NCBI GenBank assembly: GCA_029572955.1
Contig: JAKPQE010000004.1
Location: 1 to 37,528, forward strand
From: Pseudomonadota bacterium
Lineage (GTDB): Bacteria; Pseudomonadota; Alphaproteobacteria; Rhizobiales; JAKPQE01
DNA: 37,528 nucleotides
Reading direction: 5' to 3'
Part shown: in pieces, positions 1-37,528 of the stretch
Numbering within the stretch: the first letter of the stretch is position 1
How the letters are laid out: each line of letters begins with the position of its first letter
The notes under the pieces: generated by a model
What the model saw: the letters and a program-made list of their open reading frames with translations, nothing else
Databases searched by the model: none
What the model was told of the DNA's origin: nothing
Translations under genes and position numbers: made by a program

Positions 1-2575
1 TGCCCGGCATCTCGATGTCGCTGACGATGACGTCGAAGCCGCGATTGTCGCGCAGCACCGAGAGACCCGCCTCGGCCGACTCGCACACCGTCACCCGGTA
101 GCCGGCGGCCTTCATCACGGGCACCAGCATGTTACGGAAGAAGGCGCTGTCGTCGACGAACAGCAGCGAGCGGGTCAGCGCCTCGGCGCGCATTTCCTTG
201 CGGCGCAGCCAGTCCTCGAAGGCCAGCGGCAGGTAGTAGCCGATGTCGATGACCTCGGTCGCCTTGCCCTTGATGACGGCCGAACCGAGCACGCCCGGCA
301 TGTCGGAGCCGACCTCGATGTTGAGGTAGTCGTCGACGATGTCGACGATCTCGTCGACGACGAGGCCCATCGAGCGGCCCGAGTCGGAGAACACCAGCAT
401 CGGCTGGCCGCCTTCGCTGCGGCGCTGGACCATGTCGTTGACGTAGACGAGCGGCATCAGCTGGCCGCGATACTGGACGAGGTCGCGACCGTTGGAGTGC
501 TCGATCTTGTCGGCATCGAATTCCTCGAGGCGCGTCACCAGCGACAGCGGCACGGCCTTGGGCTCGTGCGAACCGGCCCGGAAGATCAGCATCGAGACCG
601 ATTCCTGGGCGGTCGCGTTGCGCGCTTCCTCGGCATGGCGCAGCTCGTTCATGTCGTCGGCGGCCGTCGAGCCGATCGCCTGGGCGATGCCGTTCGGGTC
701 GATGATCATGATGACGCTGCCGTCACCGAGGATCGTGTTGCCCGAGAACATCGAGATGTGGCGCAGCATCGAGGACATCGGCTTGACCACGATTTCCTCG
801 GTGTGGAACACGCCGTCGACGACGATGCCGAAGGTCTGCGTGCCGACCAGCATGACCACGATGAAGCCGTTGTCGTGGGCGATCTCGCTGCCGTCCTCGG
901 AGATTTCCGGCGCTTCGAGGCCGAGCAGGTGGCTGAGATGGACGAGCGGCAGCAGCTTGTTGCGCAGGCGCAGGACGGGCGTGTCCTTGATGCGCTCGAT
1001 CCGGTGCTCCGAATTGTCCTGGACGCGCACCAGCTCGACCACCGAGAGCTGCGGAATGGCGAAGCGGTTGCCGGCCGATTCCACGATCAGCGTCGAGACG
1101 ATGGCGAGCGTCAGCGGGATCTTGATGGTGAAGGTCGTGCCGACGCCGCGCGTCGACTTGAGGTCGACCGTGCCGCCGATCATCTCGATGTTGTTGCGCA
1201 CCACGTCCATGCCGACGCCGCGGCCGGAGACGTTCGTCACCTTCTGCGCGGTCGAGAGGCCGGCATTGAAGATGTACTTGTGGATCTGCGCCTCGGTCAT
1301 CTTGTCGACTTCGGACTCGGAGGCGATGCCGTTCTCGACGATCTTTTCGCGCAGGCGGTCGGTGTTGAGACCCTTACCGTCGTCGGCGATCTCGATGATG
1401 ATGTGGCCGCCCTCGTGATAGGCCGAGAGGCGAACGATGCCCTTGCTCGACTTGCCGGCGGCGCGGCGCTCGGCCGGGGTCTCGAGGCCGTGATCGGCGG
1501 AATTGCGCACCATGTGGGTGAGCGGATCCTTGATCAGCTCGAGCACCTGGCGATCGAGTTCGGTTTCGGCGCCGTGCATCTCCAGCTCGATGTTCTTGTC
1601 GAGCTCGCGGGCGAGGTCGCGCACGATGCGCGGCAGCTTCTGCCAGGCATTGCCGATCGGCTGCATGCGCGTCTTCATGACGCCTTCCTGCAGCTCGGCG
1701 GTGACGTTGGAGAGCCGCTGCAGCGGCACCTTGAATTCGGAATCCTCGTGCCGGCGCACGATCTCGAGGAGCTGGTTGCGGGTCAGCACCAGTTCCGAGA
1801 CCATCGTCATCAGATGCTCGAGGGTCTCGACGTTGACGCGGATCGACTGGCTCGACACCGAGCCCTTGCCGTCGCCGCCGGCCGGCTTGTCCTCGTTGGC
1901 GACATCGGTCGGGGCGGTTTTCAGCGCCGCCGGCTTCTTCGGCGCCGGCTTGGCCGGTGCCGCCTCGGCGACCGGCGCGGGCTTGGCGACCGGCGCGGCC
2001 TCGGCGACCGGTGCGGCCTCCTCGATCTCGGTTTCCGGACCCGGCGTCGAGCGGAACACCCGCTCCAGCTCGTCGAGCGAGACTTCGCCCGGCTTCAGCT
2101 CGCGTTCCAGCACCTGATAGGGGAGAGAGCCGTCGGACTCGGCCGGCGCGGCCTCCGGTTCCGCCGCGGCGATCGTGGCGCCGCTGGCGATCGCCGCCAT
2201 GCCCAGTTCCGACATCCGGTCGAGTTCGGCGATGAGGTCGCCGTCGGCGCCCTCCGGTTCGCGACCGTTGTTTTCGAGTTCGCCGAGAAGCGCCTTGATC
2301 CGGTCGATCGAGGACAGGATGAGGGTCACGGCATCGGGGGTGACCGGCGCGCCATCGCGGAATTTGCCCATCAACGTCTCGGCGGCGTGCGCCAGCGACT
2401 CCAGTCGCGGCAGGCCGAGGAATCCGCAGGTTCCCTTGATGGTGTGAACCAGCCGGAAGATGTTGTCGAGGATCTTCGCGTTATTGGGTTCCTGTTCGAA
2501 CTTCACGAGTTCGACGTCGACGACGTCGAGGCTCTCGTTGGTTTCGGTCAGAAATTCTAGAAGGAGATCATCCAT
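1..2575 (-). CDS. cheA: Hybrid chemotaxis-type histidine kinase CheA with C-terminal receiver domain (partial)
   Basis: The 858 residues visible read as a CheA kinase whose 3' end lies beyond the left edge. In order: an Hpt domain (about 1-105, phosphorylatable His44 in VHTIKGTCGF), an Ala/Pro-rich linker (about 180-235) with no recognisable P2 domain, a dimerisation helix pair (about 245-305), an HATPase domain (N-box near 354-362, G boxes at IADDGKG and GRGVGMD), a CheW domain (about 497-635), a second CheW-like domain (about 660-790), and a receiver domain from 802 with acidic pair D808-D809 and phospho-acceptor D853 in SDIEMPG, where the window ends. The start is ATG at 2575 behind an AAGGTG site. 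Known family role: autophosphorylates and feeds CheY/CheB-type receivers. It follows chpT on the same strand, 205 bp apart. A cheW/cheY cluster probably lies outside the window. Whether it controls motility or another output cannot be told here. Confidence 0.93.
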   Translation of the reverse strand, partial: MDDLLLEFLTETNESLDVVDVELVKFEQEPNNAKILDNIFRLVHTIKGTCGFLGLPRLESLAHAAETLMGKFRDGAPVTPDAVTLILSSIDRIKALLGELENNGREPEGADGDLIAELDRMSELGMAAIASGATIAAAEPEAAPAESDGSLPYQVLERELKPGEVSLDELERVFRSTPGPETEIEEAAPVAEAAPVAKPAPVAEAAPAKPAPKKPAALKTAPTDVANEDKPAGGDGKGSVSSQSIRVNVETLEHLMTMVSELVLTRNQLLEIVRRHEDSEFKVPLQRLSNVTAELQEGVMKTRMQPIGNAWQKLPRIVRDLARELDKNIELEMHGAETELDRQVLELIKDPLTHMVRNSADHGLETPAERRAAGKSSKGIVRLSAYHEGGHIIIEIADDGKGLNTDRLREKIVENGIASESEVDKMTEAQIHKYIFNAGLSTAQKVTNVSGRGVGMDVVRNNIEMIGGTVDLKSTRGVGTTFTIKIPLTLAIVSTLIVESAGNRFAIPQLSVVELVRVQDNSEHRIERIKDTPVLRLRNKLLPLVHLSHLLGLEAPEISEDGSEIAHDNGFIVVMLVGTQTFGIVVDGVFHTEEIVVKPMSSMLRHISMFSGNTILGDGSVIMIIDPNGIAQAIGSTAADDMNELRHAEEARNATAQESVSMLIFRAGSHEPKAVPLSLVTRLEEFDADKIEHSNGRDLVQYRGQLMPLVYVNDMVQRRSEGGQPMLVFSDSGRSMGLVVDEIVDIVDDYLNIEVGSDMPGVLGSAVIKGKATEVIDIGYYLPLAFEDWLRRKEMRAEALTRSLLFVDDSAFFRNMLVPVMKAAGYRVTVCESAEAGLSVLRDNRGFDVIVSDIEMPG

Positions 2576-2780
2576 TGCCGACACCTTGAATGCGGCGGCC
2601 GAAGCGGCCGAAACGCGAACGGCCCTCACCGTCCGAGGGCCAGTGTCGACACAAAGGGTTAAGATAGCCTTGCGTGATCCGGGGTTCTTCCCCGGGCTCG
2701 ATTATTACTGGGAAAGACCTGTGGAACCGCTGAATTCCCGGGTTTTTTGACCGCGCGGAAGGTAACGTTCGCAGTATTTC

Positions 2781-3434
2781 TCAGACCATCGCCGGCAGCG
2801 GCTCGCTCTTGATGAGCACCGCCTCGCCGTCCATCTCGATCGACAGCTTCATGCCGGCGTTTTCGGCCAGAAGCCGGGTGTAGATCGGCTGGATCGAATG
2901 GGCGTCGGCGGCATGGCCTTCCTCGGCGCCCAGCACCAGCGGCGTCACCGCCGGCAGGCGGGCGCTCGGGCCCGTCGCCCGGATGGTGAAGGCCGGCGTC
3001 TCGGCGCCGCCTGCCATCGAAACGGCGATGATGCCGCCGCGCGGCACGCCGGTCGCCGCGATCAGCAGCAGGTTGAGCAGCAGCTTGACCTTGTTCTTGG
3101 CCATGTAGGCCCGCTCGAGGGTCCATTCGAGGTCGGGCTTCTCGCCGGCGAAATAGCCCTTGGCGACCGCCTCGGCATCGCCGAGATCGATCGAGGCGCC
3201 GGCCGAGCCGGCCGCGCCGAAGGCGATGCGGGCGAACTGCAGCTTGGCCGAGGCCTGCCGCGCGCTCTTCGCGATGAGGTCCATGGCGAAACCGCGCATG
3301 TCCTCGCCCGGGTTTTCGTCGAGCAGTTCGAGGCCGTTGGCGATCGCCCCGACCGGGCTGACGAGGTCGTGGCAGACGCGGCTGCACAGCAGGGCGGCAA
3401 GCTCGAGGGCGGCAATCTCGGAAGTGTCGGTCAT
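2781..3434 (-). CDS. chpT: Histidine phosphotransferase ChpT
   Basis: 217 residues. The N-terminal helix carries SRVCHDLVSPVGAI with the likely phosphorylated His22, followed by a second helix and a degenerate HATPase-like domain, as in the alphaproteobacterial ChpT (DUF2328) family. Known role: ChpT passes phosphate from the hybrid kinase CckA to the cell-cycle regulators CtrA and CpdR. The frame stays open upstream to 3656, but the extension is low-complexity Arg/Pro/Gly; the ATG at 3434 gives the usual family length and puts the conserved helix at the N-terminus. It lies between the secreted cysteine-rich gene and cheA on the same strand. Two perfect CtrA boxes occur elsewhere in this window (16322 and 17402), consistent with an active CckA-ChpT-CtrA relay. 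Confidence 0.88.
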   Translation of the reverse strand: MTDTSEIAALELAALLCSRVCHDLVSPVGAIANGLELLDENPGEDMRGFAMDLIAKSARQASAKLQFARIAFGAAGSAGASIDLGDAEAVAKGYFAGEKPDLEWTLERAYMAKNKVKLLLNLLLIAATGVPRGGIIAVSMAGGAETPAFTIRATGPSARLPAVTPLVLGAEEGHAADAHSIQPIYTRLLAENAGMKLSIEMDGEAVLIKSEPLPAMV

Positions 3435-3556
3435 CTGGCGTATCGCTCTTGGCTCGGCGGAATCGGGCGGGCACAACGCGATACGAATCGCCCCTTCAAC
3501 GGAGAGATACACGGGCCGCCGGCCCCTGCCAACCCGCCCCGCGCGCCCGGCGACGC

Positions 3557-3940
3557 CTATTGGCAGATCGTGTTCGGGAACGTGCCCTGGCAGGTCGCGC
3601 CGGCGTCGCAGCACGGCGCGCCATGGAGCGTGCAGGTGCCACCGAGCGGGATGCAATGGCCGCCGGGCGCGCCCGTCGTCGGCGCCCCGCCGCCGGCCTG
3701 GCCGCCGCTACTACCGCCGCCGTCGCCGCCACCGCCACCGCCGGCGCCGGGCAGCTGGTCGGGCCGCACGCACTTCATCACCCCCGGATAGGGAACGAAG
3801 CCCGGATGGCAGCACGCCTGCGGAAAGTCGGGATGCTGCGTGAAGCCGGCACCGAAATCGGCGCAGCTCTGCTGGGCCGACCCGGCGACCGGCCAGGCGA
3901 TCGCCGCAACGAGAACCAGTGCACCGAAGAGCCTCTTCAT
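3557..3940 (-). CDS. Small secreted cysteine-rich protein, knottin-like C-terminal module
   Basis: 127 residues, no family recognised. A Sec signal peptide (about 1-22, ending AGSA|QQ) precedes two cysteine-rich modules joined by a Gly/Ser-rich linker (about 64-92). Module 1 has four cysteines (C26, C43, C44, C57). Module 2 has six, C96-x6-C103-x6-CC(110,111)-x5-C117-x8-C126, which has the cysteine order and spacing of inhibitor-cystine-knot peptides. All ten cysteines are in the mature part, so disulfides in the periplasm or outside are likely. The start is supported by an AGGGGAGG site about 8 bases upstream. It is the first gene of a minus-strand run followed by chpT (122 bp gap) and cheA. 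Function unknown; the knottin comparison is an inference from spacing only. Confidence 0.72.
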   Translation of the reverse strand: MKRLFGALVLVAAIAWPVAGSAQQSCADFGAGFTQHPDFPQACCHPGFVPYPGVMKCVRPDQLPGAGGGGGGDGGGSSGGQAGGGAPTTGAPGGHCIPLGGTCTLHGAPCCDAGATCQGTFPNTICQ

Positions 3941-4377
3941 TGCCGTTGCCTCCCCTTGGAGAACCGCCCGCGCGCGTGGTCGCAGGTCCGCGCGCGGCTT
4001 TCTTCTCGTTCGTTGATGGTCGCTGCAGGCCCGGATCGGCGCTCCCGGAAACCATTGTTTTACGGTTCCTTAACCATAATCCTTTCTTGCTCGAAGGGTC
4101 CGCGCAGTGCGGGCAAACGCCCTTGTTTTGACAAATTCGAACGTCAGACAGGCGCAACCGGAGCGGGGGCCGTCCGCGCGCTTTGCACAAGGCGCGGCGA
4201 ACGGCTCAAACGGCGGTCGGGTCGAGGCACGGGGTCACCGTACCGCAAGCCCCGTGACGAACCGCTCGCCGACCTTCTCGGTTTCGCCTCGACGAGTTGG
4301 ATGCAGAAGACCCCCGAGGCCACGCGCCCCCGAGGCCGACGGCCCACGATGACCGATACCCGAGAGGTTTCCCTCCC
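3941..4377. promoter_or_regulatory. Divergent intergenic region between the secreted protein gene and tolQ
   Basis: No gene is seen in these 437 bases; short open frames lack family features. The region must hold promoters for both the minus-strand secreted-protein/chpT/cheA run and the plus-strand tol operon. The most AT-rich part (about 4050-4140) contains the octamer TTAACCAT at 4070-4077, the same octamer found before pal (8230) and inside the palindrome before the second omp gene (17413). Exact -35/-10 boxes could not be fixed by eye. Confidence 0.45.
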
Positions 4378-5091
4378 ATGAATCCGGCCGAGGTTGCCCA
4401 GACGGCTCTTGCCGCCCCCGACGCAGGCATTTCGTTGATGTCGCTGTTCTGGCAGGCCCACATCGTCGTCAAGCTGGTGATGATCGGCCTGATCGCCGCC
4501 TCGATCTGGTGCTGGGCGATCATCGTCGACAAGGCGCTGCTGTTCTCGCGCCTGCGCCGCCAGATGGACCAGTTCGAGCACGTCTTCTGGTCGGGCCAGT
4601 CGCTGGAGGAGCTCTATCGCAGCCTCAGCCACCGGCCGACCCAGTCGATGGCCGCCCTGTTCGTCGCCGCCATGCGCGAATGGAAGCGCTCCTACGAGAG
4701 CGGCGCCCGCTCCCCGGCCGGCCTGCAGATGCGCATCGAGAAGGTGCTCGACGTCACCCTCGCCCGCGAGGTCGACCGTCTCGAGCGCCGCCTGCTGTTC
4801 CTCGGCACGGTCGGCTCGTCGGCGCCGTTCATCGGCCTCTTCGGCACCGTCTGGGGCATCATGACCTCGTTCCAGGCGATCGCCGCGTCCAAGAACACCA
4901 ACCTCGCCGTCGTCGCGCCCGGCATCGCCGAGGCGCTGTTCGCCACCGCGATGGGCCTGCTCGCCGCCATTCCGGCGGTCATCGCCTACAACAAGCTGTC
5001 GAGCGAGGTCTCCAAGCAGACCCTGCGCCTCGAGGGCTTCGCCGACGAGTTCTCGGCGATCCTGTCGCGCCAGCTCGACGAAAGGGCCTGA
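4378..5091 (+). CDS. tolQ: Tol-Pal system proton channel subunit TolQ
   Basis: 237 residues of the MotA/TolQ/ExbB family. Three membrane segments are visible at about 27-51, 139-163 and 176-203, with the conserved GTVWGIM stretch in the second and the Ala/Gly-rich PGIAEALFATAMGLLAAIP in the third. Known role: with TolR it forms the inner-membrane proton channel that energises TolA so that the outer membrane is drawn in at the constriction site. The frame is open further upstream (to 4297), but the ATG at 4378, behind GAGAGG, gives the expected length. Only three bases separate its stop from tolR. The ybgC thioesterase gene that often precedes tolQ is absent. Confidence 0.96.
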   Translation: MNPAEVAQTALAAPDAGISLMSLFWQAHIVVKLVMIGLIAASIWCWAIIVDKALLFSRLRRQMDQFEHVFWSGQSLEELYRSLSHRPTQSMAALFVAAMREWKRSYESGARSPAGLQMRIEKVLDVTLAREVDRLERRLLFLGTVGSSAPFIGLFGTVWGIMTSFQAIAASKNTNLAVVAPGIAEALFATAMGLLAAIPAVIAYNKLSSEVSKQTLRLEGFADEFSAILSRQLDERA

Positions 5092-5094
5092 ACC

Positions 5095-5550
5095 ATGGGC
5101 ATGGCCGTCGGACAGCATGGCGGAGCGGGCCGCCGGCGCGGCCGCAGCGTCCGCCGGCGCCATCACCTGATGACCGAGATCAACGTGACGCCGATGGTCG
5201 ACGTCATGCTGGTGCTGCTCATCATCTTCATGGTCGCCGCCCCGCTCCTGACCGTCGGCGTGCCGATCGACCTGCCCGAGACCGCGGCCAAGCAGCTCGA
5301 CGCCGACAAGGAGCCGATCACAATTTCGATCGATACCGATGGCAGGATTTTCCTCATGGAAACCGAAATCGCCATCGAGGAGCTGGTGCCCAAGCTCGAA
5401 GCGATCGCCAAGGCCGGCGAGGAAGAACGCATCTTCGTGCGCGGCGACCGCGAGATCGCCTACGGGACCATCATGAAGGTCATGGGCACTATCAGCGCCG
5501 CCGGTTACAAGCGCGTCGGCCTCGTCACGACGCTCGATAACTCGAACTGA
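5095..5550 (+). CDS. tolR: Tol-Pal system protein TolR
   Basis: 151 residues of the ExbD/TolR family: a basic cytoplasmic N-terminus (about 1-25), one membrane helix (about 35-57) starting with the proton-carrying Asp36 in MVDVMLVLLIIFM, and a periplasmic domain ending near residue 145. The preceding TEINVTPMVD motif is diagnostic. It works with TolQ as the channel and force generator of the Tol machine. The ribosome site (GAAAGGG) lies inside the end of tolQ, so translation of the two is probably coupled. Confidence 0.96.
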   Translation: MGMAVGQHGGAGRRRGRSVRRRHHLMTEINVTPMVDVMLVLLIIFMVAAPLLTVGVPIDLPETAAKQLDADKEPITISIDTDGRIFLMETEIAIEELVPKLEAIAKAGEEERIFVRGDREIAYGTIMKVMGTISAAGYKRVGLVTTLDNSN

Positions 5551-5566
5551 GGGCGCCGCCATCGCC

Positions 5567-6574
5567 ATGCGCGTCGGCTTGACAACCTCTGTCATCGGCC
5601 ATGCCCTGGTCATCGCCTGGGGGCTCGTCTCTTTGCCCTCGGCAAGGCCCTTTCCGCACGAGCCGACCGAGGCGCTGCCGGTCGACATCCTGTCCGACGC
5701 CGAATTCACCAAGCTGACCAAGGGCTCGAAGAAGGCCGAGCTGCGCCCCGATCCCTCCCCGGCCGACAAGACCGAGAAGAAGAGCGCGCCCGAGGCCGAG
5801 AACCCCGGCAAGCACGAGGTCGACAAGCCGAGCCCGAAGCCGGAGGAAAAGAAGGTCGCGGCGCTGCCGCCGGCCAACCAGCCGCCGCCGCCACCCAAGG
5901 CCGTCGAGACGCCGAAGCCGCCGGAGCCCAAGCCCGCCGAACCGGCGCCGCCGGTCGAGAAGAAGGTCGAGCCGGCCCCGGCGCCCGAGAAGCCGGCCGA
6001 GCCCGCGCCGACCGCCGAGACCGCGGTCGAGCCGTTGCCGGCCGACGCCCCGACGCCGCGATCGAAGCCCAAGCCGCCGAAGCAGGAAGCCGCGCCGAAA
6101 CCGGCCGAGCAGACCGCCAAGCCGGCGGCGCAGACCGCCGACGCCAAGAAGGATTTCGATCCGAACGACATCTCGGCGCTGCTCAACAAGGTCGATCCGT
6201 CCGGCGGCGGCGCCAAGTCCGGCGAGAAGCAGGCCTCGCTCGGTAGCCCGACCGGCCGCGCCGAGAAGCTCACCGTCGGCGAGCTCGACGCCCTGCGCGG
6301 CCAGATCGCCCGCTGCTGGAACCCGCCCGTCGGCGCCGTCGGCGCCGAGGACCTCGTCGTCGAGATCCAGATGCAGCTCGCCGAGGACGGCTCGCTCACC
6401 GGCGCGCCGGCCGTCGTCAACAGCTCGTCGAACCCGTTCTTCCGCGCCGCCGCCGACGCCGCCCTGCGCGCCGTGCGCCGCTGCGCCCCCTACACCTTGC
6501 CCGCCGCCAAGTACGAGACCTGGAAAGACGTGAAGGTCAATTTCGACCCGCGTCAGATGATGGGCGGCTGGTGA
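5567..6574 (+). CDS. tolA: Cell envelope protein TolA (TonB-like)
   Basis: 335 residues: a short N-terminal membrane helix (about 5-23) containing the Ser-x3-His arrangement (S8, H12) typical of TolA/TonB contact with TolQ/R; a long periplasmic spacer (about 45-235) rich in Pro, Lys, Glu and Ala, built of loose PKP/EPAP/KPAE repeats; and a TonB/TolA-like C-terminal domain (about 245-335) with a cysteine in ARCWNPP and another in RRCAPY that could pair. Known role: spans the periplasm and contacts Pal and TolB. Sixteen bases separate it from tolR. The spacer is the least conserved part; its Pro/Lys/Glu bias, rather than a long alanine helix, is common in alphaproteobacteria. Confidence 0.92.
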   Translation: MRVGLTTSVIGHALVIAWGLVSLPSARPFPHEPTEALPVDILSDAEFTKLTKGSKKAELRPDPSPADKTEKKSAPEAENPGKHEVDKPSPKPEEKKVAALPPANQPPPPPKAVETPKPPEPKPAEPAPPVEKKVEPAPAPEKPAEPAPTAETAVEPLPADAPTPRSKPKPPKQEAAPKPAEQTAKPAAQTADAKKDFDPNDISALLNKVDPSGGGAKSGEKQASLGSPTGRAEKLTVGELDALRGQIARCWNPPVGAVGAEDLVVEIQMQLAEDGSLTGAPAVVNSSSNPFFRAAADAALRAVRRCAPYTLPAAKYETWKDVKVNFDPRQMMGGW

Positions 6575-6640
6575 CGACGAACCGCAGATCCCGCGCGGCC
6601 GCGAGCCGGCGCCACGGACCGAAAGAGGAGTGACCGCACA

Positions 6641-8011
6641 ATGATTGCCGAGCGCATCAAGGCCTGCCTTCCCGGCAGCGCGTCTCCGGCCCGGCAGCTG
6701 CAGCGATCGATGCTGGCACTGCTGGCGCTCGTCGCCGTCGCCGTCGTCGGGCTGCGGCCGGCCGCCGCTCTGATCGAGATCGACGTCACCCAGGGCAACG
6801 TCCAGCCGATGCCGGTCGCCATTCCCGATTTCCTCGGCGACGGCCGCGAGGCCCAGCTCGGCAAGGACATCGCCGCGGTGATCGCCGCCGACCTCAAGCG
6901 CTCGGGCCTCTTTGCCCCGATCGACCCGGCCTCGTTCATCGAGAAGATCGCCTCGGCCGATGCCGCGCCGAATTTCGCCGAATGGCGCGTCCTCAACGCC
7001 CAGGCGCTCGTCGTCGGCAAGGTGACGCGCCAGTCGGACGGCCGCCTGCGCGCCGATTTCCGCCTCTGGGACGTGTTCGCCGCCGACCAGATGCTCGGCC
7101 AGCAGTTCTATACGAGCCCGGACAACTGGCGCCGCGTCGCCCACATCATCGCCGATGCGATCTACGAGCGGCTGACCGGCGAAAAGGGCTATTTCGACAC
7201 CCGCATCGTCTTCGTCGACGAGACCGGCTCCAAGCAGAAGCGCGTCAAGCGCCTGACCATCATGGACCAGGACGGCGCCAATGTGCGCTACCTGACCCGC
7301 GGCGACGACCTCGTGCTGACCCCGCGCTTCAGCCCGTCGAGCCAGGAAATCACCTATATGTCGTTCGGCGGCGGCGAGCCGCGCGTCTACCTGCTCAACA
7401 TCGAGACCGGCCAGCGCGAGAGCGTCGGCAACTTCCCGGGCATGACTTTCTCGCCGCGTTTCTCGCCCGACGGCCAGCGCGTCATCATGAGCCTCGAGCA
7501 GGGTGGCAATGCCAACATCTACGCGATGGACCTGCGCTCGCGCACCACGACGCGGCTCACCGCTTCGAGCGCCATCGACACCGCCCCGTGCTATTCGCCG
7601 GACGGCGGCCAGATCGCCTTCGAATCCGACCGTGGCGGCAGCCAGCAGATCTACGTGATGGGCGCCGACGGCTCCAACCCGCACCGCATCAGCTTCGGCA
7701 CCGGCTCCTATTCGACGCCGGTCTGGTCGCCGCGCGGCGACCTCATCGCCTTTACCAAGCGCGAGGGCGGCAACTTCATGATCGGCGTCATGCGCACCGA
7801 CGGCTCGGGCGAGCGCATCCTGACCTCGGGCTACCACAACGAGGGCCCGACCTGGGCGCCGAACGGCCGTGTGCTGATGTTCTTCCGCGACACGCCGGGC
7901 GCCAATGGCGGCGCGCAGCTCTGGTCGATCGACCTCACCGGCTACAACGAGCAGCGCGTGCCGACGCCGTCCTTCGGCTCCGACCCGGCCTGGTCGCCGC
8001 TCGTCAACTGA
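6641..8011 (+). CDS. tolB: Tol-Pal system periplasmic protein TolB
   Basis: 456 residues. A long Sec signal peptide (hydrophobic core about 24-43) is followed by the N-terminal TolB domain (about 45-170) and a six-bladed WD40-like beta-propeller (about 190-450) marked by repeated FSPDG/YSPDG/WSPRG-type motifs (FSPSSQ, FSPDGQ, YSPDGG, WSPRGD, WAPNGR). Known role: periplasmic partner of Pal and TolA that gates the Pal-peptidoglycan interaction. The start is an ATG behind GAAAGAGGAG. It lies 66 bases after tolA and is followed by a strong terminator, so the tolQRAB operon probably ends here. Confidence 0.96.
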
Positions 8012-8066
8012 GGCCGCAGCAGGGCGGACCACCCGGCCCGCCCGACACCCCGGAAACGCCTCCTCC

Positions 8067-8100
8067 AACGGCCCGTCGGCGATATCCGGCGGGCCGTTTT
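8067..8100 (+). terminator. Intrinsic terminator after tolB
   Basis: AACGGCCCGTCGG (8067-8079) pairs with CCGGCGGGCCGTT (8086-8098) over 13 positions with one G-U pair, loop CGATAT, followed by a short T run (8097-8100). Confidence 0.8.
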
Positions 8101-8229
8101 CGCGTTCCGGCCGGCGCCTCGCACCTGACGCTGGACCACCGGTGCCCCATTTATGCCGGAAACGCGGGTGAAAAGTCCCTCGAGGCTATGGAATGCGCCG
8201 GCATCGGCGATGGTTTCGGGAAGGTTTCG

Positions 8230-8237
8230 TTAACCAT
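8230..8237 (+). promoter_or_regulatory. TTAACCAT octamer before pal (possible CtrA half-site)
   Basis: TTAACCAT sits in the AT-richer stretch 73 bases before the pal start codon, within the likely pal promoter region (8200-8280). The same octamer lies before tolQ and within the CtrA box before the second omp gene. There is no second TTAA at the seven-base spacing, so at best this is a half-site. Confidence 0.35.
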
Positions 8238-8309
8238 TCTTCGGAACGTCTAATTTACCAACGCTCTGCTACCAGTTGGCGCAGTGGGGACACGAGGAGT
8301 TACCGCAAA

Positions 8310-8804
8310 ATGGTGAGTACGATGCGTATGGCCCGTGGCGGGCGTTTCGCCGCCGCTCTCGGCTTGGCTCTGCTGGCTGCGGCCTGCGCGAGCAAGAACA
8401 AGGACGACATGGCGGGAGGCGCCGGACAGGCGACCCCCGGCAGTGCTCAGGATTTCGTCGTGAATGTGGGCGATCGCGTGTTCTTCGACACCGATTCCTC
8501 GCAGCTGCGCGCCGACGCCCAGGCCACTCTGGACAAGCAGGCCCAGTGGCTGAAGGTCTATCCGCGCTACACGATCACCGTCGAGGGCCACGCCGACGAG
8601 CGCGGCACCCGCGAATACAACATCGCGCTCGGCGCCCGCCGTGCCCAGGCGGCTCGCGACTATCTCGCCAGCCGTGGCGTCGCGGGAAATCGCATGCGGA
8701 CCATCTCCTATGGCAAGGAGCGTCCGGTGGCCGTTTGCAACGACATCTCGTGCTGGTCGCAGAACCGGCGCGCGGTGACCGTTCTGAACAACGCCGGTAG
8801 CTGA
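8310..8804 (+). CDS. pal: Peptidoglycan-associated lipoprotein Pal
   Basis: 164 residues. The lipoprotein signal ends at LLAAAC with lipidated Cys26. The OmpA-like domain (about 55-160) has the peptidoglycan-binding signature in TVEGHADERGTREYNIALG, and the NRRAVTV end. Known role: outer-membrane lipoprotein bound to peptidoglycan, the terminal partner of TolA/TolB. The ATG at 8310 is chosen because GAGGAG lies 10 bases before it; a second ATG at 8322 is possible. It is set off by terminators on both sides, so it is likely transcribed from its own promoter. Confidence 0.95.
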   Translation: MVSTMRMARGGRFAAALGLALLAAACASKNKDDMAGGAGQATPGSAQDFVVNVGDRVFFDTDSSQLRADAQATLDKQAQWLKVYPRYTITVEGHADERGTREYNIALGARRAQAARDYLASRGVAGNRMRTISYGKERPVAVCNDISCWSQNRRAVTVLNNAGS

Positions 8805-8841
8805 GCCTTACCGAAGGTTTGGTCCCCGCAGACGAAGAGAC

Positions 8842-8876
8842 CGCCCGGCAGCCCCGCTGCCGGGCGTTTCTCTTTT
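8842..8876 (+). terminator. Intrinsic terminator after pal
   Basis: Perfect 11-bp stem CGCCCGGCAGC (8842-8852) / GCTGCCGGGCG (8856-8866), loop CCC, then TTTCTCTTTT. Confidence 0.85.
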
Positions 8877-9090
8877 CGCCCCCCGCGCCGCCCGCTTGCC
8901 GCCCCTGTCCCGGACCACCGCGCCGCGACCGCCAAAATTTGGCCGAACTCCCGGCTTCTATGCTAAAGCCCTATCCAGCCGGACCGAAGCGTCGCGCGGC
9001 GGCGCGCTGCGGCGATACGTTGGATGAGACGGCACGGCGCTTCGCGAGCGAAGGCCGGCCGGCAGAAAGCGGGAGGAGGTGGCCATCGCC

Positions 9091-10146
9091 ATGTTCGAAA
9101 TCGACTATTCGTCCATTTTGCGGCGCGTCCTGCCGCTCGTCGCGCTCGCTTGCGTCGGCCTTGCGACGCCGGCCCTCGCCGGCCCGCTCGACGACCTTTC
9201 CGGGCGCCTCGCGCTGATGGAATATCAGGCCGACCGCATCTCGGCCGCGACCGGCGCGCCGATGCCGCCGGCCGAGGTTCCCGATGCCTCCGCCCCTGCC
9301 GCGCCGATGGTCGTTGCCCAGTCCTCCGGCTCGGTCGCCGACCTCACCGTGCGCATGAACCGCCTCGAGGAGCAGCTTCGCCTGATCACCGGGCAGTTCG
9401 AGGAGACCAACTTCCAGATCCGGCGGCTCCAGGACCAGCTCCAGCGCATGCAGGAGGACAACGAGTTCCGCTTCCAGGATCTCGAAAAGGGCTCCGGCAA
9501 GAAGCGCTCGGACGCTGCTCCCGCGCAGACGGCCGAACCGGCCAAGGAGACCGCCGCGGCTGCGCCCGCCGGCGGTCCCGCCGCCGGCCCGCAGACCCTC
9601 GGCCAGGTGCCCCACATCGCCGCCACGGACGAGACCCCGGCCGACGCGCCGGGCCGCCCGCTCGATCTCTCGACCCTCATCCTGCAGAGCGGCGCTCTCG
9701 AGGAGCCGGTCGAGAACGGCGTGCCGGGCGTCGCCTCGCACGAATTCGCCGCGGCGGGCCCCTCGAGCCCGCGCGCCGATTACGACGCCGCCTATGGCAA
9801 CATCCTGCGCGGCGACTATGGCGCGGCGGAATCCTCGTTCCGTGGTTTCATCGACCACTATCCGAACGACCCGCTGGCCGCCGACGCCCAGTACTGGCTC
9901 GGCGAGAGCCTTTACGGCCAGGGCCGCTATCGCGATGCAGCCAATACCTTCCTCGCCCACTACAAGACCTGGCCGGACAGCCGCAAGGTGCCCGACAGTC
10001 TCCTGAAGCTGGCCGCCTCGCTCGGCGCCCTCGGCGAGACCTCGACCGCCTGCGCCACCTACGGCAAGCTGCTCAACGACTACCCGGACGCCTCGGCCGC
10101 GGTGCGCCAGCGCGCCCTCGCCGACCAGAAGAAATACCATTGCTGA
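9091..10146 (+). CDS. cpoB: Cell division coordinator CpoB (YbgF family)
   Basis: 351 residues. Signal peptide (about 1-31, ending ATPALA|GP), a coiled coil (about 85-145, heptad-like NRLEEQLRLITGQFEETN), a low-complexity Ala/Pro linker, and C-terminal tetratricopeptide repeats (about 230-345) containing YPNDPLAADAQYWLGESLYG. Known role: periplasmic partner of TolA and PBP1B that couples outer-membrane constriction to septal peptidoglycan synthesis. A GTG at 9079 is in frame but overlaps the GGAGGAGG ribosome site, so the ATG at 9091 is preferred. The position after pal is the standard order. Seven bases separate it from tilS. Confidence 0.92.
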   Translation: MFEIDYSSILRRVLPLVALACVGLATPALAGPLDDLSGRLALMEYQADRISAATGAPMPPAEVPDASAPAAPMVVAQSSGSVADLTVRMNRLEEQLRLITGQFEETNFQIRRLQDQLQRMQEDNEFRFQDLEKGSGKKRSDAAPAQTAEPAKETAAAAPAGGPAAGPQTLGQVPHIAATDETPADAPGRPLDLSTLILQSGALEEPVENGVPGVASHEFAAAGPSSPRADYDAAYGNILRGDYGAAESSFRGFIDHYPNDPLAADAQYWLGESLYGQGRYRDAANTFLAHYKTWPDSRKVPDSLLKLAASLGALGETSTACATYGKLLNDYPDASAAVRQRALADQKKYHC

Positions 10147-10153
10147 GCGCGGC

Positions 10154-11449
10154 ATGACCGCCGCCATCGAAGCCGCCGAAGCCGGCCAGCTCTTCCGATT
10201 TCTCGAGAATTTCCGCGCCCTCGGCCTTGCCGTTTCCGGCGGCCCCGATTCGATCGCGCTGATGGCGCTGATGGCCCGCTGGGCCGGCGAGCGCGCCGAT
10301 CGTCCCCGCCTTCTCGTTCTGACCGTCGACCACCGCCTGCGCCCCGAAGCGGCGGCCGAGGCAGAAATGGTCGCCGCCGCCGCTGCTTCCCTCGGCCTTG
10401 CGCACCGCACCCTCCAGCGCCCCGGCGCCGCCCCCGCCGCCAACATCCAGGCCGAAGCCCGCACCGCCCGCTATCGCCTCTTCGCCGCGGCGGCCGCCGC
10501 CGAGAACCTCGGCGCCGTCGTCACCGCCCACCACCTCGACGACCAGGCCGAAACGCTGCTCCTGCGCCTCGGCCGCGGCTCCGGGCTCTACGGCCTTGCC
10601 GCGATGACGCCCGATGCCACCGTCGAAGGCGTCCGCGTGCTGCGCCCGCTGCTCGGCGTCGCCCGTGCGCGCCTCGCCGCGACGGCCGAGGCCGCCGGCC
10701 TGCCGGTCGTCGCCGATCCGAGCAACGACGATGCCCGCTATGCCCGGGTGCGGCTGCGCCGGCTGATGCCGGCCCTTGCCCGCGAGGGCCTCACCGGCGA
10801 GCGCCTCGCCGCCACCGCCGGACGTCTGCGACGCGCCGCCGCAGCGCTCGACGAGATCGCCGAAAGCCTCCTCGTCCGATCCGGCGCGTTCCATCCCGCC
10901 GGCTTTGCGATCCTCGATGCAGCACCGCTCGTCGCCGCGCCCGAAGAGATCGGCCTTCGCGCCCTGTCGCGCCTCGTGCGGGAGGTCGCGATGGCGCCCT
11001 ATCCGCCGCGCCTCGAACGGCTCGAAGCGGTCTACGCCGCGATTCGGGCAACGGCGAGGGACGCCGGCGAGCTGCGCCGCACTCTTGCCGGCGCCGTCGT
11101 CTCGTTCGCCGGCGGTCGCCTCCTCGTCTATCCGGAAGCCGGTCGCGCCGGCCTGCCCGCGTTCCGCCTGGAGCCTGGGCAAACCCGCGTCTGGCACCGC
11201 CGCTTCGAGGTCGCGCTCGCCGAGGACGCCGCCCCCGTCGAGATCGCCGCGCTCGGCGCCGAGGGCTGGCGCGCCCTTCCCGACACGCCGCGCGCCGGCC
11301 TCATCCGCGCCGCCGCGATCACCACCCTTGCCGCCCGGCGCGACGGCGAACTCGTCGCCGTGCCGTCCCTCGCGCTGCCGCAGGCGCCGACCGGCCTCCT
11401 CGCCCGCCATCTCGGCTCCCTTTTCGCCGACGCGTCGATGCGCCCCTGA
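10154..11449 (+). CDS. tilS: tRNA(Ile)-lysidine synthetase TilS
   Basis: 431 residues. The N-type ATP-pyrophosphatase P-loop is SGGPDS (28-33), followed by LTVDHRLRPEA and VVTAHHLDDQAETLLLRLGRG. These features identify the enzyme that joins lysine to C34 of the minor tRNA-Ile(CAU) so that it reads AUA. The C-terminal half is Ala/Arg-rich and poorly conserved, as usual for the family. It starts seven bases after cpoB, so the two are likely cotranscribed; ftsH follows after 175 bases, the order seen in many alphaproteobacteria. Confidence 0.94.
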   Translation: MTAAIEAAEAGQLFRFLENFRALGLAVSGGPDSIALMALMARWAGERADRPRLLVLTVDHRLRPEAAAEAEMVAAAAASLGLAHRTLQRPGAAPAANIQAEARTARYRLFAAAAAAENLGAVVTAHHLDDQAETLLLRLGRGSGLYGLAAMTPDATVEGVRVLRPLLGVARARLAATAEAAGLPVVADPSNDDARYARVRLRRLMPALAREGLTGERLAATAGRLRRAAAALDEIAESLLVRSGAFHPAGFAILDAAPLVAAPEEIGLRALSRLVREVAMAPYPPRLERLEAVYAAIRATARDAGELRRTLAGAVVSFAGGRLLVYPEAGRAGLPAFRLEPGQTRVWHRRFEVALAEDAAPVEIAALGAEGWRALPDTPRAGLIRAAAITTLAARRDGELVAVPSLALPQAPTGLLARHLGSLFADASMRP

Positions 11450-11494
11450 GACGACATGGCTCAACCAGACCTTAATCGCTCGCCGCTAGATTAC

Positions 11495-11544
11495 CGCCTC
11501 GTCCGAGGCGAGATCGGGGAAAGCCCGGGTTGGCAAGACCCGGG
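11495..11544 (+). other. Two GC-rich hairpins in the tilS-ftsH intergenic region
   Basis: CGCCTC (11495-11500) pairs with GAGGCG (11505-11510), and CCCGGGT (11524-11530) pairs with ACCCGGG (11538-11544). Neither has a T run. They may be a leader structure of ftsH or a weak transcription pause after tilS. No clear heat-shock promoter was found here. Confidence 0.35.
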
Positions 11545-11624
11545 TGCGTTCCTATGTTTGTCCACGGAGCGCCCGGAATGCCCGACGAGCCGATTGTTTC
11601 GGCTGTCGTGACGAAGGATCGAAG

Positions 11625-13550
<1,926 letters not shown>

Positions 13551-13573
13551 CGCGACGAGACGAGCATCGACGA

Positions 13574-13609
13574 CCGGGCCCGGCGGCAACGCCGGGCCCG
13601 GCGCCGTTT
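13574..13609 (+). terminator. Probable terminator after ftsH
   Basis: Perfect 12-bp stem CCGGGCCCGGCG (13574-13585) / CGCCGGGCCCGG (13590-13601) capped by the GNRA-type loop GCAA. Only a short T run (13607-13609) follows, so termination may be incomplete. Confidence 0.6.
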
Positions 13610-13945
13610 CGGGCACGCGCGCCTGCGGCCAAACTCTTGCCGCAAACCCTCAGCATCGCTATCAACGGCGGGAACGGACGCGCCCGGTGCGCCCGGCAGG
13701 GCGGGGGCGAGGCGCCCTTTGCCGCCTTCGCTTTGACGCTTTGTCCAGAATTCTGTGAGAGAGTGCCGGAATTGACGCGCCTGCCGGACCGCGAGCGAAC
13801 GCGACCCGGCCAGGGCCGCGACGGCGGAACGCCCGGATTGGGACCGGGGCGGCCCGCCGCAGGGGAAAGAGTGAGGACCGGACCACCGCCGCAGGGGCCC
13901 GAAAGGGTTCGCGACGGGCTGGTCCTCTGCTTCAGGGAAGGTGTA
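13610..13945 (+). other. Intergenic stretch before glmM
   Basis: No gene is seen in this stretch between the ftsH terminator and glmM. A plus-strand frame is open across all of it but reads as Arg/Gly/Pro low complexity. A promoter for glmM probably lies around 13730-13770, the least GC-rich part, but no convincing -35/-10 pair could be fixed. Confidence 0.4.
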
Positions 13946-15289
13946 ATGACGCGCAAGTTTTTCGGAACCGACGGCATCCGCGGGCAGGCCAACCGCTTCC
14001 CGATCACCGCCGAGATCGCCCTCAAGGTCGGCATGGCGGCCGGCCTCGTCTTCACGCGGGGCAAGCATCGCCACCGCGTCGTCATCGGCAAGGACACCCG
14101 CCTTTCCGGCTACATGATCGAACCGGCCCTCGTCGCCGGCTTCACCTCGGTCGGCATGGACGTGCTGCTGCTCGGCCCGATGCCGACGCCCGCCGTCGCC
14201 ATGCTCACCCGCTCGATGCGCGCCGATATCGGCGTCATGATCTCGGCCTCGCACAACAGCTTCGAGGACAACGGCATCAAGCTCTTCGGCCCGGACGGCT
14301 ACAAACTCTCCGACGAGGTCGAGGCGGAGATCGAGCGGCTGATCCAGTCCGACCTCGCCAGCCGCCTCGCCGGCTCGGGCGACCTCGGCCGCGCCAAGCG
14401 CGTCGAGGGCGTGCGCGACCGCTATGTCGAGTTCGCCAAGCGCACCCTGCCGCGCGCCATGAGCCTCGACGGCATGCGCGTCGTGCTCGACTGCGCCAAC
14501 GGCGCGGCCTATCGCGTCGCCCCGGAAGTGCTCTGGGAACTCGGCGCCGAGGTGTTCCCGATCGGCGTCGAGCCGGACGGCTTCAACATCAACCTGGAAT
14601 GCGGCTCGACCCACCCCGAAGCGCTGAAGCGCAAGGTCCACGAGGTCCGCGCCGACATCGGCATCGCCCTCGACGGTGACGCCGACCGCGTCATGATCGT
14701 CGACGAGAAGGGCAATGTCGTCGACGGCGACCAGTTGATGGCCGTCGTCGCCCAGTCCTGGATGGAGGACGGGCGCCTTGCCGCCGGCGGCATCGTCGCC
14801 ACCGTCATGTCCAATCTCGGCCTCGAGCGCTATCTCGGCGACCTCGGCCTGACCCTCGCCCGCGTCAAGGTCGGCGACCGCTACGTCGTCGAGCACATGC
14901 GCGAACACGGCTACAATGTCGGTGGCGAGCAGTCCGGCCACATCATCCTGTCGGACTATGCGACGACCGGCGACGGCCTCGTCGCGGCGCTCCAGGTGCT
15001 CTCCGTGGTGCACAAGCTGGAACGTCCGGTGAGCGAGGTCTGCAACCGCTTCGAGGCGGTGCCGCAGCTCCTCAAGAACGTCCGCTACAACGGCACGACG
15101 CCGCTCGAGAGCGAGGCCGTGCGCTCGGTCATCGAGGCCGGCCGCAGCCGCCTCGGCGCCACCGGCCGCCTCGTCATCCGCCCCTCGGGCACCGAGCCGC
15201 TGATCCGCGTCATGGGCGAGGGCGACGACGAGCGTCTCGTCCACGAGATCGTCGACGACATCTGCGGCGCGATCAGCCGCGCCGCCTGA
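13946..15289 (+). CDS. glmM: Phosphoglucosamine mutase GlmM
   Basis: 447 residues, the normal length. N-terminal FGTDGIRG, the active-site loop [14 protein letters not shown] with phosphorylated Ser102, the metal-binding loop DGDADRVM, the sugar-binding GGEQSGH and the phosphate-binding [12 protein letters not shown] all appear in order. It converts glucosamine-6-phosphate to glucosamine-1-phosphate for UDP-GlcNAc, hence peptidoglycan and LPS. The ATG at 13946 sits behind AGGGAAGGTG. A much longer frame running in from 11654 is the shadow of ftsH. It converges with the EamA gene, 15 bases apart, with no terminator seen between them. Confidence 0.97.
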
Positions 15290-15304
15290 TCCGGGACGAA
15301 CGCC

Positions 15305-16222
15305 TCAACGCCGGCCGCGCCTCGCTTCGGCGAGCGCGAGACCGGCGACGAGCAGCGCGAACCCCGCCGCGTCCTGCCAGGCCAGCCGCTCGCCGAGGAA
15401 AACGATCCCGGTGACGACGGCAAAGGCCGGGATGAGATAGTTCGACAGCGACACGAAGCCGGCCCCCGCCCTGTGCAGCAGGCGGAACAGCACCACCGTC
15501 GCTATCGCCGTCGGCAAGACGCCGAGGACGACGACCGCGGTCGCGCTTGCCGGCGTCACCGCCGAAAGCCCGGCCGGCGCCGTCACCATGGCAAGGACGG
15601 TGGCGAGCACGGCGGCGGCGACCAGTACGCCGGCGCTTTTCTCGATCGGGTCCATCGGCGGCGCCCGCCGCGCCGTCACCCCCATCAGCGCGTAGCACAC
15701 CGTCGCCGCGAGGATCGCCAGTTCGGCAAGCACCGTCGTGCCGCCGGCGCCGAGACCGCCGAGCGCGTCCGGCCCGATGAGGAAGACGACGCCGAGAAAG
15801 CCGACGAGGAAGCCGGCGCCGCGCCGCGCCGTCATCGGCTCGTCGGGCAAGAGGAAATGGGCGAGCGTGATGACCACCAGGGGCACCGCCGCCATCAGGA
15901 TGCCGGCCAGCCCCGAGGCGATGTACTGCGTACCCCAGGCGATGAGGAAGAACGGCGCCACATTGCCGACGGCGCCGAGCCACAGGCACCAGAGCCAGCG
16001 CCTGAGGCCCTCCCCCGCCGGCCGGCCGCCCCGGGCAAGGACGATCGCGACGAGCAGCGCCGCGCCGATCGCGATGCGCAGCGCCGCCACCCATTGCGGC
16101 GCCAGCGCGCCGACCGCCACCTTGGTCAGCGCGAAGGACGAGCCCCAGGCGACGACCAGAACCGACAGTTCCAGCCAGTCGGCCGGCCGCCGCATCCCGA
16201 ATCCTTCGCCACCACCCGCCAT
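15305..16222 (-). CDS. EamA-family (DMT superfamily) membrane transporter
   Basis: 305 residues with about ten hydrophobic helices arranged as two EamA repeats. The N-terminal repeat opens with WGSSFALTKVAVG, and the second ends with SLSNYLIPAFAVVTGIVFLGERL, a typical family signature. Drug/metabolite exporters of this group move amino acids, purines or small toxic metabolites outward; the substrate cannot be told from sequence. The start at 16222 is chosen for an AGGAGG site seven bases before it; the frame is open to 16303. It is monocistronic, convergent with glmM and divergent from the outer-membrane protein gene. Confidence 0.85.
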   Translation of the reverse strand: MAGGGEGFGMRRPADWLELSVLVVAWGSSFALTKVAVGALAPQWVAALRIAIGAALLVAIVLARGGRPAGEGLRRWLWCLWLGAVGNVAPFFLIAWGTQYIASGLAGILMAAVPLVVITLAHFLLPDEPMTARRGAGFLVGFLGVVFLIGPDALGGLGAGGTTVLAELAILAATVCYALMGVTARRAPPMDPIEKSAGVLVAAAVLATVLAMVTAPAGLSAVTPASATAVVVLGVLPTAIATVVLFRLLHRAGAGFVSLSNYLIPAFAVVTGIVFLGERLAWQDAAGFALLVAGLALAEARRGRR

Positions 16223-16321
16223 CCGTCCGCCTCCTGCGCCGTCCTCGCCGGTCCGCGGCAAGGGGTGGCACGGCCGCGCCCGGCTGTCCAGCCGCGATGC
16301 CAACGCGGTTAACGAACGTGG

Positions 16322-16336
16322 TTAAACCTCTCTTAA
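16322..16336 (+). promoter_or_regulatory. CtrA box before the first omp gene
   Basis: TTAAACCTCTCTTAA is an exact TTAA-N7-TTAA. A third TTAA lies at 16309-16312, nine bases further upstream. The box is 88 bases before the omp start. This matches the established CtrA consensus; binding itself is inferred. Confidence 0.6.
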
Positions 16337-16423
16337 GAAAGGCGTCTCATAGTCGGCGCCGAGAGTTGAGAACCATGTCGCGCGTCGCCTGTGACGCCGC
16401 CGCCGTCCGCAAAGGAATTGCAC

Positions 16424-17305
16424 ATGACCAGGGTCTCGCGCACCATCGTCGCCGGCACGGCAGCGCTCCTCGCCTCGGCCGGCCTCGCGCTCGCCGCCGA
16501 CATGGCAATCCCCTATCCCGAGCCGCCGGTGGTCGAGGAGCCGATCATCGCCCCGATGTTCGGCGGCTGGTACATCCGCGGCGACGTCGGCGTCGGCATC
16601 ACCGGCAACGACGGCTGGGAGATGCACGATCTCGCCATCGCCGGCGGCCGCTTCGTCACCGACGACATGGGCGACGCGCTGATCGTCGGCGCCGGTGTCG
16701 GCTACCGCATCCACGAGCGCGTCCGCCTCGAGATCACCGGCGAATATCGCGGCTCGATCGGCATCTCGGCCACCGACCAGTACAAGTACACCTGTACCTT
16801 CGCCGGCGGCAGCTGCCCGGCGATCGGCGCCGTCATCGACCGCAACAACATGTGGGAAGGCGAGCTTTCCTCGACCGTGGTGATGGCCAACGGCCTGTTC
16901 GACATCGGCGAGTTCAAGGGCCTGAGGCCGTTCGTCGGCGGCGGTGTCGGCATGGCCTACAACCGCATCCACGGCCTGCGCGACTTCGACCCCTCCGACC
17001 TCGGCGGCGGCGGCATCGTCAACGACAAGGGCAAGTGGAACTTCGCCTGGGCCCTGCAGGCCGGCGTCGGCTACGAGGTCAACGAGCGCCTGACGCTCGA
17101 GGCCGGCTATCGCTACATCAACCTCGGCGACGCCGAGAGCGGCACCGTGCGCTGCCTGCCGGTCGGCTCCTGCACCTATCAGGGCCTGAAGATCAAGGAC
17201 ATCGATTCGCACGACCTGCGCCTCGGCATGCGCTGGCTGCTCGACGCCCCGGTGGCGGTCGAGCGCGTCGAGCCGAATTTCGCGCCGATCATCCGCAAGT
17301 ACTGA
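16424..17305 (+). CDS. Outer-membrane beta-barrel protein, Omp25/Omp31-like (first of a pair)
   Basis: 293 residues. A signal peptide (1-24, ending LALA|AD) is followed by a short Pro-rich segment and an eight-strand-type barrel with alternating strands: GGWYIRGDVGVGI at the start, FVGGGVGMAYN and GYEVNERLTLEAGYRYINLG in the middle, and HDLRLGMRWLL near the end. Two close cysteine pairs (C-x7-C near 122-130 and C-x6-C near 242-249) fall in predicted loops. The start is ATG 16424 behind AAAGGAA. It is similar along its length to the next gene (17483-18256), so the two arose by duplication. Known relatives are abundant surface proteins that tie the outer membrane to peptidoglycan or act in permeability and adhesion. 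A CtrA box precedes it and a terminator follows. Confidence 0.85.
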   Translation: MTRVSRTIVAGTAALLASAGLALAADMAIPYPEPPVVEEPIIAPMFGGWYIRGDVGVGITGNDGWEMHDLAIAGGRFVTDDMGDALIVGAGVGYRIHERVRLEITGEYRGSIGISATDQYKYTCTFAGGSCPAIGAVIDRNNMWEGELSSTVVMANGLFDIGEFKGLRPFVGGGVGMAYNRIHGLRDFDPSDLGGGGIVNDKGKWNFAWALQAGVGYEVNERLTLEAGYRYINLGDAESGTVRCLPVGSCTYQGLKIKDIDSHDLRLGMRWLLDAPVAVERVEPNFAPIIRKY

Positions 17306-17331
17306 CGCACCGGACATCCGGTCGACCGGGA

Positions 17332-17361
17332 CGGCGCGGGAGGCATCTCCCGCGCCGCTTT
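17332..17361 (+). terminator. Terminator after the first omp gene
   Basis: Perfect 11-bp stem CGGCGCGGGAG (17332-17342) / CTCCCGCGCCG (17347-17357), loop GCAT, followed by CTTTGGTTTG. Confidence 0.7.
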
Positions 17362-17396
17362 GGTTTGCCGGGCCCGCGCCGGCGCATGCGGAAATT

Positions 17397-17421
17397 CATG
17401 GTTAATCGCGGATTAACCATG
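17397..17421. promoter_or_regulatory. Perfect palindrome containing a CtrA box, before the second omp gene
   Basis: CATGGTTAATC (17397-17407) and GATTAACCATG (17411-17421) are exact inverted repeats around GCG. Within them TTAA (17402-17405) and TTAA (17413-17416) are seven bases apart, the exact CtrA box spacing. The site is 62 bases before the start codon, a position compatible with promoter control. Two-fold symmetry is more than the CtrA consensus requires. Confidence 0.6.
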
Positions 17422-17482
17422 CGGCGCGATGATCTCCGGCAATGGGCCGAGGCGCCCGTCTGCCCGCTCCGGGAGTTTCGTC

Positions 17483-18256
17483 ATGAACCGCACCGTCCTT
17501 CTCGCCGCCGCACTCCTTGCCGCCTCCGCCGGCGCCGCGAGCGCCGCCGACATGGCCGAAGGCTGGCCGACGATCGTGCCGGCCGACCGCGAAGGCCCGG
17601 TCGAGTTCGGCTCGGCCTGGTACATGCGCGGCGATATCGGCATCGCCCTCTATGCCGACCCGGATATCGGCTATTCCGGCGGCGCCATGGCGGCGACCGC
17701 GAGCGGCGGCGAACTCGACAAGACCTGGACGGCCGGCGTCGGCATCGGCACCCGCTTCGGCAAGTGGTTCCGCACCGACGTCACCTTCGACTACCACATG
17801 GCGACCGACTACAGCGCCGGCGGCACCAGCGCCTGCGGCGGCGCGGGCACGTCCTGCGCCATTTCGACGACGGCGGATTTCTCGACCTACACGCTGCTCA
17901 TCAACGGCTATGTCGACCTGCCCGTCTCCGACCTCGTGACGCCCTATCTCGGCGTCGGCGTCGGCGGCTCCTTCGTCGACTGGAACGACTATGCCGAGGT
18001 GCACCGCTGCACCGCCGGCTGTGCCATCACCGAGCGTTATGCCCTTTCGACCGACGACCGCTGGCGCTTCGCCTATGCCGCGATGGCCGGCGTCAGCTTC
18101 GACGTCGCCCCGAACCTCAAGGTCGACGCCGGCTACCGTTTCCTCGGCATCGGCAAGGGCGACATCGTCGACGCCGTCGCCGGCGTGCCGGTCGCCGAAT
18201 ACGACAAGCTCTATTCCCACGAGCTGCGCGTCGGCCTGCGCTACGAGATCGAATAG
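17483..18256 (+). CDS. Outer-membrane beta-barrel protein, Omp25/Omp31-like (second of a pair)
   Basis: 257 residues. Signal peptide (1-21, ending ASA|AD), then a barrel that follows its upstream paralogue strand by strand: [12 protein letters not shown] against [26 protein letters not shown] against RLTLEAGYRYINLG, and [13 protein letters not shown] against SHDLRLGMRWLL at the end. Cysteine pairs again fall in predicted surface loops. The start is ATG 17483 behind GGGAG. It has its own upstream regulatory site (the palindromic CtrA box) after the terminator of its paralogue, so the copies are probably controlled separately. Specific function unknown. Confidence 0.84.
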
Positions 18257-18350
18257 CGCCGAGAACGATCTGTCGCACCTACCTTCGGATGAGGGTCGAT
18301 CATTCCGATTGACTCTCTCCCCCGCTCCCCGTATCGCAGTTCGCGGGACA

Positions 18351-18392
18351 CCCCTCCCCAACGAGGGGCGCCTATCTGAGAGGGTAGATATC
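18351..18392 (+). promoter_or_regulatory. Structured leader of serC (candidate serC-motif RNA)
   Basis: Two small hairpins lie directly before serC: CCCCT (18351-18355) with AGGGG (18364-18368), and TATCT (18373-18377) with AGATA (18386-18390), whose loop GAGAGGGT carries the ribosome-binding site. A conserved serC-motif RNA is known before serC-serA operons in alphaproteobacteria; the position and the two-hairpin form fit my recollection of it, but the consensus was not checked. Confidence 0.5.
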
Positions 18393-19559
<1,167 letters not shown>

Positions 19560-19615
19560 CGCGAACCGCCGCGTCTCGCCCGAACGATATCGACCACTGT
19601 CAATCACCACGGCGC

Positions 19616-19637
19616 GGGCCGGCTGAAACGCCGGTCC
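19616..19637 (+). other. Hairpin between serC and serA
   Basis: GGGCCGGC (19616-19623) pairs with GCCGGTCC (19630-19637) with one G-U pair and loop TGAAAC. There is no T run; it may modulate the operon or stabilise one transcript end. Confidence 0.3.
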
Positions 19638-19660
19638 GCCGACCAAAGGAACATCCGACC

Positions 19661-21247
19661 ATGGCTCCGAAGGTTCTCATTTCCGACCAGCTGTCGCCGA
19701 CCGCCGTGCAGATCTTCAAGGACCACGGCATCGACGTCGACTACCAGCCCAGTCTCGGCAAGGACAAGGACAAGCTCGCCGAGGTCATCGGCAACTACGA
19801 CGGCCTCGCCATCCGCTCGGCGACCAAGGTGACCGAGAAGATCATCGCCGCCGCCGGCAATCTCAAGGTCGTCGGCCGCGCCGGCATCGGCGTCGACAAT
19901 GTCGACATCCCGGCCGCCACCGCCAAGGGCATCATCGTGATGAACACGCCCTTCGGCAACTCGATCACCACGGCCGAGCACGCGATTGCCATGATGTTCG
20001 CCTGCGCCCGCCAGCTGCCCGCCGCCGACGCCTCGACCCAGGCCGGCAAGTGGGAGAAGTCGCGCTTCATGGGCGTCGAGCTGACCGCCAAGACCCTCGG
20101 CATCATCGGCTGCGGCAACATCGGCTCGATCGTCGCCGACCGCGCCCTCGGCCTGAAGATGCGCGTCGTTGCCTTCGATCCGTTCCTGTCGCACGAACGC
20201 GCCGAGGACCTCGGCGTCGAGAAGGTCGAGCTCGACGAGCTCTTTGCCCGCGCCGACGTCATCACGCTGCACACGCCGCTGACCGACAAGACCCGCAACA
20301 TCATCGACGCGGCCGCGATCGAGAAGATGAAGAAGGGCGTCATCATCGTGAACTGCGCCCGCGGCGGCCTCGTCGTCGAGGCGGACCTGCGCGCCGCCCT
20401 CGACGCCGGCAAGGTCAGCGCCGCCGGCATCGACGTCTTCGAGGTCGAGCCGGCCAAGGAGAACGTCCTCTTCGGCCATCCGAACGTCGTGTGCACGCCG
20501 CATCTGGGCGCCGCCACCACCGAGGCCCAGGAGAACGTCGCCCTGCAGATCGCCGAGCAGATGTCCGACTACCTCCTGAAGGGCGCCGTCTCGAACGCCG
20601 TCAACAGCCCCTCGATCACCGCCGAGGAAGCCCCGAAGCTGAAGCCGTTCGTCAAGCTCGCCGAGCAGCTCGGCTCCTTCGCCGGCCAGCTCACCGAGAG
20701 CGGCCTGAAGAAGGTGCGCATCGAATACGAGGGCGCCGTCGCCGAGATGAACGCCAAGGCCCTGACCGCCGCCGCCATCACCGGCCTGCTGCGCCCGCTG
20801 CTGCAGGACGTCAACATGGTCTCGGCCCCGGTCATCGCCCGCGAGCGCGGCATCATGATCGAGGAAGTCCGCCGCGAGCAGGTCGGCGTCTACGAGAGCC
20901 ACATCCGTCTGACGGTCGAGACCGACCGCCAGTCACGCTCCGTCGCCGGCACCGTCTTCTCCGACGGCAAGCCGCGCCTCATCCAGATCAAGGGCATCAA
21001 CATGGACGCCGAGCTCGGCCCCAACATGCTCTACGTCTCGAACAAGGACAAACCCGGCTTCATCGGCCATCTCGGCATGGTGCTCGGCACCGCCGGCGTC
21101 AACATCGCGACCTTCAATCTCGGCCGCAGCGCGCCGGGCGAGGACGCGATCTGCCTGATCGAGGTCGACGGTCCGGTCTCCGACGCGGTCGCCAACAGCA
21201 TCGCCGGGCTGGAGAACGTGGTGCAGGTCAAGCGACTGTCGTTCTGA
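19661..21247 (+). CDS. serA: D-3-phosphoglycerate dehydrogenase SerA (long form with ACT domain)
   Basis: 528 residues, the long form. Substrate-binding segment VGRAGIGVDNVD (about 71-82); NAD-binding GCGNIG (150-155); catalytic Arg234 (NCARGG), Glu263 and His281 (TPHLGAAT); an intervening ASB-type domain (about 315-450); and a C-terminal ACT domain (about 455-528) beginning NKDKPGFIGHLGMVLG. It oxidises 3-phosphoglycerate to phosphohydroxypyruvate, the first step of serine synthesis; the ACT domain suggests feedback by serine. ATG 19661 follows AAAGGAACATCCGACC. A strong terminator closes the operon. Confidence 0.97.
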   Translation: MAPKVLISDQLSPTAVQIFKDHGIDVDYQPSLGKDKDKLAEVIGNYDGLAIRSATKVTEKIIAAAGNLKVVGRAGIGVDNVDIPAATAKGIIVMNTPFGNSITTAEHAIAMMFACARQLPAADASTQAGKWEKSRFMGVELTAKTLGIIGCGNIGSIVADRALGLKMRVVAFDPFLSHERAEDLGVEKVELDELFARADVITLHTPLTDKTRNIIDAAAIEKMKKGVIIVNCARGGLVVEADLRAALDAGKVSAAGIDVFEVEPAKENVLFGHPNVVCTPHLGAATTEAQENVALQIAEQMSDYLLKGAVSNAVNSPSITAEEAPKLKPFVKLAEQLGSFAGQLTESGLKKVRIEYEGAVAEMNAKALTAAAITGLLRPLLQDVNMVSAPVIARERGIMIEEVRREQVGVYESHIRLTVETDRQSRSVAGTVFSDGKPRLIQIKGINMDAELGPNMLYVSNKDKPGFIGHLGMVLGTAGVNIATFNLGRSAPGEDAICLIEVDGPVSDAVANSIAGLENVVQVKRLSF

Positions 21248-21278
21248 TCCGGTCCCGCCGGTCGCACGATCCCGAACG

Positions 21279-21317
21279 AAAGCGCCGCGCGGCAAGCCGC
21301 GCGGCGCTTTGCTTTTC
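21279..21317 (+). terminator. Intrinsic terminator after serA
   Basis: AAAGCGCCGCGCGG (21279-21292) / CCGCGCGGCGCTTT (21297-21310) form a perfect 14-bp stem with loop CAAG, followed by GCTTTTC. The A-rich 5' base means it could also work for the convergent tetR gene. Confidence 0.85.
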
Positions 21318-21337
21318 GTCCCGGTCCGATGCCCGCT

Positions 21338-21922
21338 TCAGCAGTCGAGCATCGCCATGGTGATCTTGACGATGTCGCGGAACACGTCCTCGTCCGGCCG
21401 CACCCGCGACTGCAGGCGCATGCCCTGGACGGTGTTGAGGAGCATGCGGGCGACCGCCACCGGCGGCAGGCTCGTCTTGATGCTGCCGTCGTCGATGCCG
21501 CGCAGGATGGTGTCGAGGAACACCCCCTCCATCATGTTGAAGACGCGGCAGACATGGGCCTCGACCGGTTCCGAGAACGGCGCGATCTCGCTGGCGATAT
21601 TGGTCAGGAGACAGCCGAGATGGGCGCCGTCGGTGACCAGGAACTCGACGAGCGTGTCGAAGAACTGCTGGATCGCCTTGCGTGCCGGCTCGGTCTCCAC
21701 CAGCAGCCGGCCGTGCGGGCGGCTGTAGTTTTCGATGTAGTGCTCGATGACGGCGACGAAGAACGCCTCCTTGTCACCGAACGAATTGTAGATGCTGGCT
21801 TTGTTGATGCCGGTCGCGACGACGAGATCCTGCATCGACGCGGCGGTATAGCCCTTGCGCCAGAACACGTTGAGTGCCCGATCGAGCACTTCGTACCTAT
21901 CGAATTCCAGGGGGCGCCCCAT
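21338..21922 (-). CDS. TetR/AcrR-family transcriptional regulator
   Basis: 194 residues. The N-terminal helix-turn-helix spans about 8-55 (SMQDLVVATGINKASIYNSFGDKEAFF), followed by a helical ligand domain. Cys104 in HLGCLLTNIA lies where some electrophile- or oxidant-sensing TetR proteins carry a reactive cysteine, but this segment is also common in the family generally. ATG 21922 has GGAGGT about 11 bases before it. There is no divergent neighbour and no obvious target; inverted repeats upstream (21999-22048) may be its own operator. It ends close to the serA terminator, convergent with serA. Confidence 0.88.
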   Translation of the reverse strand: MGRPLEFDRYEVLDRALNVFWRKGYTAASMQDLVVATGINKASIYNSFGDKEAFFVAVIEHYIENYSRPHGRLLVETEPARKAIQQFFDTLVEFLVTDGAHLGCLLTNIASEIAPFSEPVEAHVCRVFNMMEGVFLDTILRGIDDGSIKTSLPPVAVARMLLNTVQGMRLQSRVRPDEDVFRDIVKITMAMLDC

Positions 21923-21998
21923 GACGGTCAGACCTCCGGTGATGGCATCGGCGAATCCTGTAGCGGAGAAAGGCCTCGACAGGTCACCAATGTAAAAG

Positions 21999-22048
21999 TT
22001 TCCGTTGCCGGAAAAAATCCCCGATTTTTATGCTGTCATTTGTGACAG
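21999..22048. promoter_or_regulatory. Two inverted repeats upstream of the tetR-family gene
   Basis: TTTCCG (21999-22004) / CGGAAA (22009-22014) around TTGC, and CTGTCA (22033-22038) / TGACAG (22043-22048) around TTTG. Both are perfect six-base arms with four-base centres, 75-130 bases before the regulator's start codon, in AT-richer sequence suited to a promoter. An autoregulatory operator is plausible but unproven. Confidence 0.4.
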
Positions 22049-22578
22049 ACCGAGGTCTTTCCGGACAGCTACCAGAAGGCGAAGCGTTGGTTTCGCGCGC
22101 AAAACGGGCGCCGCCCCACCTCCGCGCCCGGAGGTGGTCATCCCGAAGTCACTCGATTGCATCTTGGCCTCCTCAGTCCGTACGCCGGATACCTTCGGGA
22201 TACCGGCAGCAATCGCATTTCAATTTCTACGTCCGCATCGATGACCCAGCGCAACTGCCGCCCTGCCACGCTGGATTGCAAACCGCTATACGTGGAATGC
22301 CGGCAAACGGATTTCCAGTTTCGCATTTTTTCTGCGTAACGGTCGTAAAATAATTCCAAAGACGTATGAAAAGATTTTAGACCAACCAATAAAAAAAAGA
22401 ATAACTCAATTCAAATATGCGAAACTAGTGGGGTTTTTTGGTAACCGATCCGGCGCGATCGCCAGATCAACGCCAGTGCAAAGGTGCCCGAAGTTCTGGT
22501 TTTGGAGAATAACCTTTACGTAATCGAGAGGTGCCGTAACGGCATCTAAACTTCGAGAATTTGTCTTGTATCTACAGC
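22049..22578. other. Gene-poor, partly AT-rich gap between tetR and rpoH
   Basis: No gene is supported here. Short open frames on both strands (60-107 codons) have no ribosome site, domain or biased codon use. A perfect 8-bp hairpin CCACCTCC (22116-22123) / GGAGGTGG (22130-22137) without a T run is present. From about 22320 to 22440 the base composition falls sharply below the rest of the window, with runs such as AATAAAAAAAAG and GGGGTTTTTTGG. It could be remnant foreign DNA, a promoter, or an unrecognised small RNA. Confidence 0.4.
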
Positions 22579-22610
22579 AAAAGGCGGCAGCGAGTATCCT
22601 CGCCGCCGCC
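22579..22610 (-). terminator. Intrinsic terminator after rpoH
   Basis: Read on the minus strand, GGCGGCGGCGAG pairs with CTCGCTGCCGCC (one G-U pair) around loop GATA and is followed by TTTTG. It lies 36 bases past the rpoH stop. Confidence 0.8.
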
Positions 22611-22645
22611 CGCAACACAATCGGCAGATGTGGCAATACCTGGCT

Positions 22646-23545
22646 TCAGCCGCGCGCTTCCAGGCGCGGCCGCTCGAGTTCCCGCGCCGCCTTACGAACG
22701 GCTTTCTGGACCTTTTCGAAGGCCCGGACCTCGATCTGGCGCACCCGCTCGCGCGACACGCCGAATTCCTCGGAAAGCTCTTCGAGCGTTACCGGATCCT
22801 CGGCGAGGCGGCGCGCCTCGAAGATGCGCCGCTCGCGCTCGTTGAGGTCTTCCATCGCCGCGGCGAGCATCTGCCGGCGATTGTCGAGTTCCTCGCTGCG
22901 CACCAGGATCTGTTCCTGGTCGTCGGAATCGTCGACCAGCCAGTCCTGCCATTCGCCGGATTCAGAATCCGCCCGGAGCGGCGCGTTGAGCGAGGCGTCG
23001 CCCGACAGGCGCCGGTTCATCGAGACGACGTCGTCCTCGGTGACCCCGAGCTTCTCGGCGATATGGGCCACCTGCTCGGGCTTCAGATCGCCCTCCTCGA
23101 GCGCCGAGATCTGGCCCTTCACCTTGCGCAGGTTGAAGAACAGGCGCTTCTGGTTGGCCGTGGTGCCCATCTTGACGAGGCTCCAGGAGCGCAGGATGTA
23201 CTCCTGGATCGCCGCCCGGATCCACCACATCGCATAGGTCGCGAGGCGAAAGCCCTTGTCCGGATCGAAGCGCTTGACCGCCTGCATCAGGCCGACATTG
23301 CCCTCCGAGATCACCTCGCCGAACGGCAGGCCGTAGCCGCGATAGCCCATGGCGATCTTGGCGACGAGCCGCAGATGGCTGGTCACCAGCCGCTGCGCCG
23401 CGTCGCGGTCGTCGTGCTCGTGATAGCGCTTGGCGAGCATGTATTCTTCCTGCGGCTCCAGCATCGGGAACCGCCGGATCTCGTCGAGATAGCGTGCAAG
23501 TCCGCCGTCGGTTGCGGCAATGGCAGGAATGCTGGCCTGTGCCAA
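22646..23545 (-). CDS. rpoH: RNA polymerase heat-shock sigma factor RpoH (sigma-32)
   Basis: 299 residues from a TTG start at 23545 (preceded by GGGGGT), giving an N-terminus MAQASIPAIAATDGGLARYL that matches rhizobial RpoH proteins; no ATG or GTG sits at that position, and the frame open to 23884 is a shadow. Region 2 includes SHLRLVAKIAMGYRGYGLP and the core-binding helix; the RpoH-specific stretch QKRLFFNLRKVKG is clear; region 4 helix-turn-helix is VTLEELSEEFGVSRERVRQIEVRAFEKVQ. It directs transcription of chaperone and protease genes. Upstream, a -10-like CTATAT (minus strand, 23640-23635) may be its promoter. A matching RpoH-type promoter occurs before hsp20 at 36738. Confidence 0.95.
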   Translation of the reverse strand: MAQASIPAIAATDGGLARYLDEIRRFPMLEPQEEYMLAKRYHEHDDRDAAQRLVTSHLRLVAKIAMGYRGYGLPFGEVISEGNVGLMQAVKRFDPDKGFRLATYAMWWIRAAIQEYILRSWSLVKMGTTANQKRLFFNLRKVKGQISALEEGDLKPEQVAHIAEKLGVTEDDVVSMNRRLSGDASLNAPLRADSESGEWQDWLVDDSDDQEQILVRSEELDNRRQMLAAAMEDLNERERRIFEARRLAEDPVTLEELSEEFGVSRERVRQIEVRAFEKVQKAVRKAARELERPRLEARG

Positions 23546-23653
23546 ATCGAATACCCCCGTCGTCTCTGTGCCGCGCGCCCCGAAGCAGCGGGCGGCATTG
23601 ACGTTCGTGGCCGCTTTCGGCCCACAGTCAGACCATATAGGTATTTCTTGGCG

Positions 23654-23675
23654 AAAACAGGACCGCTGTTTTTTT
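23654..23675 (-). terminator. Possible terminator between rluD and rpoH
   Basis: AAAACAG (23654-23660) and CTGTTTT (23666-23672) form a 7-bp stem with loop GACCG, with an A/T run on either side. It follows the rluD stop on the minus strand by 16 bases. The stem is short and AT-rich, so it is weak. Confidence 0.4.
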
Positions 23676-23690
23676 GCCGGGCGAGCTTTT

Positions 23691-24704
23691 TCAGAGCGCC
23701 CGGAAAACATCCAGCAAGCCGGCAAGATCCTCGGGCAGCGCGCTCTCGAAGACCATCTCCTCGCCGCTGACCGGATGCTCGAAGCCGAGCAGCGCGGCAT
23801 GCAGCGCCTGCCGCCCGAACGCCTCGACCGCGCCGCGCGCCGCCTCCGGCAGCTTGGCGACCTTGGTCCGGAAGCCGCTGCCATAGTCGGGATCGCCGAC
23901 CAGCGGATGCCCGAGATGGGCCATGTGCACGCGGATCTGATGGGTGCGGCCGGTCTCCAGCCGGCATTCGACGAGCGCGGCGATCGGCGCCTCCCGCGGC
24001 CCGAACGTCTCGAGCACCGTGTAATGGGTGATCGCCTCGCGGCCGCCGCGCCTGACGACCGCCATCTTCTGCCGGTTCGCCGGCGAACGGCCGATCAGCG
24101 TTGCGATCGTCCCGGTGCGCCGCGCCGGCACGCCCCAGACGAGGGCGAGATAGGCCCGCTCCAGCGGCCCCGAGCGGCCATGGTCGGCGAACTGTTTGGC
24201 AAGGCCGCGATGCGCCGCGTCGGTCTTGGCAACCACCATCACCCCGCTCGTCTCCTTGTCGAGGCGATGGACGATCCCTGGCCGCTTGACCCCGCCGATG
24301 CCGGAAAGCTCGGCGCCGCAATGGCCGAGAAGCGCATTGACGAGCGTGCCCGTCGCGTTGCCCGGCGCCGGATGGACGACCATTCCGGCCGGCTTGTCGA
24401 TCACGACGAGGTCGGCGTCCTCGTGGAGGATGGCAAGGGCAATGTCCTCGGCGACGGGCTCGGCCGGCTCGGCCTCCGGCACCTCGATCATCACCTCTTC
24501 GGCTTCGTTGACCCGGTATTTGGCCTCGACTATCGTGCGCCCGCCGACGGCGACCCTGCCGTCGACGATGAGCTGCTTCAGCCGCGACCGGCTGAAGGCC
24601 GGCAGCCGCGCCGCAAGGAAGGCGTCGAGGCGCATGCCGGCGCCATCCCCGTCGACCGCGAGCGCGACCCGCTCGCCACCTTCCGCCTCCGGATCGTCGT
24701 CCAT
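23691..24704 (-). CDS. rluD: RluD-type 23S rRNA pseudouridine synthase
   Basis: 337 residues of the RluA/RluD family. An S4 RNA-binding domain (about 24-72, MRLDAFLAARLPAFSRSRLK) precedes the synthase domain with the catalytic aspartate Asp149 in GIVHRLDKETSG, and the later motifs RLETGRTHQIRVH and HPLVGDPDYG. The S4 domain plus these motifs point to RluD (23S U1911/1915/1917), though other RluA-family members are possible. The start is ATG 24704 with GGAGGT about 12 bases before it; that site lies inside the divergent gene. Its start codon overlaps the start codon of the plus-strand gene at 24703 by two bases, so the two genes share their 5' ends. Confidence 0.9.
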   Translation of the reverse strand: MDDDPEAEGGERVALAVDGDGAGMRLDAFLAARLPAFSRSRLKQLIVDGRVAVGGRTIVEAKYRVNEAEEVMIEVPEAEPAEPVAEDIALAILHEDADLVVIDKPAGMVVHPAPGNATGTLVNALLGHCGAELSGIGGVKRPGIVHRLDKETSGVMVVAKTDAAHRGLAKQFADHGRSGPLERAYLALVWGVPARRTGTIATLIGRSPANRQKMAVVRRGGREAITHYTVLETFGPREAPIAALVECRLETGRTHQIRVHMAHLGHPLVGDPDYGSGFRTKVAKLPEAARGAVEAFGRQALHAALLGFEHPVSGEEMVFESALPEDLAGLLDVFRAL

Positions 24705-25071
24705 GTTCACTGAGCCACCTCCGCCCGTCGACGTCTCGAAGCTGTCCGAGGCCGACCGTGCCGCCCTTGAAGACGTCCGGCGCCGCCTCGTCAAGATCCT
24801 GCTGGTCTCCGGCGGCATCATGGGCCTCGGATTCCTGCTGGTCATCTCGGTGATCATCTACAAATTCGTCAACCAGCCGCCGGTCGCCGCCGACTTCGCC
24901 GGCGAGATCGCCGTGCCGACGGGCGCGACCGTTCTCTCCGCCGCCCTCGACGACGACCGCCTGATGCTGACCATCGAAAGCGGCGAGGGTCGCAGCCTTC
25001 TCGTCGTCGACCCGAAGACCGGCAAGACCATCGCCCGCATTGCCCTGAAGCCGACGCCGCCGAGCAACTGA
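24703..25071 (+). CDS. Small single-pass membrane protein of unknown function
   Basis: 122 residues. A charged cytoplasmic N-terminus (about 1-28) with a Pro run, one membrane helix (about 29-53, ILLVSGGIMGLGFLLVISVI), and a periplasmic domain (about 58-122) with short beta-strand-like segments (LMLTIESGEGRSLLVVDPKTGKTIARI). It resembles small alphaproteobacterial membrane proteins found beside rluD (possibly the DUF6476 group), but this is from memory. It is divergent from rluD with overlapping start codons (CATG at 24702-24705); no strong ribosome site is seen before its ATG, so a later start is possible. Function unknown. Confidence 0.7.
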   Translation: MFTEPPPPVDVSKLSEADRAALEDVRRRLVKILLVSGGIMGLGFLLVISVIIYKFVNQPPVAADFAGEIAVPTGATVLSAALDDDRLMLTIESGEGRSLLVVDPKTGKTIARIALKPTPPSN

Positions 25072-25148
25072 GCGGATCGCCGGCCCGCGAGCCTTGCTGC
25101 GGACGGATGCCGGCGGCCCCGGCCGGCCGATCGTGATGGAGGTGCGGA

Positions 25149-25541
25149 ATGGACCGTTTCACTGGCGGCTGCCTTTGCGGCAATGTCCGGCTGGTCGCCA
25201 CCGGACGCCCCTATCGCGTCGGCATTTGCCACTGCCTCGACTGCCGCAAGCATCACGGCGCTCTCTTCCACGCCTCCGCGATCTTTCCCGAGACTGCAGT
25301 GACGATCGAAGGCGAGACGGGCGACTATGCCGGCCGCCATTTCTGCCCGCGCTGCGGCTCCTCGGTTTTCTCGCGCAGCGGCGACGAAATCGAGGTCAAC
25401 CTCGGATCGCTCGACGCCCCCGACGAGTTCGTGCCGACCTACGAACTCTGGACCATCCGGCGCGAATCCTGGCTGCCGCCGTTCCCGCTCGCCCGCCGCT
25501 ACGAGCGCGACCGCGACGCGACGAGCCGCTTCGAGGAATAG
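25149..25541 (+). CDS. GFA-family (CENP-V/GFA domain) zinc protein
   Basis: 130 residues with the seven-cysteine zinc pattern of the family: C8-x-C10, C27-x-C29-x2-C32 and C66-x2-C69 (GGCLCGNVR, ICHCLDCRKHHG, FCPRCGS). The family is named for glutathione-dependent formaldehyde-activating enzyme, which makes S-hydroxymethylglutathione; most members are uncharacterised. The start is ATG 25149 behind GGAGGT. It lies 126 bases before the formate dehydrogenase operon on the same strand, so a link to formaldehyde/formate metabolism is suggestive but not shown. It may have its own transcript. Confidence 0.86.
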   Translation: MDRFTGGCLCGNVRLVATGRPYRVGICHCLDCRKHHGALFHASAIFPETAVTIEGETGDYAGRHFCPRCGSSVFSRSGDEIEVNLGSLDAPDEFVPTYELWTIRRESWLPPFPLARRYERDRDATSRFEE

Positions 25542-25562
25542 GCCGACCGCGCCGGCTCCGTC

Positions 25563-25592
25563 TTGCGCGGGCCCGGTCGCAGCGCCTAGTTT
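25563..25592 (+). promoter_or_regulatory. Possible sigma-70 promoter of the formate dehydrogenase operon
   Basis: TTGCGC (25563-25568) and TAGTTT (25587-25592) are 18 bases apart, 76 bases before fdhB. The match to housekeeping consensus is partial. Confidence 0.25.
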
Positions 25593-25667
25593 TGCATCTT
25601 GTGGACCGGGCACCGGGCTTGCCTCTCGGCGGCCGGGTGAAGCGCGGCAAGCGGGGAACCGTCGGAG

Positions 25668-27359
25668 ATGTCGACGAGCGCCGAAACGGACGACCGGGAG
25701 CGCCCGAAGCGCCGTCCGCGCGGGCGGCCGAAAGGCCGTCAGGTCGACCCCGCCGCCCTTGTCGAGGTCGAAGCCCTGCTCGGCGATCGGCCGCGCCGCC
25801 GCGACCTCCTCATCGAGCATCTGCACGCGCTCCAGGACCGCTTCGGCCACCTCTCGGCGCCGCATGTCCGCGCCCTCGCCGAGGTGATGCGCCTGTCGGA
25901 AGCCGAGGTCTTCGAGGTCGCGAGCTTCTATCACCATTTCGATCTGGTGAAGGAAGGCGAGGCCGCGCCGGCGCCGCTCACCCTGCGCGTCTGCCAATCC
26001 CTTCCCTGCATGCTCGCCGGCGCCGACGAGCTTGCCCGCCGCCTCGAAGGGTTCATCGACCCGGCCCGCGTGCGCCTCGTCCGCGCGCCCTGCATGGGCC
26101 GCTGCGACACGGCGCCGGCGGCAATGCTCGGCCGCAACGCCCTTTCCCCGGCAACGCCAGACGCCGTCACGGCGGCGCTCGCCGCGAACGCCGTTGCCCC
26201 CGAGATCGCCCCTTACGTCGATCTCGACGCCTATCGCGCCGGCGGCGGCTATCTCGTCCTCGATTCCTGCCGCGCCGGCGCCCGCACGCCCGAAGCGGTC
26301 ATCGCCAAGCTCTCGGCGGCGGGCCTGCGCGGTCTCGGCGGCGCCGGCTTCCCGGCCGGCCGCAAATGGCAGGTCGTCGCCGGCTATCCCGCCCCGCGCT
26401 ATGTCACCGTCAATGCCGACGAGGGCGAACCCGGCACCTTCAAGGACCGCCACTATCTCGAGACCGACCCGCACCGGGTGCTCGAAGGCGCCCTCGTTGC
26501 CGCCTGGGCCGTCGCCGCGAGCCGCGTCTACATCTACCTGCGCGACGAATACCCGGCGATCCGTGAGATCCTCGCCGCCGAGATCGCCCGGCTCGACGCG
26601 GCCGGCATCACCGCCGACTGCCCCATCGAGCTCCGGCGCGGCGCCGGCGCCTATGTCTGCGGCGAGGAATCGGCGATGATCGAGAGCATCGAGGGCAAGC
26701 GCGGCCTGCCGCGCAACCGCCCGCCCTATATCGCCGAGGCGGGCCTCTTCGGCCGCCCGACCCTCAACCACAATGTCGAGACCCTCTACTGGGTGCGCGA
26801 CATCGTCGACCGCGGCCCGGACTGGTTCGCCGGTCTCGGGCGCGGCGGGCACAAGGGCCTGCGCTCCTATTCGGTCTCCGGCCGCGTGCGCGAGCCCGGC
26901 GTCAAGCAGGCGCCGGCCGGCATCGGCCTTTCCGCCCTCATCGCCGAGCATTGCGGCGGCATGGCCGACGGCCATCGCCTCATGGCCTTCCTGCCCGGTG
27001 GCGCCTCGGGCGGCATCTTCCCGGCATCGATGGCCGACCTGCCGCTCGATTTCGGCACCTTCGAGCCGCATGGCGGCTTCGTCGGCTCGCACGCCGTCAT
27101 CGTCCTTTCCGACCGCGACGACCTTCGCGCCGTCGCCCGCAATCTCGTCGCTTTCTTCGCGAGCGAAAGCTGCGGCCAGTGCACCCCCTGCCGGGTCGGC
27201 ACCGCAAAGCTCGCCGCCTTGATCGAGGGCGAGACCTGGGACGCCGGCCTCCTCGCCGAACTCTCCGCCGTCATGCGCGACGCCTCGATCTGCGGCCTCG
27301 GCCAGGCGGCGCCGAACCCCGTCCTTTCGGTTCTGAAGATCCTCGGAGACGAGCAATGA
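25668..27359 (+). CDS. fdhB: NAD-dependent formate dehydrogenase beta subunit (NuoE-NuoF fusion)
   Basis: 563 residues joining two Complex I-like modules. After a basic N-terminal tail (1-25), the NuoE-like part (about 28-160) holds a [2Fe-2S] site C109-x4-C114 ... C142-x3-C146. The NuoF-like part (about 180-563) has the FMN/NADH site (GLGGAGFPAGRKW, VNADEGEPGTFKDR, GAYVCGEESAMIESIEGKR) and a [4Fe-4S] site in SCGQCTPCRVG plus a cysteine near 541. It takes electrons from the alpha subunit and reduces NAD+. The fused form resembles the beta subunit of the tungsten formate dehydrogenase FDH1 of Methylobacterium. ATG 25668 follows GGGGAACCGTCGGAG. Its stop overlaps the cupin start (ATGA). Confidence 0.93.
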   Translation: MSTSAETDDRERPKRRPRGRPKGRQVDPAALVEVEALLGDRPRRRDLLIEHLHALQDRFGHLSAPHVRALAEVMRLSEAEVFEVASFYHHFDLVKEGEAAPAPLTLRVCQSLPCMLAGADELARRLEGFIDPARVRLVRAPCMGRCDTAPAAMLGRNALSPATPDAVTAALAANAVAPEIAPYVDLDAYRAGGGYLVLDSCRAGARTPEAVIAKLSAAGLRGLGGAGFPAGRKWQVVAGYPAPRYVTVNADEGEPGTFKDRHYLETDPHRVLEGALVAAWAVAASRVYIYLRDEYPAIREILAAEIARLDAAGITADCPIELRRGAGAYVCGEESAMIESIEGKRGLPRNRPPYIAEAGLFGRPTLNHNVETLYWVRDIVDRGPDWFAGLGRGGHKGLRSYSVSGRVREPGVKQAPAGIGLSALIAEHCGGMADGHRLMAFLPGGASGGIFPASMADLPLDFGTFEPHGGFVGSHAVIVLSDRDDLRAVARNLVAFFASESCGQCTPCRVGTAKLAALIEGETWDAGLLAELSAVMRDASICGLGQAAPNPVLSVLKILGDEQ

Positions 27360-27667
27360 CCCTTGTCGACTGGCGCGGCTTTGCCGGAACGAAGGCCTGG
27401 GACGCCCTCGACATCGCCGAGGTCGAGGGAGCGACCGTGCGCGTCCACTGGACCGACGCGCCCTACAAGTGGCACGTCAACGACGGCGAGGAGGTCTTCG
27501 TCGTCCTCGACGGCGTGGTCGACATGCACCTGCGCGAGGACGGCACCGAACGGATCGTCGCGATGGGCCCCGGCGACATCTTCCATGCCGGCATCGGCAC
27601 CGAGCATGTCGCCCATCCGCGCGGACCGGCCCGCATCCTCGTCGTCGAGAAGAAGGGAAGCGTCTGA
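27356..27667 (+). CDS. Small cupin-domain protein
   Basis: 103 residues forming one cupin barrel. Likely metal ligands are His40, Glu45 or Glu46, and His84 (YKWHVNDGEEVFVVLDG, then GDIFHAGIGTEHVAHP). Its start overlaps the fdhB stop by four bases (ATGA at 27356-27359), and its own stop shares a base with the lysE start (TGATG), so translation is coupled on both sides. Small single-domain cupins serve as metalloenzymes or sensors; no specific reaction can be given. Its place inside a formate dehydrogenase operon is unexpected. Confidence 0.88.
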   Translation: MTLVDWRGFAGTKAWDALDIAEVEGATVRVHWTDAPYKWHVNDGEEVFVVLDGVVDMHLREDGTERIVAMGPGDIFHAGIGTEHVAHPRGPARILVVEKKGSV

Positions 27668-28296
27668 TGGCCGAAATCCCGTTCCATGCGCTGATGGTCG
27701 GCTGGCTCGCGCTCGTCGCCGCCGCCGCCGCGCCCGGCCCCAATCTTCTCGCCGTCGCCGCGGCCTCGCTCGGCAGCGGCCGCCCGGCCGGCATTGCCGT
27801 ATCGCTCGGCGTTGCCACCGGGACCTTCGGCTGGGCCCTCGCCACCGTCCTCGGCTTCACCCTCGTCTTTGCCGCAAGGCCCGAACTCATCGACGTGCTG
27901 CGCCTTGCCGGCGGCGCCTATCTCGTCTTCCTCGGCGCCCGCGCGATCCGCGCCGGCCTGCGCAACGGCGCCGCCGCGCCGGCCCCGCAGGCCATCCGCG
28001 CCGATCTCGGCCAGTGCTATCTGCGCGGCCTCGGTGTCGTCGCCACCAACCCGAAGGCCCTGCTTTTCTGGACCTCGGTCGCCGCCCTCGTCGTCACCCC
28101 CGGCATGGGCATCGCCGTCGCCGTGCTCTTTGCCGCCGTCTCGATGCTGATCTCGACGACCGTCTATTCGGTCTATGCCTTCGTCTTCTCGCTGCCGCGC
28201 CTGCGCGCCCGCTACCGCGACTTCGCCGCGAGGCTCGAAATCGCCTTCGGCGCCCTCTTCTGCCTGTTCGGCGCCCGCCTGCTGGCCGGCCGGTAG
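27667..28296 (+). CDS. LysE/RhtB-family exporter
   Basis: 209 residues with about six membrane helices. The signature APGPNLLAVAAASLGSGR lies at the first helix, and the later TNPKALLFWTSV segment is typical of the family. These proteins export amino acids or related metabolites such as homoserine. The start codon shares one base with the cupin stop (TGATG), and fdhA follows after 13 bases, so it is a tight member of the same operon. Substrate unknown. Cupin-LysE gene pairs are common elsewhere and may have moved in as a unit. Confidence 0.88.
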   Translation: MAEIPFHALMVGWLALVAAAAAPGPNLLAVAAASLGSGRPAGIAVSLGVATGTFGWALATVLGFTLVFAARPELIDVLRLAGGAYLVFLGARAIRAGLRNGAAAPAPQAIRADLGQCYLRGLGVVATNPKALLFWTSVAALVVTPGMGIAVAVLFAAVSMLISTTVYSVYAFVFSLPRLRARYRDFAARLEIAFGALFCLFGARLLAGR

Positions 28297-28309
28297 GGAG
28301 CACCGGACG

Positions 28310-31066
28310 ATGGCCGAGCCCGTCACCTTCACCCTCGATGGCAAAGAGGTCACCGCCGCGCCCGGCGAGACCATCTTCGAGGTCGCCAAGCGCGAGGGGC
28401 TCGCCCTCCCCCATCTCTGCCACCGCGACGCCCATGGCTACCGCCCCGACGGCAACTGCCGCGCCTGCGTCGTCGAGGTGAAGGGCGAGCGCCCGCTCGC
28501 CGCCTCGTGCCTGAGAAAGGTCGCCCCGGGCATGGCGGTCGAGACCGGCTCGGCGCGGGCGCTGAAGGCCCGCGCGATGGTGTTCGAGCTGCTGCTCGCC
28601 GACCAGCCGCCCCGCGCGGCAGCCCACGACGATACCTCGGCCTTCTGGCAATGGGTCGCGCGCATGGGGATTTCGGCGACGAGCCGCCTGCCGGCCCGTG
28701 CCGACATGCCGGCGCCCGATGCCAGTCACCCGGCGATCGCCGTCGATCTCGACGCCTGCATCGCCTGTGGCCTTTGCGTGCGCGCCTGCCGCGAGGTCCA
28801 GGTCAACGACGTCATCGGAATGGCCGGACGCGGCGATCATGCCCGCCCGGTCTTCGACCAGGACGATCCGCTCGCGCACTCGACCTGCGTTGCCTGCGGC
28901 GAGTGCGTCGCCGTCTGCCCGACCGGCGCCCTGATGCCGAAGAATCTCGTCGATGCCGCGACCGGCCATGGCAGCCGCGCCGCCGAGCGCGTCGTCTCCT
29001 CGGTCTGCCCCTTCTGCGGCGTCGGCTGCCGCCTCGATTTCCACGTCACCGGCGACCGCATCCGCTTCGTCGAGGGTGCCGACGGCCCGGCCAATCGCAA
29101 CCGCCTCTGCGTCAAGGGCCGCTTCGGCTTCGACTATATCCACTCGCCGCTGCGTCTCGAGCGCCCGCTCATCCGCAAGCCCGGCGCGCCGAAGGGCATG
29201 AATATCGATCCGGCGAATCCTCTCAGCCATTTCCGCGAGGCGAGCTGGGAGGAAGCCCTCGACTTCGCCGCCGGCGGCCTGGCGCGGATCGCCGATGCCC
29301 ATGGCGGGCGCGCCGTCTCCGGCTTCGGCTCGGCCAAATGCTCCAACGAAGAGGCCTACCTCTTCCAGAAACTCATCCGCACCCGCTTCGGCCACAACAA
29401 TCTCGACCACTGCACCCGGCTCTGCCATGCCTCCTCGGTCGCCGCCCTGATGGAAGGCGTCGGCTCGGCCGCCGTCACCGCCACTTTCAACGAGACCGGG
29501 AACGCCGACCTCATCATCGTCATCGGCGCCAATCCGACCGAGAACCACCCGGTCGCCGCCACCTTCTTCAAGCAGGCGGCAAAGCGCGGCGCGACCCTCG
29601 TCGTCATGGACCCGCGCGGCCAGGCGCTGAAGCGCCACGCGACGCACATGCTGCAGTTCCGCCCCGGCACCGACGTCGCCCTCCTCAATTCGCTGATGAA
29701 CGTCATCGTCGCCGACGGGCTCTACGACGAGAGCTTCCTCGACGCCCGCACCGAGGGCTTTGCCGAACTCGCCGCCCATCTCGCGCCCTATTCGCCGGAA
29801 GCCATGGCGCCGGTCACCGGCATCGACGAGGCGACGGTGCGCACCGTCGCGCAGAAATTCGCGACCGCCGATGCGGCGATGATCTTCTGGGGCATGGGCG
29901 TCTCGCAGCACACCCACGGCACCGACAACGCCCGCTGCCTCATCTCGCTGGCGATGATCTGCGGCCATGTCGGCCGGCCCGGCACGGGGCTCCATCCCCT
30001 GCGCGGCCAGAACAACGTGCAGGGCGCCTCCGACGCCGGCCTCATCCCGATGGTGCTGCCCGACTATGCCCGCGTCGGCATCGAGGCGAACCGCCTGCGC
30101 TTCGAGGAACTGTGGGGCACCCCGATCGACCCGACGCCGGGCCTCACCGTCGTCGAGATCCTCGACGCTGCCCGCGCCGGCGACATCAAGGCGATGTACA
30201 TCCTCGGCGAGAACCCGGCGATGTCCGATCCCGACGCCGCCCACGCCCGCGCGGCGCTGGCCGGCCTCGAACACCTCGTCGTCGAGGACATCTTCCTCAC
30301 CGAGACCGCGATGTTCGCCGACGTCGTGCTGCCCGCCGCCGCCTGGCCGGAAAAGACCGGCACCGTCACCAACACCAATCGCCAGGTCCAGATGGGCCGG
30401 CCCGCCGTGCCGCCGCCGGGCGAGGCGCGCGAGGACTGGGCGATCGTCCAGGAGATCGCCCGCCGCCTCGGCCTCGGCTGGAACTATGGCTCGCCCGCCG
30501 ATGTCTTTGCCGAAATGAAGCGGGTCATGCACTCCCTCGACAACATCACCTGGGAGCGCCTGGAGCGCGAGGGCACCGTCGCCTATCCCTGCCCGGCGCC
30601 GGACCATCCCGGCGAGCCGGTCGTCTTCGGCGACCGCTTCCCGACGCCGAGCGGCCGCGCCCGGCTCGTTGCCGCCGACGTCATCGATCCGGCCGAGCTG
30701 CCCGACGCCGACTATCCCTTCGTGCTGACCACCGGGCGCCAGCTCGAGCACTGGCACACCGGCGCGATCAGCCGCCGCTCTGCCGTGCTCGACGCCCTCG
30801 AGCCCGGCCCGACCGCCAGCATCAACCCGGCGACCCTGGCGCGGCTCGGGCTTTCAGCCGGCGATCCCGTGCGCGTCTCGACCCGGCGCGGCGCGATCGT
30901 GCTGACGGCCCGCGCCGACACCGCGATCCAGCCGGACATGGTGTTCATCCCCTTTGCCTATGTCGAGGCGGCGGCGAACCTCCTCACCAACCCGAGGCTC
31001 GATCCCTTCGGCAAGATCCCCGAGTTCAAGTTCTGCGCCGCCCGCATCGAGCCGGGCGCCCCCTGA
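28310..31066 (+). CDS. fdhA: NAD-dependent formate dehydrogenase catalytic alpha subunit
   Basis: 918 residues. An N-terminal [2Fe-2S] domain (C37, C50, C53, C67), two ferredoxin-type [4Fe-4S] sites (C150/153/156/160 and C193/196/199/203), then the molybdopterin oxidoreductase body with its own [4Fe-4S] (C233, C236, C240, C267) and the active-site Cys372-His373 in DHCTRLCH, the Mo/W ligand. The C-terminal molybdopterin-dinucleotide-binding domain includes VLTTGRQLEHWHTGAISRRS. It oxidises formate to CO2 and passes electrons to the fused beta subunit. The NuoG-type His-Cys3 cluster usual after the [2Fe-2S] domain is missing (positions about 90-120). ATG 28310 follows GGGAG. Metal (Mo or W) cannot be read from sequence; no fdhD is in the window. 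Confidence 0.93.
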   Translation: MAEPVTFTLDGKEVTAAPGETIFEVAKREGLALPHLCHRDAHGYRPDGNCRACVVEVKGERPLAASCLRKVAPGMAVETGSARALKARAMVFELLLADQPPRAAAHDDTSAFWQWVARMGISATSRLPARADMPAPDASHPAIAVDLDACIACGLCVRACREVQVNDVIGMAGRGDHARPVFDQDDPLAHSTCVACGECVAVCPTGALMPKNLVDAATGHGSRAAERVVSSVCPFCGVGCRLDFHVTGDRIRFVEGADGPANRNRLCVKGRFGFDYIHSPLRLERPLIRKPGAPKGMNIDPANPLSHFREASWEEALDFAAGGLARIADAHGGRAVSGFGSAKCSNEEAYLFQKLIRTRFGHNNLDHCTRLCHASSVAALMEGVGSAAVTATFNETGNADLIIVIGANPTENHPVAATFFKQAAKRGATLVVMDPRGQALKRHATHMLQFRPGTDVALLNSLMNVIVADGLYDESFLDARTEGFAELAAHLAPYSPEAMAPVTGIDEATVRTVAQKFATADAAMIFWGMGVSQHTHGTDNARCLISLAMICGHVGRPGTGLHPLRGQNNVQGASDAGLIPMVLPDYARVGIEANRLRFEELWGTPIDPTPGLTVVEILDAARAGDIKAMYILGENPAMSDPDAAHARAALAGLEHLVVEDIFLTETAMFADVVLPAAAWPEKTGTVTNTNRQVQMGRPAVPPPGEAREDWAIVQEIARRLGLGWNYGSPADVFAEMKRVMHSLDNITWERLEREGTVAYPCPAPDHPGEPVVFGDRFPTPSGRARLVAADVIDPAELPDADYPFVLTTGRQLEHWHTGAISRRSAVLDALEPGPTASINPATLARLGLSAGDPVRVSTRRGAIVLTARADTAIQPDMVFIPFAYVEAAANLLTNPRLDPFGKIPEFKFCAARIEPGAP

Positions 31067-31080
31067 GCCGAGATCACGCA

Positions 31081-31097
31081 GGCAAACGCGGTTTGCC
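31081..31097. repeat. Short inverted repeat between fdhA and dctP
   Basis: GGCAAAC (31081-31087) / GTTTGCC (31091-31097) around GCG. No T run follows. It may be an operator for the transporter genes or a weak hairpin closing the formate dehydrogenase transcript. Confidence 0.35.
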
Positions 31098-31151
31098 CGG
31101 GCCGGCGGATGCGGTAAGACCGGCGCAAAGAGACTTCCGGGAGAGACGCCG

Positions 31152-32186
31152 ATGTTCCGCCGCCCGCTCGCCGTTGCCGCCATCCTCACCGCCGCGCTTC
31201 TTGCCGCGAGTGGCGCCGTCGCCGCCGAGGTGACGCTGCGCGTCCACCATTTCCTCTCGGCCGAATCCTCGGTGCCGCGCGACTTCATCGCCCCCTGGGG
31301 CAAGCGCCTTGAGGAAGCCTCGGGCGGCCGCATCGCCGTCGAGGTCTATCCGGCCATGCAGCTCGGCGGCAAGCCGTCCTCGCTCTACGACCAGGCCCGC
31401 GACGGCGTCGTCGACGTCGTCTGGACGCTGGCCGGCTATACCCCCGGCCGCTTCCCGAAGACCGAGGTCTTCGACCTGCCCTTCGTCGCGACGGACGCCG
31501 CCGAGACCTCGAAGGCGGCCTGGGAGTTCTTCGACAGGCATCTGCGCGACGAATATGCCGACGTCCATGTGCTGACCGTCCACGTCCACAGCCCCGGCGT
31601 CCTCCATGTCCGCGGCCGCACCGTGAAGACGCTCGAGGACATGAAGGGCCTGAAGCTGCGCGGCGCGACGCGCATGGTGACGAAGCTCCTCGAAGGCCTC
31701 GGCTCGGTCGCCGTCGGCATGCCGGCGCCGGCCATCCCCGAAGCGCTGTCGAAGGGCGTCATCGACGGCGCCGCCCTGCCCTGGGAGGTCACCGGCTCGC
31801 TCCACGTCGCCGAGCTCGTCGACGGCCACACCACCTTCTGGGGCCGCGAGAGCCTCTATACGACGATGTTCCTCTTCGTCATGAACAAGGCCCGCTACGA
31901 CGGCCTGCCGGACGACCTGAAAAAAATCGTCGACGACAGCGTCGGCGCCCCCGCCGCCGCCGAGATCGGCCGCATCATGGACGCCGCCGACGTGCCCTCG
32001 ATCGAGATCGCCGCCAAGCGCGGCAACGAGATCGTCACCCTCGACGAGGCCGAGACCGCCCGCTTCAAGGCCGCTTCCGACAAGGTCGCCGAGGACTGGA
32101 TCGCCGAGATGGACAAGAAGGGCATCGACGGCCGCGCGCTCTACGACGACGCCCGCGCCCTCATCGCCAAGTACGCGACGAAGTGA
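31152..32186 (+). CDS. dctP: TRAP transporter solute-binding protein (DctP family)
   Basis: 344 residues. A signal peptide (about 1-24, ending GAVA|AE) leads into the DctP fold: HHFLSAESSVPRDF, VYPAMQLGG, and GLKLRGATRMV, whose arginine (LKLRG) is the family's carboxylate-binding residue. It delivers a carboxylate-type substrate to the DctQM permease. The start is ATG 31152 behind GGGAGAG. It is 85 bases after fdhA, and its stop overlaps the dctQ start. The substrate cannot be assigned; small organic acids are usual. Confidence 0.9.
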   Translation: MFRRPLAVAAILTAALLAASGAVAAEVTLRVHHFLSAESSVPRDFIAPWGKRLEEASGGRIAVEVYPAMQLGGKPSSLYDQARDGVVDVVWTLAGYTPGRFPKTEVFDLPFVATDAAETSKAAWEFFDRHLRDEYADVHVLTVHVHSPGVLHVRGRTVKTLEDMKGLKLRGATRMVTKLLEGLGSVAVGMPAPAIPEALSKGVIDGAALPWEVTGSLHVAELVDGHTTFWGRESLYTTMFLFVMNKARYDGLPDDLKKIVDDSVGAPAAAEIGRIMDAADVPSIEIAAKRGNEIVTLDEAETARFKAASDKVAEDWIAEMDKKGIDGRALYDDARALIAKYATK

Positions 32187-32722
32187 GCCCCGACGAGACC
32201 GCCAGCGCCGGCCTGATCGACCGCCTCGCCCTCGGCCTGGCGCTGTTCGGCGGCGCCGTGCTCCTCGCCCTCGTCGGTCTGTCGGCCCTCAGCATCCTCG
32301 GCCGCAGCCTTGCCGGCCTGCCGTTCCTCGCCGGCCTCGGGCTCGGGCCCGTGCCCGGCGATTTCGAGCTCGTCGAGGTCGGCACCGCCGTCGCCGTATC
32401 GAGCTTCCTGCCGATCTGCGAGCGCCGCGGCGGCCATCTCGCCGTCGAGATCGTGACGTTGAAGGCCGGCCCGCGCCTCACGGCGCTGATCGTCCTCGTC
32501 TCGCGCTTGCTGATGGCGCTCGCCGCCGCCGTTCTCGGCACAATGCTCGCCGAGGGCATGGTCGAGCGCTTCTCGACCGGCGAGAGCACCATGATCCTCG
32601 CCCTGCCGAGCTGGGTCGGCTATGCCCTGTCGCTGCCCGGCATCGCCCTTTTTTCCGTTGCCGCCGCCGCCGGCGCGCTCGCGGCGGGACGCGACCTCCT
32701 CGCCCCCGGGGCCCGGCCGTGA
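32183..32722 (+). CDS. dctQ: TRAP transporter small permease (DctQ family)
   Basis: 179 residues with four hydrophobic helices and the family segment VEVGTAVAVSSFLPICERRGGHLAVEI, typical of the small TRAP membrane subunit. It starts at GTG 32183, which overlaps the dctP stop (GTGA), and it ends overlapping the dctM start in the same way. Its role is to support the large permease DctM. Confidence 0.88.
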   Translation: MSPDETASAGLIDRLALGLALFGGAVLLALVGLSALSILGRSLAGLPFLAGLGLGPVPGDFELVEVGTAVAVSSFLPICERRGGHLAVEIVTLKAGPRLTALIVLVSRLLMALAAAVLGTMLAEGMVERFSTGESTMILALPSWVGYALSLPGIALFSVAAAAGALAAGRDLLAPGARP

Positions 32723-34032
32723 CCGGCGCCGAAGCCGCCGTCGCGGGCCTTGCCGCGCTCGTTGCCCTGCTCGCCGCCGGGCTGCCCGTCGGGCTCGCCA
32801 TGCTGCTCGTCGGCACCGTCGGCACGACCCTTTTCACCGGCTCCTCGGGAATCGTGCTGGCCGGCCTCAAGACCCTCACCTACGACACCTTTTCGAGCTA
32901 CGGCCTCTCGGTCGTGCCGCTGTTCCTGCTGATGGGCCAGTTCGCGGCGCGCAGCGACCTTGCCGAACGCCTGTTCCGCTCGGCGAACGCCCTCGTCGGC
33001 AACCGCCGCGGCGGCATCGCCATGTCGGCGATCGGCGCCTGCGCCGGCTTCGGCGCGGTCTGCGGCTCCTCGCTCGCCACCGCCGCGACGATGACCCGCA
33101 TCGCCCTGCCGGAGATGCGCCGCCTCGGCTGCGGCGAGCGTTTGGCGTCCGGCAGCCTCGCCGCCGGCGGCACGCTCGGCGTGCTGATCCCGCCCTCGGT
33201 GGTGCTCGTCGTCTATGCGATCCTTGCCGAGGAGAACATCGCGACGCTTTTCGTCGCCGCGATCCTGCCGGGTCTCCTCGCCGTCGCCTTCTATCTGGTG
33301 ACCGTCGCCGTCGTCGCCCGCCTGTCGAGCGATGGCGGCGCGGCCGACGCGGCCGACACCTCCGGGCGCCGCGCCGCCCTCCTCGCCGCCTGGCCGGTCG
33401 TCCTCATCTTCCTCGTCATGGTCGGCGGCATCGTCGCCGGCCTCTTCACGCCGACCGAGGGCGCGGCCGTCGGCGCCCTCGCCACCCTCGCCTTCGCCGC
33501 GGCGCGCGGCCTCGATCGCCAGGCGCTCGTCGAGAGCATCGTCGAGACAGCCGTCTCGACCGCGATGATCTTCTTCGTCGTCCTCGGCGCGGCGAGCCTC
33601 AAGACCTTCCTCGCCCTCACCCGCATGCCGGACCTTGCCGCCGACTGGATCGCCGGCAGCGGCCTCGGCCCCTGGTCGGTGCTGGCGCTGGTGCTGCTGT
33701 TCTATCTCTTGCTCGGCTGCCTCATGGAGTCTCTCTCCATGATCCTGCTCACCGTGCCGATCCTGCTGCCGGTGATCCTCGGCCTCGATTTCGGCCTCGC
33801 CCCCGGCGAGACCTCGATCTGGTTCGGCATCCTGGTGCTGGTGGTCGTCGAGGTCGGGCTCGTCACCCCGCCGGTCGGCCTCAACCTCTTCGTCATCCGA
33901 AGTCTCGCGCCCGATCTGGCGCTCTCGACGATCTATCGCGGCGTCGCGCCGTTCCTCCTCGCCGACCTCGTGCGCATCGTCCTGCTCGTCGCCTTTCCGG
34001 CGATCAGCCTCGCGCTCGTCAGAATGCTCTGA
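32719..34032 (+). CDS. dctM: TRAP transporter large permease (DctM family)
   Basis: 437 residues, about twelve helices. Family motifs include VPLFLLMGQFAARSDLAERLF, GSSLATAATMTRIALPEM, GGTLGVLIPPSVVLVVYAI and the C-terminal VTPPVGLNLFVI. It is the sodium-driven channel subunit of the uptake system. GTG 32719 overlaps the dctQ stop (GTGA), so all three TRAP genes are translationally coupled. It converges with folK seven bases away, with no terminator visible. Confidence 0.92.
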   Translation: MTGAEAAVAGLAALVALLAAGLPVGLAMLLVGTVGTTLFTGSSGIVLAGLKTLTYDTFSSYGLSVVPLFLLMGQFAARSDLAERLFRSANALVGNRRGGIAMSAIGACAGFGAVCGSSLATAATMTRIALPEMRRLGCGERLASGSLAAGGTLGVLIPPSVVLVVYAILAEENIATLFVAAILPGLLAVAFYLVTVAVVARLSSDGGAADAADTSGRRAALLAAWPVVLIFLVMVGGIVAGLFTPTEGAAVGALATLAFAAARGLDRQALVESIVETAVSTAMIFFVVLGAASLKTFLALTRMPDLAADWIAGSGLGPWSVLALVLLFYLLLGCLMESLSMILLTVPILLPVILGLDFGLAPGETSIWFGILVLVVVEVGLVTPPVGLNLFVIRSLAPDLALSTIYRGVAPFLLADLVRIVLLVAFPAISLALVRML

Positions 34033-34039
34033 GGCGACG

Positions 34040-34540
34040 CTATTCGCCGGCAGCGGCGAGCGCCGCGTCGATCGGCTCGATGTCGTCCGCGCCGAGCCGG
34101 GCGAGCGCCTCGGCGACCGCGACGCCGCCGATCCGCAGCTCCGGCATCAGATCGGCGAGCGGCGCGAGCACGAAGGCCCGCTCCATCATCCGCGGATGCG
34201 GGATGGCAAGGCCCGGCTCGTCGATCGAGAGTTCGCCGTAAAGGAGGATGTCGAGATCGATGAGGCGCGGGCCCCAGCGCCTGTCGCGCACCCGGCCGAG
34301 CTTTTCCTCGACGGCAAGGCAGGCGGCGAGCAGCGCCCGCGGATCGAGCCCCGTCTCGACGGTGACGACGGCGTTGACGAACCAGTCCTGCTCGGTGAAG
34401 CCCCAGGGCGCGGTGCGCCAGTAGCGCGAGCGCGCCGTCACGCGGACGCCGGGCACGCGGCCGAGCGCGGCGATGGCGCGGTCGAGATTGCCCGCCTTGT
34501 CGCCGATATTGCTGCCGAGCGCGATCGCCGCCTCAACCAT
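34040..34540 (-). CDS. folK: 6-hydroxymethyl-7,8-dihydropterin pyrophosphokinase FolK
   Basis: 166 residues of the HPPK family: ALGSNIGDKAGNLDRAI at the N-terminus, the pterin/ATP site RRWGPRLIDLDILLYGE with the metal-binding aspartates, and IPHPRMMERAFVLAPL. It transfers pyrophosphate to the pterin before FolP. Its ATG overlaps the end of folB by eight bases (ATGGTTGA on the minus strand). Third gene of folP-folB-folK. Confidence 0.95.
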   Translation of the reverse strand: MVEAAIALGSNIGDKAGNLDRAIAALGRVPGVRVTARSRYWRTAPWGFTEQDWFVNAVVTVETGLDPRALLAACLAVEEKLGRVRDRRWGPRLIDLDILLYGELSIDEPGLAIPHPRMMERAFVLAPLADLMPELRIGGVAVAEALARLGADDIEPIDAALAAAGE

Positions 34541-34901
34541 GGCGCTCCCGCCTGATCTCGATCGCGGCGTGATCCATGAGGCCGACGATCGGCGCGTTCG
34601 GCTTCCTGACCTCGACGATCACCGCCATGACCGGCGCGAAACGCGAGAGAATCTGCGCCGCGATCTCCTCGGCCAGCGCCTCGATCAGCTTGAAGCGCCG
34701 CTCGGTGACGACCTCGGCGACGGTGCGGTAGAGCTTTTCGTAGCAGACCGCGTCGCCATAGTGATCGGAGCGCCCGGCCGGGCCGAGATCGAGCTCGCAG
34801 GTCGCGTCGAGATAGAAGCGCTGGCCGAGCTTGGCCTCTTCCTCGTGCACCCCGTGATGGGCGAAGAACGCCATGTTGCGAAGGTGAATCCGGTCAGCCA
34901 T
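34533..34901 (-). CDS. folB: Dihydroneopterin aldolase FolB
   Basis: 122 residues. HHGVHEEEAKLGQRFYLD near the N-terminus carries the pterin-binding glutamate, EALAEEIAAQIL the helix, and VRKPNAPI the catalytic lysine. It cleaves dihydroneopterin to 6-hydroxymethyldihydropterin, the substrate of FolK. It overlaps folP upstream by eight bases (ATGGCTGA) and folK downstream by eight bases, so the three are coupled. Confidence 0.95.
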   Translation of the reverse strand: MADRIHLRNMAFFAHHGVHEEEAKLGQRFYLDATCELDLGPAGRSDHYGDAVCYEKLYRTVAEVVTERRFKLIEALAEEIAAQILSRFAPVMAVIVEVRKPNAPIVGLMDHAAIEIRRERHG

Positions 34902-35724
34902 TGCGCCTCCGCATCACGGCTTCGGTTATCCGGCAGGCGTCCACATGGGCCGCCACGTCGTGCACGCGCACGATATCGGCGCCGGCGACGATCGAGAGCA
35001 CGTTGGCTGCGATGGTGCCGTAGAGCCGCTCCTCGACCGGGCGGTCGAGGATGCGCCCGATCATCGACTTGCGCGAAACGCCGATGAGGATCGGAAAGCC
35101 GATCGCCTTCAGCTCGTCGAGCCGGGCAACGAGTTCGACGTTCTGTTCCAGCGTCTTGCCGAACCCGATGCCGGGATCGAGCACGATCCGGTCCTCGGCG
35201 ATGCCGGCGGCATGGGCAAGGTCGAGCGAGCGATCGAAGAACGCCTTCACCTCGTCGAGCATATCGAGGCCCGCGTCGGCCTCGGCACGATTGTGCATGA
35301 TGATCAGCGAGGCCTCGTGCAGGGCGACCGTCGCGGCCATCGCCGGATCGCGCTGCAGGCCCCAGACGTCGTTGACGATCGTCGCCCCGGCCCTGAGCGC
35401 CGCGTCGGCGACCGCCGCCTTGTAGGTGTCGATCGAGATCGGCTGGTCGACCATGCCGGCGAGCCGCTCGACGACGGGAACGACCCGCGCCGCCTCGTCG
35501 GGCGCCGCCACCTCGGTGGCGCCGGGCCGCGTCGATTCCCCGCCGATGTCGATGATGTCGGCCCCTTCGGCGAGCATCACCAGGGCATGGTCGACCGCCG
35601 CATCGATCGTGTCGTGCAGGCCGCCGTCGGAGAACGAATCCGGCGTGACGTTGAGGATGCCCATGACGAGGGTCCTCGCGCCCACCTGATGCCGCATCCG
35701 TCCTAGCCGGAGTGTGTCGCCCAT
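34894..35724 (-). CDS. folP: Dihydropteroate synthase FolP
   Basis: 276 residues from ATG 35724. The two DHPS signatures are clear: LVMGILNVTPDSFSDGG (about 20-36) and IDIGGESTRPGA (about 58-69), followed by NDVWGLQRDP, DPGIGFGKTLEQN, GVSRKSMIG and RVHDV. It condenses the pterin pyrophosphate with p-aminobenzoate, the sulfonamide target. No Shine-Dalgarno site precedes 35724; the in-frame ATG at 35697, behind CTAGGACGG, is an alternative. Longer open frame to 35919 is low-complexity. First gene of the folate operon. Confidence 0.92.
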   Translation of the reverse strand: MGDTLRLGRMRHQVGARTLVMGILNVTPDSFSDGGLHDTIDAAVDHALVMLAEGADIIDIGGESTRPGATEVAAPDEAARVVPVVERLAGMVDQPISIDTYKAAVADAALRAGATIVNDVWGLQRDPAMAATVALHEASLIIMHNRAEADAGLDMLDEVKAFFDRSLDLAHAAGIAEDRIVLDPGIGFGKTLEQNVELVARLDELKAIGFPILIGVSRKSMIGRILDRPVEERLYGTIAANVLSIVAGADIVRVHDVAAHVDACRITEAVMRRRNG

Positions 35725-35942
35725 TCGCTGTCGTCCACGAGGAGGTCGCGCCGCTCGGGCGGCGCCTCGCCGGAAGGTAGGGCCGCCGCCGTCATGGCAA
35801 CGGCAAAGACCGTCGCGGGAAGTAGCACGGCCGCACCGGGCGCGCCACCCGTCCGAAGGTTCTCCGTCGACGCACCTCGGACATGAACGCGGCGGCGGCT
35901 CCCGTCTCCCGGGGGCCACCGCCGCAAATCGGGATCGCTCCC
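35725..35942. other. Intergenic region between the PepSY protein gene and folP
   Basis: No gene supported. A GC hairpin GCGGCGG (35889-35895) / CCGCCGC (35919-35925) without a T run lies just past the PepSY gene's stop and may weakly end its transcript. The folP promoter is presumably in the rest. Confidence 0.35.
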
Positions 35943-36542
35943 TCAGGTCCGGCGGACCTTGATGACCTCGCCGGTATAGGCGTCGACGTAGATCACCACC
36001 TGGCGACCGCGCCCGTCGCGCGCCTTGAAGAGATAGCGGTCGCCGAGATCGTCGGCGAAACGCACCTTATTGTAGCCGAGGTCGTAGAGCATCGCCTTGA
36101 CCTCGCGAACCGACACGCGCGTCACGATATGCGGCCGCGGCCGCACGTCGTTGTCGTAGTAGTAGCCGGTGCCCGGCCACGCCGGCCCGTAGTAGTGGTC
36201 GTCCTGCGGCCGCGGCCGGTAGATCGGCGGCGGCACGCCCGGTCCATGCTGCCAGTTCTTGCCACCATGCGGCCCGCCATAGACCGCCCCGGGCGGCCGC
36301 GGCGGCGGCGACCACTGCGCCCCCGGCCGCGGTTCGTTCAGGTATTTCTCGCCGACCGGCGCACCGCTGATGCCCGGCGGATCGTAGCGCTCCTGGCCCC
36401 ACGGCCCCGGCATGCCCGACAGGCCCTCGACCTCGATGACGTCGGACGGCGCCTCGAACGGCACGACGAGACTGGCCGCGGCGGCCGGCATCGCCGTTGC
36501 CGCCAAGACACCGATCGTGACGACGATCTTACGCAAAAGCAT
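35943..36542 (-). CDS. Secreted proline-rich protein with C-terminal PepSY-like domain
   Basis: 199 residues. Signal peptide (about 1-22), an extended Pro/Gly/Tyr/His-rich middle (about 45-135, with PPPRPPGAVYGGPHGG and YYGPAWPGTGYYYDND), and a C-terminal domain (about 138-199) that looks like PepSY: SVREVKAMLYDLGYNKV, then YLFKARDGRGRQVVIYVDAYTGEVI. PepSY domains are periplasmic and thought to bind or inhibit proteins. ATG 36542 follows AAGGTGAGG; the frame is open to 36629. It is divergent from hsp20 over a 337-base region and single in its direction. Specific function unknown. Confidence 0.75.
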   Translation of the reverse strand: MLLRKIVVTIGVLAATAMPAAAASLVVPFEAPSDVIEVEGLSGMPGPWGQERYDPPGISGAPVGEKYLNEPRPGAQWSPPPRPPGAVYGGPHGGKNWQHGPGVPPPIYRPRPQDDHYYGPAWPGTGYYYDNDVRPRPHIVTRVSVREVKAMLYDLGYNKVRFADDLGDRYLFKARDGRGRQVVIYVDAYTGEVIKVRRT

Positions 36543-36659
36543 GTCACCCTCACCTTCTGGCCGGACCTCGACAGGACCCCTCGTGTCGCGCCTCCGGCTT
36601 TGCGACCCGATCCTGACCCACTCTGCCATCGCCCGGCTGAATGCCGGCGGAAGGCGTCG

Positions 36660-36674
36660 TTAATCCTTCATTCA
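36660..36674. promoter_or_regulatory. Near-match to a CtrA box before the PepSY protein gene
   Basis: TTAA-TCCTTCA-TTCA differs from TTAA-N7-TTAA at one base. It lies 118 bases upstream of the minus-strand PepSY gene. Weak evidence alone; noted because exact boxes occur at 16322 and 17402. Confidence 0.25.
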
Positions 36675-36737
36675 TGTTGGGTCTCGGACCGCTCCGCGCA
36701 ACGGCCCCGAGCGCACGCGACGCGCCTTGCCCGGCCC

Positions 36738-36766
36738 CTTGAAGCGCTCCGCCGAAATGCCCATCT
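36738..36766 (+). promoter_or_regulatory. RpoH-type heat-shock promoter before hsp20
   Basis: CTTGAAG (36738-36744) and CCCATCT (36760-36766), 15 bases apart, match the sigma-32 pattern CTTGAAA-N11-16-CCCCATNT. It implies a start site near 36773 and a leader of about 105 bases that holds the predicted RNA thermometer. Confidence 0.6.
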
Positions 36767-36773
36767 GATGCGT

Positions 36774-36879
36774 GCGGACGCCGATCCGGGTCCGCGACCG
36801 TCGTCGATGACAGGCCCGGCCAATCCGGCGGGCAAGAGGGACGACGGGAAAGGCAAAGTCGCTTCAAACGGAGGACAAA
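36774..36879 (+). ncRNA. ROSE-type RNA thermometer in the hsp20 leader
   Basis: Three hairpins occupy the leader. I: GCGGAC (36774-36779) / GTCCGC (36790-36795). II: CCGTCGTC (36798-36805) / GACGACGG (36840-36847), enclosing GCCCG / CGGGC. III: GTCGCTTC (36858-36865), loop AAAC, GGAGGAC (36870-36876). In III the Shine-Dalgarno GGAGGA is fully paired and faces TCGCT, the conserved U(U/C)GCU of ROSE elements with its single bulged G. This is the known heat-melting switch of rhizobial small heat-shock genes. Confidence 0.75.
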
Positions 36880-37344
36880 ATGCGTCAGTTCGACTTCAGC
36901 CCGCTCTATCGTTCGACCGTCGGCTTCGACCGTCTCTTCAACATGCTCGATTCCATGGGCGCGCCGGACGCCGGCCAGAGCTATCCGCCCTACAACATCG
37001 AGCGCACCGGCGAGAACGCCTATCGCATCACCATGGCCGTCGCCGGCTTCGGCGAGGGCGACCTCGTCATCGACGTCAAGGAAAGCACCCTCACCGTTCG
37101 CGGCGAGAAGCGCGAGGACAAGCCGGCTGGCTCCGAAATGCTCTACCAGGGCATCGCCGCCCGCGCCTTCGAGCGCCGCTTCCAGCTCGCCACCCATGTC
37201 GAGGTGAAGGGTGCCTCGCTCGAGAACGGCCTCCTGCACATCGACCTCGTGCGCGAGATCCCCGAGGCGATGAAGCCGCGCCAGATCGCGATCACCCGCA
37301 CCGGCGAGAAGGTCGCCCCGCAGATCGAGGCCGACGCCGCCTGA
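36880..37344 (+). CDS. Small heat-shock protein (Hsp20/IbpA family)
   Basis: 154 residues. Short N-terminal arm (FDFSPLYRSTVGFDRLFNML), then the alpha-crystallin domain (about 35-130: YNIERTGENAYRITMAVAGF, LTVRGEKRED, the FERRFQLATHVEVKGASLENGLLHIDL stretch around 95-122) and a C-terminal tail (KPRQIAIT). Known role: holds unfolded proteins in soluble form for DnaK/ClpB refolding. ATG 36880 lies four bases after GGAGGA, which is paired in the predicted thermometer. It is a single-gene unit ended by a strong terminator. Confidence 0.95.
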   Translation: MRQFDFSPLYRSTVGFDRLFNMLDSMGAPDAGQSYPPYNIERTGENAYRITMAVAGFGEGDLVIDVKESTLTVRGEKREDKPAGSEMLYQGIAARAFERRFQLATHVEVKGASLENGLLHIDLVREIPEAMKPRQIAITRTGEKVAPQIEADAA

Positions 37345-37406
37345 GCATCGGCCATCGCGTCGACGGAATTCGAAAGGCGCTCTTCCGGGCGCCTCAGATC
37401 ACTGAC

Positions 37407-37440
37407 AAACCCGTCGATATTTTCGGCGGGTTTTGTTTTT
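37407..37440 (+). terminator. Intrinsic terminator after hsp20
   Basis: AAACCCGTCGA (37407-37417) / TCGGCGGGTTT (37423-37433) form an 11-bp stem (one G-U) with loop TATTT and tail TTTTGTTTTT. A smaller hairpin AGGCGC / GCGCCT lies just before it (37375-37394). Confidence 0.85.
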
Positions 37441-37454
37441 GGTTCGGCGGGTTT
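37422..37454 (+). repeat. Short direct repeat at the right end
   Basis: TTCGGCGGGTTT occurs at 37422-37433 (the terminator 3' arm) and again at 37443-37454. The remaining bases to 37528 hold no gene that can be supported; an ATG at 37500 is too close to the edge to judge. Confidence 0.5.
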
Positions 37455-37528
37455 GGTTTGTCGGGAGAGGTTTTGGGCGGCCTGAGAGGCGTGGCGGCTC
37501 ATGCGGTTGCCGGTTTTGGGGCTTTGGT

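Follow-up and report, generated by a model that had tools for sequence, protein, structure and literature searches.

A probable ROSE-class RNA thermometer behind an RpoH-type promoter at the hsp20 gene of a Rhizobiales bacterium

The hsp20 gene, its promoter and the comparison sample

We conclude, with a probability of about 0.9, that the leader of the hsp20 gene at the end of a 37,528-nt stretch of DNA (the window) is an RNA thermometer of the ROSE class that is transcribed from an RpoH (sigma-32) promoter. Both elements, the RpoH-type promoter and the ROSE-type leader, are well supported by sequence comparison with relatives. The gene, with its ATG at 36880, is the last in the window and encodes a small heat-shock protein of 154 aa, for which IbpA is the closest NCBIfam model. 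The following features make up the locus:

36738..36744, + strand: -35 element of the RpoH-type promoter, CTTGAAG (promoter score 12/12)
36760..36766, + strand: -10 element of the RpoH-type promoter, CCCATCT, after a 15-nt gap
36773..36796, + strand: hairpin I of the leader (7/7 modelled pairs kept in the window; 5/7 changed on both sides among 22 relatives)
36798..36847, + strand: hairpin II of the leader (2/4 pairs kept in the register of the model; 4/4 covary in relatives)
36858..36876, + strand: hairpin III, the ROSE hairpin, in which GTC-(G)-CTTC pairs with GGAG-GAC (sole RNAalifold helix for 35 leaders)
36859..36863, + strand: anti-Shine-Dalgarno motif UCGCU (ROSE UYGCU) with the bulged G at 36861, opposite AGGA 36872-36875
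36870..36875, + strand: Shine-Dalgarno (SD) GGAGGA, read from the sequence
36880..37344, + strand: hsp20, IbpA type (Pfam HSP20 3.8e-18; NCBIfam IbpA 4.5e-50, under the cut-off of that model)
37407..37433, + strand: terminator-like hairpin 3' of hsp20, weak (2 such sites in 36500-37528 versus 1.0 expected by shuffles)

The transcript would start near 36772-36774, and the terminator-like hairpin suggests that it carries hsp20 alone.

Using the hsp20 protein as query, we searched 61 genomes, namely the genome of the window and those of 60 relatives (52 families by their labels, all of one order), and found matches in 59. Leaders were taken from the best locus of 50 of these 59 genomes (L003-L052) and from 80 loci on named contigs, the best 80 of at least 573 confirmed ones, which include Bauldia, Stappia, Aurantimonas, Rhizobium and Ancylobacter. 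The window itself (L003) enters the leader counts. Together, the 130 loci yield 126 leaders that are distinct in their last 40 nt and 128 that are distinct in their last 45 nt.

The initial annotation had read CTTGAAG-N15-CCCATCT as an RpoH promoter, and this is well supported: both boxes are in place and are conserved in the leaders of the relatives. In all 37,528 bases of the window, on both strands, they form the only match to the pattern CTTGAAN-N13-17-CC[ACT]ATNT. We scored promoters on a 12-point scale for CTTGAA and CCCATNT, with 10 or more taken as a good match. Such matches were detected in 111 of the 124 distinct leaders of at least 200 nt, versus 5.6% of random sequences with a similar composition, and in 42 of 49 leaders of that length from the set of best loci per genome (window included), versus 5.5%; the random controls are first-order Markov sequences and not exact shuffles. 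The gap between CTTGAA and the next box is 15-16 nt in all but one of the 111 leaders with a good match. Thus the CTTGAA and CCCATNT-type boxes of an RpoH (sigma-32) promoter are present here at a fixed spacing; the E. coli consensus, as quoted in PMC3669281, is NNCTTGAA-N13-18-CNCCATAT. From the -10 box to the ATG the leaders with a promoter match measure 89-181 nt (median 107), distances that would place hairpin I at the 5' end of the transcript.

In Bradyrhizobium, some ROSE genes are transcribed from housekeeping promoters. We consider it highly unlikely that the promoter match at hsp20 is fortuitous and that the gene is likewise transcribed from a housekeeping promoter. Such a reading could draw on the 13 of 124 leaders without a good RpoH-type match, some of which read CTTGC and CCTAT or CCTA at a similar position, but it has to contend with the full score of the window, with the uniqueness of the strict match and with the gap that is fixed at 15-16 nt in relatives. 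A sigma-70-like site is also absent from 36500-37528, which carries little weight because shuffled sequences yield almost none either.

The leader and its conservation among relatives

Folding of 36773-36900 predicted the three leader hairpins plus a short hairpin within the coding sequence, at -52.8 kcal/mol. In hairpin III, 36858-36865 pairs with 36870-36876, G36861 is the single unpaired base, and the whole SD lies within the helix. A three-hairpin leader whose last hairpin masks the entire SD with TCGCT and a bulged G had been proposed from the start, and the fold and its positions agree. Taken alone, the fold is modest compared with shuffles (z -2.0, 5/200 as good), and comparison with relatives was therefore needed.

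We found UYGCU before AGRA in 125 of the 126 distinct leaders (last 40 nt), as UCGCU in 85 and as UUGCU in 40; the exception, L119, has a different SD. A spacing of 2-16 nt between the two motifs was observed in all 127 leaders that bear AGRA (last 45 nt; L119 is without AGRA), versus 2.7% of exact dinucleotide shuffles. The same type of shuffle served as control for SD accessibility: the predicted mean unpaired probability of the SD at 37 C is 0.189 in the 126 leaders and 0.412 in 378 versions with shuffled upstream sequence.

RNAalifold was applied to 35 leaders, which include the window and, as L008 and L066, one genome twice; it returned only hairpin III, with its bulge. This consensus contains C-G/U-A exchanges, and the column of the bulged G is unpaired in it too. 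We also aligned 22 relatives, leaving out the window; the rows were chosen by eye from the 80 loci, badly aligning leaders were omitted, and the consensus had all three hairpins. Here 94.6% of cells are paired, and 55 cells have changed on both sides. Shuffles gave 20.6 such cells (0/500 as high) and slid controls no more than 17; over the slid controls the structure is favoured since it was derived from the same 22 rows. Besides the changes in hairpin I listed above, all four pairs of hairpin II have changed on both sides, with 79.5% of cells paired. Four of the five pairs of hairpin III are invariant and thus uninformative either way; the fifth is C-G in 11 relatives, U-A in 6 and U-G in 5, without a mismatch.

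The 22-relative alignment was also used to build a covariance model, R1, and a larger alignment of 79 loci was fitted to R1 and so leans towards it. In this model-fitted alignment, 97.2% of cells are paired versus 78.5% in shuffles, 238 cells have changed on both sides (62.7 in shuffles, no more than 53 in slid controls), and the variable pair of hairpin III is C-G in 49 loci, U-G in 19 and U-A in 11. Counted instead by how many pairs have a two-sided change at all, the 79 loci show no excess (11 versus 10.5 in shuffles; 301/500). A first pair count (Fisher P 2.3e-4) may have taken the first AGGA in AAGGAGAA, which is the wrong register, and we rely on the other covariation counts. The near-universal UYGCU and the covarying structure together exclude chance for the leader motif.

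They also bear on the idea that the promoter is real and the leader merely a stable, GC-rich 5' UTR, in which SD pairing follows from base composition and no temperature is sensed. The modest z of -2.0 of the single-sequence fold, the absence of an Rfam match and the absence of predicted melting at 42-50 C (both described below) would suit a leader of this kind. It would, however, leave UYGCU in nearly all leaders and the paired substitutions without an explanation, as well as SD masking beyond that of shuffled upstream sequence (0.189 versus 0.412 unpaired), and we regard it as extremely improbable.

The ROSE assignment draws further on R1. Although left out of the model, the leader of the window scored 52.5 bits (E 1.7e-7), the top score in its own genome, in a search in which 150 of 7138 first-look candidates were scored. 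Hairpin I aligned with all seven pairs, hairpin II with two of four, and hairpin III was kept. The inner part of hairpin II (36814-36833) matches the position seen in relatives but is one base out of register; in the window's own fold, neighbouring bases pair instead of those in the register of the model. Of the eight weaker matches in the same genome, the best (C136:82645, 23.8 bits, E 0.136) falls within a long open reading frame and was set aside as chance.

A search of all 80 named-contig loci served as a test of the choice of rows by eye. R1 found 79 of them at E <= 0.01, 57 of these outside the training set, and the one that it missed (L094) has only 36 nt of upstream DNA. Across the 61 genomes, 44 rows reached E <= 1 with R1. 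Those at E <= 0.01, 24 with the window's own, all lie directly 5' of an hsp20 gene, as do four of the remaining 20; one of the 61 genomes (G016) also contributed to the training set, as L066.

The Rfam ROSE model, RF00435, behaved differently. It gave no match up to E 10 in 36600-36960 and none at its cut-off (45 bits) in the whole window, and in the genome of the window it found nothing at the hsp20 leader and two weak matches elsewhere (E 1.96 and 7). Among the 61 genomes, searched with stricter filters, RF00435 passed its cut-off in only four; its 12 rows at E <= 1 all lie directly 5' of an hsp20 gene. The four passing elements do not precede the closest relative of the window gene; each stands before another, more distant hsp20 of its genome, with 49-56% identity to the one in the window. 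A scan of 20 named-contig loci with all Rfam models at E <= 1 detected ROSE in one (L102), below the cut-off (30.7 of 45 bits). Because recall by RF00435 is this poor among relatives (4/61), we did not take the non-match as absence, and the miss is taken as a limit of the model and not as a class-defining trait. In a small search, R1 recovered each of the four elements above the Rfam cut-off, with E between 1.2e-7 and 8.1e-4. Since R1 matches both the window and these accepted ROSE elements, homology places them in one family, and the view of the initial annotation that the hsp20 leader is of ROSE type is borne out by UYGCU, by covariation and by this homology. As a by-product, R1 detects ROSE leaders that escape RF00435: at E <= 0.012 it picks up 25 leaders of hsp20 genes in the 61 genomes (one of them from a genome in the training set), versus four over the Rfam cut-off.

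Elsewhere in the window, a serC leader RNA (RF00517) is present at 18341-18392, 5' of the serC gene, with 68.4 bits versus a cut-off of 35.

Our loci also include a second hsp20 clade, made up of a locus in the genome of the window (L140, contig 172, before 60150) and L143-L162. An RpoH-type promoter fits all 21 of these loci by a loose pattern, versus 6.5% of random sequences (first-order Markov), and 17 of 21 by a strict one, versus none. UYGCU occurs in the last 45 nt of 19 of the 21 leaders (a count without a chance rate), two of which have it well away from the SD. At E <= 1, R1 matches 13 of the 21 loci, several of them weakly, and leaves L140 unmatched. The second clade is possibly a divergent ROSE set, an assignment that is tentative because the matches are partial and weak.

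Temperature response and the wider locus

Two layers of control would act on this gene. Heat would raise transcription of hsp20 through RpoH. At low temperature, as predicted by folding and favoured by covariation, hairpin III would hide the SD by pairing GUC-G-CUUC with GGAGGAC; at heat-shock temperature, by analogy with the ROSE family, it would open, helped by the unpaired G, and let ribosomes bind. Hairpins I and II probably serve as a conserved scaffold. We found the RpoH-type promoter and UYGCU..AGRA together in 110 of the 124 distinct leaders of at least 200 nt, which suggests that relatives throughout the order commonly share the two-layer layout. Judged from sequence, two-layer heat control would be the usual condition in our sample of relatives, and the second hsp20 clade may have it too.

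Predicted melting was not seen when the leader was folded as 36773-36882: the SD stays below 0.1 unpaired from 20 to 50 C. At 37 C, isolated hairpin III has an ensemble energy of -6.4 kcal/mol (median of 125 leaders, -4.0) and is matched or exceeded in stability in only seven of these leaders, window included; the four elements that pass the Rfam cut-off range from -1.4 to -3.5. Through its seven-pair hairpin III, the thermometer of this species may have a hotter opening point, possibly offset by pairing with the coding region; the wider reading to which this belongs is one that we hold at somewhat less than even odds.

The pairing in question joins AAGUCG (36856-36861) to CGACUU (36891-36896) in the coding part, and it appears in the fold of 36773-36920. 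Predicted accessibility of the SD in the window varies with the length folded, from 0.008 unpaired with 3 nt of coding sequence to 0.10 with 20 nt and 0.46 with 45 nt. With 60 nt it reaches 0.53 at 37 C; the corresponding median of 132 leaders is 0.117. The initial annotation had staked the ROSE assignment on a match to the Rfam models and on a masked SD: the match did not appear, and the SD is paired in the leader alone and about half open with 45-60 nt of coding sequence. In these folding models, the half-open SD could mean that the thermometer of this species is weak, or it could be an artefact of folding. A weaker form of our preferred explanation, compatible with it, would be that the leader is ROSE but that the coding-region competitor keeps the SD partly open, so that regulation runs mainly via RpoH. 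The raised accessibility and the alternative pairing speak for it; the dependence of the prediction on folded length counts against it, as does the order of transcription, by which hairpin III could form before the competitor is made. We judge this variant unlikely, and retain a ROSE thermometer that masks the SD as the best explanation. Counting against that explanation are the missing Rfam match, the absence of predicted melting, the high stability of hairpin III, the SD half freed by coding sequence, the two hairpin II pairs lost in the register of the model and the 13 leaders that have no good promoter match.

Two further heat-shock-related genes are encoded in the window:

22646-23515, - strand: rpoH (RpoH equivalog, above cut-off), 13.4 kb from hsp20
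11544-13550, + strand: ftsH (FtsH, above cut-off), 23.3 kb from hsp20

The presence of rpoH and ftsH had been read as making the window a self-contained two-layer heat response. Both genes are indeed there, but at these distances from hsp20, and relatives do not preserve the proximity of rpoH to hsp20. In 21 relatives the best matches for hsp20 and rpoH share a contig, at a gap of 0.8 kb in one (G037) and of at least 88.6 kb in the other 20 (linear distances). We therefore ruled out that rpoH and hsp20 form one locus, as they are close in only 1 of 21 relatives. In the exceptional genome, hsp20 and rpoH are divergent neighbours (contig 127, L027, 294-2378).

Comparison with known ROSE systems

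The hsp20 leader combines UYGCU opposite the SD, a bulged G, three hairpins with the SD in the last, and an adjoining small heat-shock gene, together with homology to accepted ROSE elements through R1. PMC9450479 and PMC4166951 give as traits of ROSE elements UYGCU, a bulged G, two to four hairpins and a small heat-shock protein (sHSP) gene. By the traits given in these papers and in PMC3989490, the leader resembles the rhizobial ROSE elements (Bradyrhizobium hspA, Agrobacterium hspAT1 and hspAT2, the Mesorhizobium loti class A sHSP gene, RF00435) in having UYGCU opposite the SD, the bulged G, several hairpins of which the last holds the SD, and an sHSP gene. Unlike the known rhizobial elements, it is unmatched by the Rfam model, and it reads UCGCU where the four elements that pass the Rfam cut-off read UUGCU; its seven-pair hairpin III is also more stable than theirs.

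RNA thermometers reportedly also occur 5' of ABC transporter genes, according to a separate study (PMC11342760). The ibpA leader of Pseudomonas, a gammaproteobacterium, has two hairpins, versus three in the window. In PMC3669281, sigma-32 transcription and a ROSE-like thermometer are both demonstrated experimentally for Pseudomonas ibpA, where, as in the window, a promoter of the CTTGAA..CCATAT type is followed by an SD-masking ROSE leader. For rhizobia, PMC3989490 describes ROSE 5' of sHSP operons in M. loti and Sinorhizobium meliloti, reports rpoH dependence in S. meliloti, and suggests multiple control. Two-layer control by RpoH and ROSE is thus not new and is already in print (PMC3989490, PMC3669281). 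What we describe is ordinary biology, well shown; as far as PMC3989490 describes the dual control by RpoH and ROSE in M. loti and S. meliloti, the layout in the window is the same and only the species differ.
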